Shown here piece by piece: positions 1 to 64,000 of a DNA stretch of 64,000 bases. Both the position numbers and the translations under genes were made by a program. The number at the start of each line of letters is the position of its first letter. Within the stretch, counting starts at the first letter, position 1. The DNA lies in NCBI RefSeq assembly GCF_001509795.1, contig NZ_LLZN01000102.1:110151-174150 (forward strand), read 5' to 3'. A model generated the notes under the pieces. That model ran no database searches and was not told the DNA's origin. It saw nothing but the letters and a program-made list of their open reading frames with translations. The DNA is from Streptomyces sp. NRRL WC-3605 (GTDB taxonomy: Bacteria > Actinomycetota > Actinomycetes > Streptomycetales > Streptomycetaceae).

Positions 1-138
1 ATGCTGTCCTGGCTGATCGTGGTGTGCGTCGCCGTGGCGATCGCCCTGAGCGTGGGTGCCGTCCTCTCCCAGGAGCCGTTCCTCCGCAGCCGGTTGGGGC
101 CGCTGCCGGCGGCTCCGGACACCTCCGCGCCCGAGTGA
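1..138 (+). CDS. Short membrane-type ORF at the window edge, possibly partial
   Basis: A 45-codon frame begins with ATG on the very first base and ends with TGA at 138. The product has one hydrophobic segment (about residues 4-20) followed by a short Pro/Ala-rich polar tail. The window starts on its first codon, so no ribosome-binding site can be seen; it may be a complete small membrane protein or the C-terminal end of a longer one. No family recognised. Confidence 0.4.
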   Translation: MLSWLIVVCVAVAIALSVGAVLSQEPFLRSRLGPLPAAPDTSAPE

Positions 139-273
139 CGCGCCCGGGGCGGCGGGCGGCCCGTGCGCAGCCGCCGCGAACCGCGTGGACGGGGCCGCCG
201 TCCTCGCCTATCGTTCCTCCGCACGCGATCTCCGCGGGCCGTTTCCACTCGTCGCCCGTGGGGGGTCGTCGTC

Positions 274-954
274 ATGTCCGTTTCCTCTGATCCGCTTCCG
301 CAGCCGCAGCCGCACACGCGTCTGCCCGGCGCCGTGCGGCCCGCGTCCCAGGTGCTCCTGGCCGTCGTCTGCGTGCTGTTGGCGGGCATGGCCCTGACCG
401 ACCTGTTCGCGGTGTTCGCCGGTCTCCGGATCCGCATGCTGACCGAGGGCGACCCGGGCAGGGCGCTCGACGGCGCCTACACGCTGTACGAGCGGGCCGG
501 TGACCTCCAGGGGATGGTGACCCTGCCCGGCATGGTCGTCTTCGTCGTCTGGTTCTTCCTGATGCGCCGGGACCTGGGCGTGCTGACACCCGACGCCTTC
601 CGGAACGGCCGCGGATGGGCCATCGGGGGCTGGCTGATCCCGCTGGTGAACCTCTGGATGCCGTACCGCGTCGCCGTCGACATGTGGGGCGCGGCCGCGC
701 CGCTGCCCCGGCGGCCGTCGTTCTGGCCGGTGAACGTGTGGTGGGGGCTGTTCGTCGGCGGCACGCTGCTCGGCCGGTACGCCGCGTCGCGGTACGCCGA
801 CAGCGACAGCCTCACCGAGGTGCGGGAGGCCGTGGCGCAGTACATGGCGGCCGACCTCCTGAACGCCGGTGCCGCGGTGGCCGCCGCCTGCTTCGCGGTC
901 CGGCTGACGGCGATGCAGCGGTTCAAGGCGGTCCGCGGACCGTTCGCGGGCTGA
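274..954 (+). CDS. DUF4328 domain membrane protein
   Basis: 226 residues with about five hydrophobic segments, including one near residues 24-48 and one near 80-100. The stretch GWAIGGWLIPLVNLWMPYR (about 113-131) is the typical core of DUF4328 proteins, common multi-pass membrane proteins of Streptomyces with unknown function. ATG at 274 is preferred to the upstream ATG at 163 because the family-like sequence starts after it and a G-rich run lies just upstream. It converges on the permease gene with a gap of about 36 bp. Family assignment is fairly safe; no function is known. Confidence 0.85.
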   Translation: MSVSSDPLPQPQPHTRLPGAVRPASQVLLAVVCVLLAGMALTDLFAVFAGLRIRMLTEGDPGRALDGAYTLYERAGDLQGMVTLPGMVVFVVWFFLMRRDLGVLTPDAFRNGRGWAIGGWLIPLVNLWMPYRVAVDMWGAAAPLPRRPSFWPVNVWWGLFVGGTLLGRYAASRYADSDSLTEVREAVAQYMAADLLNAGAAVAAACFAVRLTAMQRFKAVRGPFAG

Positions 955-990
955 GCCGGGCAGGCGCGTGCCCGCCCGGCCCGCCGGGTG

Positions 991-2430
991 TCAGCGCCGC
1001 GCCTGGCGTTCCGTGTCGTCGGTGGCGGAGGAGGTGGCGGAGGGGGTGCGGTCGCGGGTGAACCAGGCCACCGCCCACAGGGCGACGCCGATGAGCAGCA
1101 GCACGCCCGCGATGCGGTACTCGTCGCCGGGGCGTCCCGACGACCACGGCAGCACCAGGTAGAGGCAGGCGACCGCCCCCACGACGGGCAGGACGCGGCC
1201 GGCCCGGAAGTGCGGTGCCGCCACCGTGTCCTTGCGCAGCACCAGGACGGCCACGTGCACACCGGCGAAGACGGTGAGCAGCAGCAGCGAGGTCGTGCCG
1301 CCGAGCAGGGCGACGACCGGGCTGTCGGGGTTCAGCGAGACGAACGTGATGAGGCCGAAGGCGATGACGGTGGTGAACAGGATCGCCGCCTGCGGGGTGC
1401 GCCGTACCGCGTGCACCTTGGACAGGAACGGCGGCAGGACGCCCTTGCGGCTCATGCCGTACAGCAGACGGCTGGCCATCATCATGTTGATCAGCGCCGA
1501 GTTGGCCACGGCGAACATGGAGATGAACGGCAGCAGGTCGGAGATGGGGAAGTCGGGGGCCGCCGTCTGCACGACGGTGGCGAGCGGCGTCTCGCTGTCG
1601 GCGAGGCGGCCGACGGGCACGACCGCGACCGCGCACACGGACACCAGGACGTAGATCAGGCCGGTGATGCCGAGCCCGGTGAACATCATGCGGGGGAAGA
1701 TCCGGGTCGGTTCCCTGGTCTCCTCCGCCATGTTGACCGAGTCCTCGAAGCCGACCATGGCGAAGAACGCGAGCGACGTGGCGGTGCTGACGGCGAGGAA
1801 GACGTTCTTGTCGGAGGCGCTCTCGAAGGCGACGACGCGGGAGAAGTCGGCGTTCCCCCCGGCGATGAACCAGCCGCTGACAAGGACGACGAGCAGCAGA
1901 CCCGACAGCTCCACGGCCGTCAGGAACACGTTGACCTTCAGGCTTTCGCTTACACCCCGCAGGTTGACGAGCAGCACCAGTGCCATGAAGCCGAGGGCGA
2001 TCGCCAGGATCAGCCCGTCGCCGCCGTCCAGGCCGAACCCGGTGACGAGGTTGGCCGCGAAGGCTCTGGAGGCCGCCGACGCCGAGGTGATGCCGGAGCA
2101 CATCACGGCGAAGCACACCAGGAACGTCAGGAAGTGCTTGCGGAACGCCTTGTGCACGTACAGCGCGGCACCCGCGGCCTCCGGGTACTTGGTGACCAGC
2201 TCCAGATAGGAGCAGGCGGTGATCAGGGCCACGGTGAACGCGATGACGAACGGCAGCCACGCCGCTCCCCCGACCTCGCCGGCGACCTGTCCGGTAAGGG
2301 CGTAGATGCCGGTGCCGAGGATGTCCCCGACGATGAACAGCAGCAGCAGACCGGGACCCATGACCCGCTTGAGCGTAGGTTCGCCGTCGGCGTCGGTGGC
2401 GGGTGAATCCTTCTGTCCCGTGGATGACAT
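991..2430 (-). CDS. APC-family amino acid permease
   Basis: 479 residues, hydrophobic throughout, with about 12 predicted membrane spans. The N-terminal region (LKRVMGPGLLLLFIVGDILG, then TGIYALTG) is the first helix and substrate-binding turn typical of the amino acid/polyamine/organocation superfamily; EAAGAALYVHKAF follows in span 3. The ATG at 2430 has a GAGGAG ribosome-binding site 8-10 bases upstream, which decides the start over the longer frame. It probably imports an amino acid by H+ symport, but the substrate cannot be read from sequence. A hairpin and a tRNA-like gene lie upstream on the same strand, so it likely has its own promoter between about 2431 and 2523. Confidence 0.88.
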   Translation of the reverse strand: MSSTGQKDSPATDADGEPTLKRVMGPGLLLLFIVGDILGTGIYALTGQVAGEVGGAAWLPFVIAFTVALITACSYLELVTKYPEAAGAALYVHKAFRKHFLTFLVCFAVMCSGITSASAASRAFAANLVTGFGLDGGDGLILAIALGFMALVLLVNLRGVSESLKVNVFLTAVELSGLLLVVLVSGWFIAGGNADFSRVVAFESASDKNVFLAVSTATSLAFFAMVGFEDSVNMAEETREPTRIFPRMMFTGLGITGLIYVLVSVCAVAVVPVGRLADSETPLATVVQTAAPDFPISDLLPFISMFAVANSALINMMMASRLLYGMSRKGVLPPFLSKVHAVRRTPQAAILFTTVIAFGLITFVSLNPDSPVVALLGGTTSLLLLTVFAGVHVAVLVLRKDTVAAPHFRAGRVLPVVGAVACLYLVLPWSSGRPGDEYRIAGVLLLIGVALWAVAWFTRDRTPSATSSATDDTERQARR

Positions 2431-2523
2431 GGCGTACTCCTCGTCGTGGTGGCGGCCGGGACCCTCACTGATGACGACTACTGCCCTGATCCATGCGCCG
2501 CATGTGCGCCACGGGGAAACGCC

Positions 2524-2554
2524 GAGGCCCGTCCGCGTCATGCGGACGGGCCTC
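2524..2554 (-). terminator. 13-bp perfect hairpin after the tRNA-like gene
   Basis: Arms GAGGCCCGTCCGC (2524-2536) and GCGGACGGGCCTC (2542-2554) pair perfectly around a 5-nt loop. The hairpin begins three bases after the CCA end of the tRNA-like sequence at 2558-2630. It best fits an intrinsic, U-poor terminator of that small transcription unit. It also lies in the 5' region of the permease gene, so attenuation of read-through into the permease is possible. Confidence 0.75.
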
Positions 2555-2557
2555 GTC

Positions 2558-2630
2558 TGGAGCGCCGGGCAGGCCTTGCACCTGCATCTCCCCGCAGGAA
2601 GCGGGGCGTCTTTCCTTGGACCACCAACGC
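2558..2630 (-). tRNA. Atypical tRNA-Gly(UCC)-like gene
   Basis: Seventy-three bases fold into a full cloverleaf with encoded CCA. The 7-bp acceptor (GCGTTGG/CCGGCGC) has two G-U pairs. The D-arm keeps U8, A14, A15, G18G19 and A21 but has a 3-bp stem. The anticodon arm CCCCG-CTTCCTG-CGGGG gives anticodon UCC; variable loop AGAT; T-arm GCAGG-TGCAAGG-CCTGC. U73, G1-C72, C2-G71, C35 and C36 match known bacterial glycine identity elements. Odd points are U instead of purine at 37, G instead of U at 55, and a C13/A22 mismatch. A terminator follows at once. It could be a working glycine tRNA, a specialised non-ribosomal one, or a tRNA-like regulatory RNA. No strong promoter was found, only a weak TAAGCT -10 candidate near 2672-2677. 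Confidence 0.62.
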
Positions 2631-2710
2631 AGGGTCGGCGACCGCGAGTTGCGGTGACCGGCTCTGGGAGCAGCTTAGTACATCCGGGTGAGTGCCCGCG
2701 CCCCCGGAGA

Positions 2711-3712
2711 TCAGCCGCCCAGCAGGGGCAGGGTGATCCCGCACCGGACGGGCCGGGCGTGCGCCGGGTCGAGGGCGTTGCGCACGAGCTGGGCGGCGTT
2801 GGTGTCGTAGGCGAGCGACAGATGGTCCGAGACGTCCTGCGGGCAGACGTCCTGGATCAGGATGTTCCGCACGGTGGCGCCCGGGCCGGCCGTCAGGAAG
2901 TTGTTGCGGTAGGGCGTCGCGAACAGGTCGTACCGGGTGGAGACGACCGTGTACGAGACGCCCGGCCGGGTGTCACCGTCGCGGTCGAGGGTGCGGTTCA
3001 CCTCGGAGCCCGGCATCTGGTCCGACCACGCCTGGCCGACCACCGCGGACACGGTGGGGTCGAGGCCCAGCCGGCCGGTCACCGTGCCGACCCCGGAGAG
3101 GTTCCCGCCGTGGTTGGACGGGGCGAGGGCGATCAGGCGGCGCACCTTGCCGCGCTCGGGGTGCGCCGGGTCGGTGCCGCCCTCGAAGCGCAGATACCAG
3201 CGCGGGGTCGGGCCGCCGCCCTGCGAGTGCCCGACGAGGTCGACCTTGCGGGCGCCGGTCGCCTTCAGGACGCGGTCGACGTACCGGGCGATCTGCCGGG
3301 CCGACTTCGGCACGGGCCCGGTCGCCTTGAACGGGTTGCCGGGCGTGCCGCCGTAGTTGGGGGCGAAGACGCAGTACCCGAGGCTCTTCAGATAGGGGGC
3401 CAGCATGCTCCAGTTGTTGTAGGCGTTCGCCGCCGAGCCGTGCAGCAGGACGACCGGGCGGGGGTGCGCGCGCGAGGGGCGGCACGACCAGTCGTCGGCC
3501 CCGGCGGGGGCCGCCTCCGGGTGGACGAGCCCGTACGCCACCGCCGTGGCGAGGTCGAGGGCGGGGACGGGGGCGGGAGGCGCGGGGGCGGCGGACGCGG
3601 CGGCCGGGCCCGTCAGGCCGAGGGCCAGCGGCAGGGCGACCGACGCGCACAGCGCGGCCCAGCGGCCGCCCGGCCGGTTCGCACGGCTGCGGGAAAGCGT
3701 CCGGTCCGCCAT
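2711..3712 (-). CDS. Secreted lipase/esterase, alpha/beta hydrolase (lipase class 2 type)
   Basis: 333 residues. A Sec-type signal peptide (twin basic start, hydrophobic residues about 18-38, then Ala-rich cleavage region ASAAPAP) points to export. The mature part shows the oxyanion motif VVLLHGSAAN (about 87-96), the nucleophile elbow GHSQGG (Ser near 163), a likely catalytic Asp in STRYDLF and His in SDHLSL. This set and size fit secreted triacylglycerol lipases of actinomycetes. Start ATG at 3712 has GGAGACGAGGAG upstream. It is transcribed alone, with the ku gene's hairpin behind its promoter. Substrate range is not predictable. Confidence 0.88.
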   Translation of the reverse strand: MADRTLSRSRANRPGGRWAALCASVALPLALGLTGPAAASAAPAPPAPVPALDLATAVAYGLVHPEAAPAGADDWSCRPSRAHPRPVVLLHGSAANAYNNWSMLAPYLKSLGYCVFAPNYGGTPGNPFKATGPVPKSARQIARYVDRVLKATGARKVDLVGHSQGGGPTPRWYLRFEGGTDPAHPERGKVRRLIALAPSNHGGNLSGVGTVTGRLGLDPTVSAVVGQAWSDQMPGSEVNRTLDRDGDTRPGVSYTVVSTRYDLFATPYRNNFLTAGPGATVRNILIQDVCPQDVSDHLSLAYDTNAAQLVRNALDPAHARPVRCGITLPLLGG

Positions 3713-3779
3713 CGTCACTCCTCGTCTCCGGGCCGGCCCAGCGCCGACGCGAAGATCATCGGGGACTGCCGGGGCACCG

Positions 3780-3803
3780 GGTGCCGGGGCCGCTCCCGGC
3801 ACC
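3780..3803 (-). terminator. 9-bp hairpin downstream of ku
   Basis: GGTGCCGGG and CCCGGCACC pair around a 6-nt loop, about 57 bases after the stop of the ku frame and just upstream of the lipase promoter region. Likely intrinsic terminator of the ku transcript. Confidence 0.5.
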
Positions 3804-3859
3804 TCCGATGGAGCAGGCGCTTTTCATCCGGCCGGCCCAGCCGGCGCTCCGCGCGGGGG

Positions 3860-4911
3860 TCAGGCCGCGGCCTTCTTGCGCCGGCGGCCGCCTCCCGCGA
3901 GGGCGTCGATCAGCTCCTGGCGGCTCATCCGGGACCGTCCGGGGATCTCCCGCTCGGTGGCCCGTTCGTACAGCTCGGCCTTGCTGAGCTCGCGCAGCTC
4001 GCTCTTCTTCGGGGCGTCGGAGGTCTTGCGTGCCGAAGTCTTGGGCCTGGCGGCGGACTTGGACGCCGGCTTCCTGCCGCTCCGGGCACCGCCGCGTTCA
4101 CCGCCGCGCTCCCCGCCCCGCTTCTCGCGGCCGGAGCGGGCGCGGTCGATGCTGCCCTGGAGGACCTCCATGAGGTCGACGACGTTGGTGGCGGTCGGCG
4201 CCTCCTCGGCCGGGGCCACCTCCTGGCCCTCCGCCTTGGCCTGCATGAGTTCGCGCACCTTCTCCTCGTAGGTGTCGTGGTAGCGCGACGGGTCCCACGG
4301 GCCGCTCAGGGCGTCGACCAGTTGCAGCGCCATGTCGAGTTCCTTTCCGCTGCCCGCCCGCCGCTCGGGGAGCTGCGGCAGCTCGCGGGTGGGGTCACGG
4401 ACCTCGTCCGCCCAGTGCAGGGTCTGGAGCATCAGCACCTTGTCCTCGGCGCGCAGCGCGGTGAGGTACTGCTTGCCCCGCATCACGAAGGTGGCGACAC
4501 CGATCCGGTTCGCCTTCTCCAGGGCGGCGCGCAGGAGTTCGTACACCTTGAGGTGCTCCTCGCCGCGCGGCGCGAGGTAGTAGGTGCGGGCGAAGTAGAC
4601 CGGCTCGATCTCGTCCAGGTCGACGAAGTCGGAGATCTCGATGGTGCGGCTGCGGCCCGGCGCGATCTCGTCCAGCTCGTCCGGCTCGACGATGACGTAC
4701 TCGCCGTCGGCGACCTCGAAGCCCTTGACGATGTCGTCGCCGGACACCTCCTCGCCGGTGCGCTCTTCACGCGGCGGTTGCGGATGCGGTCGGAGGTGCC
4801 GCGCTGGAGCTGGTGGAAGTGCACGGTGTGGTCCGAGGTGGCCGTGTACAGGCCGACCGGCACGCTGACCAGCCCGAACGTGATCACACCTGTCCAGATC
4901 GCCCGTGCCAT
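3860..4911 (-). pseudogene. ku: Ku DNA end-binding protein, split by an apparent one-base deletion
   Basis: The N-terminus ([20 protein letters not shown]...) runs from ATG 4911 through RIRNRRVK, then the Ku reading continues in another frame from [15 protein letters not shown] to the stop at 3860. The switch lies near 4765, where one base seems missing from an expected AAC-GAG junction; total length is 1052 bases, one short of a multiple of three. The rest is a full bacterial Ku core plus a Lys/Arg-rich tail and a helical C-terminal segment ([14 protein letters not shown]...). Ku binds double-strand ends and recruits LigD for non-homologous end joining. The break may be a true mutation or an assembly error; otherwise the gene looks intact. 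No ligD is nearby. Confidence 0.85.
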
Positions 4912-5184
4912 GACCGTCCCGCTCCGTCGTCTCCGTCCGGGTCCCGGCACCCTCGCACCGGCCCGCTCCCGCCCTCCACGCTGGCACCACCGGGGCGGTG
5001 GCGCGCGGTGAGCCGGGTGGGCCGGGGGCCGACTGGTGGAAAACGGGCCAGGCGGAGGGGGACCGGGACGACGAGGACCGTCGGACCGTTCGTCCGCTCC
5101 GGGGACAGACGATCCGTCGGACCACCCGCCCCGGGAACGCCGGCCGGAGTGGGCAAACGGCTGGCCGGGGCCGTGAGCCCCGCT

Positions 5185-6405
5185 TCAGCCGCTCTCGGCG
5201 CCCCGGCCCGGCCGGCTCTGGTGGAGGTGTTCCAGGGCGTCCAGGACGACGGTGCGGCGGTACCAGGAGCGCCAGGCGGCGACGTCCGCCGCGAGGCGCG
5301 CGAGTTCGGCCCGCCGGGTGGGCCCCGGCCAGATGCCCGGCGCGTTCCTGTGCACGGTCAGCGTGCCGGTGCAGTACCTCTCGGCGGTGATCAGGGGCAC
5401 GCTGTACACGGCCCGGCAGCCCGCCGCCAGCAGGGACCGACCGGCCGGGTGGGCCGAGAGTGCCTCGTCGGCGGCGACGTCGGGCACAGCGACCGGCTCC
5501 AGCCGTTCCTGGGCCACGGCGCAGACCACGGGCGGTTCGGTGACGAGAGCGACCTCGTCCCAGTAGGCGGCGTCCAGCCCCCGGTGCCCTTCGAGGAACA
5601 GCGCGTGGTCCTGGGCCGGGTCCGTGAAGTGCAGCTCGCCCGCGTCGGCCTCGGACACGGCGATCGCCGTGTCCAGGGCGGCGGCGAGGATCTGCCGCCG
5701 GTCCGTGACGTCTCCGCCGTACGAGCGCAGGAACGCGGTGTCGGGGTGCGGGGCGTGGGTGCCGCGGCCCGCGAACCAGCGGGTGTCCGTCTGCGGCGGG
5801 GGTGCCGTGACGACGGCGGACGCGAGGACCCGCAGCGGCACGTTGCACCGCTGGGAGCCCTCGCGCAGCAGCGAGAACGCGGCGTCGGGGCCGGGCAGAC
5901 CGTAGCGGGCGATGAGCATGCCCTGCGCGATGCCGATGAGTCCGCTGGTGCGTGCCTTGGCGCGGAGCCCGAAGATCTCCCGGCGCAGGCTCTCGGCGTC
6001 GGCGGGCGGCTTCCCGGCCCGGCGCGGTCGTGCGGGCCCGGCGCCGGGCGCGGGCGTGGGGGGCAGGGACGTCAGGGCCTCGATGAGGGTGCCGTGCAGG
6101 CGGAGGCCGGGGAGGTCGTCCTGCTCCAGCTCCTTGCGGAGCTCGGGCGTCGCCACCACCAGGACGGGGGTGGCCGCGAGGTCCAGGGTCTCCCTCCGCA
6201 GGGTCCGGCGGGCCGCCTCGTCGACCGTGGGAACCGCCGTCATGTCGAGAACCAGCCGATGCCCCTGGCGGGCGGCGCGGTCCAGCTGCCGCGTCAGCTC
6301 CCGGGTCAAGACGACGCCGGCCTCGGCGTCCAGTGCTCCGGCCAGGCACACCACCGTGACTCGGTCGGTGGCCGGCACCATGGTGAGGGGGGAACGACTG
6401 GTCAT
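5185..6405 (-). CDS. STAS-ANTAR-GAF regulatory protein
   Basis: 406 residues with three readable parts. First, a STAS-like fold (about 8-115: [33 protein letters not shown]), as in anti-anti-sigma factors. Next, an ANTAR RNA-binding module (about 150-205: [29 protein letters not shown]). Last, a GAF-like sensor region (about 235-395: [29 protein letters not shown]). ANTAR proteins bind dual hairpins in nascent RNA and prevent termination; the GAF part likely senses a small ligand. ATG 6405 has GAGCGAGG upstream. It stands alone, with no adjacent kinase. Confidence 0.82.
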
Positions 6406-6816
6406 CGTGCCTCGCTCTTCCGCTCCTGTCGGCCGCGTGCGTCGGACGGGCGGGTAGTCGGTGTGCCCGCCGCCCGACCGCATCTCCACCCTCGCTCGCC
6501 TGTGGCGTGAGGGCAAGGAGAGAAAACCGTCGAGGGGCACGCGGCCGTGGCCGAACGCCGGAGCGGCCGGTCACGAACGGGTGCGGGCGCCGGACGCCGG
6601 TTCCCTCGGTGCCGTGCGGGGTCGCGGGCGGGGCGGGCAGCAGCGACCAGGCCACGAGGACGACCTTGTTGGCGCCGATGGCGCAGCAGACACGGGCCGG
6701 GGGTGTCGCCGTGCGGGTCTCCGGGTGGTCGCACCCGCCGCTGCCGCGCGCCCGGCGCACCCCCACCGGCGGCGAGGCGCGCCCGGCACGGGCCGCGGCG
6801 CGCCCGGCGCCGGCGG
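6406..6816. other. 411-bp stretch without a supported gene
   Basis: Between the STAS-ANTAR-GAF start and the stop of the next minus-strand gene. Several open frames cross it, but none has a convincing ribosome-binding site, domain or normal codon pattern. It should hold the promoter of the regulator ending at 5185 and the 3' untranslated end of the unit stopping at 6817. No terminator or operator stands out. Confidence 0.5.
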
Positions 6817-7323
6817 TCAGGCCTCGCGGGACGCTGCTCCCGCCTTCGACAGCAGCTGGGGCGAGAGCGTTTTGATCATCGTGTTGGTCCAGCGCATCTG
6901 CCGCAGCGTCTGCGGATGGCAGGCCGTGGCGAGGTCCAGCAGGGAGCTGTCCTTGTCGGCCTGTGCCGCCTGGGCGAGCATCTCCCAGTCCAGGGAGTTG
7001 CCGGTCGCCGCCAGATGGAGTTCGCGCAGGTCGTTCAGCAGGTCCAGGCCGGAGCGGGTGTCGGCCAGGGCGCGGGCCGCCCGTTCACCGCGGTCCTCCG
7101 GACCGGGCGGCTCCTCGGCGGACCGGGACAGGCGCAGCCCGTACGGCTCGGCGGCCTCGGCGAGGCGTTCCGCGTGCTCGTGGGACCAGCGGGCGAGGTC
7201 GACCGCCACGTGGTGCACCTCGTGCTCGGCGGCGTCACGCGCGGCCGTCTCCAGCAGCTTGCGTTCCATCGCGCGTTCGCCCTCGTACAGGGCCCGCAGC
7301 ACGGCGGGGACGGCGCTCATCAC
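6817..7323 (-). CDS. Helical protein coupled to the molybdopterin oxidoreductase
   Basis: 168 residues, almost entirely predicted helix, rich in Glu and His (for example EHEVHHVAV and [10 protein letters not shown], about 33-55). The pattern is reminiscent of ferritin-like or DUF892-type four-helix proteins, but no family is certain. Its GTG start (7323) overlaps the TGA of the oxidoreductase by four bases (GTGA), so the two are translationally coupled; ATG at 7320 is an alternative start. The coupling suggests an accessory, chaperone or redox partner of the molybdenum enzyme. Function unknown. Confidence 0.75.
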
Positions 7324-9791
7324 CGCTCACCTCCCCGCGCGCCGGCGCTGTGCCGGGCCATCGCGGCCGGGCCGCCCGTCGTCGGCGGGGCGGCGCCCGG
7401 GTCGACCGGCGCGGAGGCCGTCGTCGTCGGGGCGGGCGACACCGCCCCGTGGGCGCGTTCGACCAGGGTGAGACGGGCGGCCGCGGTCTTGAAGAGGGGC
7501 TGTTTGGAGACCGGGTCCCAGTCGGTGACGGTGGTCTCGTTGGCGGCGCGGCCGCCGTCCTCGCCGGGGCCGTCGCCGCCCGGGGTGTCCCAGTAGCCGT
7601 AGTGGAACGGCAGGAACACCAGGCCGTCGCGGATCGCGGTGACGCGCAGCCGGCCGCGCACGGAGCCGCGGGGGCTGGTGACCTCGACCAGATCGCCCTC
7701 GGCGACCTGGTGGCGCCGCGCCCCGGCGGCGGAGATCTCCACCCAGACCTCGGGGGCGGCGGCCTGGAGCTGGGGGCTGCGGCCGGTCTTGGTGCGGGTG
7801 TGGAAGTGGTACAGGGTGCGGCCCGTGGTCAGCTGCAAGGGGTACTCGTCATTCGTCGGTTCGTGTGGCGGCAGGTGCTCGGCCGCCTTGAGGACGGCCT
7901 TGCCGTGCGGGTTGAGCGCCCGGTACTCGGTCTCGGACACCGAGGCGCCGGTGACCAGGTCCCTGCCGTAGGTCTCGCAGTCGTCGGGGGCGGCCCAGCC
8001 GACGCCGTCGGTGTGGAGGCGTTCCGTGCCCTCGGGCGCCTCGTCCGTGCAGGGCCACTGGATGCCCCCGGTCGTCCGCAGCCGCTCGTAGGTCAGCCCC
8101 GTGTAGTCGCAGGGCCGCCCCCGGCTGCACTCCTTCCACGCCTCGAACGCCGACTCGGGGTCGTGCCAGCCGACGAGCGGGCGGCCGTCCTGGTCACGGA
8201 AGTCCATCCAGCTGGCGTACTCCAGCCAGATGTCCAGGTCGGAGCGGGCGTCGCCGGGCGGCTCGACCGCGCGTTCGCAGAGGTGGACGGTGCGGTCGGC
8301 GTTGGTGAGGGTGCCGGTCTTCTCGGCCCAGGTCGCGGCGGGCAGGACGACGTCCGCGAACCGGGCGGTCTCGGTGAGGTACAGGTCCTGGACGACCGTG
8401 AAGAGCCCGTCGCGGCGCAGGATGCCGCGGACGCGTTCCAGCTCGGGCAGGGAGACGGCCGGGTTGGTGCCGGAGATCCACAGCATCCGGATCGAGCCCT
8501 GCTCGGCGTAGCGGAAGATCTGCATCGCCGGGGTGGGCGGCGTGTGGCTGGGGATGCGGGAGGGCTCGACGTTCCAGACCCGGGCGAGGTCGGCCACATG
8601 GGCGTCGTTCTCCCAGTTCCGGAAGCCGGGCAGGTCTCCGTCGGCACCGCACTCGCGGGTGTTCTGCGCGCTGGGCTGGCCGTTCATCTGGAGTACGCCG
8701 CAGCCGGGGCGTCCGAGCATGCCGCGGATCAGCTGCAGGTTGTTGACCTGGACGGCGGCAGCGGTGGCCTGATGGGACTGGTAGACGCCCTGGAGCACGG
8801 TGGACAGCAGCCGCCGGGCGTCCCCGAGCACCTCGGCGGCCTCGGTGACGGCCGCGGCCGGGACGTCGCAGATGCCGGCCGCCCATCGCGGGGTGCAGCC
8901 GGCGACGCGCTCGGAGAGTTCGTCGAAGCCGACGGTGTGCGCGTCGATGAAGGCGCGGTCGATCCGGTCCGTGCGGATGATCTCGTGCAGCAGGGCGTTC
9001 AGCAGGGCCACGTTGGTGCCGGCGCGGGGCGCGAGGTGGACGGTGGCGTGCCGGGCGGCCTGGGTGGGGCGTGGATCGACGCAGACCAGGCGGGGCGGGT
9101 CGCCGCCGGCCAGCCGGTCGAGCACCCGCATCCACAGCACCGGCTGGGTCTCGGCCATGTTGTGCCCGAACAAGGCAAGGACGTCGGCGTGGTCGACGTC
9201 GGTGTAGGAGGCGGGCTGGCCGTCGCAGCCGAAGGTCTCCTTCAGCGCCTCGGCGGCCGTCGCCGTGCACAGCCGGGTGTTGCCGTCGACGTGGTTGGTG
9301 CCGATCCCGGCCCGCGCGATCACGGCGAGCGTGTAGTACTCCTCCAGGAACAGCTGACCGCTGGTGTAGAAGCCGATCGAGCCGGGCCCGTACGTCTCCA
9401 GCAGGGCCTTGCTGCGGTCGACGATCCGGGCCAGCGCGGTGTCCCAGTCGCAGGGCACCAGCCGCCCGTCCCGGCGGACGAGGGGCGTGGTCAGCCGGTC
9501 CTCGGACCGGTTGGCCTGCCAGCCGAAGAGGTCCTTCGGACCGAGTCTGCCGTGGTTCACCCGGTCCCGGGCGCTGCCGCGGACCCCGACGATCCGCCCG
9601 TCGGCGACGGCGACGTCCAGCGCGTCGCCGTTGGAGTGCAGGACGGAGGCCGTCGGCACCCACGCGTCCACGTCGGCGGCCGTGACGCCGGGCTCCAGAT
9701 ACGAGTCCACCCGGACCGGCCACGGGGTGCCGGGGCCGTACGGGGTGCGGTCCCCCCACGGTTCGGCGATCCGGTCCACCTCGGCGCGCAT
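7320..9791 (-). CDS. Molybdopterin-dependent oxidoreductase without the N-terminal Fe-S cysteines
   Basis: 823 residues of the DMSO reductase/nitrate reductase/formate dehydrogenase superfamily. Family features include GPKDLFGWQANRSEDRL (about 83-99), the molybdopterin-binding core (DVLALFGHNMAETQPVLW, NNLQLIRGMLGRPGCGVLQM, ADVVLPAATWAEKTGTLTN) and a C-terminal molydopterin dinucleotide-binding beta domain (LTTGRTLYHFHTRTKTGRS, GDLVEVTSPRG). At the position where relatives have three or four cluster cysteines, this protein reads ASVLHSNGDALDVAV with no Cys. It therefore probably binds bis-MGD but no [4Fe-4S] cluster there. Start ATG 9791. Substrate unknown. Confidence 0.82.
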   Translation of the reverse strand: MRAEVDRIAEPWGDRTPYGPGTPWPVRVDSYLEPGVTAADVDAWVPTASVLHSNGDALDVAVADGRIVGVRGSARDRVNHGRLGPKDLFGWQANRSEDRLTTPLVRRDGRLVPCDWDTALARIVDRSKALLETYGPGSIGFYTSGQLFLEEYYTLAVIARAGIGTNHVDGNTRLCTATAAEALKETFGCDGQPASYTDVDHADVLALFGHNMAETQPVLWMRVLDRLAGGDPPRLVCVDPRPTQAARHATVHLAPRAGTNVALLNALLHEIIRTDRIDRAFIDAHTVGFDELSERVAGCTPRWAAGICDVPAAAVTEAAEVLGDARRLLSTVLQGVYQSHQATAAAVQVNNLQLIRGMLGRPGCGVLQMNGQPSAQNTRECGADGDLPGFRNWENDAHVADLARVWNVEPSRIPSHTPPTPAMQIFRYAEQGSIRMLWISGTNPAVSLPELERVRGILRRDGLFTVVQDLYLTETARFADVVLPAATWAEKTGTLTNADRTVHLCERAVEPPGDARSDLDIWLEYASWMDFRDQDGRPLVGWHDPESAFEAWKECSRGRPCDYTGLTYERLRTTGGIQWPCTDEAPEGTERLHTDGVGWAAPDDCETYGRDLVTGASVSETEYRALNPHGKAVLKAAEHLPPHEPTNDEYPLQLTTGRTLYHFHTRTKTGRSPQLQAAAPEVWVEISAAGARRHQVAEGDLVEVTSPRGSVRGRLRVTAIRDGLVFLPFHYGYWDTPGGDGPGEDGGRAANETTVTDWDPVSKQPLFKTAAARLTLVERAHGAVSPAPTTTASAPVDPGAAPPTTGGPAAMARHSAGARGGER

Positions 9792-9853
9792 GACCTGTCG
9801 CCACGCTTCCCACGGTCGGGGTCGTCGTCCGCCCGCCCTCACCGGACGGGCCG

Positions 9854-9887
9854 GCCGGCCGGCCCGCCGTCGTGCGGGCCGGCCGGC
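9854..9887 (-). terminator. 14-bp perfect hairpin after the SRPBCC gene
   Basis: Arms GCCGGCCGGCCCGC and GCGGGCCGGCCGGC around a 6-nt loop, 21 bases beyond the stop of the minus-strand SRPBCC gene (9908) and upstream of the oxidoreductase start (9791). Most simply the terminator separating these two units. Confidence 0.7.
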
Positions 9888-9907
9888 AGTGCTCCCGCCG
9901 GCGTCCG

Positions 9908-10381
9908 TCAGAGGACGGTGCCCGGGTCCTCCGGCCGGATGCGGCCGCGCCAGCCCCCGGTGCTGCCGCCCTTCTCGATGTACTCCTTGAACCGGTGCAG
10001 GTCGCCCTTGACCCGGCGGTCGATCATGCCGAGCGCGTCCGCGCCCTTCTCGGCCATGCCGGTCGGCTCGACGTCCATGGTGAGCTCCACGCGCGTGTGC
10101 GTGTCGTCCAGCTGCTCGAAGCGGACCGAGCCGCGCTGCTGGGTGTCGCCACCCACGGACCGCCAGGTGATGCGGTCGTCGGCGAGCTGGTCGACGATCT
10201 CGGTGTCGAACTCGCGCTTCACGCCGCCGATGCTCGTCACCCAGTGGTTGTGCCGCTCGTCCAGCTGGCGGACCTCCTCGACGCCCTCCATGAAGCGCGG
10301 GAAGTCCTCGAACTGGGTCCACTGGTCGTAGGCCCGGCGCAGCGGGACCTCCACGTCGACCGTCTCCTTGACCGTGCTCAT
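9908..10381 (-). CDS. SRPBCC family (polyketide cyclase/dehydrase-like) protein
   Basis: 157 residues. The START/SRPBCC pattern is clear: VDVEVPLRRAYDQWTQFEDFP (about 8-28), FMEGVEEV, ITWRSVGG and the long C-terminal helix ADALGMIDRRVKGDLHRFKEYIE. Such helix-grip folds hold a hydrophobic ligand; single-domain versions in Streptomyces are mostly uncharacterised. ATG 10381 has a strong AGGAGG ribosome-binding site. It is transcribed divergently from the FAD/Rieske gene, with a long palindrome between them. No ligand or reaction can be assigned. Confidence 0.85.
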   Translation of the reverse strand: MSTVKETVDVEVPLRRAYDQWTQFEDFPRFMEGVEEVRQLDERHNHWVTSIGGVKREFDTEIVDQLADDRITWRSVGGDTQQRGSVRFEQLDDTHTRVELTMDVEPTGMAEKGADALGMIDRRVKGDLHRFKEYIEKGGSTGGWRGRIRPEDPGTVL

Positions 10382-10404
10382 CGATCCTCCTGTGCGCTCG
10401 TCTC

Positions 10405-10437
10405 GCGGGCCGGTCCGCGCTGCGCGGACCGGCCCGC
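10405..10437. promoter_or_regulatory. 15-bp palindrome between divergent genes
   Basis: GCGGGCCGGTCCGCG and CGCGGACCGGCCCGC flank a 3-nt centre, 24 bases upstream of the SRPBCC start and about 100 upstream of the FAD/Rieske start. In this position it is more likely an operator or a 5'-leader hairpin than a terminator. Confidence 0.45.
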
Positions 10438-10538
10438 CGTGCGTGTTCGCGGGGCGGGTACCCGGGTCTCGGCATGTGAAAGATCGTGCGGGCGGGCGAT
10501 TCGGGGTGTGGTGCCGTCCAGCCGGGAACCCGGCGCCC

Positions 10539-12071
10539 ATGAACGCTGAGAGAGTGCCGCACGAGTCGTACTGGCTGCAGACCGCGCCGCCCGGCGATCC
10601 CGCTCCCCCGCCGGACGTCGACCTCGAGGTCGACGTCGCCGTGGTCGGCGGGGGCGTCGCTGGCCTCAGCACGGCCTGGGAGCTGGCCCGGCAGGGCCGC
10701 GAGGTGGCCGTCCTGGAGGCAGGGCGGCTCGCCGCCTCGGTCACCGGGCACACCACGGCCAAGCTCACCGCCCTGCACACCCTGGTCTACGACCGGCTGC
10801 GCCGCACCCGCGGCCCGGAGGCCGCCCGGCTGTACGCGCGCTCGCAGTCCGAGGCGATCCGGCGCGTCGAGGAGTGCGCCCGGGAGCTGGGCGTCGACTG
10901 CGAGTGGGAGGAGGCCGCGGCCCACACGTACGCCGAGGACCCGCGGCACGTCGGGGAACTGCGCGCCGAGGCGGACGCGGCCCGCGAGGCGGGGCTGGAC
11001 GCGGAGTTCGTCACGGAGACGGACCTGCCCTTCCCGGTGGCCGGAGCGGTCCGTGTGAACGGGCAGGCCCAGTTCCATCCGCGCAAGTACCTGCTGGCGC
11101 TCGCGGAGGACCTGCGGCGGCTCGGCGGCGCGGTGTACGAGAACACGCGGGTGACGGGGCTCACCGAGGGCGAGCCCTGTGTGCTGACCACGGAGGCGGG
11201 CGTGCGGGTGCGCGCCACGAAGGTCGTCGTCGCCACGCACTACCCCGTGTTCGACCGCGCGCTGCTCTTCGCCCGGCTGTCCTCGCGGCGGGAGCTGGTC
11301 GTGGCCGGCCCGATCCCCGAGAGGCGGGCACCGCGCCACATGTACATCACGCCGGAGCGGTCCACGCGCTCGGTGCGCACGGCACCCCTCGGAGAGGGAC
11401 GCCGGCTCCTGATCGTCACGGGTGAGCACTTCACCCCGGGCACCGCCGACGCGGAGGAACGCTTCGAGCGGCTGGCCGCCTGGGCCGAGCGGCACTTCCC
11501 GGAGGTGACGCTCACGCACCGGTGGGCCACCCAGGACAACGACTCGACGGACACCGTGCCGCTCGTCGGGCCGTTCCACGCCGGCAGCCGCCACACCTAC
11601 GTGGCGACCGGCTTCGGCGGCTGGGGCATGAGCGGCGGCGTGATGGCGGGCCGGCTGCTCGCGGACCTCGTCGGCGGGCGCGAGGTCGCGTGGAGCGGAC
11701 TGTACGACCCGCGCCGGCTGGGCCCGGTCGTTCGCGAGGGGGGCCGGTTCCTCACCCATCAGGCACAGGTCGCGCGGCACTTCGTCGGCGATCGGATCGC
11801 CCCGCTGGCCGGGTCCGGTCCGTCGCCGGACGACATCGCGCCCGGGGACGGGGCGGTGGTGCGGGCGGGCGCGGGGCTGTGCGCCGTCCACCGGGACGAG
11901 GAGGGGCGGCTGCACACGCTGTCGGCGCGCTGCACCCACCTCGGCTGCATCGTGTCGTTCAACCGTGCCGAGCAGGCGTGGGAGTGCCCCTGCCACGGCT
12001 CCCGGTTCGCCCCGGACGGCGCGGTCGTGCAGGGACCGGCGGTGCGGCCGCTGCCCCGGCGCGATCTCTGA
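10539..12071 (+). CDS. FAD-dependent oxidoreductase with C-terminal Rieske [2Fe-2S] domain
   Basis: 510 residues. The N-terminal Rossmann FAD site VAVVGGGVAGLSTAWELARQG (about 33-53) begins a DAO-type (glycine oxidase-like) oxidoreductase, with GFGGWGMSGG near the C-terminal flavin site. The last 75 residues form a Rieske domain with the ligand pairs C-T-H (about 465-467) and C-P-C-H (about 483-486). This architecture is known in bacteria as FAD-dependent oxidoreductase/Rieske proteins, whose substrates are mostly unknown. The start ATG at 10539 lacks a strong ribosome-binding site. It is divergent from the SRPBCC gene and upstream of a methyltransferase-CDGSH-diiron operon. Confidence 0.88.
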   Translation: MNAERVPHESYWLQTAPPGDPAPPPDVDLEVDVAVVGGGVAGLSTAWELARQGREVAVLEAGRLAASVTGHTTAKLTALHTLVYDRLRRTRGPEAARLYARSQSEAIRRVEECARELGVDCEWEEAAAHTYAEDPRHVGELRAEADAAREAGLDAEFVTETDLPFPVAGAVRVNGQAQFHPRKYLLALAEDLRRLGGAVYENTRVTGLTEGEPCVLTTEAGVRVRATKVVVATHYPVFDRALLFARLSSRRELVVAGPIPERRAPRHMYITPERSTRSVRTAPLGEGRRLLIVTGEHFTPGTADAEERFERLAAWAERHFPEVTLTHRWATQDNDSTDTVPLVGPFHAGSRHTYVATGFGGWGMSGGVMAGRLLADLVGGREVAWSGLYDPRRLGPVVREGGRFLTHQAQVARHFVGDRIAPLAGSGPSPDDIAPGDGAVVRAGAGLCAVHRDEEGRLHTLSARCTHLGCIVSFNRAEQAWECPCHGSRFAPDGAVVQGPAVRPLPRRDL

Positions 12072-12120
12072 CCGGCGTTTCCCTGCCGCAGGTGGGGGGC
12101 ACCCGGTCGGCACCTCAGAG

Positions 12121-12139
12121 GGAGCCCCGACCGGGCTCC
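12121..12139 (+). terminator. Small hairpin after the FAD/Rieske gene
   Basis: GGAGCCC and GGGCTCC pair around a 5-nt loop 50 bases after the stop codon at 12071. A plausible weak terminator. Confidence 0.35.
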
Positions 12140-12167
12140 TCCCGGACAAGGAAGAAGTTGAAGCGCC

Positions 12168-12344
12168 GTGACCGCGCGGACCGCGAAGAAGGACGTCCTG
12201 CACACGCCCCGGACCGGCTGGCTGGGATCCAGGCCCCCGGAGAAGCGGGCGATACGCACCTGCGTCGCCGCCGTGGAGGACAGGAGCACACAGCCCTCGG
12301 CCCGCGCCGGAACCGAGTGGAACATCGTCCGCGGCGAGGACTGA
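12168..12344 (+). CDS. Possible 58-residue hypothetical protein
   Basis: A GTG-started frame preceded by GGAAGAAG, encoding a basic, Thr/Arg-rich peptide (VTARTAKKDVLHTPRTG...) with no recognised domain. It lies between the FAD/Rieske gene and a flavodoxin-like remnant. Codon use is ordinary for the region but the frame is short, so it may be a real small protein or chance. Confidence 0.3.
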   Translation: MTARTAKKDVLHTPRTGWLGSRPPEKRAIRTCVAAVEDRSTQPSARAGTEWNIVRGED

Positions 12345-12396
12345 CCCCCTCCCCGGCCGGTGGCCGATCCCCCCGTCTTCGATCCCCGGAGCGACT

Positions 12397-12567
12397 GTGA
12401 AAGCACTTGTCATCAACTGCACCCTGAAGGGGTCTCCCGAGCCCTCCCACACCGACTCGCCGGCCTCGGTGGTCGCGGACCGGCTCGTCGAGCAGGGCGT
12501 GGAGGTGTCCTTCCCGGAACGCGGGGACGTGATGCTGTCCGAGCGGTCGCCGCAGGCCGCGGGCTGA
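12397..12567 (+). pseudogene. Truncated flavodoxin/NAD(P)H-dependent FMN reductase remnant
   Basis: The GTG-started 56-residue product begins MKALVINCTLK, the typical first strand and phosphate-loop start of a flavodoxin-like family common in Streptomyces, with HTDSPASVVADRLVEQGVEV as helix 1 and strand 2. After residue 45 it jumps to a short segment (MLSERSPQAAG) and stops, whereas the family is about 200 residues. This looks like an internal deletion that removed most of the flavin-binding fold. It lies 11 bases before the methyltransferase start. Family recognition from the first 45 residues is moderate. Confidence 0.5.
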
Positions 12568-12578
12568 GGAGCGCGTCC

Positions 12579-13256
12579 ATGACCACTGAGGCTCTCGCTC
12601 CGCACCCTCCCCTGCGCTGCTGGGTCCTGCCGGGCGTGTACCGCCCGCAGTTCGACACGCGGCTGCTGACCCGTGCCCTGCACCGCGAAGGGGTCACCGC
12701 CGGTACCGACGTGCTGGACCTGGGCACGGGCAGCGGCATGCTGGCCGTCGAGGCGGCCCGGCTGGGCGGGCGCGTCACCGCCGTGGACATCTCCCGGCGG
12801 GCGCTGGCCGCCGCCTGGTGGAACGCCCGGCAGAACGGGCAGACGCTGCGGCTGCGCCGCGGCGACCTGATGACGGCGGTTCCGGGCCGGCGGTTCGACC
12901 TGGTCGTCTCCAACCCGCCGTACGTGCCCGCTCCGGGCGGCCGTCCCCCCAAGGGCGCGGCCCGCGCCTGGGACGCCGGGGCCGACGGCCGGCTGCTGAT
13001 CGACCGGATCTGCGACCACGCGCCCGCGCTGCTGCGCCCCTCCGGCAGGCTCCTGATGGTGCATTCGCACCTGTGCGGCGTCGACGCCACGCTGGCCCGG
13101 CTGACGGCGGCGGGCCTGCGCGCCCGGGTCGTCGAGCGCGCCCAGCTGCCGTACGGCCGGGTGCTGCGCTCCCGGGTGGACTGGCTGCGCGAACGCGGGA
13201 TGGCGGACGAGGACCTGACGGAGGAACTGGTGGTGATCCGTGGTGAACGCGTCTGA
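12579..13256 (+). CDS. HemK2/PrmC-type SAM methyltransferase
   Basis: 225 residues with a class I methyltransferase fold. The SAM-binding motif VLDLGTGSGMLAV is near residues 45-57, the acidic motif II VTAVDISRRAL follows, and the catalytic NPPY tetrapeptide is at about 112-115. NPPY with this compact size is typical of N5-glutamine or related amide/amine methyltransferases (PrmC, HemK2). Because it is coupled to an iron-sulfur and a diiron-type protein, a small-molecule or protein target other than release factor is possible. ATG 12579; its end overlaps the CDGSH start by 14-17 bases. Confidence 0.83.
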   Translation: MTTEALAPHPPLRCWVLPGVYRPQFDTRLLTRALHREGVTAGTDVLDLGTGSGMLAVEAARLGGRVTAVDISRRALAAAWWNARQNGQTLRLRRGDLMTAVPGRRFDLVVSNPPYVPAPGGRPPKGAARAWDAGADGRLLIDRICDHAPALLRPSGRLLMVHSHLCGVDATLARLTAAGLRARVVERAQLPYGRVLRSRVDWLRERGMADEDLTEELVVIRGERV

Positions 13257-13467
13257 ACGGCCCCGCCGCATCCGGGTCCAGCGGGACGGCCCGATGCTGG
13301 TGGAGGGGCCTGTGGAGGTGGTCGGCGAGGACGGCGAGGTGACCGTCTGCGACCGGTTCAGCGTGGCCGTGTGCACCTGCCGCCGCAGCAAGATCTTCCC
13401 CTGGTGCGACACCAGTCACCGCAAGCGCGCGAAGCGGACGACGAAGGACGAGGACGGGACTGCATGA
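13240..13467 (+). CDS. CDGSH-type [2Fe-2S] iron-sulfur protein
   Basis: 75 residues. The C-terminal half carries the CDGSH/mitoNEET-type cluster motif: VCTCRRSKIFPWCDTSH (about 45-61), with three Cys and one His as ligands. Single-motif bacterial members form dimers that hold redox-active, labile clusters. It starts with GTG GTG (13240 or 13243) inside the methyltransferase end and its own TGA overlaps the next ATG (ATGA), so the three genes are translationally coupled. It probably passes electrons or clusters to the neighbouring diiron-type enzyme. Confidence 0.87.
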   Translation: MVNASERPRRIRVQRDGPMLVEGPVEVVGEDGEVTVCDRFSVAVCTCRRSKIFPWCDTSHRKRAKRTTKDEDGTA

Positions 13468-14498
13468 CCACGACGACCGCCCGGCGCCTCTCACGGCGCA
13501 CGGTGCCCGCGCTGCCCGAGCCGCGCGGCCCGCTGTCCGCCGCCGTCATGGGGCTGCTGCGCGGTGAGCGGGACGTCGACGTCCCCTCGCCGGCCGCGTC
13601 GGAGCCGTACGGCGACGACCTTCAGCTCGCCCTGTACGTCCTGTACGAACTGCACTACCAGGGCTTCGACGGCGTGCCCGACGAGCGGGAGTGGGACAGC
13701 GGACTGCTCGCCGTGCGCGGCGCGCTGGAGGACCGGTTCCTGGGCGCACTGCGCGCCGACGTGCCGGTCGGCGCCGGCGACAGCGCGTGGGCGGCGCTGG
13801 ACGAGCTGCAGGTCGAGCCGGTGGACGGCACCGGGAGCGTCTCGCACTTCCTGCGGGACGAGGGCACCGTCGCCCAGCTGCGCGAGTACGCGGCGCTGCG
13901 CTCGTTGTACCACCTGAAGGAGGCCGACCCGCACGCCTGGGTCATCCCCCGCCTCTATGGGCGGGCCAAGGCGGCGATGGTCGCCGTGGAGTTCGACGAG
14001 TTCGGCGGGGGCCGTGCGGACGAGATCCACGCCCAGCTGTTCGCCGACCTGATGACGGACCTGGGGCTGGAGACGGCGTACGGGCACTATCTCGACGCGG
14101 CACCCGCGGAGATGCTGGCGACGGTCAACCTGATGTCCCTGTTCGGTCTGCACCGGGCGCTGCGGGCCGCCCTCGTGGGGCATTTCGCCTCGGTCGAGGT
14201 CACCTCGTCGCCGGGTTCGCGGCGGCTCGCCGAGGCGCTGCGGCGGGTGGGGGCGGGCGCGGCTGCCGTGCGGTTCTACGCCGAGCACGTCGAGGCGGAC
14301 GCGGTGCACGAGCAGGTCGTGCGGCACGACGTCATCGGCGGGCTCCTGGAGGAGGAACCCGCTCTGGAGGCCGACGTGGTGTTCGGCATCCGCGCCACCG
14401 GGCATCTGGAGGACCGGCTGGCGGACCGGCTGCTCGCCGCGTGGCGGGACGGCAGGTCGGCGCTGCGGTCCCCGGAGCGGGCCGGCACGGCCGCCTGA
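13464..14498 (+). CDS. Iron-containing redox enzyme, haem-oxygenase-like diiron family
   Basis: 344 residues of the 'iron-containing redox enzyme family' (Haem_oxygenase_2-like). Candidate metal ligands sit in helices: YELHYQGFD (Glu and His, about 56-64), VAVEFDEFGGGRADEIHAQLF (Glu/Asp/His, about 173-193) and AEHVEADAVHEQVV (Glu/Asp/His, about 273-286). Family members with known roles use a diiron centre for oxidative chemistry on amines or fatty acids. ATG overlaps the CDGSH stop by four bases, suggesting that protein is its redox partner. Substrate unknown. Confidence 0.83.
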   Translation: MTTTTARRLSRRTVPALPEPRGPLSAAVMGLLRGERDVDVPSPAASEPYGDDLQLALYVLYELHYQGFDGVPDEREWDSGLLAVRGALEDRFLGALRADVPVGAGDSAWAALDELQVEPVDGTGSVSHFLRDEGTVAQLREYAALRSLYHLKEADPHAWVIPRLYGRAKAAMVAVEFDEFGGGRADEIHAQLFADLMTDLGLETAYGHYLDAAPAEMLATVNLMSLFGLHRALRAALVGHFASVEVTSSPGSRRLAEALRRVGAGAAAVRFYAEHVEADAVHEQVVRHDVIGGLLEEEPALEADVVFGIRATGHLEDRLADRLLAAWRDGRSALRSPERAGTAA

Positions 14499-14543
14499 CC
14501 TACGGCGCCGCATCGGGGACGGGACTCGGGGAACCCGGTCCCC

Positions 14544-16016
14544 ATGGTCATCAACCACGCCGAAGCCCCTGTCCTCGAGGCGCTCGCCGCCTATCAGAAC
14601 GCCGACGAACTGGCCTTCACGCCCCCGGGTCACAAGAGGGCCCGCGGCGCGGACCCGCGGGCGCGTGCCGTGCTGGGCGACGCCGTGTTCTTCGGGGACG
14701 TCCTCGCCAACGGCGGTCTCGACGACCGGCTCGCGCGCAACCAGGTCCTGGTCCGAGCCGAGCAGTTGATGGCCGACGCCGTCCACGCGGACCACACGTT
14801 CTTCTCGACCTGCGGCAGCTCCCTGTCGGTGAAGGCCGCGATGCTGACCGTGGCCTGCCCCGGCCACAAGCTCCTCGTCGGCCGCGACGCCCACAAGTCG
14901 GTCGTCGCCGGGCTGATCCTTTCCGGCGTGGCGCCGGTGTGGGTGGAGCCCCGGTGGGACGCCGAGCGGAGCATCGCGCACCCGCCGTCGACGGAGGCGT
15001 ACGAGAAGGCGTTCGAGGAGCATCCGGACGCGGACGGAGCCCTGGTCACCAGCCCGACCCCGTACGGGGCGGCCGCCGACCTCGCCGGGATCGCGGAGGT
15101 CTGCCACCGTCGCGGCAAGCCGCTGGTCGTGGACGAGGCGTGGGGCGCGCACCTGCCCTTCCACACCGACCTGCCGGCCTGGGCGATGGACGCGGGCGCC
15201 GACATCTGCGTGACCAGCATCCACAAGATGGGCAGCGGCCTGGAACAGGGTTCGGTCTTCCACCTCCAGGGTGATCTGATCGACCCGGCGGAGCTGGCCT
15301 CCCGCGCCGACCTCCTGGACACGACCAGCCCCAACGTGCTGATCTACGCCGGGATCGACGCGTGGCGGCGGCAGATGGTGCAGCACGGCCACGACCTCAT
15401 CGGCGGGGCGCTCAAGCTGGCCGCGCGCACCCGTGAGGCCATCGAGGCGATCGACGGGATGCACGTCCACGACGAGGCGGACTTCTGCGGCCCCGGCCTG
15501 GCCTCCGGCTTCGACCCGCTGCCGGTGGTCATCGACATCAGCGCGCTCGGCACGACCGGCTACCGGGCGGCGGACTGGCTGCGCGAACACCACCACATCG
15601 ACGGGCACCTGTTCGACCACCGGAGGATCAGCGCGCAGCTCACCCACGCCGACGACGAGCAGACCACGGACCGTCTGCTGACGGCGCTGCGCGACCTCGC
15701 CGGCCACGCCTCCGAGCTCCACGACGCCCCGCGGGTGGCGGTCCCCTCCCCCGCCGAGCTGCGGATGGAGCAGGCCGACCTGCCCCGGGACGCCTACTTC
15801 GCCCGGCACGAGAAGGTCGCCCCGCGGGACGCCGTCGGCCGGGTCGCCGCCGAGATGATCACCCCGTACCCGCCCGGCATCCCCGCGGTACTGCCCGGCG
15901 AGCGGCTGACCGAACCGGTGCTGGAGTACCTGCTGACGGGGGTCGAGGCGGGGATGTTCCTGCCGGACGCGGCCGACCAGCGGCTCGGTACGGTCCGGGT
16001 CGTCGCCGAGGACTGA
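14544..16016 (+). CDS. PLP-dependent Orn/Lys/Arg decarboxylase family protein
   Basis: 490 residues of the fold I basic amino acid decarboxylase group. The start PPGHKRARG is the typical N-terminal motif; THFFSTCGSS-like sequence (HTFFSTCGSSLSVKAA) and LLVGRDAHKSV bind the cofactor; DEAWGAH precedes the Schiff-base lysine in SIHKMGSG (about 228). The C-terminal EMITPYPPGIP is also family-specific. It should decarboxylate lysine, ornithine or arginine to a polyamine precursor in the cytoplasm. The start lacks a strong ribosome-binding site. It follows the diiron operon by 45 bases and may be co-transcribed. Confidence 0.88.
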   Translation: MVINHAEAPVLEALAAYQNADELAFTPPGHKRARGADPRARAVLGDAVFFGDVLANGGLDDRLARNQVLVRAEQLMADAVHADHTFFSTCGSSLSVKAAMLTVACPGHKLLVGRDAHKSVVAGLILSGVAPVWVEPRWDAERSIAHPPSTEAYEKAFEEHPDADGALVTSPTPYGAAADLAGIAEVCHRRGKPLVVDEAWGAHLPFHTDLPAWAMDAGADICVTSIHKMGSGLEQGSVFHLQGDLIDPAELASRADLLDTTSPNVLIYAGIDAWRRQMVQHGHDLIGGALKLAARTREAIEAIDGMHVHDEADFCGPGLASGFDPLPVVIDISALGTTGYRAADWLREHHHIDGHLFDHRRISAQLTHADDEQTTDRLLTALRDLAGHASELHDAPRVAVPSPAELRMEQADLPRDAYFARHEKVAPRDAVGRVAAEMITPYPPGIPAVLPGERLTEPVLEYLLTGVEAGMFLPDAADQRLGTVRVVAED

Positions 16017-16120
16017 CCGCCGCCCCGCCCGCCTCACCCGTGCACCGCCGTTACACCGGCATCACCACCGGGTACTCGACTGCGCGTTTCGCCCATATCG
16101 ACCATTTCCCAGGGAGAGAC

Positions 16121-16708
16121 GTGACTGACGACTCCGGGAGCACCCCCCGCACGGACCCGACGGACACGAAGAAGGTCGCCCTCCTGGTGGTCGACATGAT
16201 CAACACCTATGACCACGAGGACGCCGAGCTGCTCGTGCCGTCCGTCGAACGGGTCGTGCCGGTCCTCGCGGACCTGATCGCGCGGGCGCGCTCGGCGGAC
16301 GTGCCGGTGATCTACGCGAACGACAACTTCGGGGCCTGGCGCTCCCATCACGGCGAGCTGGTGGAGAACGCGCTGTCCAAGCCGCGCGCCGACCTGGTCG
16401 AGCCGATCCGCCCGGACGAGGAGTCGCTGTTCGTGGTGAAGGCCCGGCACTCCGCCTTCTACGAGACGCCCTTGTCGTATCTGCTGTGGCGGCTGGGGGT
16501 GGGGCACGTGGTGCTGGCGGGGCAGGTCACGGAGCAGTGCGTGCTGTACTCGGCGCTGGACGCGCACATCCGGCACCTGGGCGTCACGGTGCCGAGGGAC
16601 GCCGTCGCCTCGATCCACCCGCATCTGGCGTCCGCCGCGCTGGAGATGATGGAGCTCAACATGGGGGCGCGGATCGTCGACGCGGCGGACGTCGACTTCG
16701 GCGGGTGA
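16121..16708 (+). CDS. Isochorismatase-family cysteine hydrolase
   Basis: 195 residues. The catalytic triad is readable: Asp in VALLVVDMINTY (about 18-29), Lys in FVVKARHSAFY (about 108-118) and Cys in GQVTEQCVLYSALDAH (about 134-149). Family members hydrolyse nicotinamide, isochorismate, N-carbamoyl amines and similar substrates; the exact one cannot be told. The GTG at 16121 has AGGGAGAG just upstream and is preferred to the longer frame from 16040. It ends one base from the convergent EamA transporter stop. Confidence 0.85.
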   Translation: MTDDSGSTPRTDPTDTKKVALLVVDMINTYDHEDAELLVPSVERVVPVLADLIARARSADVPVIYANDNFGAWRSHHGELVENALSKPRADLVEPIRPDEESLFVVKARHSAFYETPLSYLLWRLGVGHVVLAGQVTEQCVLYSALDAHIRHLGVTVPRDAVASIHPHLASAALEMMELNMGARIVDAADVDFGG

Positions 16709-16709
16709 G

Positions 16710-17636
16710 TCAGCGCCGGGTCCCGGCCGCCGCCTTCGCGGTGTCGTCCGGGGACGTCCCGGCGTGCCGGTGACCGGAAGAGGCACCGCGGCGGACGACG
16801 AGCACGGCGGCCAGGGCGACGGCGAGACCGAGGGCGGTCTGCGCGCCGAAGGGCTCGCCGAACATGAGCGCTCCCCAGACCGCCGTCACGGGTGCCATCA
16901 GGAACATCAGGGTGTTGACCTGGGTGACGCCCGAGCGGCTGAGGATGATCCAGTACAGGCCGTACCCGCCGAACGTGGCGAGGACGACGAGCCAGGCGGT
17001 CGCGACCCAGAAGGAGGGCTCGGCGGGCGGGACGGCCGCCCCGGTGCCGACGGCCAGCGCGGTGAAGACGACGGCGCTGGTCAGACAGTGCGTGGTCAAC
17101 GCGGCCCCGGGCGCCACCTTCGTACGGGAGCGGCCCTCGAGGAAGGTGGCCGCGACCAGCGACAGCATGCCGAGGAACGGGACGGCGTAGGCCCACCAGG
17201 CCGCGTGCCCGCCGGACGCGGCGTCGGCGCCCGTGACGACGGCGACGCCGGCCACGCCGAGGCCGAGACCGAGCCACTGGCGGCGTGAGACGTACTGGTG
17301 GAGGAGCGGCCCGGCCAGCGCCCCGGCGACGAGGGGCTGCACGCCGTCGATCAGGGCCGTGGTGCCGCTGGACACGCCGAGCTGGATGGCCCAGTAGACG
17401 GTGAGCAGATAGCCGCTCTGCGAGAGGGCGCCGACGACGACCTGCCGGGCCACGTCCCGGAGGGTGAGGCCTCGCCAGGAGGACCGGGCCAGCGCCACGG
17501 CGAGCAGCACGAGGGCGAGCGGCAGGAACCGCCACATCAGCAGGGTGACGGCGGAGGCGCTCCCCGCGCCGAGCTTTGCCCCGATGAACCCGGAGCTCCA
17601 GCAGATCACGAAGGCGGCCGACAGCAGCGCGTTCAT
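16710..17636 (-). CDS. EamA/DMT-family drug or metabolite exporter
   Basis: 308 residues with ten predicted membrane segments in two EamA repeats (first from FVICWSSGFIGAKLG, second from WWAYAVPFLGMLSLVAATFLEG). The motif WSSGFIGAK is typical of RhaT/EamA exporters. ATG 17636 is preceded by CTGGAGG. It is divergent from a TetR gene, and two near-identical operator-like sites fill the gap, so export of the TetR ligand is the simplest reading. Substrate unknown. Confidence 0.88.
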   Translation of the reverse strand: MNALLSAAFVICWSSGFIGAKLGAGSASAVTLLMWRFLPLALVLLAVALARSSWRGLTLRDVARQVVVGALSQSGYLLTVYWAIQLGVSSGTTALIDGVQPLVAGALAGPLLHQYVSRRQWLGLGLGVAGVAVVTGADAASGGHAAWWAYAVPFLGMLSLVAATFLEGRSRTKVAPGAALTTHCLTSAVVFTALAVGTGAAVPPAEPSFWVATAWLVVLATFGGYGLYWIILSRSGVTQVNTLMFLMAPVTAVWGALMFGEPFGAQTALGLAVALAAVLVVRRGASSGHRHAGTSPDDTAKAAAGTRR

Positions 17637-17650
17637 GCGTGGGCCTCCAG

Positions 17651-17666
17651 TAAACAGATCGGTATA
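17651..17666. promoter_or_regulatory. TetR operator-like site 1
   Basis: TAAACAGATCGGTATA, a slightly degenerate copy of the palindrome at 17684-17699, centred on GATC. It lies 15-30 bases upstream of the EamA start codon and likely blocks its promoter when TetR is bound. Confidence 0.7.
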
Positions 17667-17683
17667 GTCACTGCCCGACCCAC

Positions 17684-17699
17684 TATACAGATCGGTATA
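17684..17699. promoter_or_regulatory. TetR operator-like site 2
   Basis: TATACAGATCGGTATA: arms TATAC and GTATA flank the core, with GATC at the centre. It starts 33 bases from site 1 and ends 11 bases before the TetR ATG. The position suggests autoregulation and joint control of the divergent exporter. Confidence 0.75.
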
Positions 17700-17709
17700 C
17701 ACTGGAGCC

Positions 17710-18312
17710 ATGGAGAGCGTGCGGAGTCCGCGACGGATCACGATGACGCCGGCCGCGCTGCGGGTGCGGACGGCCGCGGACCGGCTGTTCTACGAGCGGG
17801 GCATCCACGCCGTGGGCGTCGACCTGATCGCCGCCGAGGCCGGGGTCACCAAGAAGACGATCTACGACCGGTTCGGCTCCAAGGAGCAGCTGGTCGTGGA
17901 GTACCTCGCCGACCGGGACGAACGCTGGCGGGCCTTCCTCGACGGCCGACTGGACGCCGCCGGGCCGGACGCCCGCGCCCGCGTCCGGGCCGTCTTCGAC
18001 GCCTCGCTCGCCTGGGCCGGGGACCACAACTCCAAGGGCTGCAGCATGGTCAACGCGCATGCCGAGATCAGCGACCCCGCCCATCCCGCGTACCCGATCA
18101 TCACCGGCCAGAAGGCGTGGATGCTGGCCCTCTTCACCGGGCTCGCGCGGGAGGCCGCCCCCGGGGACGCCGAGCGGCTCGGGCGCTCGCTGACGCTGCT
18201 CCACGAGGGCGCGCTCGTCGCGTACGGCCTGCGCGTCTTCCCGGACCCCATCGGCCACGCCCGCGACGAGGCCGAGGCCCTGCTGGACGCCGCCCGGGCT
18301 CAGCGGCCCTGA
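17710..18312 (+). CDS. TetR-family regulator of the divergent exporter
   Basis: 200 residues. The N-terminal helix-turn-helix is clear (RVRTAADRLFYERGIHAVGV, IAAEAGVTKKTIYDRFGSKEQLV, about 14-61), followed by an all-helical ligand domain. ATG 17710 directly follows operator site 2, with a GGAG before it. The gene is divergent from the EamA transporter and probably represses both. Its 3' end overlaps the convergent siderophore permease stop by 13 bases. Confidence 0.88.
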   Translation: MESVRSPRRITMTPAALRVRTAADRLFYERGIHAVGVDLIAAEAGVTKKTIYDRFGSKEQLVVEYLADRDERWRAFLDGRLDAAGPDARARVRAVFDASLAWAGDHNSKGCSMVNAHAEISDPAHPAYPIITGQKAWMLALFTGLAREAAPGDAERLGRSLTLLHEGALVAYGLRVFPDPIGHARDEAEALLDAARAQRP

Positions 18313-20375
18313 CGCCGGCTGCGCACCAGCAGATACAGGAAGTACGGCGTCCCGACGGCCGCCGTCATCAGGCCCGCGCCGAGCTGGGCCGGCGCGATCA
18401 CGGTACGGCCCAGCAGATCCGCCGTGCCGACCAGCACGGCCCCGAGCAGCACGGCGGCGGGGAGCACCCGGACGTGCCGCCGCCCCACGAGCGCCCGTGC
18501 CGCGTGCGGGGCCACGAGCCCGACGAAGCCGATCGTGCCGGCGGCGGCGACGGCGGTGGCACTGAGCAGGACGGCGAGCACGAGGAAGCCGAACCGCCCC
18601 CGCGCCAGGCCCAGTCCGAGCAGCCGCGGCGTGTCGTCGTCCAGCGAGACGAGGTCCAGCTCGGTCCGCCGGAACACGGCGACGGCCAGCCCGACGACGA
18701 GGACGGCGGCGAGCGGCACGAGGTCCGGCGGGGTCCGGCCGTAGGTGGAGCCGGACAGCCAGGTGAGCGCCTTCGTCGCGTTGAACGGGTCGGTGAGCAC
18801 GATGAGCAGGCTGATCAGCGCGGTGGACGCGGTGGCCACGCCGATGCCGACGAGGACGAGCCGGTTCTGCTGGAAGCCGCCGCGCGCGGCCAGCCCGAAG
18901 ACGAGGGCGGAGCTGACCGCGGCACCGGCGAAGGCCGCGCCGGCCATGCCCCACGACCCGGCCATGGGCACCGTGGTCACCAGCAGGACCGCGCCGAGCG
19001 CCGCCCCGCCCGAGACGCCGAGGACGCCGGGCTCCGCGAGCGGGTTGCGTGTCACCGCCTGCACGAGCGTGCCGGCCAGGGCGAGCGCCGCGCCCGCGAG
19101 GAGCGCGGCGAGGACGCGGGGCGTCCGGGTGTCGAGGACGAAGGAGACGCTGCGGCCCGCCCTGCCCTGCGCCCAGTTCACGACGTCGCCCAGCAGCAGC
19201 TTGCTGTCGCCCAGCAGGACGGCCACGACCGCGACGCCCACGAGGAGGGCGGCCAGCACGGCCGTGGTGGTGAGGAACACGGCCCGGCTGCGGATGCGCA
19301 GCCGGTCGGGCGGGGCGCTCGCGGCGCCGTCCTTCAGCCGGGTCGCCATCACGACGAGGAACACGGCGCCGAGGAGGCTGGTGACGACGCCCGTCGGCAC
19401 GGCGACCGCCAGGTCGGAGGGGACGAGTGCGCGCAGCAGCACGTCCGAGCCGAGCACGAGGGCCGCGCCCGTGAGGCCCGCGGCCGGCAGGCGGCCGCGG
19501 GTACGGGTGAGGCCGTGGGCCCTGCGGGCGAGGGCCCTCACCAGGGCCGGGGCGCACAGGCCGACGAAGCCGATGGGCCCGGCCAGGGTGACGGCCGTGG
19601 CCGACAGCAGCGAGGCGAGCACCACCACGGTGACCCGGGTGGCCCGCACCGGGACGCCGAGGCCGCGGGCGGCGTCCTCGCCGAGGGCCAGGGCGTCGAG
19701 ACGCCGCGCGACCAGCAGCAGGCCGACGAGGCCGGCGACGGCCAGGGGTGCCATCTGGAGCACGCCGTCGAAGCCGCTCTGCGCGACGCTGCCCTGGTTC
19801 CACTGGTAGAGGCCCTGCGTCTCCTGCGGGAACAGCAGCAGCAGTCCCTCGGTCACGGCGGTGAGGCCGAGGGCGAGGGCGGTGCCGGCGAGCACGAGCC
19901 GTACGGTGCCGGCGCCCAGGCCCGACAGGCCGAGGACGACGGCCGCCGCGGCGAGGCTGCCGGCGAACGCGATCCCGGAGGAGGCGATCAGCGGCAGCGA
20001 GACACCGGTGACGGCGGCCACGCCGAGAGCCAGGTAGGAACCGGCGTTGACGGCGAGGGTGTCGGGCGAGGCGAGCACGTTGCGGCTGACCGCCTGCAGG
20101 GCGGTGCCCGCGATACCGAGGACGGCGCCGACGAGGAGACCGGCGACCGCCCTCGGCAGCCGGGAGGCGATGACGACCGAGGCGTCGCCAGCGTCGGCGC
20201 GGCCGGTGAGCGCCTTCCAGACCTCGCCGCCTCCGACGTCGGCCGTGCCCTGTGTGATGTCGACGACCGCGAGGGCCGCGACCAGCAGGACCAGGGCGGC
20301 CGTCACCGCGGCCGTGCCCGTCCCGGAGGCGGCGGCCGTCGGACGGGCGACGGAAGGGGGTGCGGTGACGGTCAT
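18300..20375 (-). CDS. Fused FecCD iron-siderophore ABC permease (two permease units)
   Basis: 691 residues, twice the usual FecCD length. Two homologous halves are visible: the first has LPRAVAGLLVGAVLGIAGTAL and GPIGFVGLCAPALVR; the second has TPRVLAALLAGAALALAGTL, TRNPLAEPGVLGVSGG and GTIGFVGLVAPHAAR. Each half should have about ten membrane spans, so one chain forms the full translocation pathway for ferric siderophores. It follows the binding protein by three bases and the ATPase precedes both, giving an ATPase-lipoprotein-permease operon under an iron box. Fusion FecCD proteins occur in other actinomycetes. Confidence 0.9.
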   Translation of the reverse strand: MTVTAPPSVARPTAAASGTGTAAVTAALVLLVAALAVVDITQGTADVGGGEVWKALTGRADAGDASVVIASRLPRAVAGLLVGAVLGIAGTALQAVSRNVLASPDTLAVNAGSYLALGVAAVTGVSLPLIASSGIAFAGSLAAAAVVLGLSGLGAGTVRLVLAGTALALGLTAVTEGLLLLFPQETQGLYQWNQGSVAQSGFDGVLQMAPLAVAGLVGLLLVARRLDALALGEDAARGLGVPVRATRVTVVVLASLLSATAVTLAGPIGFVGLCAPALVRALARRAHGLTRTRGRLPAAGLTGAALVLGSDVLLRALVPSDLAVAVPTGVVTSLLGAVFLVVMATRLKDGAASAPPDRLRIRSRAVFLTTTAVLAALLVGVAVVAVLLGDSKLLLGDVVNWAQGRAGRSVSFVLDTRTPRVLAALLAGAALALAGTLVQAVTRNPLAEPGVLGVSGGAALGAVLLVTTVPMAGSWGMAGAAFAGAAVSSALVFGLAARGGFQQNRLVLVGIGVATASTALISLLIVLTDPFNATKALTWLSGSTYGRTPPDLVPLAAVLVVGLAVAVFRRTELDLVSLDDDTPRLLGLGLARGRFGFLVLAVLLSATAVAAAGTIGFVGLVAPHAARALVGRRHVRVLPAAVLLGAVLVGTADLLGRTVIAPAQLGAGLMTAAVGTPYFLYLLVRSRRQGR

Positions 20376-20378
20376 CTG

Positions 20379-21365
20379 CTACTTCGTCAGCTCGCCGACG
20401 ACCGCGTCGACGTACCGCTCCATGGAGCCGGGGCCGCCGAACATCCAGATGCCGTCGGGCAGCCGGTGCACGTGGTCCTTCTTCACGAACGGCAGCGAAG
20501 TCCACACCTTGTCGTCGGCGAGGGCGCCGGTGAACGGGGTGCTGCTCTTGTCGCCGTCGTTGCCGATGTAGGCGAACCGCACGTCGGCGGGCAGCCTGGT
20601 GAGGCCCTCGACGTCGGTGGTGCCGAGGCCGTAGTCCTTGTCGCCTTCGACGGTCCAGGCGTTCCTCAGGCCGAGCTTCTCGTTGACGGCGCCGATGAGC
20701 GAACCGCTGGTGTACGGCCGGAGCGAGACCTGGTTGGAGATGTCGTAGCCGTCGGCGAAGGCGAACGACGCGCCGTCGAGACCGGCGTCGGCGAGGGCCT
20801 TCGCGCCCTCCTTCAGCTTGGCCTCGAAGCCCTTCTTGATCTCGCCGGCGCGCTCGCTGGTGCCGGTGGCCTCCGCGAGGAGGTCGAGGTTCTTCGTCAT
20901 CCGCCCCAGCGGGTCGGACGCGTCGGCGGAGCGCACCTCGATCACGGGCGCGATCTCGCGCAGCTGCTTCACGGCGGCGGGCGGAAGATCGGTGCTGGCG
21001 ACGATGAGGTCCGGGGCGAGCGCGGCGACGGTGTCCATGCTGGGCTCGCCGCGGGTGCCGATGTCCTTGGGGTCGTTCTTCAGCGGGACCGCCTGGTCCC
21101 AGGTCTTGTAGCCCTTGACGTCGGCGACGCCGACCGGGTCGACGCCGAGCGACACCAGCAGCTCGACCTCGTGCCACTCGGTGCCGACCACCTTCTCGGC
21201 CGGTCCGTCGAGCTTCACCTCGGTGCCGGAGGCATCGGTGAGCGTGATGGCCTCGTCCCGCTTCTTCGGCGCGGCGTCGTCGGCCGCGGGTTCGGTGGTG
21301 CCGCAGGAGGTCAGGGCGAGGGCCGCGGCGGTGGCGACCGCAGCGGTCGTGATCAGGCGTCTCAT
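20379..21365 (-). CDS. Iron-siderophore substrate-binding lipoprotein
   Basis: 328 residues. A lipoprotein signal with lipobox LTSC (Cys near 21) anchors it to the membrane surface. The body is a class III periplasmic-binding-protein fold (EKVVGTEWHEVELLVSLGVDPVG, LAPDLIVAST, and C-terminal GGPGSMERYVDAVVGEL), as in FhuD/CchF-like ferri-siderophore receptors. ATG 21365 overlaps the ATPase stop (ATGA). It delivers the ferric siderophore to the fused permease. The siderophore type cannot be read. Confidence 0.9.
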   Translation of the reverse strand: MRRLITTAAVATAAALALTSCGTTEPAADDAAPKKRDEAITLTDASGTEVKLDGPAEKVVGTEWHEVELLVSLGVDPVGVADVKGYKTWDQAVPLKNDPKDIGTRGEPSMDTVAALAPDLIVASTDLPPAAVKQLREIAPVIEVRSADASDPLGRMTKNLDLLAEATGTSERAGEIKKGFEAKLKEGAKALADAGLDGASFAFADGYDISNQVSLRPYTSGSLIGAVNEKLGLRNAWTVEGDKDYGLGTTDVEGLTRLPADVRFAYIGNDGDKSSTPFTGALADDKVWTSLPFVKKDHVHRLPDGIWMFGGPGSMERYVDAVVGELTK

Positions 21366-22219
21366 GAGGGAGTGCCGGTCCTTTCGGTTCGCGTGTGGTG
21401 GCGGCCGAGGGCGCGGGTGCGCGGCCGGCCGGTGAGCGGGTCGGTGCCGACCTCGATACGGATGCCGTAGACACGGGTCAGCCGCTCGGCGGTCAGTACG
21501 TCGTCGGGAGTGCCGTCCGCGACGACACGTCCCTCGTGCAGCAGGACGACGCGGTCGGCGAGCGCCGCGGCCTGGTCGAGGTCGTGCAGGACGGCGCCGA
21601 CGGCGATGCCGTGGTCGTCGGCCAGGTCGCGGACCAGGTCGAGGAGTTCGATCTGGTAGCGCAGGTCGAGGTAGGTGGTGGGTTCGTCGAGCAGGAGCAC
21701 TCCGGTCTCCTGGGCGAGGCAGCTCGCCAGCCAGACCCGCTGCAGCTGCCCTCCGGAGAGGTGCTCGACACCGCGTCCGGCGAGATCGCCGACGCCGGTC
21801 AGGTCGAGCGCGCGCTCGACCGCGGCGGCACCGTCCGGGTCCGCCCCGCCCCACCGGCCCCGGTGGGGGTACCGGCCGAACTCGACGACGTCCCGTACGG
21901 TCAGGCCGCTGGGGGTGGGGCGGCCCTGCGTCAGCAGGCTGACGCGGCGCGAGAACGCACGCGGGGTCAGCGCGAGTCCGTCGGCGCCGTCGACCAGGAG
22001 GGTGGCGGTGCGCGGCCTCTGCAGGCGCGCCACGGTCCGCAGCAGCGTGGACTTCCCGCTGCCGTTGGGTCCCACCAGCACGGTCACCTCACCGGGCCGG
22101 AGCGACAGCGACGCGCCATGGACGACGTCGACGCCTTCGTATGCCACGGTGACGTCCGTGGCCGACAGTTCATGCCCGCGGGGACGCGCCGCCGCCGAAG
22201 CCGTTTCCTCTGCTCGCAC
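21362..22219 (-). CDS. Iron-siderophore ABC transporter ATPase
   Basis: 285 residues with Walker A GPNGSGKST (about 51-59), Q-loop LLTQGRPTP, signature LSGGQLQR (about 153-160), Walker B GVLLLDEPTT and the switch His in VLHDLDQA. It belongs to the FepC/FhuC group. The GTG start at 22219 sits only four bases from an iron box, so the transcript is probably leaderless or nearly so. First gene of the three-gene uptake operon. Confidence 0.9.
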   Translation of the reverse strand: MRAEETASAAARPRGHELSATDVTVAYEGVDVVHGASLSLRPGEVTVLVGPNGSGKSTLLRTVARLQRPRTATLLVDGADGLALTPRAFSRRVSLLTQGRPTPSGLTVRDVVEFGRYPHRGRWGGADPDGAAAVERALDLTGVGDLAGRGVEHLSGGQLQRVWLASCLAQETGVLLLDEPTTYLDLRYQIELLDLVRDLADDHGIAVGAVLHDLDQAAALADRVVLLHEGRVVADGTPDDVLTAERLTRVYGIRIEVGTDPLTGRPRTRALGRHHTRTERTGTPS

Positions 22220-22223
22220 GGAC

Positions 22224-22242
22224 TCAGGTTAGCCTAACCTAA
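22224..22242 (-). promoter_or_regulatory. Iron box (IdeR/DmdR-type operator)
   Basis: On the minus strand TTAGGTTAGGCTAACCTGA matches the actinobacterial consensus TTAGGTTAGSCTAACCTAA at 18 of 19 positions. It lies immediately before the ATPase start and should repress the uptake operon when iron is plentiful. The divergent MFS gene starts 130 bases away and may share this control. Confidence 0.88.
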
Positions 22243-22371
22243 GCTCCCATGATCAGGGGGTCCGCTCCCCGGACACGACTCCCTCCGGACCCGCCCGGCA
22301 CGCTTCCCCGGCACGGGGCCCTCGCCGCCTACTGTGGCGAGCCACGCGATCTCGCCGCGATCCGAGGAGGG

Positions 22372-23742
22372 ATGACCGTGGCCCAGGCACGGCCCGGGGG
22401 CGAAGCGCGGGGCCGGGCTCCGCTGCTGGCCGTGTGCGCCGGGTACTTCATGGTGATCCTGGACGTGACCGTCATCAACGTCGCCGTCCCCGTCGTCGGC
22501 CGCGACCTCTCCGCCTCGCTCACCGGCGTCCAGTGGGTCACCGACGGCTACACGCTCGTCCTCGCCGGGTTCCTGCTGACCGGCGGCGCGCTCGGTGACC
22601 GGCTGGGCAACCGCCGGGTCTTCTGCGCGGGCGTGGCCGTGTTCACCGCCGCGTCCGCCGCCTGTGCGCTCGCGCCGGACGCGACGTTCCTCGTCGCCGC
22701 CCGCCTCGTGGAGGGGCTGGGCGCGGCCCTCATCGTTCCGGGCTCCCTCGCCCTGCTCCAGCAGGCGTATCCGGAACCGGCGGCCCGCTCGCGCGCCTTC
22801 GGGCTGTGGGGGTCGATGGCGGGCATCGCGGCCTCGGCCGGCCCGCTGCTCGGCGGAGCGCTCGTGTCCACCGTCGGCTGGCGCTGGGTCTTCCTCGTCA
22901 ACCTCCCGGTCGGCGCGGCCTGTCTGGCGCTGACGCTGCGCCATGTGGCGCCCTCGCCCCGCCGGGCCGACCGAGCCCTGGACTGGCCCGCGCAGTGCGC
23001 GGTCGTGGCGGCCGTCGCCCTGCTGACCGCCTCTCTCAACGAGGCCGGGCGGCGCGGCTGGACCGATCCGGCCGTCCTCGCGGGCCTGGGCCTGGCCGTC
23101 CTCGCCGCCGTCGCGTTCGCCGTCCGCGAGGGGCTGGCCCGCTCCCCCGCGCTGCCGCCGCGTCTGCTGCGGGCGCGGGAGGTGAGCGGCGGCGCCGCGA
23201 TCGGCCTGCTCTTCAACTTCGCCTTCTACGGCATGGTGTTCACCGCCAGCCTGGAGTTCCAGCGGGAGCGCGGCTACAGCGCCTTCGAGACGGGGCTGGC
23301 GCTCTTCCCGGCGGTGGCGATGACCATGTTCGCCTCCGTCCTGTCCGGCCGGCTGGCCCGCCGTACCGGCGACCGGCCCCTGGTGGTCACCGGGATGCTC
23401 GTGGCCGCTCTCGGCCTCGCCGGATGGGCGGCGGCGGGCCCCGACCCCGGCTACGCCCTCCTGGTGGCGCCGATGATGGCGGCGGGCTTCGGCACCTCGT
23501 TCGCGCTGACCGGCTCGACGACCACCGTCATGGGCGCCGTGCCCGCCGGGTACGCGGGCACCGCCTCAGCGCTGTTCAACACCACGCGCCAGATCGGCAG
23601 CGCCACAGGGGTCGCTCTCGGCGGCAGCCTGCTCGCCTCCGCCGCCGACCCGTCGTCCGGCCTGCGGATCAGCATGGCCGCCGGCGCCGCCGCCTACCTC
23701 ATGGCCGCCGTCCTGGCCGGGCGCTGCGTCCCCAAGCGGTGA
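22372..23742 (+). CDS. MFS transporter, DHA2 (EmrB/QacA) family
   Basis: 456 residues with about 14 predicted membrane spans. The first span motif FMVILDVTVINVAVP is typical of DHA2 drug exporters; the loop motif GALGDRLGNRRVF (motif A) and the GSATGVALGG region follow. The ATG at 22372 has CGAGGAGGG upstream, so the longer frame from 22249 is not needed. It faces the iron-regulated uptake operon across an iron box, which makes siderophore or xenosiderophore export an attractive but unproven role. Confidence 0.87.
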   Translation: MTVAQARPGGEARGRAPLLAVCAGYFMVILDVTVINVAVPVVGRDLSASLTGVQWVTDGYTLVLAGFLLTGGALGDRLGNRRVFCAGVAVFTAASAACALAPDATFLVAARLVEGLGAALIVPGSLALLQQAYPEPAARSRAFGLWGSMAGIAASAGPLLGGALVSTVGWRWVFLVNLPVGAACLALTLRHVAPSPRRADRALDWPAQCAVVAAVALLTASLNEAGRRGWTDPAVLAGLGLAVLAAVAFAVREGLARSPALPPRLLRAREVSGGAAIGLLFNFAFYGMVFTASLEFQRERGYSAFETGLALFPAVAMTMFASVLSGRLARRTGDRPLVVTGMLVAALGLAGWAAAGPDPGYALLVAPMMAAGFGTSFALTGSTTTVMGAVPAGYAGTASALFNTTRQIGSATGVALGGSLLASAADPSSGLRISMAAGAAAYLMAAVLAGRCVPKR

Positions 23743-23786
23743 CCGGCCCCCTCCGCCACGGCACCCCGCGCGCTACTGTCGCGATC

Positions 23787-24275
23787 ATGGACGACACGTG
23801 GCGCGAGGACAGGATCGGCAGTGCCTTGCGGGGGCGGAACCCCACCGTGCTGCGCCGGCTGGACGCCGGGTTCGCGGTGATCGGGGACACGCAGTTCCTC
23901 CCCGGCTACTGCGTGCTCCTGTCGGACGACCCGACGGCCCAGCGGCTGTCCGACCTCCCGCGGGACAGACGGCTGGCCTTCCTTTCCGACATGGACCGGC
24001 TCGGCGAGGCCGTCGAACGCGCCTGCGGAATGCTGGACCCCGGCTTCCGCCGGGTGAACCTCGAGATCCTGGGCAACACCGACCCCTTCCTGCACGCGCA
24101 CGTGTGGCCCCGCTACGACTGGGAGCCGGACGAGCTGGTGGGGGTGCCGGTGTGGCTGTACCCGCGCGGCTCCTGGAGCGACCCGGAGCACGCCCTCGGC
24201 CCGCGCCACGGCCCCCTGCGCGACGCGATCGGCGCGGAGCTCGACCGCCGGGCGGTCACCGGATCACCGCGCTGA
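23787..24275 (+). CDS. HIT-like (Ap4A hydrolase-like) protein
   Basis: 162 residues. The HIT signature appears as NTDPFLHAHVWPRY (about 92-105), with His-x-His but Trp-Pro-Arg where the third His is usual. The upstream pattern IGDTQFLPGYCVLLSDDP fits the HIT fold as well. HIT proteins bind nucleotides at this loop; the altered triad suggests changed or lost hydrolase activity. ATG 23787 lies 45 bases after the MFS stop with no strong ribosome-binding site. Confidence 0.75.
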   Translation: MDDTWREDRIGSALRGRNPTVLRRLDAGFAVIGDTQFLPGYCVLLSDDPTAQRLSDLPRDRRLAFLSDMDRLGEAVERACGMLDPGFRRVNLEILGNTDPFLHAHVWPRYDWEPDELVGVPVWLYPRGSWSDPEHALGPRHGPLRDAIGAELDRRAVTGSPR

Positions 24276-24356
24276 CCCGCGCGGACGGCCGCCGGACGCG
24301 CCGCCGCGTGGAATGCTGAGGCCGGCACGGCCTGGAACCGAGAGGTGGAGGACGCG

Positions 24357-25046
24357 ATGGACTGGGCCCGGTTCGCGCAGCAGATGGCGTCGATGGCACG
24401 CGATCTGCTGGCGCAGGAGTCGGTCGACGCGACCCTGGAACGGATCACGCACTCCGCCACCGAGCTGGTGGAGGGCTGCGACTCCGCGGGGATCCTGGTG
24501 CTGCACGGCGACAAGGTCCAGACGCTGGCCCCCACCGACGACCTCGTCGTGGCGAGCGACCGGATCCAGGCGGAGCTGAGGGAGGGCCCCTGCTTCGACG
24601 CCGCACGCGCCCGTACCGGTGAACGGCTCTACCGTATCCACGACTTCACCACGGACACCGGCCGCTGGCCCCGCTTCGCGTCCCGCGCCGTGGAGATCGG
24701 CGTGGGCAGCATGATGGGCTTCCTGCTCTACACCGAGGACGAGGATCTCGGCGCCCTGAACCTCTACTCCAGCGAGCCGGGCGCCTTCACCGAGGCGAGC
24801 GAGCTCGCCGGGTGGCTGCTCGCCTCCCACGCCGCGATCGCCTTCTCCAGCGCCCGCACCCACGCCCAGATGGCGGAAGCCGTCGCCACCCGCCATGTGA
24901 TCGGCGAGGCCATGGGCCTCCTCATGGGCCGTCACGGACTGGACGAGACGCGGGCCTTCGACGTCCTGCGCCGCTACTCGCAGGAGAACAACGTCAAACT
25001 CCGCGAGGTCGCCCGGCTGGTCTGCGAGAAGGGCGCCCTGACCTGA
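24357..25046 (+). CDS. GAF-ANTAR regulatory protein
   Basis: 229 residues. Residues about 15-155 form a GAF domain ([50 protein letters not shown]), and about 165-228 an ANTAR domain ([32 protein letters not shown]). ANTAR binds RNA hairpins and stops premature termination; GAF likely controls dimer state. A GGTGGAGG ribosome-binding site precedes ATG 24357. It is a single-gene unit. Confidence 0.88.
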
Positions 25047-25155
25047 GGGGCGGGCCCCTGTGCGGAGGGCGGCCCGCACTCTAGACCACCGCCCTCCCGC
25101 CACGCCCGGGGGGCCGTGTTCGACGTCGCCGAGCCGGGAGTGGAGAATCGGGGCC

Positions 25156-25650
25156 ATGAGCGAGAACGTCTTTTTCCAGATCTCGGCCGACGGCGAGGAC
25201 CTCGGCCGCATCGTCTTCCGGCTCTTCGACGACGTCGTGCCGAAGACCGCGCGCAACTTCCGTGAGCTGGCTACCGGCCAGAACGGCTACGGCTACAACG
25301 GCGCGCCGTTCCACCGGGTCATCCCCGAGTTCATGCTGCAGGGCGGCGACTTCACCAACGGCAACGGCACCGGCGGCAAGAGCATCTACGGCGAGAAGTT
25401 CGCCGACGAGAACTTCCAGCTGAAGCACGACCGTCCGTACCTGCTGAGCATGGCGAACGCCGGACCGAACACCAACGGTTCCCAGTTCTTCATCACCACG
25501 GTCGTCACGCCGTGGCTGGACGGCAAGCACGTCGTCTTCGGCGAGGTCGTCGAGGGCCAGGACGTCGTCAAGGCGGTCGAGGCCCTGGGCAGCCGCTCGG
25601 GCACGACGGCCAAGAAGATCGTCATCACGGACTCCGGCATCGCCGCCTGA
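25156..25650 (+). CDS. Cyclophilin-type peptidyl-prolyl cis-trans isomerase
   Basis: 164 residues, the normal length for a cytoplasmic cyclophilin. Catalytic-site motifs [20 protein letters not shown] (with the active Arg) and [17 protein letters not shown] are intact, as is the Trp-containing [15 protein letters not shown]. No signal peptide, so it acts in the cytoplasm on prolyl bonds during folding. ATG 25156, with a hairpin terminator 19 bases after the stop. Confidence 0.95.
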
Positions 25651-25668
25651 CCTACGGACGGCACAGGA

Positions 25669-25697
25669 CGGCCCGGCGTGGGATCCACGCCGGGCCG
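25669..25697 (+). terminator. 13-bp hairpin after the cyclophilin gene
   Basis: CGGCCCGGCGTGG pairs with CCACGCCGGGCCG around a 3-nt loop, 19 bases past the stop at 25650. It lies between convergent genes and may serve both. Confidence 0.8.
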
Positions 25698-25714
25698 TTC
25701 GCGTCACCGGGGCG

Positions 25715-26149
25715 TCAGGCGTCGCCGGCCCCCTCGAAGGTGCCGCCGCCCGCGGCCGGGCCCAGCCGCCGGTACGCCGCGCGCGCGTAGCGCACCCTCG
25801 CCAGCACCGTGCCCACGAGCGCGGCGGTGAGCAGACACGCGAGCCAGAACGCGTCACGGGACCCGGCCCAGGTCAGCGTGCCCTCGGGCGGCACACCGAA
25901 GGCGTTGAGGAAGAGCCAGCACAGGACGGCCGTCCCCGGGGCCGCGCTGAAGCGGGCGCCCAGCCCCAGGAACGCGGCCAGCAGCGACAGCGCGGTCAGC
26001 GCCAGGAAGGGCCGGTCCGGGCCGACGACGGCGTTGACGAAGGCCACGAGGGTCAGTGCCCCGCCGAACGCCCCGGCCCACACCAGGCGCGTGGGCACGG
26101 GCTGAGGGACGGGCCTGGCGCCATTGCCGAGGGACACCCACTCGATCAC
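25715..26149 (-). CDS. Small four-span membrane protein (DUF4118-like)
   Basis: 144 residues with about four membrane segments (LVWAGAFGGALTLVAFVNAVV, FLALTALSLLAAFLGLGARF, AVLCWLFLNAFGVPPEG, FWLACLLTAALVGTVLARV). The arrangement and the LFLNAFGVPPEGT turn resemble the DUF4118 membrane module found in KdpD-like sensors, but with no kinase attached. GTG 26149 is chosen because GGAAGGAAG lies 8 bases upstream. Function unknown. Confidence 0.75.
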   Translation of the reverse strand: MIEWVSLGNGARPVPQPVPTRLVWAGAFGGALTLVAFVNAVVGPDRPFLALTALSLLAAFLGLGARFSAAPGTAVLCWLFLNAFGVPPEGTLTWAGSRDAFWLACLLTAALVGTVLARVRYARAAYRRLGPAAGGGTFEGAGDA

Positions 26150-26389
26150 TGCGGTGCTTCCTTCCGGTCCGCCCCCGCCGCCCGGCGGGAGGAGAGCGTC
26201 CCGGTCGCCACGGCGCATGAAACTGAACCCTGATTGTCTCACTGGGCCCTGTGCGGCCTCCGCGCCCGGTTCCCGGGGTCCGCTCGTAGGGTGGCACCGG
26301 CCGTGCGCCGGGGAAACAGCCGTTCCGGCCAGTCGTGCGGCCCCTCCCCCGGCCATGTCCCGTCCACGTCGCCCTCCCCGTCCCGCGGA

Positions 26390-26686
26390 TCAGCCGGGTG
26401 GACGGCCGTCGCGGCGCCCGCCGCGGGTGCGCTGGGGGTCGCAGCGCTCCACGGCGATGCCGGTGAGCACCAGGCCCGCGGCGATGACCAGCCCGTCGGC
26501 CACGGCGATGCCGGTCCCGAGGGTGGTGAGGCCGACCGCCAGCAGCCACCGGGCGCGGGTGCGGCGGTACTCCTGGGGGCGGGCGGGGCGGCCCGCGCGG
26601 AACCGCCGGACGAAGCGGGGATCGTCCCGCAGGAGGCGGGTCTCCAGCGCGACCAGGCGGTCGTCGTCGGACGAGGACGAGGGCAT
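26390..26686 (-). CDS. DUF3040 domain membrane protein
   Basis: 98 residues. The N-terminal cytoplasmic helix (DDDRLVALETRLLRDDPRFVRRFRAG) is the DUF3040 hallmark in actinobacteria, followed by two hydrophobic segments (about 47-82). ATG 26686 has GGAAGGAGGAG just upstream. Proteins of this family are small membrane proteins of unknown role. Confidence 0.85.
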   Translation of the reverse strand: MPSSSSDDDRLVALETRLLRDDPRFVRRFRAGRPARPQEYRRTRARWLLAVGLTTLGTGIAVADGLVIAAGLVLTGIAVERCDPQRTRGGRRDGRPPG

Positions 26687-26957
26687 GGCTCCTCCTTCCC
26701 GGAGCGCGTCGCCGCGCCTGGAGCCGTTCCGATCGAGGGGGGGTACCGACAGTCGAACCCGCGCGGTCGCGCCCCCGCCATCGGTCCCCGCACCCATGTT
26801 TCCCGGGGCGCGACACCCACAAGCGCGGGACTTGGGACCTGCACGAACCCCTCGCACACACGGCGCCGGGCGGCGGCCCCGGCGGGGTGTCCCCCACCGG
26901 AACCGCCGCACGGGGCCGTTCATCGTTCGCGCGCTGCCGGCAGTCGCCGCGCAGGGC

Positions 26958-28202
26958 TCACACAGATCCGGCCGGACCGCTCTGGACCGTCTGCGCGGAC
27001 TCCTCGGGAAGCCGTTCCTCCGCCGGAGGCGGCGTGGTGCCGCCCCGGCGGCGGGCGAACCAGGCCGCGGCGGGCTCGGTGTAACGGGCGGTCAGGGGGC
27101 CCACGACGACCAGGATGAGGACGTAGGCCGTGGCCAGCGGGCCGAGCGAGGGCTCGATGCCGGCGGTGACGGCGAGTCCGGCGATGACGATGGAGAACTC
27201 GCCTCGGGCGACGAGCGTGCCGCCCGCGCGCCAGCGGCCCTTGACCCCGACCTCGGCGCGCTTGGCCGCCCAGTAGCCGGTGGCGATCTTCGTGGCGGTC
27301 GTGACGACGGCCAGCGCGAGGGCCGGCAGCAGCACGGGCGGGATGCTCGCCGGGTCGGTGTGCAGTCCGAAGAAGACGAAGAACACCGCGGCGAACAGGT
27401 CCCGCAGCGGCGCGAGCAGGTTGTGTGCGCCCTCGGCGACCTCACCGGACAGGGCGATGCCGACGAGGAAGGCGCCGACGGCCGCGGAGACCTGCAACTG
27501 CTGGGCGATGCCCGCGACCAGCAGGGTCAGGCCGAGCACGACCAGGAGCAGCTTCTCGGGGTCGTCGCTGGAGACGAAGCGCGAGATGTGCCGTCCGTAG
27601 CGCACGGCCAGGACCAGGACGAGCCCGGCCACACCGAGCGCGATGGCCAGGGTGAGGCTGCCCGCCGCGATGCCGGCCCCGGCCAGCAGGGCGGTGAGGA
27701 TCGGCAGGTAGACGGCCATGGACAGGTCCTCGAGGACCAGGATGCTCAGGATGACCGGGGTCTCGCGGTTGCCGAGCCGCCCCAGGTCGCCGAGGACCTT
27801 CGCGATGACGCCCGACGACGAGATCCAGGTGACGCCGGCCAGGACGACGGCGGCGACCGGGCCCCAGCCCAGCAGCAGCGCCATGGCGGCGCCCGGCAGG
27901 GCGTTCAGGGTGGCGTCGACGAGACCCGCCGGGTACTGCGTCTTGAGGTTGGAGACGAGGTCGCTGGCCGTGTACTCCAGGCCGAGCATCAGCAGCAGCA
28001 GGATGACGCCGATCTCGGCGCCGATCGCCACGAACTCCTCACTGGTGCCGAGCGGCAGCAGCCCGCCCTCGCCGAAGGCGAGACCGGCGAGCAGGTAGAG
28101 GGGGATCGGCGAGAACTGCAGGCGTCCGGCCAGCCGGCCGAGCAGGCCCAGGCCGAGGATGATGGCGCCGAACTCGATGAGGAAGACTGCGGAGGAGTGC
28201 AT
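26958..28202 (-). CDS. CPA2-family cation:proton antiporter
   Basis: 414 residues with about 12 membrane spans. Motifs typical of the KefB/KhtU group are present: LLLLMLGLEYTASDL (span 3), ITWISSSGVIAKVL-like WISSSGVIAKVLGDLGRL, ILVLEDLSMAVYLP (conserved Asp pair region) and AVGAFLVGIALSG. Likely exchanges K+ (or Na+) for H+. It lies four bases after the RCK_C gene, so both form a KhtTU-like pair. Confidence 0.88.
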   Translation of the reverse strand: MHSSAVFLIEFGAIILGLGLLGRLAGRLQFSPIPLYLLAGLAFGEGGLLPLGTSEEFVAIGAEIGVILLLLMLGLEYTASDLVSNLKTQYPAGLVDATLNALPGAAMALLLGWGPVAAVVLAGVTWISSSGVIAKVLGDLGRLGNRETPVILSILVLEDLSMAVYLPILTALLAGAGIAAGSLTLAIALGVAGLVLVLAVRYGRHISRFVSSDDPEKLLLVVLGLTLLVAGIAQQLQVSAAVGAFLVGIALSGEVAEGAHNLLAPLRDLFAAVFFVFFGLHTDPASIPPVLLPALALAVVTTATKIATGYWAAKRAEVGVKGRWRAGGTLVARGEFSIVIAGLAVTAGIEPSLGPLATAYVLILVVVGPLTARYTEPAAAWFARRRGGTTPPPAEERLPEESAQTVQSGPAGSV

Positions 28203-28206
28203 CGAA

Positions 28207-28692
28207 TCACTCCCGCCCGAGTATCGCGGCGGCCGCCTCCACGCCCTCGCGGGTGCCGATGACGATCAGGATGTCTCCCCCGGCCAGCCGGAAGTCCGGC
28301 GTCGGCGAGGGGATCGCCTGGGCGCGCCGCAGGACGGCGACGAGCGAGGCCCCGGTCTCGGTGCGCATCTTCGTGTCGCCGAGGACGCGCCCGTTCCAGT
28401 ACGAGGTGCTGGACAGCTCGATGCGCTCGGCGACCAGACCCAGGTCGGTCGTCGACAGCAGGTTCGGGCTGTGGTGGGAGGGGGCCAGCGCGTCGATCAG
28501 CGAGGCGGTCTCCGGTTCGGTCAGGTGCAGCGACTGGGCGCACGCGTCGGGGTCGTCGGCCCGGTAGACGTTCACCGTCCTGGTGCCGTCCCGGTGGGCG
28601 ATCACCGACAGATGGCGGTGCTCCCGTGTGGTGAGGTCGTACTGGACACCGATCCCCGGCAAGGGCGTGGTGCTCATCCGCGGAGCAGGCAC
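28207..28692 (-). CDS. TrkA-C (RCK_C) regulatory subunit of the antiporter
   Basis: 161 residues. The N-terminal half matches the KhtT/AmhM type (PLPGIGVQYDLTTREHRHLSV), and the C-terminal half is an RCK_C domain (GASLVAVLRRAQAIPSPTPD, LAGGDILIVIGTREGVEAA). Such subunits gate the antiporter in response to pH or nucleotides such as c-di-AMP. GTG 28692 is preferred because GGAGGGGAGGGG lies directly upstream; ATG 28677 is the alternative. Confidence 0.87.
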   Translation of the reverse strand: MPAPRMSTTPLPGIGVQYDLTTREHRHLSVIAHRDGTRTVNVYRADDPDACAQSLHLTEPETASLIDALAPSHHSPNLLSTTDLGLVAERIELSSTSYWNGRVLGDTKMRTETGASLVAVLRRAQAIPSPTPDFRLAGGDILIVIGTREGVEAAAAILGRE

Positions 28693-28947
28693 AACCCCTC
28701 CCCTCCATGTTCGTTCGCGATTGTGGTGCGGGCACGGCGCGTCGGCCCGGTGGCCCACCGTGCGGGGCTCATCGTGCCAGGTGAGCGGGAGCGGGCGACA
28801 TGGGTGTCAGCACGGATGGACGGAGGGTGGCGCCGGCGGTGAGAATGCGCGCGGGGCAGTGTGCCCCTTCACAGGCCGGGCCCCTGTCGGGTCCTCCGGC
28901 GCCACGGGAGACAGTGGAGGTGAGCATCGGCGGGAAGGGCGGCGATC

Positions 28948-29919
28948 ATGACGTTGTACTGGCGGATCTTCCTCCTCGACGCGGCGGTGCTGCTCGCCGC
29001 GGTCCTGCTGCTCCTGGGGCCGGTCACCGTGTCCACCCCGGTGCTGCTCGGCGAGGCGCTGGTCCTGCTGACGGGACTCGCCGTGATGCTGGTCGCCAAC
29101 GCCGTCCTGCTGCGCTTCGGGCTCGCCCCGCTGGCCCGGCTGACCCGCGCCATGGCCACCGCCGACCTGCTGCGCCCCGGCAGCCGTACGAACGTCACCG
29201 GGCCCGGTGAGATGGCCGAGCTGACCAACACGTTCAACGCGATGCTCGCCCGTCTGGAGGCCGAGCGGGCCACCAGCACCGGCCGGGTGCTGTCCGCGCA
29301 GGAGGCCGAGCGGCACCGTCTCGCGCAGGAGCTGCACGACGAGGTCGGCCAGACCCTCACCGCGGTCCTGCTCCAGCTCAAGCACGCCGCCGACCGGGCG
29401 CCCGAGACGGTGCGCGCCGATCTGCGCCAGGCGCAGGAGACCACCCGCGCGGGCCTGGAGGAGATCCGCCGCATCGCCCGCCGGCTGCGCCCCGGCGTCC
29501 TGGAGGAGCTGGGGCTGCACAGCGCCCTGCGGGCCCTGACGAACGAGTTCACCACCTCCCGGCTGAGCGCCACGACGCACATCGCGCCCGGGGTGCCCGC
29601 CCTGGACCCGGCGACCGAACTCGTCCTGTACCGCGTCGCGCAGGAAGGGCTCACCAACACCGCCCGGCACGCCCGTGCCACCCGGGTCGAGGCGCACCTG
29701 CGCCCCGAGGCCGACGGCCGGGTGACCCTGCTGGTCCGCGACGACGGCCGCGGGATCGGGTCGGCACCGGAGGGCGCCGGCCTCAGCGGCATGCGGGAGC
29801 GGGCCCTGCTGGTCGGCGCCGAGCTCACCGTCGGCCCCGGCCCGCGCGGCGGGACCGAGATCCGCCTGTGCGTCGACGGCAGTCCGTCCGGCCCCCGTCC
29901 CCAGGAGAACGCACGATGA
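28948..29919 (+). CDS. NarL/DesK-type sensor histidine kinase
   Basis: 323 residues. Two N-terminal membrane spans (about 8-27 and 33-57) with almost no external loop, a HAMP domain (about 58-110), a HisKA_3 dimerisation domain with phospho-accepting His near 130 (RHRLAQELHDEVGQ), and a HATPase domain (VAQEGLTNTARHA N-box, DDGRGIG G-box). The near-absent sensor loop suggests sensing inside the membrane. Its TGA overlaps the response regulator ATG, so the pair is coupled. Confidence 0.92.
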   Translation: MTLYWRIFLLDAAVLLAAVLLLLGPVTVSTPVLLGEALVLLTGLAVMLVANAVLLRFGLAPLARLTRAMATADLLRPGSRTNVTGPGEMAELTNTFNAMLARLEAERATSTGRVLSAQEAERHRLAQELHDEVGQTLTAVLLQLKHAADRAPETVRADLRQAQETTRAGLEEIRRIARRLRPGVLEELGLHSALRALTNEFTTSRLSATTHIAPGVPALDPATELVLYRVAQEGLTNTARHARATRVEAHLRPEADGRVTLLVRDDGRGIGSAPEGAGLSGMRERALLVGAELTVGPGPRGGTEIRLCVDGSPSGPRPQENAR

Positions 29920-30575
29920 CCGCACCCGCCCGCATCCTGCTCGCCGACGACCACGCCCTGGTGCGTCGCGGAGTGCGGCTGATCCTCGACGCCGAGCCCG
30001 ATCTGACGGTCGTGGCCGAGGCCGCCGACGGCGCGGAGGCCGTCGAGCGGGCCCGGGAGCTGGGCGACGGCGTCGACCTGGCCATCCTCGACATCGCCAT
30101 GCCCCGGCAGACCGGGCTCCAGGCGGCGCGCGAGCTGTCCCGCGTCCAGCCCGGCCTGCGCACACTGATGCTGACGATGTACGACAACGAGCAGTACTTC
30201 TTCGAGGCGCTCAAGGCGGGCGCCTCCGGGTACGTCCCGAAGTCCGTCGCCGACCGGGACCTGGTGGAGGCGTGCCGCGCGGCGCTGCGCGACGAGCCGT
30301 TCATCTACCCGGGTGCCGAGTCGGCGCTGATCCGCACCTATCTGGACCGCATCCGCTCCGGTGACCGGCTGCCGGCGCGCCCGATCACGGAGCGGGAGGA
30401 GGAGATCCTGAAGCTCGTCGCCGAGGGGCACTCCTCGAAGGAGATCGCGCGGCTCCTGGTGATCAGCGTCAAGACGGTGGAGCGGCACCGGGCCAACCTG
30501 CTGCAGAAGCTGGGGCTTCGGGACCGGCTGGAGCTGACGCGCTACGCCATCCGCGTCGGCCTCATCGAGCCCTGA
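29916..30575 (+). CDS. NarL/FixJ-family response regulator
   Basis: 219 residues. Receiver domain with acidic pocket LLADDHALVRRG (about 8-19), phospho-acceptor Asp near 59 (LAILDIAMP) and Lys near 109 (GYVPKS). C-terminal LuxR-type helix-turn-helix (ITEREEEILKLVAEGHSSKEIA, VKTVERHRANLLQKLG). ATG overlaps the kinase stop by four bases. Partner of the adjacent kinase; targets unknown, but the SigB-type locus starts directly downstream. Confidence 0.92.
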   Translation: MTAPARILLADDHALVRRGVRLILDAEPDLTVVAEAADGAEAVERARELGDGVDLAILDIAMPRQTGLQAARELSRVQPGLRTLMLTMYDNEQYFFEALKAGASGYVPKSVADRDLVEACRAALRDEPFIYPGAESALIRTYLDRIRSGDRLPARPITEREEEILKLVAEGHSSKEIARLLVISVKTVERHRANLLQKLGLRDRLELTRYAIRVGLIEP

Positions 30576-30628
30576 CGCCGGCCCGGCGCGTGCCCGCGCG
30601 TCGAAACGTGTTCGTACTGTGTACGGCC

Positions 30629-30653
30629 GTGTACTCTCGCGCGCTTCGGGTAC
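30629..30653 (+). promoter_or_regulatory. SigB-like promoter before the first MarR gene
   Basis: GTGT (30629-30632), 15-nt spacer, GGGTAC (30648-30653). This matches the Streptomyces SigB/SigF-group pattern GNNT-N14-16-GGGTA[CT]. It lies 41 bases upstream of the MarR start at 30694. Confidence 0.6.
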
Positions 30654-30693
30654 GCCCCTTTGCACTGATGAAGTCCAGGCAGGATGACGGACC

Positions 30694-31149
30694 ATGCCCC
30701 CCGAACAGGATTCCCCCCTCCCCTCCGGCGCGGTCGGACGCGAGACCGTCGAGGCCGTGGAGGGACTGGTGACGTTGTGGTTCTCGGCGGTCGCGGATGT
30801 GAATCCACGGCTGTCGCCGCGTCAGGTACGGGCGCTGAGAGCCGTACGGGGCCGCCCCGAGCTCAACGTGACCGCGCTGGCCGGCCATCTGCGCATCGGC
30901 CTGCCCACGGCGAGCCGGCTGTGCGACCGGCTGGAGGCCGCGGGGCTGCTGCGGCGCTGTGTGCAGCCGGACAACCGGCGTGAGGTGCGGCTGGAGACCA
31001 CCGCCCAGGGCGACCGGTTCCTGGCGGAGCTGACCCGGGTGCTGTCGGTGCGGCTGACGGCCGCGTTCGACGGGGTCGCGGCCGCTCAACGCCTCGGACT
31101 CGAAGGGGTGTTGCGGTCCCTGGACCACGACGGCTTCGACACGGTGTGA
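30694..31149 (+). CDS. MarR-family regulator 1
   Basis: 151 residues with a winged helix-turn-helix (LSPRQVRALRAV, NVTALAGHLRIGLPTASRLCDRLEAAGLL, wing NRREVRLETTAQG). The DNA-reading part is very like the second MarR protein at 37115-37594 (both have TASRLCDRLxA/STSRLCDRLQA and FLAELxR), so they are paralogues. It is preceded by a SigB-like promoter and converges on the RsbU-like gene. Probably modulates this stress locus. Confidence 0.85.
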   Translation: MPPEQDSPLPSGAVGRETVEAVEGLVTLWFSAVADVNPRLSPRQVRALRAVRGRPELNVTALAGHLRIGLPTASRLCDRLEAAGLLRRCVQPDNRREVRLETTAQGDRFLAELTRVLSVRLTAAFDGVAAAQRLGLEGVLRSLDHDGFDTV

Positions 31150-31168
31150 GGGCGGGCCGCGCGCGGCC

Positions 31169-32899
31169 TCAGGCCGGGCGCTCGTCGCCGTGCACATGGC
31201 ACAGCAGCAGGCAGACGTCGTCGTCGTGTTCGGAGTCGTGCAGCAGCGGGTGCAGCAGCCGGTCCGCGGATCCTTCGAGGTCCTGGCCGAGTTCGTCGGC
31301 GCGGAACGTGGCCAGCGCCTCGGTGAGCCGCCGGATGCCGGGGTCGATGCCCTGGGCCCGGCGCTCCACCAGTCCGTCGGTGTAGAGGGCCAGCGTGGAG
31401 CCGGGGGCCAGCGGCGCCGTGTGGTCGGCGATGCGCTGCTGCAGGGGGATGCCGAGCATCGCGCCCGGTTTGGCGTCCAGGGTCAGCACCTCGCCGTCGG
31501 GGGCGCGCAGCACCGGCGGCGGGTGCCCGGCGGCGGCCCAGGTGAGGGTGTCGTCGTGCGGGTGGAAGCGGGCGATGACGGCGGTGGCGTACAGGTCCAT
31601 GCGCAGCCGGTGCAGGAACTCGTGCAGCCGGGTGAGGAGTTGGCCGGGGCTGCTGCCGTCGACGGCGTAGGCGCGCAGGGCGGTGCGCAGCTGGCTCATC
31701 ATCACCGCCGCGTGCAGTCCGTGCCCGGTGACGTCGCCGACGACGGTGATGAGGCTGCCGTCGGGCTGGCGGAAGGCGTCGTACCAGTCGCCGCCGATGT
31801 TGAGACCGCGGGTGGCGGGGAGGTAGCGGGCCGCCAGGGTCAGGCCGGGGGTGCTGGGCAGGTCGGTGAGCAGGGCTCGCTGCAGGGTCTCGGCGATGTC
31901 CCGGTTGTGCTCGAATCTGCGGGCGTTCTCCAGGGCGATGCTGGCGCGGCGGGTCAGTTCGATGAGCATGACGGCGTCGTCGGCGTCCCAGCCCTCGTCG
32001 GGCGCGGTGAGCGTGAGGACGCCCTGCGGGGCCCGGCGGGTCAGCAGGGGGATGCAGAGCAGGGGCCGGCCCGGGTCGAGCGCGGAGGGCGGCTGGTCGT
32101 CCACGCCGGGCAGGCCGCCGGGGTGGTCGGCGGCGTACTGGGGGCGTCCGCGGCGGGCGGCGAGGACCGCCGCGGCGGGGTGGGAGGCGCCGCGCTCGGG
32201 GGCGCCCTCCGTGCCGTCGAAGAGCCAGACGTCGACGGTGCGGGCGTAGCGCGGGACGAGCAGGGCCGGCAGCAGCCGCACGATGGCCTCGTGGTTCAGG
32301 GACGCGGTCAGGGCGGCGCTGGCGTCGGCGAGGAAGGTCAGCCGCCCGCGGGCCGCCTCCGCTTCCCGGCGGGCCTTCTGCTCGGCGTCGAAGAGCCGGC
32401 GCTGGGCCTGGTTGGCGGCGTCGAGTTCCGCGTGCAGGGCGAGGACGCCCTGGTTGGTCTGGTGCAGTTCCTCCCGGTGGAAGGCGACGAGGGCCTCCTG
32501 CTCGTCGAGCCGTTCCAGCAGCAGGGCGGTGTCCTCGTCGGCGCCGAACAGGGCCTCGGCCAGGGCGGCCGGGTCGTCGCCGTCGTGGTCGCCGTCGGAT
32601 AGGTCCACGTCCTCGGCGCAGGAGATCGCCGTGCGCCAGGGCCGGCGGGTGTCCTGCGGGCGGCGCCCCTCGGCCTCCACCTCGATGACGAACTCGCCGC
32701 CGCCGGGCGTCGGGGTGGCCGTCACGCCGACGCGCCAGGCGCCGCCCTTGGTGAGGCACTGGCGCAGATGCGCGGTGAACGCCGTGACCATGCGGGTGCG
32801 TTCGACCGTGCTGATCCCGCACGCGGCCGCCAGCCGCGCCGCGGCGATGCGGACCCGCGCGGCGTCGGTGACGGTGCGGACGGACCAGGTTCGGATCAT
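31169..32899 (-). CDS. RsbU-like PP2C phosphatase with GAF domain
   Basis: 576 residues. A short N-terminal HATPase-like remnant (about 1-80) is followed by a coiled coil (LLERLDEQEALVAFHREELHQT... to 185), a GAF domain (about 195-345) and a PP2C/SpoIIE phosphatase domain (about 365-570) with metal-binding motifs NIGGDWYDAF, VGDVTGHG and TLALYTDGLVERR. PP2C enzymes of this kind dephosphorylate RsbV-type STAS proteins to free sigma. ATG 32899 overlaps the upstream stop (ATGA); last gene of the rsb operon. Confidence 0.88.
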   Translation of the reverse strand: MIRTWSVRTVTDAARVRIAAARLAAACGISTVERTRMVTAFTAHLRQCLTKGGAWRVGVTATPTPGGGEFVIEVEAEGRRPQDTRRPWRTAISCAEDVDLSDGDHDGDDPAALAEALFGADEDTALLLERLDEQEALVAFHREELHQTNQGVLALHAELDAANQAQRRLFDAEQKARREAEAARGRLTFLADASAALTASLNHEAIVRLLPALLVPRYARTVDVWLFDGTEGAPERGASHPAAAVLAARRGRPQYAADHPGGLPGVDDQPPSALDPGRPLLCIPLLTRRAPQGVLTLTAPDEGWDADDAVMLIELTRRASIALENARRFEHNRDIAETLQRALLTDLPSTPGLTLAARYLPATRGLNIGGDWYDAFRQPDGSLITVVGDVTGHGLHAAVMMSQLRTALRAYAVDGSSPGQLLTRLHEFLHRLRMDLYATAVIARFHPHDDTLTWAAAGHPPPVLRAPDGEVLTLDAKPGAMLGIPLQQRIADHTAPLAPGSTLALYTDGLVERRAQGIDPGIRRLTEALATFRADELGQDLEGSADRLLHPLLHDSEHDDDVCLLLCHVHGDERPA

Positions 32900-33969
32900 G
32901 AGGAGGGGTCCGGGGGGCTGGGGCTGAGTACGGCGACGGCGGTGTCGTCGCGCACCGGCCGGGCGGAGCTGCTGGCGTCCCGCACGATGGAGGCGGCGAC
33001 GACGGCGGGGTCGAGCAGGGCGGGCCCGCCGGTGGCGGGGCCGGGGTTCCAGCGGCTCGGCAGGCCGTCGGAGTGCAGCACGAGGAGGCTGTCCGGCGTC
33101 CAGGGCTCCTGGTGCTGGTGCAGATGCGTAGGGAGGTGGGCGCCGACGATGCCGGGGCGCGACACCAGCCCGTGCCAGGCGTCGTGCCGACGCAGCCGGG
33201 CTCCCGCGTTTCCCACCCCGGCAAAATACAACTGCCCGGCGCTGACGTCGAGTTGGGCCACGGCGACGGCCGCGCCCCGGGTGTCGCGCAGCGCGGTGTG
33301 CATCCGCCGCAGCAGTTCGGCCGGCGGGAGGTGGGCCGCCTGGTGCAGGGCGTGCGCCGCCGCCGAGGAGGCGCGGGCGGCCTGCGGGCCGTGGCCGAGC
33401 CCGTCGGCGAGCATCAGCGAGACGCGGTCGGCGGTGCGCACGCACGTCCAGGCGTCGCCGGAGAACTCGCCCCCGGCCAGCGGGACGTTGACGCCGCCCG
33501 CCCGCACCGGGACCTGCGGGGGGTACGGGCCGGTGCCGGCCGGGTCGGAGCGCGGGCCTATCCGGGCCATGACGATGGTCCCCCGGCCGGGCACGCTGTG
33601 CAGGCCGAACCCGTCGGCGGTGCGCCGGCAGGTGCCGAGGCCCGCGCCGAGGGAGTCGGTGGTCGAGAAGCCGTCGCGCAGCGCCGTCTCGACGTCCGCG
33701 ATGCCGGGGCCGTGGTCGACGGCCACGATCTGCACCAGCCGGAGGTCGTCGTCGCCGTACGCCGGTGCGGGCGGGTCCACGAGGTCGATCAGGACGCGTC
33801 CGCCGCCCGCGTGCTTGAGGAGGTTGGTCGCCAGTTCGGTGGCCACGAGTTCCGCGGCGGCGAGCCGTTCCCCGGGCAGCCGGGCGCGCCCGGCCGCGTC
33901 CCGGGCCGCGACGCGGACGTCGCGGACCCGGGTCGAGTCGTGCACCGGCACCTCCCAGACGCGGGGCAT
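32896..33969 (-). CDS. RsbT-like kinase/RsbX-like phosphatase fusion
   Basis: 357 residues. The N-terminal third is a GHKL ATPase with N-box ELVATELATNLLKHAGGG (about 42-59) and G1 box VDHGPGIADVE, as in RsbT. The rest is a PP2C/SpoIIE-type domain (GGEFSGDAWTCVRTADRVSL, LADGLGHGPQAAR, LLVLHSDGLPSR). This joins the two opposing stressosome activities, serine kinase and phosphatase, in one chain. ATG 33969 overlaps the rsbT stop by one base. Known architecture in actinomycetes ('ATP-binding SpoIIE family phosphatase'); exact substrate not shown. Confidence 0.87.
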   Translation of the reverse strand: MPRVWEVPVHDSTRVRDVRVAARDAAGRARLPGERLAAAELVATELATNLLKHAGGGRVLIDLVDPPAPAYGDDDLRLVQIVAVDHGPGIADVETALRDGFSTTDSLGAGLGTCRRTADGFGLHSVPGRGTIVMARIGPRSDPAGTGPYPPQVPVRAGGVNVPLAGGEFSGDAWTCVRTADRVSLMLADGLGHGPQAARASSAAAHALHQAAHLPPAELLRRMHTALRDTRGAAVAVAQLDVSAGQLYFAGVGNAGARLRRHDAWHGLVSRPGIVGAHLPTHLHQHQEPWTPDSLLVLHSDGLPSRWNPGPATGGPALLDPAVVAASIVRDASSSARPVRDDTAVAVLSPSPPDPSS

Positions 33970-34409
33970 CAGGAGCCCTCGCGCGGCCGGGGCGGCCTGG
34001 CGACCCACGACGTCACCGTGACGGTGGTGCCGCGGCCGCGGGCGCTGTCGACGGAGAACTCGTGGACCAGGCGCCGGGCGCCGGGCAGTCCCATGCCCAG
34101 TCCCTCGCCCGACGTGTAGCCGTCGGACAGCGCCTGGTCGAGGTCCGCGATGCCGGGGCCGTCGTCGCTGAAGACGAGGCGCAGTCCCCGTACGCCTCCG
34201 TCGGTCACCTCCGCGCACTCCATCCGACCACCGCCGCCGTGGACGAGGGCGTTGCGCGCCAGCTCGCTGGCCGCGGTGACCAGCTTGGTCTGCTCGACCA
34301 GGCTGAACCCGAGCTCGGCGGTCATCTGCCGCACGTGCTGCCGCGCCCGGACCAGGTCGAGGTCCGAGGTCAGGGGCAGCCGGGCGGAGACACTTTCGGT
34401 GTGGGTCAC
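33969..34409 (-). CDS. rsbT: RsbT-type switch serine kinase
   Basis: 146 residues, the normal RsbT length. GHKL motifs: N-box LVTAASELARNALVHGGGG (about 43-61), G1 box FSDDGPGIADLDQAL, G2 box GEGLGMGLPGARRL. RsbT phosphorylates RsbS and RsbR in the stressosome, then leaves to activate a PP2C phosphatase. GTG 34409 overlaps the rsbS stop (GTGA). Order rsbR-rsbS-rsbT supports the call. Confidence 0.88.
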   Translation of the reverse strand: MTHTESVSARLPLTSDLDLVRARQHVRQMTAELGFSLVEQTKLVTAASELARNALVHGGGGRMECAEVTDGGVRGLRLVFSDDGPGIADLDQALSDGYTSGEGLGMGLPGARRLVHEFSVDSARGRGTTVTVTSWVARPPRPREGS

Positions 34410-34828
34410 GGGCGCTCCCGGCGGGCGCCGGCGGTACGGGGCAGGTTCGCGACCTCGGCCCCGAGCAGGTTCATGGCCTCCTCGGTGCTCAGGGCGGTGC
34501 GCAGCCCCGGCAGGGTGAGTCCGAGCTCGACCAGGGTGATGGCGACGGCGGGGCGCATCCCGGCGACGACGGTCTGAGCGGCCAGTAGCCGGGTCATCGC
34601 CGCGATGTCGCTGAGCACGCGGCCCATGAAGGAGTCGACGATCTCGACGCCCGACAGGTCGATGACGACACCGGTGACCGCGTCGTCGGAGACGGTCCGG
34701 CCGATGTCCTGCCGGAGTCTCTCGGCCGTGCTGTCGTACAGGTCCCCCTGGAGGGTGACCAGCAGGATGCCGCCGAGGCGCAGGACGGGGACGTAGCCGT
34801 CGGGTGGCGGTGCGGCCTCGCCGGTCAT
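34406..34828 (-). CDS. rsbS: RsbS-type STAS antagonist
   Basis: 140 residues with a single STAS domain. The segment DLSGVEIVDSFMGRVLSD (about 63-80) contains the serine that RsbT phosphorylates in Bacillus RsbS. RsbS forms the stressosome shell with RsbR and holds RsbT. ATG 34828 overlaps the rsbR stop (ATGA). Confidence 0.88.
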   Translation of the reverse strand: MTGEAAPPPDGYVPVLRLGGILLVTLQGDLYDSTAERLRQDIGRTVSDDAVTGVVIDLSGVEIVDSFMGRVLSDIAAMTRLLAAQTVVAGMRPAVAITLVELGLTLPGLRTALSTEEAMNLLGAEVANLPRTAGARRERP

Positions 34829-35724
34829 CGCGGCTCCACGACGGGGCCGGACGACGGGACGATGTGCGCGCCCTGCTGCTGGAGGGCGTAGGCCAGGGCG
34901 TCCGCGAGGCTGGCGCGGGTCAGGATCGAGCTCAGGTCGATGCCGAGGTGGACGATGGTCTGCGCGATGGCCGGCCGGATGCCGGAGACGATGCACTCGG
35001 CACCCATCAGGCGGGCCGCCGCGACGGTCTTCATCAGGTGCTGCGCGACCAGGGAGTCGACGGTGGGCACGCCGGTGATGTCCAGGATCGCGATGCGCGC
35101 GTGCTGCTCGACGATGGCGTCCAGCAGGGTCTCCATGACGACCTGGCTGCGCGCGCTGTCGAGGGTGCCGATGAGCGGGACGGCGACGATGCCCTCCCAC
35201 AGCTTGATGACGGGCGTGGCGATCTCCAGCATCTCCAGCCGCTGCCGGTTGATGAGGTCCTGGCCCGCGACGGTCGTCGTCTCCAACATGACGAGCCGCA
35301 GGGTGCCCATCAGCACCGCGAGGACGGTGGTGCACTCGCGGACGTGGTCGGCGGGCGCGCCGGACAGTTCGTCGAGCAGCAGCTCGGTGACGGGCGGGCG
35401 CAGCGCCTCCATCTCCGCCGAGATCTGCCCCGTGGTGGCGCCGGCCCGGGCGCGGGCGTGCGCGGTGCGCGCGAGCTGCTCGCGGACCACGGCGAAGCCG
35501 TCGGCCTCCAGGTCCTCGATGCGTCCGGACGCGGCGACCGCGGCCAGGGCCTCGACGACGGCGCGGCCGGCCTCGACCGCCTCGTCCCGGGAGACGGTGA
35601 ACACGGTGCGGAAGACCGCGGCGTCGGCCCAGCGCTGGGCGATCTGCTCGCGCCGCTCCCGCAGGAAGGCGGCCACCTCCTGCCTGGGATCCGTCCTGTC
35701 CTCTGCCGTGTGCTGTTCCGGCAC
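34825..35724 (-). CDS. rsbR: RsbR-type stressosome sensor
   Basis: 299 residues. The C-terminal STAS domain (about 170-290) carries DITGVPTVDSLVAQHLMKTV, matching RsbR phosphorylation-site surroundings. The N-terminal 150 residues are helical (FLRERREQIAQRWADAAVFRTVF...) and form the sensory turret, here without a recognisable haem or flavin site. GTG 35724 has GAGGAGGGAAC upstream, which fixes the start. First gene of a five-gene coupled operon. Confidence 0.87.
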   Translation of the reverse strand: MPEQHTAEDRTDPRQEVAAFLRERREQIAQRWADAAVFRTVFTVSRDEAVEAGRAVVEALAAVAASGRIEDLEADGFAVVREQLARTAHARARAGATTGQISAEMEALRPPVTELLLDELSGAPADHVRECTTVLAVLMGTLRLVMLETTTVAGQDLINRQRLEMLEIATPVIKLWEGIVAVPLIGTLDSARSQVVMETLLDAIVEQHARIAILDITGVPTVDSLVAQHLMKTVAAARLMGAECIVSGIRPAIAQTIVHLGIDLSSILTRASLADALAYALQQQGAHIVPSSGPVVEPR

Positions 35725-35785
35725 GAAGTTCCCTCCTCGTTGGTTGTGCGCTGCCCCGACCCTACGGGGAAGTCGTACGGCCCGG

Positions 35786-36958
35786 TCAGGCCACCTCGGG
35801 CGGCCCGAACCAGTCGAGGCACACCACGAGCGCGTCGTCGGCGGGTTCGCTCCCGCCGCGATGGCCGGCCAGTTCCCGCAGGACGGCCCGGGGCACCTCG
35901 GCGGCGGGCAGCAGGCTGGTGGACACGATGGCGCGGGCCAGGGCGCGCTCCCCGTACTCCTCACCGCCGGGCGCGCAGACGGCGTAGACGCCGTCGCTGG
36001 CGAACAGGAGACGGTCGCCGGGCGCGAGGTCGACCTCGTGGGCGACGTAGTCCGTCTCCTCGAACATGCCGAGCGGGAGCTGGGCCTCCAGGTCGACGGG
36101 GGTGACGGTGCGGCCGCGCAGCCGCATCATCCGCGGGGACCCGGCGTCGACGACCCGCAGCCGCCCCGTGCGCAGTTCGAGGTCGACCAGCAGGACGGAG
36201 ATGTACGCCTCGCCGCGGTACTGGGCGAAGACGGCCTGGTCGGCGAGGGCGGCCTGGTCCCCGATGGACAGGCCCGCCCGGCGCGCGTTGCGCAGCGCGT
36301 TGATGCCGAGGTTGGTGAGCAGGGACGCCTCGATGCCCTCGCCCATGCCGTTGGTGACGTAGACCATCAGCCGCTCGGCGTCGGCGGACCAGTCGAAGTT
36401 GTCGCCGTAGATGGCGTAGGCGGGTTCCAGCTGGGCACCCAGGGCGTACTCGGGGCCGACGCAGGACCGTCCGGGAAGGAGCTGCCACTGCATCTCGGCG
36501 GCGAGGGTGAGCCGGTCGGCGCGCCGGGCCCGCATGTAGAGGTCGGTGTCCCGGTCGGCGACGACGATCTCGTGTCCGAGCACCTGGGCGATGTCGGTGA
36601 GGTCGCCGCGGGCCTCCTCGGCCCGGTCGAAGGAGGACATCGTGACGGTGAGGACCCCGAGGCGGTCGCCGCGCACGGTCACCGGCAGATGCAGGCGCGC
36701 CTCGCCGCCGCCGAGCTTCTCGACGAAGGGTTCCTGCGCCCCGAAGGCGCGTCCCGCGCTGCTGCCACGGGCCGGGACGGACTCGGCCGGGCCTTCCCCG
36801 GAGGGGACCCTCTGGAGCGTGACGAGGGCGTAGTCGGCCAGGTAGAGGTCGACGGACGTCGCACCGTACTCGGCGCGCACCACGTCGCGCACCGCGTCCA
36901 CGAGCCGGTGCGGGGCCGCGTTGCGCAGCGCCCGCTCGGCTGCCACGAATCTGTTCAC
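35786..36958 (-). CDS. GAF-PP2C (SpoIIE-type) phosphatase
   Basis: 390 residues. N-terminal GAF-like sensor (about 15-135: VDAVRDVVRAEYGATSVDLYL, GDRLGVLTVT) and C-terminal SpoIIE phosphatase domain (about 155-385). In the phosphatase the usual metal site reads YGDNFDWSADAERLMVYV and VTNGMGEG in place of GGDxYD and GDVxGxG, while LLFASDGVYAV and DDALVVCL are present. Some metal-ligand positions may therefore be altered. GTG start 36958. It lies upstream of rsbR by 61 bases with its own stop, probably in the same regulon. Confidence 0.83.
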   Translation of the reverse strand: MNRFVAAERALRNAAPHRLVDAVRDVVRAEYGATSVDLYLADYALVTLQRVPSGEGPAESVPARGSSAGRAFGAQEPFVEKLGGGEARLHLPVTVRGDRLGVLTVTMSSFDRAEEARGDLTDIAQVLGHEIVVADRDTDLYMRARRADRLTLAAEMQWQLLPGRSCVGPEYALGAQLEPAYAIYGDNFDWSADAERLMVYVTNGMGEGIEASLLTNLGINALRNARRAGLSIGDQAALADQAVFAQYRGEAYISVLLVDLELRTGRLRVVDAGSPRMMRLRGRTVTPVDLEAQLPLGMFEETDYVAHEVDLAPGDRLLFASDGVYAVCAPGGEEYGERALARAIVSTSLLPAAEVPRAVLRELAGHRGGSEPADDALVVCLDWFGPPEVA

Positions 36959-37114
36959 GATGTCGGATCGGCCATCCTCGTCACGGTGACGGCTGCGGGC
37001 CCCCGCGTCACCGCGGGAACCGCCGTCGGTCCCTCTTGTCCGTATCTATCGTTCTGCACGTATTGCCCGAAGCGGTGGGCTGACAGCATCCGCCGAGCCT
37101 GCAAGAGTGGGGCC

Positions 37115-37594
37115 GTGACTTCCTCCTACGCCCACCCGGGGCCGGACGAGGTGGCACACATGACCTCCGAGGCCGCCGAGTTGCTGGAGGTCCTGTGGGG
37201 CCGCGCGTCGACGGCTCCGGTGTCCGCCTCCCAGATCCGGGTGCTGTTCATCCTGGAGCACAGTGACGGCATCAATCTGCGCATGCTCGCGGAGGCGCTC
37301 GGCTCCACCCCGCCGTCGACGAGCCGGCTGTGCGACCGGCTGCAGGCGGTGGGCTTCGTCGAGCGGGAGACCAGTGCCGCCAGCCGCAGGGAGCTGCGGC
37401 TGCATCTGAGCCGGCGCGGACGCACCTTCCTGGCCGAGCTGCGGGCCCGGCGCGAGGCCGCGCTGCAGTCCGTCCTGGAGCAGATGCCCGTCGCCAAGCG
37501 GCACGCTTTGCTGGAGGGCCTGGCGGCCTTCTGCCGCGCGGCGAGCGCGGAGATCCACGAGAGCGACGAGGACTCCGACGCCCGGAGCGCCTGA
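37115..37594 (+). CDS. MarR-family regulator 2
   Basis: 159 residues with a winged helix-turn-helix (VSASQIRVLFILEHSDGINL, MLAEALGSTPPSTSRLCDRLQAVGFVE, wing SRRELRLHLSRRG). It is a close paralogue of the MarR protein at 30694-31149, and the two flank the rsb genes. GTG 37115 is the likely start; ATG 37160 is possible. Divergent from the GAF-PP2C gene with 156 bases between. Confidence 0.83.
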   Translation: MTSSYAHPGPDEVAHMTSEAAELLEVLWGRASTAPVSASQIRVLFILEHSDGINLRMLAEALGSTPPSTSRLCDRLQAVGFVERETSAASRRELRLHLSRRGRTFLAELRARREAALQSVLEQMPVAKRHALLEGLAAFCRAASAEIHESDEDSDARSA

Positions 37595-37633
37595 TACCAG
37601 GCCCCGTCCGGTCACCGGGCCGGGGCGGGACGG

Positions 37634-37663
37634 GGTCCGCGCCACCGGACGGCGGCGCGGACC
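37634..37663 (+). terminator. 10-bp hairpin after MarR 2
   Basis: GGTCCGCGCC and GGCGCGGACC pair around a 10-nt loop, 40 bases past the stop at 37594. Likely terminator. Confidence 0.6.
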
Positions 37664-37736
37664 GTCATTGCTGAACGGCACGTCCCACACCCCTCCCGCT
37701 GCTATGACTCGCTCACTCTCTTGCCTCATGACCATA

Positions 37737-37757
37737 GTTGTCAAACGGCAACTGTTG
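37737..37757. promoter_or_regulatory. Alternating GTTG/CAAC half-sites
   Basis: GTTG (37737-37740), CAAC (37749-37752) and GTTG (37754-37757) form overlapping inverted repeats in an AT-richer patch between two gene ends. No gene starts beside it. It could be an orphan operator left from a lost gene, or chance. Confidence 0.25.
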
Positions 37758-37810
37758 GGCCTGCGAGCGCACGCCTGCCCGGCCGGGCAGGCCAGCCGAA
37801 CGAGCGGTGC

Positions 37811-38209
37811 TCAGCCCTCGGCCGGCGGCTCCGGGGCCGCAGGGCCGCCGGAGTCCGCCACGGCCAGCGCCTCCTCCACGCTCTCCACGATCGGCACGGT
37901 GATGCTCACCCCGGTGAGATCCATGATGCGCCGCACCGCGGGGGTCGGGGAGATCACATACACCCCGCCGGGGATCTCACGCACCTCCTGGTAGGCCCGC
38001 AGCACGATGTTCATGCCGGACGAGTCCATGAAGGGCACACCGGCGATGTCGAGCAGGAAGTGGCGCCGGCCGTGGTGGAGCTGGTTGGCCAGGTGGTGCT
38101 GGAGCTCGGTGGCCGTATCCATGTCCAGGTCGCCCTCCACCGTCAGCAGCACGGCATCCTCCCTGGGCACGTCCACCTTGATCGACAAGGGATTCTGGGC
38201 AATGGACAC
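37811..38209 (-). CDS. RsbV/BldG-like anti-anti-sigma factor
   Basis: 132 residues, one STAS domain. The phosphorylation-site motif GVPFMDSSGMNIVLRA (about 58-73) has the Ser-Ser-Gly expected of RsbV/SpoIIAA proteins; when unphosphorylated it frees sigma from its anti-sigma factor. GTG 38209 has GGGAGG upstream. A SigB-like promoter lies about 105 bases upstream, suggesting positive feedback. Confidence 0.9.
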   Translation of the reverse strand: MSIAQNPLSIKVDVPREDAVLLTVEGDLDMDTATELQHHLANQLHHGRRHFLLDIAGVPFMDSSGMNIVLRAYQEVREIPGGVYVISPTPAVRRIMDLTGVSITVPIVESVEEALAVADSGGPAAPEPPAEG

Positions 38210-38546
38210 AAGTACCTCCCACAGGCGTTGGCGATCGGGACAGGTGCCCCGAACGGCCGATTCGATGCATCGCGGAACGCGGATGACCGCCGACGCGTTC
38301 CGGTCGGCCGTATACCCCCGGATCCTCCCCGTACACGGACCCGGTCCGAAGGGCTTGCGATCAGGTCACCCAGATGGCCCGACCTGCCCGAACGAGGGGC
38401 CGGGGCCGGTTTGACCCGCGATCGTCTGGTCACGCGAAAAGGGAGGGAACGTCACAGATCGTGGAGGAGGAAGGAACGGTTCCGTCCGTCCGGCCCATAT
38501 GCCCGGCGGTCCCCGTCCTTCCGCCCTCCGGTCAGGGAGCGACAGG
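38210..38546. other. 337-bp divergent intergenic region
   Basis: Between the STAS gene (minus) and an RsbW-like gene (plus). It holds a SigB-like promoter for the STAS gene (38312-38336) and a GGAAC-G-GTTCC palindrome at 38473-38483, about 65 bases before the RsbW-like ATG. Nothing else could be supported. Confidence 0.5.
38312..38336 (-). promoter_or_regulatory. SigB-like promoter before the STAS gene
   Basis: On the minus strand GTGT (38336-38333), 15-nt spacer, GGGTAT (38317-38312). Same layout as the promoter at 30629. About 100 bases upstream of the GTG at 38209. Confidence 0.6.
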
Positions 38547-39011
38547 ATGAGTCAGGAACAAGGAGCCGGTGGCCCCGCCGGCCCGGCGGGCGACCACCCG
38601 CACCACGGGCCGCTCAACCCGGCCGAGGCGCGGGGAGCCGTACGGCGCGCCCTCACGCAGCGGCCGTCCGGTCAGGGCACCCCGTACACCCCCGACACGC
38701 TGTCCGACGCGCTGCTCGTCGCCTCGGAGCTGACGACCAACGCGATGCTGCACGGGGGCGGGGTCACCGACTTCGATGTGGAGGTCGTCGGCGAGAACCT
38801 CTACCTGTCCGTGTGCGACCGGGAGCGGCGGCACCCGGTGACGCTGGACTCCCTCGACCGCGGGGACCGGCACCGCTGCGGCGGCCGCGGCTGGCCGATC
38901 GTGTGCCGGCTGGCCTGCGAGGTGGAGGTGTCGGACCTGCCCGCGGGCGGCAAGCGCGTCACGGCGGTGATCCCGCTGCTGGGGCCCTACCCGCACCCGG
39001 GAGGCGCCTGA
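38547..39011 (+). CDS. RsbW-like HATPase (anti-sigma/regulatory kinase)
   Basis: 154 residues of the HATPase_c_2 type common in Streptomyces. N-box ALLVASELTTNAMLHGGG (about 70-87) and the C-terminal GRGWPIVCRLACEVEV (G2-like) are present. Such proteins bind STAS partners and sigma factors, or phosphorylate the STAS serine. ATG 38547 has AGGGAGCGACAGG upstream. It is divergent from the BldG-like STAS gene, a natural partner pair. Confidence 0.85.
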   Translation: MSQEQGAGGPAGPAGDHPHHGPLNPAEARGAVRRALTQRPSGQGTPYTPDTLSDALLVASELTTNAMLHGGGVTDFDVEVVGENLYLSVCDRERRHPVTLDSLDRGDRHRCGGRGWPIVCRLACEVEVSDLPAGGKRVTAVIPLLGPYPHPGGA

Positions 39012-39023
39012 CCCCGCACATGC

Positions 39024-39058
39024 GGGTGGGCCGCCGGCCTCGCGGCCACGGCCCACCC
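39024..39058. terminator. 10-bp hairpin between convergent genes
   Basis: GGGTGGGCCG and CGGCCCACCC enclose a GC-rich loop, 12 bases past the stop of the RsbW-like gene and 32 bases from the sigma gene stop. Likely bidirectional terminator. Confidence 0.65.
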
Positions 39059-39090
39059 GTGATGCTCCTCGCGTGTCCCTCCGCCCGCGG

Positions 39091-39963
39091 TCAGGCGACC
39101 CCGGGCTCCAGCAGTCCGACCCGCAACTGCTTGATGATGCGGCTGATGAGCCGCGAGACGTGCATCTGCGAGACGCCGATCTGCTCGGCGATCTGCGACT
39201 GGGTCAGCTCCTCCACGAACCGCAGGTGGATGATCTTCCGCTCCCGCTCGTCCAGTCCCGCGATCAGCGGGGCCAGCGAATGGAAGTCCTCCACCAGTTC
39301 CAGTGCCGGGTCCTCCTCGCCGAGGAGGTCCGCGAGGACCGACTCGCCGCTCTCCGCGTCACCGGAGACGGCGGCGTCCAGCGAGGCCGACTGGTAGCAG
39401 TTGGAGGCCTTGCGGGCCTCGATGACCTCTTCCTCCGACAGCGACATCAGCTCGGACAGCTCACGTGTGGTCGGCGTCCGGCCGAGCCGGGAGCTGAGCT
39501 CCTCGGTGGCCTTGGCCAGCTCCACACGCGCCTCCTGCAGACGGCGCGGCACGTGCACCGCCCAGCTGGTGTCGCGGAAGAAGCGCTTGATCTCACCGAC
39601 GATGTACGGCACGGCGAACGTCGTGAACTCGACCTCGCGGGAGATCTCGAACCGGTCGATGGCCTTGATCAGACCGATCGTGCCGACCTGGACGATGTCC
39701 TCCAGCGAGTCCCCGCGGGCACGGAAGCGGGAAGCCGCGTACCGCACGAGGGACAGGTTCATCTCGATCAGGGTGTTGCGTACGTACTGGTATTCGTGCG
39801 TGCCCTCTTCCAGCATGTCCAGTCGGTCGAAGAACTGACGCGACAGCTCGCGTGCGTCCTGGGGCTTCACCCGCGACGGGTCCTCGATCAGCGGCAGCGC
39901 CGCCTCCGTCGCTTCCTTCTCCTGTGCCGTGGCCGTTGCCTGCGCCACCGTCACGGCTGCCAT
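39091..39963 (-). CDS. SigB/SigF-family RNA polymerase sigma factor A
   Basis: 290 residues. Sigma-70 group 3 layout: region 2 (about 70-140: NLSLVRYAASRFRARGDSLEDIVQ, GTIGLIKAIDRFE, FTTFAVPYIVGEIKRFFRD), region 3 (RRLQEARVELAKATEEL) and region 4 helix-turn-helix (LTQSQIAEQIGVSQMHVSRLISR, about 253-275). This matches Streptomyces SigB/SigF/SigL/SigM stress and sporulation sigmas. A GGGTAC box lies at 39999-39994, 30 bases upstream of ATG 39963, but without a clear -35. Divergent from a second sigma gene. Confidence 0.92.
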   Translation of the reverse strand: MAAVTVAQATATAQEKEATEAALPLIEDPSRVKPQDARELSRQFFDRLDMLEEGTHEYQYVRNTLIEMNLSLVRYAASRFRARGDSLEDIVQVGTIGLIKAIDRFEISREVEFTTFAVPYIVGEIKRFFRDTSWAVHVPRRLQEARVELAKATEELSSRLGRTPTTRELSELMSLSEEEVIEARKASNCYQSASLDAAVSGDAESGESVLADLLGEEDPALELVEDFHSLAPLIAGLDERERKIIHLRFVEELTQSQIAEQIGVSQMHVSRLISRIIKQLRVGLLEPGVA

Positions 39964-40332
39964 GCCGCCCTCCCGATGCCGGAACCTGTTGTCGTACCCC
40001 CGGATGCCCCCGATTCCTCGGGCCAATCCCGAGAAAACCGAAGAACTTCGAGGAACTTTCGAACGTGGTGACTTCCTGCCGGAAGCCGCGCCCGGATGCA
40101 TCCACCATACGGTGCGTACGCTGCCCGGGACCCCGCCGGTCCGGCCCGAAGAATTCCCTCCGCTTCTTCTGCGTGTGTGCTGTTTGCACCCCATGACCCG
40201 GGGCATGCGGGGATTCGTGCTTCGGACCAGAGGCGCGCCGGTGCGAACGACGTGAGCCGCTCCGGGGCCACGCTGCCCCGTGCACCGTTTCCACACGCAC
40301 ATACCTGAGATCGCCGTTCAGGAGCTGTCTTC
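39964..40332. other. 369-bp region between two divergent sigma genes
   Basis: Contains a SigB-like promoter for the plus-strand gene (40182-40206) and a GGGTAC box near the minus-strand start. The centre is slightly AT-richer with several direct AA/TT runs. No gene or strong hairpin seen. Confidence 0.5.
40182..40206 (+). promoter_or_regulatory. SigB-like promoter before sigma factor B
   Basis: GTTT (40182-40185), 15-nt spacer, GGGCAT (40201-40206), differing from the GGGTAT consensus by one base. It lies 127 bases upstream of ATG 40333. Confidence 0.5.
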
Positions 40333-41193
40333 ATGCTGGTTGAAACGTCCGCACATGGTTCCGACCTCCCCACCCGCTCCCGTGTCTCCGGCGGGCGCGT
40401 CCACGACGACGCCCCCGACACCGCGAGCGGCTTCGTCCGTCTGGCCGAGCTGCCGGACGGGCCCGAGCGGAACGCGCTCCGCGACGAGCTGACCCGGGCC
40501 TGGCTGCCCATGGCCCACCGCATCGCCGGCCGCTTCCGCAACCGCGGGGAGTCGCTGGAGGACCTGCGCCAGGTCGCCGCGCTCGGCCTGGTCAAGGCGA
40601 TCGACCGGTACGAGCCCGGCCGCGGCGCCTTCGAGAGCTACGCCGTCCCCACCATCACCGGGGAGATCAAGCGGCACTTCCGCGACCGGATGTGGGCCCT
40701 GCGGGTGCCGCGCCGTGTCCAGGAGCTCCGCAACAAGGTGCGCATCGCGCGCCGCGAGCTGACCGAGTCGGGGTCGGGGGCCACCGCGTCCGTCGCGGAC
40801 ATCGCCGCGCACACCGGGCTCACCGAGGACGAGGTCAACGCCGGCCTGGAGGCCCTGGAGAGCTACAGCACGCTCTCCCTGGACGCCGAGATGTCCGCGA
40901 GCGACGACGGCTTCAGCCTCGCCGACACGATCGGCGGCTGCGAGGAGGCGTACGACGTGGTCGTCGACCGGGAGGCGGCGAAGGAAGGGCTGCGGCGGCT
41001 GCCGGAGCGCGAGCGGACCATCCTCTACATGCGCTTCTTCGAGGACATGACGCAGAGCCGTATAGCCGAGCAGCTCGGGATCTCCCAGATGCACGTCTCG
41101 CGGCTGATCAGCCGGTGCTGCGCGAAGGTGCGGGCCGAGGTGCTCGACCAGGACGCCGCGCCGCGCCGCAGCGGCGGAGGCCGGGCCGGATGA
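40333..41193 (+). CDS. SigB/SigF-family RNA polymerase sigma factor B
   Basis: 286 residues, same family as the divergent sigma gene but clearly distinct. Region 2 (AHRIAGRFRNRGESLEDLRQVA, LGLVKAIDRYEPGRGAFESYA, TITGEIKRHFRDRMW) and region 4 (MTQSRIAEQLGISQMHVSRLISR) are complete. The shared SQMHVSRLISR recognition helix suggests both sigmas read the same kind of -35. ATG 40333 has CAGGAG upstream. Confidence 0.92.
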   Translation: MLVETSAHGSDLPTRSRVSGGRVHDDAPDTASGFVRLAELPDGPERNALRDELTRAWLPMAHRIAGRFRNRGESLEDLRQVAALGLVKAIDRYEPGRGAFESYAVPTITGEIKRHFRDRMWALRVPRRVQELRNKVRIARRELTESGSGATASVADIAAHTGLTEDEVNAGLEALESYSTLSLDAEMSASDDGFSLADTIGGCEEAYDVVVDREAAKEGLRRLPERERTILYMRFFEDMTQSRIAEQLGISQMHVSRLISRCCAKVRAEVLDQDAAPRRSGGGRAG

Positions 41194-41245
41194 GGCCCGC
41201 GGACCTCCCCCGTACGTCACGACTTCATCCCAGGAGCGGACACCG

Positions 41246-41485
41246 ATGCTGATGCCCCACCCGACGCTGCTGCGCCGGCTCGTCGACGAGTACGAGGCGC
41301 TCCTGGCGCGGACGGCCCCCGGCGAGGTCCACGGGCGGCGCGACGTGCGGGCCCAGGACCTGGCGTACACGCTGTGCGTGTCGACCGGGACCCGCGACGT
41401 GGGACACGCCCTGGAGAGGGCACGGCAGATGCTCGCGGCCTCGCTGGACGAGGTCCCGGCGCGCCGCACGGGGGCCGCCGTGTAG
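41246..41485 (+). CDS. DUF5133 domain protein
   Basis: 79 residues. The pattern MLMPHPTLLRRLVDEYEALLA... LAYTLCVSTGTRDV is typical of DUF5133, a small actinobacterial family of unknown function often near stress or sigma genes. ATG 41246 has CCAGGAGCGG upstream. It follows sigma factor B by 52 bases and may share its transcript. Confidence 0.83.
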   Translation: MLMPHPTLLRRLVDEYEALLARTAPGEVHGRRDVRAQDLAYTLCVSTGTRDVGHALERARQMLAASLDEVPARRTGAAV

Positions 41486-41527
41486 CGCGCCGGCACGGAC
41501 GGAACGGTCACGATGGAAGGGAACGAT

Positions 41528-41899
41528 GTGGGCACGGACGGAATCTGGTCCTACGCGCCCGGCAGCGGGCACCGGGAAGGGCTCGCGCTCACCGGGTTCA
41601 GGGTCGAGGCGACCGACGGGATCATCGGGCACGTCGACCGGCAGGCCGACGACACCGGCCCGCGCCATCTGATCGTCGACACGGGAGCCTGGGTGTTCGG
41701 CAGGAGCCTGGTCGTGCCTGCGGGCACGGTCACGGGCATCGACGAGCGGGCGCGGACCGTCACGGTGGCGTGCACGCGCGCCGAGGCGAAGGACGCGCCC
41801 CGGTTCGAGACGGACCGCGAGACCCGTGATCCCGGCTATCTGGCCGCCGTCGGCGCGTACTACGCGGCTCTGTCCCATGCGTCGCGGGCTTCGGGGTAG
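41528..41899 (+). CDS. PRC-barrel domain protein
   Basis: 123 residues with a PRC-barrel-like beta core (LTGFRVEATDGIIGHVDRQAD, RHLIVDTGAWVFGRSLVVPAGTVTGID, about 22-75). GTG 41528 is chosen because GGAAGGGAAC lies just upstream; ATG 41513 in the same frame is possible. PRC-barrel proteins are general beta-barrel adaptors; role here unknown but probably stress-related by context. Confidence 0.78.
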   Translation: MGTDGIWSYAPGSGHREGLALTGFRVEATDGIIGHVDRQADDTGPRHLIVDTGAWVFGRSLVVPAGTVTGIDERARTVTVACTRAEAKDAPRFETDRETRDPGYLAAVGAYYAALSHASRASG

Positions 41900-41963
41900 C
41901 AGGGTGGTCATGCACGGAGACGGGACCAGGGGCACGGGCCGAACGTGTCCGGAGGTCGGTGAC

Positions 41964-42050
41964 GTGACCACAGCCGCGGAGCGCCGGGTGCGCGCCCGGA
42001 AGGCCCGGCCGCCCGGGCGCGGGGCTCGCACCACGGGTGAGCGATCGTGA
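41964..42050 (+). CDS. Possible 28-residue leader peptide
   Basis: A GTG with GGAGG eight bases upstream opens a short Arg-rich frame whose TGA overlaps the GTG of the next gene (GTGA). This could be a translationally coupled leader peptide or a chance frame. No family. Confidence 0.25.
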   Translation: MTTAAERRVRARKARPPGRGARTTGERS

Positions 42051-42481
42051 GGCCGGCGGAGCACCGGCCGGCCGGGGACGGCGGCACGCTGCGTTTCCGG
42101 CCGGCCGAGATCGGCAGCGCGGCCTCGGCACGCGGCTTCGTGAAGTCGGTCGTCGAGGAGCACGCGCGCACCTCCCCGGTGGACGAGCGCGCCGTCATGG
42201 ATCTGATGCTGGTGGTGTCGGAGCTGGTCACCAACGCGATCCGGCACGGCGACGGCCTGGCCGGGTTCGAGGTGGCCGTGGAACCGGGAGGGCTGCGGCT
42301 GCATGTGCACGACTACAGCGACACCGTGCCGTCGGCCGCCTTCGGCCCGGGCACGCTGCCGCAGACGCACGAGGGCAGCGGATACGGCTGGCCGCTGATC
42401 ATCCGGCTGGCACGGGAGATCCGGATCGACCGCCGCCGTGAGGGAGGGAAGACGGTCAGCGTGCTGGCACCGCTCACGTGA
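42047..42481 (+). CDS. RsbW-like HATPase regulatory protein
   Basis: 144 residues, HATPase_c_2 type. N-box LMLVVSELVTNAIRHGDG (about 56-73) and the C-terminal EGSGYGWPLIIRLAREIRI are the ATP-binding signatures. Probably an anti-sigma factor or STAS kinase. GTG 42047 overlaps a short upstream frame. Confidence 0.83.
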   Translation: MRPAEHRPAGDGGTLRFRPAEIGSAASARGFVKSVVEEHARTSPVDERAVMDLMLVVSELVTNAIRHGDGLAGFEVAVEPGGLRLHVHDYSDTVPSAAFGPGTLPQTHEGSGYGWPLIIRLAREIRIDRRREGGKTVSVLAPLT

Positions 42482-42485
42482 CCGT

Positions 42486-42520
42486 CCGTCCCGCCGCCGG
42501 GCGGCCCTCCTTCGGGACGG
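42486..42520. terminator. 8-bp hairpin between convergent genes
   Basis: CCGTCCCG and CGGGACGG flank a 19-nt loop between two convergent HATPase genes. Plausible shared terminator. Confidence 0.4.
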
Positions 42521-42534
42521 TCACGCGGCCCGGC

Positions 42535-42975
42535 TCACCAGGGCAGAAAGGCGTGGACGTCCTTGCCGTCCTCGCGCACCACCACGCTGACCTGGTCGCA
42601 CAGCGTGTGGATGAGGTACCAGCCGATGCCCCCGCCCTTGCCCGTCCCGGGGTGGAAGGGGCGTGGCGCGGGGCGTGTGGTGCTGGTGTCGCCGAGCGTC
42701 ACATGGACACCGTCGAACGCCTTGCGCATGGTCAGCTCGATCGGCCCCGGCGCGTACTGGATCGCGTTCGAGACGAGCTCGCTCACCACCAGCAGGATGT
42801 CGTCCCGGTACTCCGGGGTCGCCGGCGGCGAGGCCCGCGCGAGCCTCTTCAGATACTCCTCCGCGCCCAGACGGGCACGCGTCACATCGCCGAACCCCCC
42901 GTCGAAGCGGGCCCCCCACTCCTGTGTCTGTTCCATCGACGGCTTCTTGCCGCCGTCCTGCGATTCGGTCGCCAT
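42535..42975 (-). CDS. RsbW-like HATPase regulatory protein
   Basis: 146 residues. HATPase N-box ILLVVSELVSNAIQYAPG (about 58-75), and GGIGWYLIHTLCDQVSV as G2-like motif. ATG 42975 is preceded by GAAGAAGG. With the plus-strand neighbour and the protein at 38547 it makes three stand-alone HATPase antagonists in 4.5 kb, besides RsbT and the fusion. Confidence 0.83.
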   Translation of the reverse strand: MATESQDGGKKPSMEQTQEWGARFDGGFGDVTRARLGAEEYLKRLARASPPATPEYRDDILLVVSELVSNAIQYAPGPIELTMRKAFDGVHVTLGDTSTTRPAPRPFHPGTGKGGGIGWYLIHTLCDQVSVVVREDGKDVHAFLPW

Positions 42976-43159
42976 CACACCTTCTTCGGCCCCGTCCGCC
43001 GTTTCGGCCGCGGTGACTTGTCCTTGCTGCTTCCTCCGCTGCTGGTTCCCAACGAGAGCGCGGATACGCGTCCCGAACCAGGTGCAGCCTGCCAGGTTCC
43101 CCGGCGGCGGGGTGCTCACACAGGACACCGAGTGCCATCAGCGGGCAACTCGGGCGCCA

Positions 43160-44809
43160 CTACTCCGGCGGGACGGCCTCGCCCACGGTGTAGACGTCCT
43201 TGACCTTCACCTCGGTGACGGCGCGCCCCTCGGGGAACACCGCGCGCCAGTCCCCGATCACGTGCAGCTCGTCGGTGCCCATGGCGCGGACGACCATCAG
43301 GCCCTCGTCGTAGGCGCGGTGCGCCTTCCACCACAGGTTCACGAAGGCCTGGGAGCGGATCAGGTGCATCCAGTCGGTGCGGTACAGCTCCCGGTTGTAG
43401 TTCGACTCCCCCATCGTGGAGACGAACTTCGAGTACATCGCCTTCACGTACTCCAGCGTGACCTCGTCGCCCTCGGCGATCGCCCGGTCCCGGGCGTCCT
43501 TCAGCAGGACCCGGAACTTCTCCAGCAGGTTCTCGGTGGCACCGGAGGTCCACGACTCGTGGATCACGGGCGGGTCGCACAGGCCGTACCGGGGCCCGGA
43601 GAGCCGCTGCAGCAGGCGCAGCGTCGGCTCGGTCACCCACAGGGGGCCGGGTTCGTCGCGGTTGCCGATCGGGTTGGGCAGACAGGCGTCGTGTTCCCAC
43701 TCGGGCGGGGTGACGAGGTGCACGCCGGCGCGGCGCCGGTCGTGGTGGTCGCCGGTGGAGTGTTCGAGCCGGCCGATCGGCAGATGGGTCTTGAGGGCGG
43801 ACAGATAGGCGCCGTTGACGTCGAGCGCGGTCACCTGGTGCTCGCCGGGCGGAAGCGTGGGCCGGCTCCACTTGGGCCGGGCCTCCCAGATCTCGTCGGC
43901 GCCGCGGGCGGTGGGCTTGCGCAGGACGTCGGGCAGCCAGGGGTGGGCGACGACGTCGTACCGGCCGCCCTTGCGGGTCTGGTCCAGCAGCGCCATGGCG
44001 TCCGGGATGGCCCGTCTGACCAGGGCGGCGGTGGCGGCCTCGACGTCACCGGAGTGCTGGTCGAGGGCGGCCGCCACGGCGGCGGCGATCGGGTCGGGGG
44101 GCTCGGCCGTACGCAGCCGCCGTCCGGCCGGTACGACCTTCTGGGGGCGTGGGGCGGTGGCGGGCGCGGGGCCGGGCTCCTCACGCGGAGCGGTCTCGGC
44201 GGGGACCGGGGGGTGCTCGGCGTCCGTGCCGCACTCGGCGGGGTCGAGGTGCTGCGGGAAGCCCTCCACCTGGTGCCGGGCGGGCCGGCCGCACAGGACG
44301 CAGGGCTGCGGGACGGCCAGTTCGTCACCGTCGCCGGGGCCGCTCGCGGTGGCGGAGAGCGCCGGGGTGGGAGCGGGGGCCGGCTCGGGCCGGGAGTCGG
44401 CGGCCGGGGGCGTTGAGCCGGCGGCCGAAGGTGCGGGCTCGGCGGCAAGAGGCGTGGGGTCGACGGCCTGAGGCGTGGGCTCGGCGGCCGAAGGTGTGGG
44501 GTCGGCGGCAGGAGGAGTGGGGTCGGCAGCCTGGGGCGTGGGCTCGGCGGCCTGAGGCGTGGGGGCGGCGGACAGTTTCGTGCGGGCGCCTTCCAGGAAG
44601 TAGGCGTACTTCTCCCGGACCTCGCCGCTCGGGTCCCGGCCGGACTCCCAGCCGGCGATCGTGGACGGTCCGACGCCGAGGGCCTGCGCCAGCTGGGGCC
44701 GGGACAGGCCCAGTTCCTCCCGCAGGGTGCGGCGCTCCGGCACCGGCGGCAGCGGGACCTCTTTCCTGGCCCCGGCGAGCAGGGCGTCGATCGCGTCGAA
44801 GCCGGTCAC
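43160..44809 (-). CDS. Tap-like protein: XRE HTH plus PolB-like palm domain
   Basis: 549 residues. An XRE helix-turn-helix (about 26-72: LREELGLSRPQLAQALGV, TIAGWESGRDP) is followed by eight Pro/Ala heptads (83-138), a Cys-x2-Cys segment (C170, C173), and a C-terminal domain resembling a family B polymerase palm. Motif A-like LDVNGAYLSA (Asp 330), motif B-like EYVKAMYSKFVSTMGE (Lys 456) and motif C-like MGTDELHV (about 510-517) appear in order. The layout recalls Streptomyces telomere-associated protein Tap, which binds telomeres and recruits terminal protein. Polymerase activity is doubtful because motif C lacks DTD. GTG start overlaps the XRE gene stop. Confidence 0.72.
   Translation of the reverse strand: MTGFDAIDALLAGARKEVPLPPVPERRTLREELGLSRPQLAQALGVGPSTIAGWESGRDPSGEVREKYAYFLEGARTKLSAAPTPQAAEPTPQAADPTPPAADPTPSAAEPTPQAVDPTPLAAEPAPSAAGSTPPAADSRPEPAPAPTPALSATASGPGDGDELAVPQPCVLCGRPARHQVEGFPQHLDPAECGTDAEHPPVPAETAPREEPGPAPATAPRPQKVVPAGRRLRTAEPPDPIAAAVAAALDQHSGDVEAATAALVRRAIPDAMALLDQTRKGGRYDVVAHPWLPDVLRKPTARGADEIWEARPKWSRPTLPPGEHQVTALDVNGAYLSALKTHLPIGRLEHSTGDHHDRRRAGVHLVTPPEWEHDACLPNPIGNRDEPGPLWVTEPTLRLLQRLSGPRYGLCDPPVIHESWTSGATENLLEKFRVLLKDARDRAIAEGDEVTLEYVKAMYSKFVSTMGESNYNRELYRTDWMHLIRSQAFVNLWWKAHRAYDEGLMVVRAMGTDELHVIGDWRAVFPEGRAVTEVKVKDVYTVGEAVPPE
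44396..44563 (-). repeat. Eight 21-bp in-frame repeats
   Basis: Imperfect 21-base units encoding TPxAA[DE]P-type heptads between the HTH and C-terminal domains of the Tap-like protein. Likely a flexible linker that can vary in length without breaking the frame. Confidence 0.75.
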
Positions 44810-45117
44810 CGGGCCACCCCGTCCGGTACGTCCGCGCGGGCGGCGGCGGCCGGGCGGGCCGGCCGGCGGCGGCGCTCGGCGGGGAGGGCCTCGGTGGCGC
44901 GGGTCGGGCCGGCGAGGAGGTCGAGCACGTCGATGCCGTAGTGCGCGGCGACGACGTCGCAGTCGGCCAGGCTCCAGACGGCCCCGCCGGACTGACGCCG
45001 GCTCACCTGCGCCTGGCTGACACCGAGTGCCGCCGCGAGGGCGGTCTGCGACTCACCGGTGGCGTGCAGGAGCGCGGCGACCGCCGCCCGCGCCCGCTCG
45101 TCGAGACCCATACGCAT
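44806..45117 (-). CDS. XRE-type helix-turn-helix protein coupled to the Tap-like gene
   Basis: 103 residues. Helix-turn-helix at about 18-62 (GESQTALAAALGVSQAQVSRRQSGG, LADCDVVAAHYGIDVLDLL), followed by a basic, Ala/Arg-rich tail. ATG 45117 or 45111; neither has a strong ribosome-binding site. Its TGA overlaps the Tap-like GTG (GTGA). An inverted repeat lies 33 bases upstream. Likely autoregulator or DNA-binding partner. Confidence 0.8.
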   Translation of the reverse strand: MRMGLDERARAAVAALLHATGESQTALAAALGVSQAQVSRRQSGGAVWSLADCDVVAAHYGIDVLDLLAGPTRATEALPAERRRRPARPAAAARADVPDGVAR

Positions 45118-45149
45118 GGGGGCGACTCTAGCGCGGGCCGCTCATGCCT

Positions 45150-45166
45150 CATGCGTACGGCGCATG
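45150..45166. promoter_or_regulatory. CATGCG/CGCATG inverted repeat
   Basis: CATGCG-TACGG-CGCATG lies in the divergent gap between the XRE gene and the HTH-TOBE gene. A related CATACGCATG occurs at the XRE start codon. Candidate XRE operator. Confidence 0.4.
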
Positions 45167-45227
45167 CCGGCCGCGGTCCGCCCGGTCCGGCGGCGGCACA
45201 CCCCGGTGGCTGACCTATCTTGGCGCC

Positions 45228-45623
45228 ATGCAGGCATACACGATCGGCCAGGCGGCGCGACTGCTGGGCGTCAGTCCGGACACGGCCCGGCGCTGGGCGG
45301 ACGCGGGCAGAGTGGCCACCCATCGCGACGAGAGCGGCCGGCGCCTCATCGACGGCCGGGACCTCGCCGCGTTCTCCGTGGACCTCGCCCGCAGCGGTAC
45401 GGGCGAGGAGGCACCCTCCTCCACCTCGGTGCGCAACGCCTTCCCCGGGATCGTCACCGCGATCAAGCTGGGGGACGTGGCGGCCCAGGTGGAGATCCAG
45501 GCCGGACCGCACCGGCTGGTGTCGCTCCTGACCCGGGAGGCCGTGGAGGAGCTGGGTCTGGAAGTGGGCATGGAGGCCACGGCACGCGTGAAGTCGACGA
45601 ATGTCCATGTCGACCGCACCTGA
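45228..45623 (+). CDS. HTH-TOBE molybdate-responsive protein
   Basis: 131 residues. A MerR/excisionase-like helix-turn-helix (YTIGQAARLLGVSPDTARRWADAGRV, about 3-28) is joined to a mop/TOBE domain (about 62-130: VRNAFPGIVTAIKLGDVAAQVEI, VKSTNVHVDR) that binds molybdate or tungstate. It is the ModE-like regulator or Mo-binding protein of the adjacent modBC genes. ATG 45228 lacks a clear ribosome-binding site; a TATCTT box just upstream suggests a near-leaderless message. Confidence 0.87.
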   Translation: MQAYTIGQAARLLGVSPDTARRWADAGRVATHRDESGRRLIDGRDLAAFSVDLARSGTGEEAPSSTSVRNAFPGIVTAIKLGDVAAQVEIQAGPHRLVSLLTREAVEELGLEVGMEATARVKSTNVHVDRT

Positions 45624-45651
45624 GCGGCCCGGCGGTTCCGTACGAACGCAC

Positions 45652-45714
45652 ATGCGAGGTCGCTGAGCCGGGATGCCAGCTCGTGCGAAGCGACAGGGCT
45701 CCTGTCCCTCGCAT
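45652..45714 (+). promoter_or_regulatory. Structured element upstream of modB
   Basis: ATGCGAGG (45652-45659) pairs with CCTCGCAT (45707-45714). Inside, TCGCT/AGCGA, GAGC/GCTC and ACAGG/CCTGT can form helices, giving a branched fold. A TATCAT box follows at 45724-45729, so it may act as DNA (operator) or as the 3' end of the upstream transcript rather than as a leader RNA. Confidence 0.45.
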
Positions 45715-45783
45715 CTGCGTCAGTATCATCGGCGTACGCGTGCGTGATCCGGAAGCGCGCCCGAGGGAGTGGAGGAGGCCGAC

Positions 45784-46617
45784 GTGGAGAAGGACGCCGC
45801 CGCTCCCCGCGCCACCGCCCGGCGGAGCCGCCCGCTGAGCCGTGGGGCTCCGCCGGCGCTGCTCGTCCCGGCGTTGATCGGGGTGGCTTTCCTCGTCCTG
45901 CCGCTGGCCGCCCTGCTCGTCCGGGCGCCCTGGCGGAGCATGCCCGAGCTGCTGACCAGCACCGAGGTGTGGCAGGCGCTGCGCCTGTCCCTGGTCTGCG
46001 CGACGGCCGCGACCGCGGTGAGCCTGGTCGTGGGCGTGCCGCTGGCCTGGCTGCTGGCGCGGGTCGAGTTCCCGGGGCGGCGGCTGGTGCGGGCCCTGGT
46101 CACCCTGCCGCTGGTGCTGCCGCCCGTGGTCGGCGGTGTGGCCCTGCTGATGGCGCTGGGCCGCAACGGTGTGGTGGGGCGTCTGCTCGACGACTGGTTC
46201 GGGGTGACGCTGCCGTTCACCACGGCGGGGGTGGTGGTGGCCGAGGCGTTCGTGGCGATGCCGTTCCTCGTGATCAGCGTGGAGGGCACCCTGCGGGCCG
46301 CCGACCCGCGCTACGAGGAGGCGGCCGCCACCCTGGGCGCCTCCCGGTTCACCGCGTTCCGCCGGGTCACGCTGCCGCTGGTCGCGCCCGGGATCGCGGC
46401 CGGCGCCGTGCTCGCGTGGGCGCGGGCGCTCGGCGAGTTCGGGGCGACCATCACCTTCGCCGGCAACTTCCCCGGCCGGACCCAGACCATGCCGCTCGCC
46501 GTGTACCTGGCCCTGCAGAACGACCCGGAGGCCGCGATCGCCCTCAGCCTGGTCCTGCTCGCCGTGTCGGTCGCGGTGCTCGCGGGGCTGCGTGACCGCT
46601 GGATGACGGCCTCATGA
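45784..46617 (+). CDS. modB: Molybdate ABC transporter permease
   Basis: 277 residues with six membrane spans. Typical ModB features are LPLVLPPVVGGVALLMALGRNG and the EAA loop EEAAATLGASRFTAFRRVTLPL, with ARALGEFGATITFAGN near the end. GTG 45784 follows GTGGAGGAGG, which decides the start over 45769. The TGA overlaps the modC ATG. No ModA binding protein is in the window. Confidence 0.9.
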   Translation: MEKDAAAPRATARRSRPLSRGAPPALLVPALIGVAFLVLPLAALLVRAPWRSMPELLTSTEVWQALRLSLVCATAATAVSLVVGVPLAWLLARVEFPGRRLVRALVTLPLVLPPVVGGVALLMALGRNGVVGRLLDDWFGVTLPFTTAGVVVAEAFVAMPFLVISVEGTLRAADPRYEEAAATLGASRFTAFRRVTLPLVAPGIAAGAVLAWARALGEFGATITFAGNFPGRTQTMPLAVYLALQNDPEAAIALSLVLLAVSVAVLAGLRDRWMTAS

Positions 46618-47744
46618 CCGGCCCGGGCCACGAGATGACCGGGACGGGTCACGGGACGACCGGCACCGGCCACGGGACGACCGGGACCGGGTCCTCGCGC
46701 GGCGGCGAGGGCCTGGACGCCCGTCTGGTCGTGGAGCGGGACGCCTTCCGCCTCGACGTGGCGCTGCGCGCCGCTCCCGGTGACGTGGTCGCGCTCCTCG
46801 GCCCGAACGGGGCCGGCAAGACGACGGCCCTGCGCGCCCTGGCCGGGCTGGTCCCCCTGTCCGCCGGGCATCTGCTCCTGGACGGCGCCGACCTCGCCCG
46901 TACGCCGCCCGAGGCGCGCCCGGTCGGGGTCGTCTTCCAGGACTATCTGCTCTTCCCCCATCTGTCCGCGCTGGACAACGTGGCGTTCGGGCCGCGCTGC
47001 CAGAAGGTCCCCAAGGCCGCCGCCCGTGCGCAGGCCGCCGACTGGCTCGAGCGGATGGGGCTCGCCGCGCACGCCGCGAGCAGGCCCCGCCGGCTGTCCG
47101 GCGGGCAGGCCCAGCGGGTCGCGCTCGCCCGCGCCCTGGCGACCCGTCCGCGGCTGCTCCTCCTCGACGAGCCGCTCGCCGCGCTCGACGCCCGCACCCG
47201 GCTCGACGTACGGGCGCGGCTGCGCCGCCACCTGGCGGACTTCGAGGCGGTCGCGGTCCTGGTCACCCACGATCCGCTGGACGCGATGGTGCTGGCCGAC
47301 CACCTCGTCGTCATCGAGGACGGACGCGTCGTCCAGGAGGGCGGCCCGGCCGACATCGCGCGGCATCCGCGCAGCGACTACATCGCCCGGCTGGTGGGCC
47401 TGAACCTGTACAGGGGCGAGGCGGACGGGCATGCGGTCCGGGTCGACGGCGGGCCGGTGGTGACGACCACCGAGGAGCTGACCGGCCCGGTCTTCGTCGC
47501 CTTCCCGCCCGGCGCGGTGACCCTGCACCGGGAACGGCCGACCGGTTCGAGCGCCCGCAATCTGTGGCGCTGCGAGGTGGCCGGTCTGGAGACGCACGGC
47601 GACCAGATCCGCGCGGCGCTCTCGGGTGAACTCCCGCTGGCCGCCGACCTGACGACGATCGCCGCCGCCGAACTGGACCTGCGGCCCGGCGCGACGGTCT
47701 GGGCGACGGTCAAGGCGGCCCAGACCCACGCCTACCCGGCCTGA
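46614..47744 (+). CDS. modC: Molybdate ABC transporter ATPase
   Basis: 376 residues. Walker A GPNGAGKTT (about 63-71), Q-loop VVFQDYLLFPHL, signature LSGGQAQR (about 161-168), Walker B LLLLDEPLAALDA, switch His VLVTHDPLDA, and a C-terminal TOBE-like domain. The first 28 residues are an odd Gly/Thr/His repeat (TGTGHGT units) encoded by near-repeat DNA, not usual in ModC; a start further in is possible. ATG overlaps the modB stop. Confidence 0.9.
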   Translation: MTGPGHEMTGTGHGTTGTGHGTTGTGSSRGGEGLDARLVVERDAFRLDVALRAAPGDVVALLGPNGAGKTTALRALAGLVPLSAGHLLLDGADLARTPPEARPVGVVFQDYLLFPHLSALDNVAFGPRCQKVPKAAARAQAADWLERMGLAAHAASRPRRLSGGQAQRVALARALATRPRLLLLDEPLAALDARTRLDVRARLRRHLADFEAVAVLVTHDPLDAMVLADHLVVIEDGRVVQEGGPADIARHPRSDYIARLVGLNLYRGEADGHAVRVDGGPVVTTTEELTGPVFVAFPPGAVTLHRERPTGSSARNLWRCEVAGLETHGDQIRAALSGELPLAADLTTIAAAELDLRPGATVWATVKAAQTHAYPA

Positions 47745-47900
47745 GGCCCGCCGGTTCCCCCGTCTCCGGCCGGACCGGCGTCGGGCTCCGGGGACGGCCT
47801 GCGGGCCGTGTCCGTACGGGAGTTGCTGCCCGCCACCCGCGTCCGGGCGGACCACCGGCTCGACGCCGGCCGGCCGGTGGCGCTCTGGCATGCTGGGCGT

Positions 47901-48662
47901 GTGTTCGAGCCGTCGCCGGTCTCCCCGGACGCCCCCGCCCGTGTCCGCATTCCGCTGCTCACCCAGCAGTGGCTCGATCTCGCCTTCCTGCACTGGGCGG
48001 TCGAGCCCGGAGCCGTCGCCGGGCTGCTGCCGCGCGGCACCGCCCCCGACACGCACGACGGGGCGACCTACGTCGGTCTGGTCGCCTTCCGGATGCACCG
48101 GGTCGGCTGGCTCGGGCTGCCCGGGGTGCCGTATCTGGGGACGTTCCCGGAGACCAACGTGCGGCTGTACTCGGTGGACGCACATGGCCGGCGCGGGGTG
48201 GTGTTCCGCTCCATGGACGCCTCCCGGCTGATCCCGGTCGTGATGGGCCGTCTGGGCTTCCGACTGCCGTATGTGTGGGCGCGGATGTCCGTGCGGCGGG
48301 TCGGCGACACCGTCACGTACACCAGCTCGCGCAGGTGGCCGGGACCGCGCGGGGCGTCCAGCCGGCTCACCGTGCGCATCGGGGACCGGATCGCGGAGCC
48401 GACGGGGCTGGAGCACTTCCTGACGGCTCGTTGGGGCATGCACAACGCCTTCTTCGGCGCGTCCGGACCGTCGGCGTACCTGCCGAACGACCATCCGCGC
48501 TGGCCGCTGCACCGTGCCGAGGTGCTCACCTGCGAGGAGGACCTGATCACGGCGGCCGGTCTGCCCGCACCCGCGGGGGACCCGGTCAGTGTGCTCTACT
48601 CCCCCGGTGTGCCGGTCAGGCTGGGACGTCCGGCGCGCCCGGCGGGTCTGCCCACCCCCTGA
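47901..48662 (+). CDS. DUF2071 (YqjF-like) protein
   Basis: 253 residues. The family start LLTQQWLDLAFLHWAVEPG (about 18-36), the centre GLVAFRMHRVGWLGLPGVPYLGTFPETNVR and the C-terminal LTARWGMHNAFFG are typical of DUF2071. GTG 47901 gives the usual family length; a longer frame from 47808 exists. Structure-related to acetoacetate decarboxylase-like folds; function unknown. A strong terminator follows. Confidence 0.85.
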   Translation: MFEPSPVSPDAPARVRIPLLTQQWLDLAFLHWAVEPGAVAGLLPRGTAPDTHDGATYVGLVAFRMHRVGWLGLPGVPYLGTFPETNVRLYSVDAHGRRGVVFRSMDASRLIPVVMGRLGFRLPYVWARMSVRRVGDTVTYTSSRRWPGPRGASSRLTVRIGDRIAEPTGLEHFLTARWGMHNAFFGASGPSAYLPNDHPRWPLHRAEVLTCEEDLITAAGLPAPAGDPVSVLYSPGVPVRLGRPARPAGLPTP

Positions 48663-48666
48663 CGCC

Positions 48667-48703
48667 GAAGGGCCCGGACCGGTGTTCCCGGTCCGGGCCC
48701 TTC
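48667..48703. terminator. 16-bp perfect hairpin between convergent genes
   Basis: GAAGGGCCCGGACCGG and CCGGTCCGGGCCCTTC around a 5-nt loop, 5 bases past the DUF2071 stop and 16 bases from the DUF1996 stop. With the short A/T ends it should act in both directions. Confidence 0.9.
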
Positions 48704-48718
48704 AGCTGTGCGTCGGCG

Positions 48719-50797
48719 TCAGCGCGCGTGACGCCTCGTGCGCATGAGCACCACGAACCCGGCGATCAGCAGGATCGCTCCGCCCGCGGCGGGCCAGAGC
48801 GACGTACCGGTCTCGGCGAGGTCGCCGCCGACCGCCTGCGCGCGCGCACCCCCCGTGAGGGAGTCGGTGTCGCTCGTCGGGGGCTGGGTCTGCGCCGGGG
48901 TGCCGATGACCTCGGCCTGGTCGTCACCCGCGTCGTTCCCGGCGTCCGGCTGGCCGCTGACCTTCGGCGCCACCGTGGTGGCCCCGGTCGGCTCGTCGTC
49001 CTGTCCGGTGCCGGCGTTGCCGTCGTCTCCGTTGCCGGCGCCGCCGTTTCCGCCGTCGCCCTGGCCGTCGTCGCCCTTGCCGCCGTCGTCCTTGCCGTCG
49101 CCGGGCTGGTCGGTCTGCGGGGCCTCGGTCGTCGGGTCCTGCGTGGCGGGCGGCTCCGTCTGGTCGTCGCCGTTGCCGCCGTCGTTCCCGCCGTTGCCGC
49201 CGTCGTTGTCGGCCGGCGGGGTGGTGGGAGCCTGGGTCGGCTCCTCCTGGCCGCCGTCACCGCCGTCACCGCCGTCACCCGCGCCGACACCGCAGGTGCG
49301 GCCCGCGTTGATGCAGTCGACCATCTCGCTCATCAGCTTCTCGTCGAAGACGTTGATGAAGTCGCCGTGGTCGGTGATGGGCTTGTGCAGCTGCTCCGGG
49401 AAGGAGTCCACCGCGAACAGCGGCGTGGTCTTCCCGCCGTCCTGGAGGCTGGGCGCGTCGACGTCGTACACGATCCGCTGCACGAGCTGCGGGATGGCCT
49501 TGAAGCCGTTCCCGCAGCTGCCGTCGGCCGCGGCGAACGCCACGTGGGCGCGGTGGTTGGCGCTGTCGATGTTCTGGCCGTCCCAGCAGCTCTGGAACTT
49601 GAAGGTGCGCACCACGTCACTGCCCTTCGGGCACAGCGGGTACTTGTCCTTCAGCTGCCGGTCCTCGAAGCCGGTGCAGCTCCAGGAGGCGTTGGCGTTG
49701 GCCGGTCCGTTGACGAACGCCTTGGCGTCGCCGGTGATGATGCGCAGCAGGCGCGGCATCTCGGTGACCTTGCTCTGCGGGTTGCCCACGAAGTTCAGCG
49801 TCACCTCCTTGGCCCGGACGATCTCGCCGGCGTTGCCCTCGATGCCGCCGCCGGGCTTGTCCGCGTCCTGCTCCTGCTTGCCGTTCTGCAGGCGCAGCAC
49901 CGGCCAGTAGTACGTGGACTTGTCGCTCTGGTCCACACAGCTGGTCTCGGCGTTGGCCAGGTCCTCGTCGCTCGCGAAGGCGGTGTTGGACTGGTTGCCG
50001 ATGTAGTCGTGGAAGTGGTGGGCTCCGTTGGAGACGCCGGGAGCCACGATCACGTTGTCCGAGTTGAACAGCCCGTTCTCGTTGACGCCGCAGCTGGTGG
50101 CGAAGGTGCCGCGGGAGCCGCCCTTGCGCACGGCGGGCTCGGAGACGTTCGGCTGGACGGACTTGATGTCCACGTAGTCCTCGGCGACGGGCCCGTTGCC
50201 GGCCTGACCGCCGTTGCCGTTCTGGCCGTTCTGGCCGTTCCCGGCGTTCTGGTCGTCGCCGCCCTGCTGGCCGCCCTGTCCGGCGTCGCCCGTGTTCTGG
50301 GCGCCGTCGCTCTCCTCGCCGGCGGGGGCGCTGCTCTCAGGGGCGCGCAGGGTGCAGGCGGCGAGGGCGTCCAGGCCCTCGGGCCGGTCGCCCTGACGGT
50401 CCACGGCGATGGCGATCCGCTCGATCGTCGCCGCGCGCTTCTCCTTCAGCGGGTTCATGATCGAGTTGTCGGCGAACGCCGCGTCCTGCTCGATGGCCTG
50501 CCCCGCGTTCATCAGACGCTGGTAGGCATCGGCTATCTGCTGGTCCAGGAGGGCGAGTTCCTTGGCGACGTCCTCCTTCGCCCCCTCCGGCACGTTCGTC
50601 AGCTTGGTGCCCACGTCGGGGCAGTCGATCGTGCCGGCCGGGGTGGACAGCGTCTGGGCGGGGTCGGTCCCGCCCTCCTCGGTGGCCGAGGCATAGACGT
50701 TGGCCGCGACGAGGCCGCCACCACCCAACATCAGCGCGACCGCTGCAAAGGTCGCGCGCCGTGCGCCCGTGGGGCGTCTCCGCGTGCTGCGTCCCAA
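48719..50797 (-). CDS. Secreted DUF1996 protein with sortase (LAETG) cell-wall anchor
   Basis: 692 residues. A signal peptide (about 12-37) is followed by a helical region, a Gly/Asn/Gln linker (about 160-205), the DUF1996 domain (about 205-505, with [20 protein letters not shown]) and a long acidic Gly/Asp/Thr/Pro stalk. The C-terminus has LAETG, a hydrophobic span and a basic tail, the sortase signal for wall anchoring. Many paired cysteines suggest disulfides. The start is TTG at 50797 with GGAG seven bases upstream. DUF1996 is common in fungi and actinomycetes; its function is unknown. Confidence 0.87.
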
Positions 50798-50969
50798 GGA
50801 ATTACTCCATCGCCTCGTGATCGGTCAGGGCATGAAAATCCCCCTGCTCTCATACGGAGGCGATCCCAGGTGTGTTCAACCGCATCGGAAATTCTCACAA
50901 GTTTCTCAGTGCCCGGCGGTTTGAAACGCTCTGGCCTGGGTCAACACAGGTGGACCGAGGGCGAGTCGG

Positions 50970-51422
50970 TCAGGACATGAGACCCGCGGCCAGGGTGGCG
51001 CCCAGCTCCCAGCACGCCTCGATGTCGCTCTTGGCGGGTTCGCCCGTCACCGTCACGGGCCGGGACGCGGGCTGCCAGCCGAGTCCGGTCGTGATGGTGG
51101 TGACGGCCCGCAGGGCGCCGGTGACGTCGCTGCCGCCGTGCACGTAGTGCCCGAACGGGCGGCCGCGGGTGGCGTCGAGGCACGGGTAGTAGATCTGGTC
51201 GAAGAAATGCTTCAGGGCGCCGGAGATGTACCCGAGGTTGGCCGGGGTGCCCAGCAGATAGGCGTCCGCGTCCAGCACGTCGGAGGCGGTGGCGGACAGC
51301 GCCGGGCGGCGTACGACGTCGACGCCCTCGATCTCGGGCGCGGTGGCACCGGAGACGACGGCCTCCAGCAGGGCCTGGCAGTTGGGCGACGGCGTGTGAT
51401 GCACGATCAGCAAGGTGGGCAC
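50970..51422 (-). CDS. Flavodoxin-like NAD(P)H-dependent oxidoreductase
   Basis: 150 residues. The flavodoxin fold is seen from the first strand and phosphate loop TLLIVHHTPSPNCQALLEAV (about 3-22), the YLLGTPANLGYISGALKHFFDQ segment that contacts the flavin (about 56-77) and GRPFGHYVHGG. Likely binds FMN. GTG 51422 with a weak AGGG upstream. Stands between the DUF1996 promoter and a STAS-ANTAR gene on the same strand. Confidence 0.83.
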   Translation of the reverse strand: MPTLLIVHHTPSPNCQALLEAVVSGATAPEIEGVDVVRRPALSATASDVLDADAYLLGTPANLGYISGALKHFFDQIYYPCLDATRGRPFGHYVHGGSDVTGALRAVTTITTGLGWQPASRPVTVTGEPAKSDIEACWELGATLAAGLMS

Positions 51423-51484
51423 GACCGCACCCTGCCCTCGCGACGCCGCTCCGCGCAAGCGCCACGCCCGGCGCCGGGCGGCGC

Positions 51485-52201
51485 TCAGCCGTCGGTGACG
51501 TGCACGCGCGCGATGGCCGAGGACAGCTCCGCCCGCAGTCCGGCGGGCAACTGCGCGCCGCCCTGGGCGCACTCCACCAGATCCCCGGCGAGGGTGTGCG
51601 GCTCGGTGCCGGCGCGCTCGGCGGCCGAGACGAGCACCGCCCAGGCGTCCTGCGGGCCCAGGCCGTAGTACGCCATGAGGATGCCCCGTGCGAGGTCGAC
51701 GGTGGGCCGGGTGCGCATGGCCTGCCGCAGCTGGGTGAGTTCGGCCCGCAGCTCGTGGTCGGTCACGTCCGCGGCCCCCTGGGCCGGCGGGCGCGTGACG
51801 TCGGGACGGTCCGGGCCGGCGAACAGGTCCCGGGTGCCGGTCAGCACGAGCAGCCGGTCGACCATGGAGCTGCTGCCGTGGAGCGCGACGGTCTTGCCGT
51901 CGGCCAGGGCCCGTTGGCGCACGGCCAGCAGGATGTTGAGTGCGGCGCAGTCGCAGAACGTGACGCCGCGCAGATCGAGGTCGACGCCGCGCACCGAGCG
52001 GTGCAGGGCGTCCCGGAGGATCCGCTGGAACCGGCCCCCGGAGTCGAGGTCCAGCTCCCCGCGGACGACCACCTTCATGCGGTCGCCGTCCGGGCACAGG
52101 GCCGCGACCAGTGGAAGCGGCTCTATCACCGGCGCCCCCGCGACCTCTGCGTCCGTGGCGTCGCCTACGGCAGAAAGGTGTACCGACGCGAGCTCGGGCA
52201 T
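51485..52201 (-). CDS. STAS-ANTAR regulatory protein
   Basis: 238 residues. STAS domain (about 40-135: KVVVRGELDLDSGGRFQRIL, VDLDLRGVTFCDCAALNILLAVRQ) and ANTAR domain (about 155-210: LRQAMRTRPTVDLARGILMAYYGLGPQDAW). At the usual STAS phosphoserine it has CDCAALN. ATG 52201 follows GAGGGAGAGG. Third ANTAR protein of the window. Confidence 0.86.
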   Translation of the reverse strand: MPELASVHLSAVGDATDAEVAGAPVIEPLPLVAALCPDGDRMKVVVRGELDLDSGGRFQRILRDALHRSVRGVDLDLRGVTFCDCAALNILLAVRQRALADGKTVALHGSSSMVDRLLVLTGTRDLFAGPDRPDVTRPPAQGAADVTDHELRAELTQLRQAMRTRPTVDLARGILMAYYGLGPQDAWAVLVSAAERAGTEPHTLAGDLVECAQGGAQLPAGLRAELSSAIARVHVTDG

Positions 52202-52270
52202 GTCCGCCTCTCCCTCAGATCTCCCCGTCTCCCGTACAGCTTGAACCCGAACCGCCGTACACGTCAACCG

Positions 52271-52307
52271 ATACATGAAACGCAGTACGTGTTTTTGTAT
52301 ACGTGAA
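52271..52307. promoter_or_regulatory. Paired ATAC[AG]TGAA direct repeats
   Basis: ATACATGAA (52271-52279) and ATACGTGAA (52299-52307), 28 bases apart, lie in an AT-richer patch between the divergent STAS-ANTAR and winged-helix genes. Candidate operators for the adjacent regulator. Confidence 0.4.
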
Positions 52308-52329
52308 TGCCTGGTCGTATGCTGACGCC

Positions 52330-52716
52330 ATGGATGCAGTCCCTGAGCCGCACACCGGGTGGACGTTCCTCACCAATCACGCACGCGTGCTGGCCACGAT
52401 CGCCGACAATCCGGATGTCCGTATCCGGCACATCGCGGCGCACTGCCGGCTCACCGAACGCGCCGTCCAGAAGATCATCTCGGAGCTGGAGAGGGACGGT
52501 TACCTGTCCCACAAGCGCGAGGGACGCACCAACACCTACCGGGTCGAGTCGGGGAAGCTGCTGCGGCATCCCGCCGAGGCGGGGCTCCCCGTCGCGGCGC
52601 TGATCGGTCTGCTCATCCAGGACCACGCGCAGCGCGAGACCGCGTCCGAGCAGTTGCGGGCGCCACGCTCACCGATCCAGATGGAGGGCTCGTCCGTCCA
52701 GGCCGAGGGCGACTGA
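52330..52716 (+). CDS. Winged helix-turn-helix regulator
   Basis: 128 residues. A MarR/ArsR-like winged helix (NHARVLATIADNPDVRIRHIAAHCRLTERAV...KIISELERDGYLSHKREGRTNTYRV, about 16-74) is followed by a short helical tail. ATG 52330 gives the usual family start. Divergent from STAS-ANTAR and convergent with the lipid kinase. Targets unknown. Confidence 0.8.
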   Translation: MDAVPEPHTGWTFLTNHARVLATIADNPDVRIRHIAAHCRLTERAVQKIISELERDGYLSHKREGRTNTYRVESGKLLRHPAEAGLPVAALIGLLIQDHAQRETASEQLRAPRSPIQMEGSSVQAEGD

Positions 52717-52745
52717 CGGACGACCCTGGCACGGGCCGCGGCCGC

Positions 52746-53627
52746 TCAGCAGAGGACGCGCAGGGCGCCCGGCAGGACCCGCACGGTGACCGGCAGCGTC
52801 GCGTCCACCTCGCCGTCCGCGCCGTAGGGCACGTCCCGGTCGGCGGCGATCCTTATCTCCTTGCCCCGCAGGATCTCCACCTCGGGGCGGCGCACGTGCG
52901 CGCCCGTCTTGAGCTCGTTCATCAGGGCGAAGAACAGCCGGCGCGGCGCCTGCCGGATCATCACGACGTCCAGCAGTCCGTCGTCGACGCGCGCGTCCGG
53001 CGCTATCCGGCGGCCGGAACCGTAGTAGCCGGAGTTGGCGGCCACCACCGTGTAGCCGACGTGCAGGTGCTCGTGACCGTCGACGGTGACCCGGTAGCGG
53101 GCGGGCCGCCAGGTCGTGACGGCTCGCAGGCCGCCCGCGTAGTAGGAGGCGGCCCCGCGCAGCAGGGTCGAGTTGTTCGCGTGCCGGTTGGCCAGGGCGT
53201 CGACCCCGGCGTACACGCTGCCGAGGACGGCCGTGCGCGGGTGGACGGCAGACTCGACCTCGATGGTGTCGACCGCGCGGGGCTCGTGGTCCAGCAGCAC
53301 CCGGGCGAGCGCCGCCGGATCGGTGGGCAGGTCGAGGGCGCGCGCGAAGTCGTTGCCCCGGCCGGCGGGGACGAGCCCGAGCAGGGCGTCGGTGCCGCTG
53401 AGGGCGCCGCCGACACCGCCGGCCATGCCGTCGCCGCCCACGGCGAGCACCACCCGCCCGCGCTCCCCGGCGTCCCGGGCCAGTTCCTGGGCGTGCGCCA
53501 GGCTGCGGCTGTACAGGGTCTCCAGACCGGCCCCGGCCTCCCGCAGCGGCCGGGCCACGTCCAGCAGCGCGGCAGCCGCGGCGGACCCGCCCGCCGTGGG
53601 GTTGACGATGGCCGTGAACTGTCGCAT
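52746..53627 (-). CDS. Diacylglycerol kinase-like lipid kinase
   Basis: 293 residues of the DAGK/YegS family. Motifs IVNPTAGG (about 7-14), VVLAVGGDGMAGGV (about 59-72) and VPAGRGNDFARALDLP (about 86-101) form the nucleotide and lipid sites; C-terminal ARVDDGLLDVVMIRQ is also conserved. The usual GGDGT is GGDGM here, a seen variant. It phosphorylates diacylglycerol or a related lipid with ATP. Near an AGPS-like oxidase and GlpD. Confidence 0.87.
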   Translation of the reverse strand: MRQFTAIVNPTAGGSAAAAALLDVARPLREAGAGLETLYSRSLAHAQELARDAGERGRVVLAVGGDGMAGGVGGALSGTDALLGLVPAGRGNDFARALDLPTDPAALARVLLDHEPRAVDTIEVESAVHPRTAVLGSVYAGVDALANRHANNSTLLRGAASYYAGGLRAVTTWRPARYRVTVDGHEHLHVGYTVVAANSGYYGSGRRIAPDARVDDGLLDVVMIRQAPRRLFFALMNELKTGAHVRRPEVEILRGKEIRIAADRDVPYGADGEVDATLPVTVRVLPGALRVLC

Positions 53628-53709
53628 CGGTGTGCCTTTCGGGCCGGCGGTCAGGAGCCGCCAGAGGCGGGAGGTGGAGGGGAATGTACCGGGGTGGTGC
53701 GCGGGCGCG

Positions 53710-55305
53710 TCAGTCGAGGGGCAGCAGGACGCCCGGGTTGAGCAGGCCCGACGGGTCCAGCCGTCGCTTCACGGCGCGCAGCGCCGCGACGCCGAGGACC
53801 CCGGCCTCGCGGACGTACCAGTCGCGGTGGTCCGTGCCGACGCCGTGGTGGTGGGTGATGGTGCCGCCGGCCGCGAGGATCGCGTCGTTGGCGGCGCGCT
53901 TGGCCCGGTCCCAGTGGGCCACGGGGTCGTCGCCCTGCGCCGAGACGACGGTGAAGTACAGCGAGGCGCCGTTCTCGTACACGTGGGAGATGTGGCACAT
54001 CACCAGCGGCGGGGTGCCGGCGTCGGTGAGCGTGCCGGTGAGGGCCTCGCGGACGGCGGCGTAGAGGCCGGGCAGGGACGACCAGAAGGTGGCCGTCTCC
54101 AGCGTCTCCGCGAACGCGCCGGCGTCCAGCAGGGAGTCCCGCAGGTAGGGGGCGGAGTAGCGGCCGTGCGCCCAGCGCCGGCCCGGCTCCTCGCCGAGGG
54201 GTGTGCCGCCGCAGGCACGCAGGACGGCCGCGGCCTGCTCGCGGCGGTGGGCGGTGTCCTCCTCGGTGCCCTCGTAGCCGGTGATCGCGAGGCAGCCCGC
54301 GTCCTGCGGGAGGGAGCCGCCGATCGCGTCGGGCTGGGCGAGGCCGACCAGGGTCTCGGTCTCGTCCGACAGGCGCAGCACGGTCGGGCGCGGGCCGTCC
54401 TGCGCGAGGCGGCGCAGCGCGGCGGCGCCCTCCTCGAAGGAGGCGAACCGCCAGCCCTCGTACACACGGGTCCGCGGGACGGGCCGGACGCGGACGGTCA
54501 CGGACGTGATGACGCCGAAGGCGCCCTCCGAGCCGAGCAGGAGCTGGCGGAGGTCCGGGCCGGCGGCCGAGCGCGGGGCGCGGCCGGTGTCGAGGGTGCC
54601 CTCGGGGGTGGCGGCGGTCAGGCCGAGGACCATCTCGTCGAAGCGGCCGTACCCGGCGGACGCCTGGCCGCTGGAGCGGGTGGCGGCGAAGCCGCCGATG
54701 GTGGCCCACTCGTAGGACTGGGGGAAGTGGCCCAGGGTGAAGCCGTGTTCCGCGAGCAGCGCCTCGGCCTGGGGGGCGCGCAGGCCCGGTTGCAGGGTGG
54801 CGGTGCGGGAGACGGGGTCGAGGGCGAGCATCCGGTCCATGCGGCGCAGGTCCAGGGCGACGAAGGAGCCCCGGCGGGTGGGCGCGAGGCCGCCGACGAC
54901 GGAGGTGCCGCCGCCGAACGGGACGACGGACAGGCCGTGTTCGGCGCAGGCCCGCAGGACCGCGACCACCTCGTCGTGATCGGCGGGCAGCACGACGGCG
55001 GCGGGGAGGTCGCCGTCGACCTCGCCATCGCGGATGCGGAGCAGGTCGGGGGTCGACTTGCCCCGGGTGTGCCGGACGCGTGCCTCGGCGTCGGTGTGGA
55101 CGTGCTCCTCACCGCCGGCCGCGGCCGCCAGGGCCTGGAGCGCGGCCGGTGCGAGATCCGGCTCGGGCACGGCGATGTCCGCGAGGGCGACCGGCGCGGT
55201 GGTGCGCGGCTTCACGCCGAGCAGGTCGCGCAGCAGCCCGGTCACGGTCTCGGGCAGGGGTGCCGCCTCGGCGGGGTCGCCCCAGCCACTCCACAGCATG
55301 TCCAT
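53710..55305 (-). CDS. FAD-binding oxidase, alkyl-DHAP synthase-like
   Basis: 531 residues. FAD PP-loop VVPFGGGTSVVGG (about 130-142), GHFPQSYEWATIGGFAATRSSG (about 196-217) and the catalytic HHHGVG (about 481-486) match the AGPS group of vanillyl-alcohol-oxidase-type flavoenzymes. Eukaryotic AGPS makes the ether bond of ether lipids; bacterial relatives are mostly untested. ATG 55305, divergent from a TetR gene whose likely operator is between them. Confidence 0.87.
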   Translation of the reverse strand: MDMLWSGWGDPAEAAPLPETVTGLLRDLLGVKPRTTAPVALADIAVPEPDLAPAALQALAAAAGGEEHVHTDAEARVRHTRGKSTPDLLRIRDGEVDGDLPAAVVLPADHDEVVAVLRACAEHGLSVVPFGGGTSVVGGLAPTRRGSFVALDLRRMDRMLALDPVSRTATLQPGLRAPQAEALLAEHGFTLGHFPQSYEWATIGGFAATRSSGQASAGYGRFDEMVLGLTAATPEGTLDTGRAPRSAAGPDLRQLLLGSEGAFGVITSVTVRVRPVPRTRVYEGWRFASFEEGAAALRRLAQDGPRPTVLRLSDETETLVGLAQPDAIGGSLPQDAGCLAITGYEGTEEDTAHRREQAAAVLRACGGTPLGEEPGRRWAHGRYSAPYLRDSLLDAGAFAETLETATFWSSLPGLYAAVREALTGTLTDAGTPPLVMCHISHVYENGASLYFTVVSAQGDDPVAHWDRAKRAANDAILAAGGTITHHHGVGTDHRDWYVREAGVLGVAALRAVKRRLDPSGLLNPGVLLPLD

Positions 55306-55364
55306 CGGCTGTCGTCCTCACCGGTCGAATCGGGCGATGCCGTGTCCCGGACGGCCTCGCAGGC

Positions 55365-55377
55365 GTTACACTGTGAC
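55365..55377. promoter_or_regulatory. TetR operator-like palindrome
   Basis: GTTACA-C-TGTGAC, arms matching at five of six positions, lies 2 bases before the TetR ATG and 60 from the oxidase start. Likely controls both divergent units. Confidence 0.6.
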
Positions 55378-55379
55378 AC

Positions 55380-55979
55380 ATGACGCCTATTCGTCACAAC
55401 CACTCGGACGGTGACGCGGTCCTCGACGCGGTGCGGGACTGCGTCCTCGCCGTCGGAGTCCGCCGTACGACGATGACCGACGTGGCCCGCCGCGCCGGGG
55501 TCTCCCGGATGACGCTGTACCGGCGCTGGCCCGACGTGCGCTCCCTGGTCGGGGACCTGATGACCCGCGAGTGGGTCGCGGCCGCCACCGGCGCCATGCC
55601 CGAGCGGCGGCCCGGCGTCCTCACCCGCGACCTGATCGCCGACGGGCTGGTCGCCGGAGTGGCCGCGTTCCGTGCGCACCCGCTCTTCCACAAGATCGTC
55701 GACGTCGATCCGGAACTGCTCCTGCCATACGTCCTCGACCGGCGCGGCGCGAGCCAGGAGGCGCTGCTCGCCCAGCTCGCCGACGTGCTGCGCCAGGGCC
55801 ACGCCGACGGGTCGGTGCGCCAGGGGCACGTCGAACGGCAGGCGCGGGCCCTGCTGCTGATCGTGCAGTCCTTCGCCCTGTCCCTGCGGACCATGACCGA
55901 CGCGGACGACACCGAGCTGAACGGCGACGCCTTCCTGGCGGAGCTGCGCGGCATCATCGAGAGGACCCTGACGCCATGA
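55380..55979 (+). CDS. TetR-family regulator
   Basis: 199 residues. Helix-turn-helix VGVRRTTMTDVARRAGVSRMTLYRRW (about 25-50), then an all-helical ligand domain. ATG 55380 follows a palindrome so closely that a leaderless message is likely. Its TGA overlaps the glpD ATG. Probably senses a lipid or glycerol phosphate and controls glpD and the divergent oxidase. Confidence 0.87.
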   Translation: MTPIRHNHSDGDAVLDAVRDCVLAVGVRRTTMTDVARRAGVSRMTLYRRWPDVRSLVGDLMTREWVAAATGAMPERRPGVLTRDLIADGLVAGVAAFRAHPLFHKIVDVDPELLLPYVLDRRGASQEALLAQLADVLRQGHADGSVRQGHVERQARALLLIVQSFALSLRTMTDADDTELNGDAFLAELRGIIERTLTP

Positions 55980-57565
55980 GCACCGCCACTCCCCCGCCCG
56001 GCGGGGCCTCGCTCTCCGCCGCCCGGCGCACCCGGGAACTCGCCGCGACCGTCGGCGGCCCGGCCGTCGACGTCCTGGTCGTCGGGCTCGGCGCGACCGG
56101 CGCGGGCGCCGCCCTGGACGCCGCCTCCCGCGGGCTGACGGTCGCCGCGATCGACGCGCACGACCTCGCCTTCGGCACCTCGCGGTTCAGCAGCAAGCTC
56201 ATCCACGGCGGGCTGCGCTACCTGGCCTCCGGCCAGTTCGACGTCGCCCACGAGAGCGCGGTCGAACGCGGGGTGCTGATGGAGCGCACGGCACCGCACC
56301 TGGTGCGCGCCCAGCCCTTCGTGCTGCCGCTGACGCCGATGGTCTCCCGCGCCCAGTCCGCGCTGGCCTGGGCCGGTTTCCGGGCCGGCGACACGCTGCG
56401 CCTCGCGGCGCGCACGGCCCGCGCCACGCTGCCCGCCCCCCGCCGCCTCTCCGCCGTCGAGACCCGGCACCTCGCCCCCGCCCTGCGCACCCAGGGCCTG
56501 CGCGGCGGACTGCTGTCCTGGGACGGCCGGCTCACGGACGACGTCCGCCTGGTCACCGCCGTGGCCCGTACCGCCGCGGGGCACGGCGCCCGCGTACTGA
56601 CCCGGGTCAGGGCGCTGGAGCTCGGCGCGTCCGGGGCCCGCGTCCGCGACGAACTGACCGGCGAGGAGGGCGAGATCAAGGCCCGCGTCGTCGTCAACGC
56701 CACGGGCGTCTGGGCGGACGGCCTGGTGGAGGGCATCCGCATCCGCCCCTCCCGGGGCACCCACCTCGTGCTGCGCTCCGACCGGCTGGGCCCGCTGCCG
56801 GCCGGGCTGCACGTGCCCGTCCCCGGGGAGTCCAACCGCTTCGTGCTGGTCCTGCCGCAGGGCGACGGCCGGGTGTACGTCGGCCTCACCGACGAACCCG
56901 TCGAGGGCCCCGTCCCCGACGTCCCCGAGGTGCCGGAGACCGACATCGGCTTCCTCCTCGACGTGCTCGGCTCCGTCCTGGACGCGCCGGTCGGACGCGA
57001 GGACGTCGTCGGCGCGTTCGCCGGACTGCGCCCTCTGCTCGACACCGCCCCCGAGGACGGCTCCGGGACCGCCCGCACCTCCGACGTCTCCCGCCGGCAC
57101 GCGGTCCTCACCTCGTCCGAGGGCGTGATCACGGTGGTCGGCGGCAAGCTCACCACATACCGGCGGATGGCCGAGGACGCCGTCGACGCCGCCGTGGCCA
57201 CCGGCCGGATCGGCGCCGGGCCCTCCCCCACCGCCTCCCTGCCGCTCGTCGGCGCCGCGTCGCCCGCCGTCCTCGCGGCCGTCAGGGCCCCCCGCCGCCT
57301 CGTCCAGCGCTACGGCACCGAGGCCGCGGCCGTCGCGGCGCCGGCCGCCCGCGACCCCCGGCTCGGCGAGCCGGTCCTTCCCGCCCACCCCGTCACGGCC
57401 GCCGAACTGCTGTGGGCGGTACGCCACGAGGGCGCCCTGGACGAGTCCGACCTGCTCGACCGGCGCACCCGCATCGGCCTGGTCCCGGCCGACCGGACGG
57501 CCGCGCTGGACGCCGTACGCGCGGCTCTGGGCGAGGAGGCTCCGGCAGGCGCCGGCGAGGGGTGA
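55976..57565 (+). CDS. glpD: Glycerol-3-phosphate dehydrogenase/oxidase
   Basis: 529 residues. FAD Rossmann motif VDVLVVGLGATGAGAALDAASRG (about 31-53), the GlpD signature SRFSSKLIHGGLRYL (about 66-80) and GGKLTTYRRMAEDAV (about 393-407) are intact. It oxidises sn-glycerol 3-phosphate to dihydroxyacetone phosphate at the membrane, linking lipid and glycerol metabolism. ATG overlaps the TetR stop, so the regulator and enzyme are coupled. Confidence 0.92.
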   Translation: MSTATPPPGGASLSAARRTRELAATVGGPAVDVLVVGLGATGAGAALDAASRGLTVAAIDAHDLAFGTSRFSSKLIHGGLRYLASGQFDVAHESAVERGVLMERTAPHLVRAQPFVLPLTPMVSRAQSALAWAGFRAGDTLRLAARTARATLPAPRRLSAVETRHLAPALRTQGLRGGLLSWDGRLTDDVRLVTAVARTAAGHGARVLTRVRALELGASGARVRDELTGEEGEIKARVVVNATGVWADGLVEGIRIRPSRGTHLVLRSDRLGPLPAGLHVPVPGESNRFVLVLPQGDGRVYVGLTDEPVEGPVPDVPEVPETDIGFLLDVLGSVLDAPVGREDVVGAFAGLRPLLDTAPEDGSGTARTSDVSRRHAVLTSSEGVITVVGGKLTTYRRMAEDAVDAAVATGRIGAGPSPTASLPLVGAASPAVLAAVRAPRRLVQRYGTEAAAVAAPAARDPRLGEPVLPAHPVTAAELLWAVRHEGALDESDLLDRRTRIGLVPADRTAALDAVRAALGEEAPAGAGEG

Positions 57566-57592
57566 CCCCCGGCCCGGGCACACCATCGGGGG

Positions 57593-58225
57593 TCAGCGGC
57601 GGCGGAACCTCCACACGTGGTTGTCCCGGTGGCCCTCCACGCCGTCGGGGGACGAGTGCGGGCTGCGGACCGTCTCCCGCGTCACCACCGTCCACTCCTC
57701 GTCGGCCAGTGCCAGGTCCTCGTCGACGCTGTCGAGGGTCGGGAACTCCGCCTCGAAGGGCGGCTCGGTCTGCCAGGACGGCCAGCCCGCGTGCAGGACG
57801 ATCAGCAGGGTGCCGCCGGGCGCCACGGCGTCGGCCGCACGCCGCAGGACGACGCGCTGGTCGAGCGGGGCCGGCGACTGCAGGAACTGCGCGTCGACCA
57901 GATCGAACGTGCCGGCCGGGAACGTCTCACCGAGGACGTGGCGCTCCCACACCGTGCGGTCGGCCACCCCGGCGTCGGCGGCGTGCCCGGCGGCCCGCTC
58001 CAGGGCCGTGCGGGAGATGTCGACACCGGTCACCCGCCAGCCCCGCGAGGCGAGCCACACCGCGTCGGCGCCCTCGCCGCATCCGAGGTCGAGTGCGGTG
58101 CCCGGGGTCAGCCCCTCGGTCTCCCGGACGAGGAGGGCGTTGGGACGGCCGCTCCACAGCGGCCCGCCGTCGCGGTACCGGGCCTCCCAGAACTCGGCGG
58201 CCTCCAAGGCGTTCGTCTCGGTCAC
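57593..58225 (-). CDS. Class I SAM-dependent methyltransferase
   Basis: 210 residues. LDLGCGEGADAVWLASRGW (about 45-63) and VTGVDISRTALERA form the SAM site; FWEARYRDGGPLWSGRPN (about 12-29) is a common start of tellurite-resistance/thiopurine-like methyltransferases. GTG 58225 has GGGAGG six bases upstream. Substrate unknown. Confidence 0.85.
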   Translation of the reverse strand: MTETNALEAAEFWEARYRDGGPLWSGRPNALLVRETEGLTPGTALDLGCGEGADAVWLASRGWRVTGVDISRTALERAAGHAADAGVADRTVWERHVLGETFPAGTFDLVDAQFLQSPAPLDQRVVLRRAADAVAPGGTLLIVLHAGWPSWQTEPPFEAEFPTLDSVDEDLALADEEWTVVTRETVRSPHSSPDGVEGHRDNHVWRFRRR

Positions 58226-58339
58226 GGGTGCCTCCCGGTGCGTAGGAAAGGGCGCGGTCGCGCTCTCCAAGCCTGCGCGGGTGCGGTCCCGGGCGACAAA
58301 CACCGTTGCCGGTTCGGCAAATGGACGCGCCCGAGGGCG

Positions 58340-59125
58340 CTAGGAAGCCTCCAGCCAGAAGCCCGCCCTGGTCCGCCAGAGGTCGAGGAGTGCCGTGTCG
58401 CCCTCGGTCACCACGGCCGGGGCGGGCCGCCGGTAGAGGTACAGGAGGAGGTCGGACACCGGGCCCCGAGCGGTCGCCGCGGGGGTGCCGGAACCGGCCC
58501 GCAGGACCGGGCGTCCGCCGGTGAGGTCGACGTGCCACACACCCGCGTCGGGCGCCTCGAAGCGCAAGGTGCGGCCGGGGCCGAGCAGTTCGGGCAGGTC
58601 CTGGCGCGGCTCGTACGCCTCGGGGAACGTGGAGAACTCCAGCCACTCCTCCACCGCGTCGGCGGCGAGGCCGGCGTCGAGGGTGAAGGGCGCCCCGGCC
58701 GCCGACGCGGCGTCGGCCCGGTGCACGGCCGTCTCGTACAGCATCCGCCGTGCCCAGAACCGTACGGGCGCCGGGCGGTCCGCGGACGGGTTCCACACGA
58801 GGGCGCCCGGTCCCGCGGCGCGCAGGGTCGCGCTCAGGCGGGCCGCGCCCTCGGTGAGCCACGGCAGCAGGGTGGACGTGTCCGCCCGCGGGTCGGCGCG
58901 GGGGTCGTCGACGAGGTCGTTCGCGACGGGTCCGGCGGCCCGGGTCCGGACGACTTCCTCGGCCCACCGGTGGTCACCGCCGATGTGCCGCAGCAGCTGC
59001 CCGAGGCTCCAGCCGGGGCAGGTGGGCACCGGGGCGGAGAGGTCGGGGCCGCGCATCTGGGCGGTGAGCCGTTCGGTCTGCGTGACGATCGCGTCGCAGT
59101 GGTGCTCGAAGGTCGGCGGGGTCAT
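58340..59125 (-). CDS. Mycothiol-dependent maleylpyruvate isomerase-family (DinB-like) protein
   Basis: 261 residues. The N-terminal four-helix DinB/MDMPI domain starts VPTCPGWSLGQLLRHIGGDHRWAEEVV (about 33-59) and has the second His in MLYETAVHRADAA (about 128-140). Together these give the three-His metal site. A C-terminal sterol-carrier-like domain follows (VWHVDLTGG, to 261). Such proteins use mycothiol in isomerase or detoxification reactions. ATG 59125. Confidence 0.85.
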   Translation of the reverse strand: MTPPTFEHHCDAIVTQTERLTAQMRGPDLSAPVPTCPGWSLGQLLRHIGGDHRWAEEVVRTRAAGPVANDLVDDPRADPRADTSTLLPWLTEGAARLSATLRAAGPGALVWNPSADRPAPVRFWARRMLYETAVHRADAASAAGAPFTLDAGLAADAVEEWLEFSTFPEAYEPRQDLPELLGPGRTLRFEAPDAGVWHVDLTGGRPVLRAGSGTPAATARGPVSDLLLYLYRRPAPAVVTEGDTALLDLWRTRAGFWLEAS

Positions 59126-59215
59126 CGCCTCATGATGCCGCAGAGCCGCGGGGCCGCCCGCCCGGCGGCTCGGCTACTGTGAGCCGGCTGATCAAGATCG
59201 GGGTGGGGAGAGACC

Positions 59216-59896
59216 ATGCGGGTCGGGGCAGGACGGATACGGCGCGGGGTGGCCCAGGCGGCTCTGCTGGGCGCGGTGCTGACGGGCTGTTCGGGGGCTT
59301 CCGGCGAGGAGCCGGCGGACGACCGGGCGAGCGCGTCGGGCGAGGCGTCGGGCGGCGGCCCGGCCGTGGCGAAGAGCGGCGGGAGCGTCGGCGCCGCGGG
59401 GTCGGCCTGCGAGCTCCCGGTGACCTTCGACGTCGCCGCGTCCTGGGAGCCGAAGGCCGTCGACGCCGAGCCGGCCGGGGGCGACGACGAGCTGGCCCGG
59501 GAGCTGGCCGACGCCCTGCTGCACCAGGGTCCGGTCACCGCGGCCTGCGAGATCGACGCGAAGCCGGCCGGCAACATCGGTTTCCTGCGCGTCTGGACGG
59601 GCGAGCCGGGCGACGCCGCCGACGCGCGCTCCGTGCTGAAGGAGTTCGTCGCGGCGGAGACGGGCGCCGGGAAGGCGGCGTACCGCGCCTTCGAAGCGGC
59701 GGACGGCGTCACGGGCGCCGAGGTGACGTACCAGTACACGAGCAAGACGCTGGGCGAGACGAAGGAGGAGCGGGCGCTGGCCGTGACCACGAAGCGCGGC
59801 CCGGTCGTCCTTCACCTCGGCGGGATGGACACCGAGGAGCACCGGGCGATGCTCCCGGCCTACGAGCTGGCCAAGCGGACCCTGCGCGTCGGCTGA
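59216..59896 (+). CDS. Putative lipoprotein
   Basis: 226 residues. Signal peptide with lipobox LTGC (Cys near 25) directs lipidation, followed by a Ser/Gly/Ala-rich linker (about 27-62) and a globular domain (CELPVTFDVAASWEPKAV, GFLRVWTGEPGDAADARSVL, VTYQYTSKTLGETKEERA). Two cysteines in the mature part could pair. Related lipoproteins are common in Streptomyces without known function. ATG 59216 follows GGGGAGAG. Confidence 0.83.
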   Translation: MRVGAGRIRRGVAQAALLGAVLTGCSGASGEEPADDRASASGEASGGGPAVAKSGGSVGAAGSACELPVTFDVAASWEPKAVDAEPAGGDDELARELADALLHQGPVTAACEIDAKPAGNIGFLRVWTGEPGDAADARSVLKEFVAAETGAGKAAYRAFEAADGVTGAEVTYQYTSKTLGETKEERALAVTTKRGPVVLHLGGMDTEEHRAMLPAYELAKRTLRVG

Positions 59897-59936
59897 CGGC
59901 CGGGCGCACGGGGCCCTCGGGGCGCTGCCAAGGATC

Positions 59937-59954
59937 CGCCGGTCTCGACCGGCG
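59937..59954 (+). terminator. 8-bp hairpin after the lipoprotein gene
   Basis: CGCCGGTC and GACCGGCG separated by only two bases, 40 bases past the stop at 59896. It lies between convergent genes; the tiny loop is also consistent with a protein-binding palindrome. Confidence 0.4.
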
Positions 59955-60050
59955 CGCGGCCCACGGACCCGGTCGGCGCCGCCGTGCCGACGTGCACGGC
60001 GGCCCCGAGCCGGAGCCACGCCCCGGGCGGGCGCCCGCGGTCGCGCCCGG

Positions 60051-60890
60051 TCAGCTGGTACCCGTGTCCGTGTCCGTGCCCGTGCCCGTGTCCGTGTCCG
60101 TGCCCTTGTCCGTGCCCGTGTCCGTGAGGAAGCGGTCGAGGACGGCGGTCAGTTCGGCCGGCTTCTCCACGGGCAGCTCGTGCCCGGCGTCCAGCACCCG
60201 GACGATCGCGTCCGGGTACGCCGTGGCCAGGCGCAGCATCGGGCCGATCGGCAGCTGGACGTCGTGGTAGCCGTGCACCATCAGGGTCGGCGCCTGGATC
60301 GTGCCGAGCCGGTCGGAGACGTCGAAGGCGCGCATGGCGCCGTACAGCGTCATGACGACCTCGCGGGGGGTGTCGGCGGAGGCACGGATGTACGCCCGGA
60401 CCTCCTCGCGCGGGTACCCGGGGGCGAAGGCGCGCTGGATGTTCGCCGCGACGAAGAGTTTGAACGGCACGAGCGTGGAGGCCGCCATCAGCAGGGCCCG
60501 GCCGCGGCTGTAGGCCATCTTGCCGATGGAGTTGACCAGCACCATGCGCTCCACCCGCTCCGGGTGCGACAGCGCGACGGTCTGGGCGATCATGCCGCCC
60601 ATCGAGTGGCCGACGATCACGAACCGCTCGATCTTCAGATGGTCCAGGAGGGCGAGGACATCGGCGGCGAGGTCGTCGATGCGGCGCACGCCCGCCCCGG
60701 TGCTCTCGCCGTGCCCGCGCAGGTCGAGCCGCACGACCCGACGGGTGTGGGAGAAGTGGGCCGTCTGGTGGTCCCAGCGGTGCCGGTTCGCCGTCCAGCC
60801 GTGCACGAACACCAGGGGCACGCCCTCGCCGTCGCGGGGGCCCTCGTCGTCGTACGTCAGGGTGGCGCCGTCGACTTCGAGCTGCGGCAT
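60051..60890 (-). CDS. Alpha/beta hydrolase with repetitive Thr/Asp/Gly tail
   Basis: 279 residues. Oxyanion region LVFVHGWTANRHRWD (about 26-40), nucleophile elbow GHSMGG (Ser near 96), acid in HGYHDVQ and His in GHELPVEKP complete the triad. No signal peptide, so cytoplasmic. The last 24 residues are a TDTG-type repeat encoded by hexanucleotides. ATG 60890. Substrate unknown. Confidence 0.86.
   Translation of the reverse strand: MPQLEVDGATLTYDDEGPRDGEGVPLVFVHGWTANRHRWDHQTAHFSHTRRVVRLDLRGHGESTGAGVRRIDDLAADVLALLDHLKIERFVIVGHSMGGMIAQTVALSHPERVERMVLVNSIGKMAYSRGRALLMAASTLVPFKLFVAANIQRAFAPGYPREEVRAYIRASADTPREVVMTLYGAMRAFDVSDRLGTIQAPTLMVHGYHDVQLPIGPMLRLATAYPDAIVRVLDAGHELPVEKPAELTAVLDRFLTDTGTDKGTDTDTGTGTDTDTGTS
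60060..60125 (-). repeat. Hexanucleotide tandem repeat (YCCGTG on the plus strand), about 11 units
   Basis: CCCGTG/TCCGTG units, one altered to CCCTTG, encode the C-terminal Thr-Asp/Thr-Gly tail of the alpha/beta hydrolase. Being a multiple of three, slippage changes tail length without shifting frame. Confidence 0.85.
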
Positions 60891-60953
60891 GGAGGGCCTC
60901 CTGGGAGCGAGCCGGTTACTGACCGGTACGGTATCCGGCCGTGCGGCCCGCCG

Positions 60954-62093
60954 TCACCGGCGTTCACCGAGGAAGTCGAGGATGTGGCCGAACACGTCGA
61001 GGGCCGCGCCCCGGCCGAGGAACGTGTCCAGGTGCCCGTAGCCCGGTATCTCCGTGTAGCGCACGTCGAGTTGGGGCTGCCGGCGGGCCAGGACGTCGTG
61101 GCAGAGCTGCTGCGAGTCGAGCCACAGGCCGTTCTCGCTGCCTGACAGGAGCAGCACCGGGGTGTCGATGCGGCCGGCGGCGTCCAGGGCGTTCTCCGGC
61201 AGGGCCCGGTAGCGGTGGTCGGTGTCGTGCCAGCGGACGACCGTACGGGCCAGTTCGATCCGGCGCAGGTGCGGCAGGATCCACAGCGGGGCGGGGCCGA
61301 GGAGTTCGGCCAGCCGGTCGTGCGTGGCGGCCGACAGGTGCTCGTGGACGAACAGGGAGGCGCCGGTCCCCCAGGCCGAGTGGTGCAGGATCTGGCAGGT
61401 GGGGTCGGGGCAGTCCGCGCCGCGCGAGGCCAGCGCGAACAGCGGGGTGTACTTCGACCACAGGCCGACCTTGCGGAAGTCGACCGGCATGTGGTCGATC
61501 CGGGACCTCAGCAGTTCGCCCGCGAGGGTCATGCGCAGGGAGGTGCGGCCCGCGAGCTTCGGGGTGAGGAAGACGCCCTGGGACACCACTCCGGCCAGCC
61601 CCGGCACCAGGCCCGCCGTCATGCTGAGCGACAGCGTGAGGGCGCCGACGCAGTGGGCGACCACGAAGAGCGGCCGGTCCCCGATCCGCGCCCGGATGTG
61701 GGAGACGGCGGCCGGGATGTCGTGCAGCGCCACGTCGTCGTACGTGTAGCGGCCGCCGGTCTCGTTGTACGGCAGCCGGCAGCTGCCCCGCCAGTCCAGC
61801 AGCCAGGGCTCGTAGCCGTCGTCCAGGAGGACGTCGACCAGGTTGCGGGTCTCCGGCAGCAGGAACATGTCGGCGGAGGCGGTGTGCCCGTGCAGCAGCA
61901 GCACGGCGGGCCGGCCGGGCGCGCCGGGGTCCACGCGGGTCAGCCCGAGGCGCACCCCGTCGCCCGCCCGCAGCGGGATCTCCTCGACGGCCGCCGGGTC
62001 GAGGCGGTGCCGCAGCGGCCGGGGCGTGACGGTGCTCCGGACCCTGCGCAGGGCCGGCCGGGTCGTGCGGGGGGCGGGCGTCCGGAAGATCAT
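60954..62093 (-). CDS. Alpha/beta hydrolase with Cys nucleophile
   Basis: 379 residues. Oxyanion motif VLLLHGHTASADMF (about 63-76), then DWRGSCRLPYNETGG and the elbow FVVAHCVGALTLS (Cys near 143), where most lipases have Ser. PHA synthases and hydrolase domains linked to cholesterol-oxidase-like proteins also use Cys here. Late Asp/His candidates are LSGSENGLW and GYGHLDTFLG. ATG 62093 overlaps the reductase stop (ATGA), so it likely acts on the same substrate. Confidence 0.84.
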   Translation of the reverse strand: MIFRTPAPRTTRPALRRVRSTVTPRPLRHRLDPAAVEEIPLRAGDGVRLGLTRVDPGAPGRPAVLLLHGHTASADMFLLPETRNLVDVLLDDGYEPWLLDWRGSCRLPYNETGGRYTYDDVALHDIPAAVSHIRARIGDRPLFVVAHCVGALTLSLSMTAGLVPGLAGVVSQGVFLTPKLAGRTSLRMTLAGELLRSRIDHMPVDFRKVGLWSKYTPLFALASRGADCPDPTCQILHHSAWGTGASLFVHEHLSAATHDRLAELLGPAPLWILPHLRRIELARTVVRWHDTDHRYRALPENALDAAGRIDTPVLLLSGSENGLWLDSQQLCHDVLARRQPQLDVRYTEIPGYGHLDTFLGRGAALDVFGHILDFLGERR

Positions 62094-63922
62094 CGGTGGT
62101 TCTCCGTGGGGTTCGGGGTGCGGCGCAGGTCGAGCAGGTCCGCGGCGGCCCGGGCGAAGGGCCCGGCCAGGCCCCGGCCCATCTCCAGCCCGAACCAGGC
62201 GAGCCAGGTCAGCTTTGCGCCGCGCTTCTCCCGGCCGGTCAGGCGCGGGTCCACCCGGATGCCGTCGATCTGGTCGCGGACGTAGGTGTCGGCGGGGACG
62301 ACGACCTCGCCCGCCAGGCTCGCCGGCCGGCCCTCGCGGCCCAGCTCCACCGTGAGGGTCCGGGTCTGCCGCCACAGGTCGCGGCGCGCGCGGGCGTACT
62401 TGTAGCCCTCCAGCCACCAGCGGCCTCCGTCGGCGTCGGTCAGCTCCAGGCGGTAGCGCAGCAGCGGGTGGCGCAGGCCGTGCCGGTGCGGGATGCCCTC
62501 CTCGGGGCGGACCCAGACGTCGCCGCGGGCCACGGTGAGCGGTGCGGGGTGCGCGGCCGGGCAGGTGACCTCGCCGCGGACGTCGACACGCCGCTCCGTC
62601 ATCAGTTGGTGCATGCTCGCCACGGACAGGGTCAGGGCCATCGAGCAGGGCCCGTCGGGAGCGTCGCCCACCGGGCCGACCCCGCCCTCCGTGGTCTCGG
62701 AGAACCACAGGTAGGGCTGGTCGTCCTTGTGCGGCAGGCGCGCCAGGCCGTCGCCCGCGAGGCGTTCGAACGTCTTCAGCTGGGCCCGGGCGTCGTAGCG
62801 GGCGGCGGGCGTCAGGCCGAGCGCCTCGACGAGCGCGTCGGTGCGGTCGGCCGTGGCCGCCGGGCCCGTCAGCGTCGCCTCGCACAGCTTCAGGGCGGTG
62901 GGGCTGCGCAGCACCCGGGTCAGGAAGCCGAGTTCGGGGACTGGCTCGGCCTCCAGACGGGCCAGCGTGCCGGCGCGCCACTCCTCCCAGTCGCTCACGC
63001 GCACGTGCATCCCGCCGAGGGCCATGTCCCGTACGACGTCGTCGAGGGTGTTGGGGACGCCCGTGAGGTGGTAGTCGAACCCCCAGGCGTCCGGCTCGCA
63101 GATCGCGGCGACCGCGACCCGGCTCACCCAGTCGACCGGGGCGGCGTTGAGGTGCCGGAACGCGGGGACCGTGCGGTACCGGGCGAACGCCGACAGCAGG
63201 CCGCTGCTGAGGTCCTGGGGGTTGTAGGCGCCGGTCCTGGTGTGCCCGCCGATCCCGCCGGGCCGCAGGGCCGTGACGACCAGGCCGTGGTCACGGGCGC
63301 GGCGCAGGGCGACCTCGGCCGCCCACTTGGACTGGTCGTAGCCGGCGACGAGGCGGTCGATGTGGGCGAGCGGGTCGTCCTCGCCCATGGAGGGGATGCC
63401 GACCTCGTTGAAGACGGCGACCGAGGAGATGTGGTGCAGCGGCTTGGGGCGGCCTCTCGCGGCGAGTTCGGCCAGCGTGAGCGCGCCGAGCACGTTGCTC
63501 GCGCGCAGGGACGGGTAGCCGCGCAGGAAGTCGACGGCGGCGGCGACCGAGACCACGCTGTCCAGCTCCCCGGCGAGGCCGTCCCAGAGGTCGTCGGGCA
63601 GGCCCAGGCGGGGTTCGCGGATGTCTCCGGGCAGGACGGTGACACGCCGGCGGACCTCCGACGACCAGGGCAACGCGTACCCCTTGAGCGCCTCCCCCAG
63701 CCGGGCCAGGGCGGCCTCCTCGTCGGCGGCGCGGACCAGGCAGTACACGTGGGCGTCGCTGTGGCGCAGCAGGTCCAGGAGCATGTGGCTGCCGAGGAAC
63801 CCCGTGGCACCGGTCAGCAGGACCCGGCGGGGCGGGGTGGGTTCGGGCGCCCCGACGAACGGCAGCCGGTCGGCCAGGGAGAGGTCGGAGAGAATCCGCG
63901 CCAGGTCCTCGGGCCGGGCCAC
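62090..63922 (-). CDS. Thioester-reductase-like SDR with extra C-terminal domain, perhaps cut by the window edge
   Basis: At least 610 residues. N-terminal extended SDR/NAD_binding_4 domain: RRVLLTGATGFLGSHMLLDL (about 32-51), ISSVAVF and the active YDQSKW (Tyr-x3-Lys, about 194-199). About residues 385-610 form a separate beta-rich domain (WWLEGYKYARARRDLW, VVVPADTYVRDQIDGIRV) of unclear family. GTG 63922 is a possible start, but the frame stays open to 64000 through an ACCGCC repeat, so the true start may lie outside. Such enzymes reduce acyl-thioesters or oxidise alcohols with NADP(H). Confidence 0.8.
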   Translation of the reverse strand: MARPEDLARILSDLSLADRLPFVGAPEPTPPRRVLLTGATGFLGSHMLLDLLRHSDAHVYCLVRAADEEAALARLGEALKGYALPWSSEVRRRVTVLPGDIREPRLGLPDDLWDGLAGELDSVVSVAAAVDFLRGYPSLRASNVLGALTLAELAARGRPKPLHHISSVAVFNEVGIPSMGEDDPLAHIDRLVAGYDQSKWAAEVALRRARDHGLVVTALRPGGIGGHTRTGAYNPQDLSSGLLSAFARYRTVPAFRHLNAAPVDWVSRVAVAAICEPDAWGFDYHLTGVPNTLDDVVRDMALGGMHVRVSDWEEWRAGTLARLEAEPVPELGFLTRVLRSPTALKLCEATLTGPAATADRTDALVEALGLTPAARYDARAQLKTFERLAGDGLARLPHKDDQPYLWFSETTEGGVGPVGDAPDGPCSMALTLSVASMHQLMTERRVDVRGEVTCPAAHPAPLTVARGDVWVRPEEGIPHRHGLRHPLLRYRLELTDADGGRWWLEGYKYARARRDLWRQTRTLTVELGREGRPASLAGEVVVPADTYVRDQIDGIRVDPRLTGREKRGAKLTWLAWFGLEMGRGLAGPFARAAADLLDLRRTPNPTENHR

Positions 63923-63944
63923 GGCGTCGGAGGGGGCGGTGGCT

Positions 63945-63982
63945 GCGACGGCGGCGGTGGCGGTGGCGGTGGCGGTGGCGGT
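63945..63982 (-). repeat. ACCGCC hexanucleotide run
   Basis: About five ACCGCC units (plus strand GGCGGT) just upstream of GTG 63922, in frame with the reductase and encoding alternating Thr-Ala if translated. Approximate bounds. Confidence 0.6.
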
Positions 63983-64000
63983 GGGAGACGGTACGGGGAG

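What the first reader, a model, noticed from the sequence alone, without database searches (positions are those of the whole stretch)
2524..2630. Atypical tRNA-Gly(UCC) gene with its own terminator
A complete 73-nt cloverleaf with CCA, glycine identity bases (U73, G1-C72, C2-G71, C35, C36) and core tertiary bases (U8-A14, A15-U48, G19-C56) breaks two near-universal rules: U at position 37 and G at 55, plus two G-U pairs in the acceptor. Changed T-loops are known in Staphylococcus glycine tRNAs reserved for cell-wall synthesis. Streptomyces peptidoglycan also carries a glycine bridge, so a non-ribosomal glycine donor is a concrete hypothesis. It could instead be a regulatory tRNA-like RNA for the permease downstream.
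Basis: partly seen in the sequence, partly recalled or inferred. Interest (0 to 1): 0.72.

Follow-up and report, generated by a model that had tools for sequence, protein, structure and literature searches.

The report
Dispersed, apparently non-decoding glycine tRNA
This is a tRNA-shaped RNA gene that keeps the marks for being loaded with glycine but has lost the usual marks for making protein; many Streptomyces carry it, often in several near-identical scattered copies, so it may supply glycine for something other than protein synthesis.

Summary
In detail: a 73-nt cloverleaf with anticodon UCC, U37 and G55 lies at 2558-2630 (minus strand), followed by a terminator hairpin. It is one copy of a dispersed gene family: 162 of 295 same-genus genomes have a strong match, as do 71 of 72,556 plasmid records; no strong match in 268 genomes of other genera of the class.

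209 distinct copies were read. The fold covaries (8 of 21 pairs with double changes). The 'anticodon' arm is remodelled and U33/purine-37 are not kept, yet two C's (C35, C36) are kept in 209 of 209, as are the other glycine identity bases. The T-stem pairs of the host's five decoding tRNA-Gly (G49-U65, G51-C63, reported to favour EF-Tu) are G49-C65 and A51-U63 here. A canonical tRNA-Gly(UCC) exists.

Best reading: a glycine-acceptor tRNA withdrawn from the ribosome, i.e. a non-ribosomal glycine donor. It works like the staphylococcal cell-wall tRNA-Gly but is not shown to be one. The cell-wall role is unproven: no partner gene found, no link to FemAB gene number. Control of the permease is not supported. 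Expression and charging could not be tested.

The parts
2558..2630 (-). tRNA-Gly-like RNA, 73 nt (G1 at 2630, U73 at 2561)
   Evidence: ARAGORN; RF00005 39.8 bits; covarying fold across copies
2596..2600 (-). loop UUCCU (positions 33-37): anticodon UCC plus U37, closed by C32-G38
   Evidence: sequence; C35C36 kept in 209 of 209 copies, position 37 U 162 / C 22 / G 1 of 185 class A copies
2574..2580 (-). T loop UGCAAGG with G55 in place of U55
   Evidence: 66 of 68 T loops of this genome begin TTC, only this and C71:45584-45655 begin TGC
2569..2585 (-). T arm with G49-C65, C50-G64, A51-U63
   Evidence: the five decoding tRNA-Gly have G49-U65, C50-G64, G51-C63
2612..2617 (-). D loop AAGGAA (keeps the GG)
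2524..2554 (-). terminator-type hairpin, 13 bp
   Evidence: comparable hairpin in 207 of 209 copies
2672..2677 (-). weak -10-like site TAAGCT, 47 nt before the element
   Evidence: position fits the family (46-48 nt in 117 of 208 copies) but the match to the family consensus is poor here
991..2430 (-). amino-acid permease gene (downstream neighbour, not part of the unit)
   Evidence: PF13520 E 2.1e-39; start codon chosen by me
2711..3712 (-). lipase-like alpha/beta hydrolase gene (upstream neighbour, not part of the unit)
   Evidence: PF00561 E 1.2e-13, PF01674 E 4.6e-11; start codon chosen by me

Best explanation
The gene belongs to a dispersed Streptomyces family of tRNA-Gly-like RNAs. Shown by sequence: a promoter-to-terminator unit copied to many places; a conserved, covarying cloverleaf; retained glycine identity bases and a tRNA-type 3' end; loss of decoding features; replacement of T-stem pairs reported to favour EF-Tu. 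Inferred, not shown: it is transcribed, trimmed and CCA-tailed like a tRNA, charged with glycine by GlyRS, bound poorly by EF-Tu and unable to read codons, so that its glycine is left for aminoacyl-tRNA-dependent transferases. Fem-type enzymes (FemAB-family genes are present in this genome) are the most likely users; whether the acceptor is the cell wall or a secondary metabolite is open.
For: Canonical UCC, CCC and GCC tRNA-Gly genes are present, so decoding does not need it. G1-C72, C2-G71, G3-C70, G10, C35, C36 in 185 of 185 class A copies and U73 in 209 of 209; these include the bacterial glycine determinants listed in PMC9976931 (passages). The loop is remodelled (5, 4 or 6 nt) with CC kept in 209 of 209; this stretch was not fixed by the search pattern or by my regular expression. 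G49-C65/A51-U63 against G49-U65/G51-C63 in the five decoding tRNA-Gly; A51-U63 is one of the changes described for S. aureus cell-wall tRNA-Gly (PMC4052509 passages). C74 in 209 of 209 copies with free 75-76, the same rule as in 67 of 67 other tRNA genes of this genome. Covariation: 8 of 21 pairs, 0 of 500 shuffles reach the score.
Against: No expression, charging or EF-Tu data. No partner gene. 133 of 295 same-genus genomes gave no strong match, and FemAB counts do not track the element. G18G19 is kept, unlike in the S. aureus RNAs. A conserved leader motif found in no ordinary tRNA leader of this genome (72 of 208 against 0 of 67) hints at something beyond an ordinary tRNA precursor. U16, a Thermus GlyRS determinant, is missing.
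Confidence: 0.5

Rival explanations
1. A regulatory small RNA of roughly 155-165 nt (leader, tRNA-like domain, terminator), in which the tRNA fold gives stability or binds a protein and glycine is irrelevant or only sensed. The precedent is tRNAOther of Bacillus cereus, expressed as part of a larger RNA (PMC3399842, abstract and passages).
For: Conserved leader motif TGATCTTGAGC after the -10 site (116 non-redundant leaders); similarity between copies of one genome usually runs from promoter to terminator.
Against: C74 rule and strict keeping of glycine identity bases are not needed by a pure sRNA. The 'anticodon' loop letters other than CC vary, so pairing of that loop with a fixed target is unlikely. 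No glycine T-box found in this genome: one sub-cut-off T-box hit, before a frame that I recognise as ileS.
Confidence: 0.25
2. A decoy or competitor for something that attacks or binds tRNA-Gly, such as a tRNA-targeting toxin; PMC9976931 (passage) cites the TacT toxin, whose identity is U73 plus G71.
For: Multi-copy, plasmid-borne and enriched near chromosome ends in my non-random tabulation; U73 and G71 kept in 209 of 209 and 208 of 208 copies read in 71- and 70-nt classes.
Against: No toxin family recurs among 104 neighbour proteins scanned, of 244; the same bases are glycine identity bases in any case.
Confidence: 0.1
3. A dispersed repeat of tRNA origin with little or no cellular role, kept by its own spread.
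For: Discrete copies between unrelated flanks, 95-98% alike over 163-198 nt in three genomes; within-genome copies are much more alike than between genomes; a few degenerate copies exist (L207, L264).
Against: Compensated base changes and a nearly invariant core across many species mean selection on the RNA. No ends, target duplications or transposase were identified.
Confidence: 0.1
4. An ordinary, if odd, decoding tRNA-Gly(UCC).
For: ARAGORN and RF00005 accept it; class A spells UCC after U33.
Against: A canonical UCC gene is present; C32-G38 closes the loop and position 37 is U or C in 184 of 185 class A copies; the 23 shorter copies have a 6-nt loop and the letter after position 32 is A in 17; T loop TGC against TTC in 66 of 68 genes.
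Confidence: 0.05

Closest known systems
Staphylococcus aureus non-proteinogenic (cell-wall) tRNA-Gly(UCC), Giannouli et al. 2009 (original not seen; described in passages of PMC4052509, PMC8007984, PMC9976931)
   Same: Extra UCC isoacceptor beside a normal one, glycine identity kept, altered T loop, A51-U63 in place of G51-C63.
   Different: Here G49-C65 (there A49-U65) and G18G19 are kept (there UU or CU); the anticodon arm is remodelled to 5-, 4- or 6-nt loops; the gene is multi-copy, dispersed and patchy. Charging, EF-Tu escape and cell-wall use are reported there and untested here.
Bacillus cereus tRNAOther / its larger RNA (PMC3399842, abstract and passages)
   Same: tRNA-like gene that does not serve translation; embedded in a longer transcription unit.
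   Different: That RNA is poorly charged with lysine; here glycine identity is strictly kept across many species, and copies are numerous.
Second aberrant Streptomyces tRNA-Gly(UCC)-like gene, G000:C71:45584-45655 (found here)
   Same: TGC-type T loop (GUGCAA), UCC; by my reading of its T arm also A51-U63; confined to the genus in the 296-genome sample.
   Different: About 80 nt before a tRNA-Gly(GCC) where I read both; D loop lacks the GG; keeps the loop CUUCCAG; one match per genome wherever the pattern matched in the genus.

Membership tests
Staphylococcal-type cell-wall tRNA-Gly | Glycine identity bases (G1-C72, C2-G71, U73, C35, C36) | tested here: met
   185 of 185 class A copies; 23 of 23 shorter copies for 1-72, 2-71; U73 209 of 209; CC 209 of 209
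Staphylococcal-type cell-wall tRNA-Gly | EF-Tu-favouring pairs G49-U65 and G51-C63 replaced by A49-U65 and A51-U63 | tested here: inconclusive
   A51-U63 in 185 of 185 class A and 20 of 23 shorter copies; 49-65 is G-C, not A-U
Staphylococcal-type cell-wall tRNA-Gly | G18G19 replaced by UU or CU | tested here: not met
   GG kept in 185 of 185 class A copies; partly preselected by the search word AAGGAAAG
Staphylococcal-type cell-wall tRNA-Gly | Charged by GlyRS, weak EF-Tu binding, glycine goes to peptidoglycan | not testable with these tools
   No wet-lab or RNA data; FemAB-family genes are present in this genome
Decoding bacterial tRNA-Gly(UCC) | Open 7-nt anticodon loop with U33 and purine 37 | tested here: not met
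   C32-G38 pair and pyrimidine 37 in 184 of 185 class A copies; 6-nt loops in 23 copies
Decoding bacterial tRNA-Gly(UCC) | T loop TTC (T54-Psi55-C56) | tested here: not met
   TGC here; TTC in 66 of 68 genes of the genome
B. cereus tRNAOther-type regulatory tRNA-like RNA | Expressed as part of a larger regulatory RNA | not testable with these tools
   No transcript data; a conserved leader motif leaves it open
Cis-regulatory element of the downstream gene | Constant position and orientation before a related gene | tested here: not met
   Nearest predicted downstream gene on the opposite strand in 132 of 174 cases; neighbours vary

The most novel reading that the evidence does not exclude
Streptomyces carry a dispersed gene family, copied as a promoter-to-terminator cassette through plasmids and chromosomes, that makes dedicated glycine-donor tRNAs barred from the ribosome; copy number would tune a separate Gly-tRNA pool for cell-wall or natural-product chemistry.
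Probability: 0.35. Interest if true: 0.87.

Novelty: new variant of a known kind. Interest (0 to 1): 0.7.

Why it matters
[quoted passage not shown] A family in which the decoding loop was rebuilt repeatedly while two C's and the acceptor end were spared is a natural experiment on what GlyRS and EF-Tu need, in a genus with known Gly-tRNA-dependent antibiotic enzymes (PMC12945691, passages). It also shows that tRNA finders can count probably non-decoding genes as tRNAs.

Tried and rejected
Cis-regulation of the permease: not supported as a family function. Partner gene: 1050 predicted proteins beside the 209 copies (up to 5 kb each side, but the flank held has a median of only 2.7 kb upstream and 3.0 kb downstream, and both sides reach 4.9 kb for 4 of 209) hold no match at E<=1 to the two FemAB-type proteins of this genome (one search printed only part of that search). 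Pfam scan of 104 of 244 distinct neighbour proteins: 128 families, 25 shown, the commonest being MFS with 5 members. Fifteen plasmid neighbourhoods (3 without annotation) were all different except two alike. FemAB piece count: 16 genomes with and 12 without the element, p=0.32. Cross-taxon link of TGC-T-loop tRNA-Gly to FemAB: not found; FemAB is in 110 of 268 genomes outside the genus, while the T-loop pattern matched 16 of 28 inside and 7 outside, the latter with sequences that do not look like tRNA, and the reversed control pattern also matches many genomes. Glycine T-box: none found. Kissing of the D loop (AAGGAA) with the anticodon loop (UUCCU): not supported, the loop letters change while the D loop does not; the D-loop word was preselected, so this is weak. 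Phage carriage: no match. Pure pseudogene drift: rejected by covariation. In one search the D-stem rows printed for the 70-nt class are an index slip of mine and were not used. Sub-threshold Rfam names are ignored. That staphylococcal cell-wall tRNA-Gly read GUGC in the T loop is my recollection; no call showed it, and I do not use it as evidence.

Full report
WHAT IS THERE. ARAGORN reports a single tRNA gene in the window, tRNA-Gly(tcc), at 2558-2630 on the minus strand. Read 5' to 3' it is GCGTTGG TG GTCC AAGGAA AGAC G CCCCG CTTCCTG CGGGG AGAT GCAGG TGCAAGG CCTGC CCGGCGC T CCA. A 13-bp hairpin follows at 2524-2554. The gene lies between a lipase-like gene and an amino-acid permease gene, both on the same strand. 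In the whole genome (G000, 7.58 Mb) the tRNA model RF00005 finds 68 places, and this one has the lowest score, 39.8 bits. The window-level Rfam scan did not list it although it lists ordinary tRNAs; I report that difference unexplained.

IT IS NOT NEEDED FOR DECODING. I read the other 67 RF00005 places. Glycine is covered by a canonical UCC gene (C113:12706-12776), a CCC gene and three GCC genes. There is one more aberrant UCC-like gene (C71:45584-45655), which ARAGORN misses. Of 68 T loops, 66 begin TTC and two begin TGC: this element and that second gene.

A DISPERSED FAMILY. A first DNA search hit 19 of 61 genomes; by my reading 17 of these hold real copies, some two to five. A covariance model of the core (R1, built from 11 sequences) matched 213 of 295 same-genus genomes at E<=0.01. 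In 51 of those the best match was weaker than 1e-12 (listed by hand), which leaves 162 of 295 with a strong match; up to nine matches per genome were reported, eight of them above 104 bits in the list for that genome. The filters for large searches were strict, so these are lower bounds. Two of the weak single hits near 47 bits that I read (G380, G358) are the second aberrant gene. In the order sample one of five genera matched (100 of 147 genomes). In the class sample (296 genomes, 114 genera) strong matches were confined to 16 of 28 same-genus genomes. Fourteen genomes of other genera gave hits of 46.4 bits or less; I fetched 11 of these: nine are tRNA-Arg(UCU), one tRNA-Met, one without a tRNA by ARAGORN. 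Plasmids: 71 of 72,556 records, 137 places, 69 Streptomyces and 2 Streptantibioticus. Both other genera are Streptomycetaceae. Viral contigs and phage records: no match. On 33 single-contig chromosomes, 20 of 51 copies that I tabulated lie within 10% of an end (expected 20%, p=0.0012); these rows came from best-score lists with rounded genome sizes, so this is not a random sample.

ANATOMY ACROSS COPIES. The loci held contain 209 distinct copies, counted by 40 nt of upstream sequence plus core. My regular expression and the pattern preselect AAGGAAAG-like and GTGCAAG-like words, so conservation of those two words is partly by construction; the stretch between them was free. There are 185 copies of a 71-nt class A, 23 of 70 nt (classes B and C) and one of 76 nt. 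In class A, 185 of 185 have G1-C72, C2-G71, G3-C70, G10, C35, C36, G49-C65, C50-G64, A51-U63 and a C32-G38 pair; position 37 is U in 162, C in 22, G in 1. The 23 shorter copies have the loops CAGCCG (8), CAACCG (7), CUCCAA (3), CUGCCG (2), CAUCCG (2) and AUCCAA (1): the letter after position 32 is A in 17 of 23, yet CC is kept, as in 209 of 209 copies overall. On an alignment of 63 matches (43 distinct) 8 of 21 pairs have changes on both sides; all five pairs of the anticodon stem do so with every cell paired, and 0 of 500 shuffles reach the covariation score. That alignment was fitted to the model, which leans towards the structure, but sliding the partners drops paired cells from 95.3% to 32-47%. 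The D-stem pair 13-22 is a mismatch in most copies.

GLYCINE YES, RIBOSOME NO. PMC9976931 (passages) lists G1-C72, C2-G71, U73, C35 and C36 as bacterial glycine determinants, plus G10, U16 and C50-G64 for Thermus. All but U16 are kept here, except that C50 is U in 7 of the 23 shorter copies. The host's five decoding tRNA-Gly have G49-U65, C50-G64 and G51-C63. PMC4052509 (passages) names G49-U65 and G51-C63 as strong EF-Tu pairs, says that three S. aureus tRNA-Gly replace them with A49-U65 and A51-U63, and that these also replace G18G19 with UU or CU. The element has A51-U63 (185 of 185 class A, 20 of 23 shorter) and G49-C65, and keeps GG. So it shares one reported change, differs in another, lacks a third, and goes further in dismantling the decoding loop. 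I say that it works like them, not that it is one.

3' END. Positions 73-74 are UC in 209 of 209 copies while 75-76 vary (CA in 91). The 67 other tRNA genes follow the same rule: C74 in 67 of 67, full CCA in 8. A structural RNA without CCA addition would have no obvious reason to do so. This is the best sequence sign that the RNA is matured as a tRNA.

TRANSCRIPTION UNIT. A -10-like hexamer starts 46-48 nt before the core in 117 of 208 copies. Over 116 non-redundant leaders the trend is TGnGnTATRRT followed by TGATCTTGAGC; over the 100 of these with enough sequence no -35 signal stands out. A near match to GATCTTGAG occurs in 72 of 208 element leaders and 0 of 67 tRNA leaders of this genome. 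A hairpin below -20 kcal/mol follows in 207 of 209 copies (11 of 209 shuffled), but 42 of 67 ordinary tRNA genes have one too. In the window's own copy the -10-like site (TAAGCT) is weak.

HOW IT SPREADS. I compared 34 pairs of copies within 12 genomes or loci. In 28 the similarity begins at -39 or further upstream (as far as -219 in one), in 25 it ends at +104 or beyond (as far as +254 in one), that is, from promoter to terminator; in three it covers the 71-nt core alone. G380, G374 and G383 hold pairs 95-98% identical over 163-198 nt; the flanks outside look unrelated by eye. Copies in one genome differ by 1.24 positions on average (38 pairs), against 9.26 between genomes (1915 pairs; 0 of 2000 label shuffles); descent of the species contributes to that. 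I did not identify ends, target duplications or a mobilising enzyme. There is no constant neighbour: the commonest is a TsaD-like gene upstream (21 copies), probably one orthologous site. The nearest predicted downstream gene within 1 kb faces the element in 132 of 174 cases (gene prediction was a simple GC-frame method of mine).

WHAT USES IT. RF- and Pfam-level evidence: PF02388 (FemAB) gives four match pieces in this genome, with two places listed, and both proteins were read. All 28 same-genus genomes tested have FemAB. Piece counts do not differ between 16 genomes with and 12 without the element (3.8 against 3.1, p=0.32), while genome size does (8.6 against 7.4 Mb, p=0.019). So the element cannot be generally required for the ordinary glycine bridge, and its user remains open. 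PMC12945691 (passages) describes Gly-tRNA-dependent, FemX-like enzymes of Streptomyces antibiotic pathways (DhpK, Orf11), so a natural-product user is as thinkable as the cell wall.

LITERATURE. Nine text searches showed me no paper describing this family; I saw listings and, for seven papers, passages. The library lacks most subscription journals, so this is weak evidence of novelty. One paper mentions that S. coelicolor has one tRNA pseudogene, without naming it (PMC4487206, passage).

VERDICT. Observation confirmed. Interpretation partly supported: a glycine-type tRNA withdrawn from decoding is the best reading (0.5); the peptidoglycan role is unproven; permease control is not supported. 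New variant of a known kind.

Noticed in passing
G000:C71:45584-45655 (L213:85-156); same gene in L206, L209, L280, L281, L283-L285 and others: A second aberrant tRNA-Gly(UCC)-like gene with a GUGCAA T arm and no GG in the D loop, just before a tRNA-Gly(GCC); read in 14 fetched loci in two sequence variants, pattern in 16 of 28 same-genus genomes. It may be another non-decoding glycine tRNA.
   Followed up: partly
L264:3046-3120 and L207:501-573: Degenerate copies of the element with altered D or T loop or acceptor, showing that decay occurs.
   Followed up: no
L157:2903-2980: A 76-nt copy whose anticodon arm is enlarged (CCCCGCTCCCCGCGGGGCGGGG) while the rest is intact.
   Followed up: no
L254:3538-3610 and 3873-3945; L137 (three copies in 3.3 kb): Neighbouring copies of the element only 335 nt apart (L254) or a little over 1-2 kb apart (L137), next to each other in the same orientation.
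   Followed up: no
window 10614-10637: A perfect 11-bp inverted repeat (GACGTCGACCT / AGGTCGACGTC) seen as a sub-threshold Rfam hit on both strands.
   Followed up: no
plasmid neighbourhoods L326, L327, L328: One RefSeq locus-tag number is missing exactly at the element in these three records, so some records may annotate an RNA or pseudogene there; the plasmid table held here omits RNA genes, so I could not see it.
   Followed up: no
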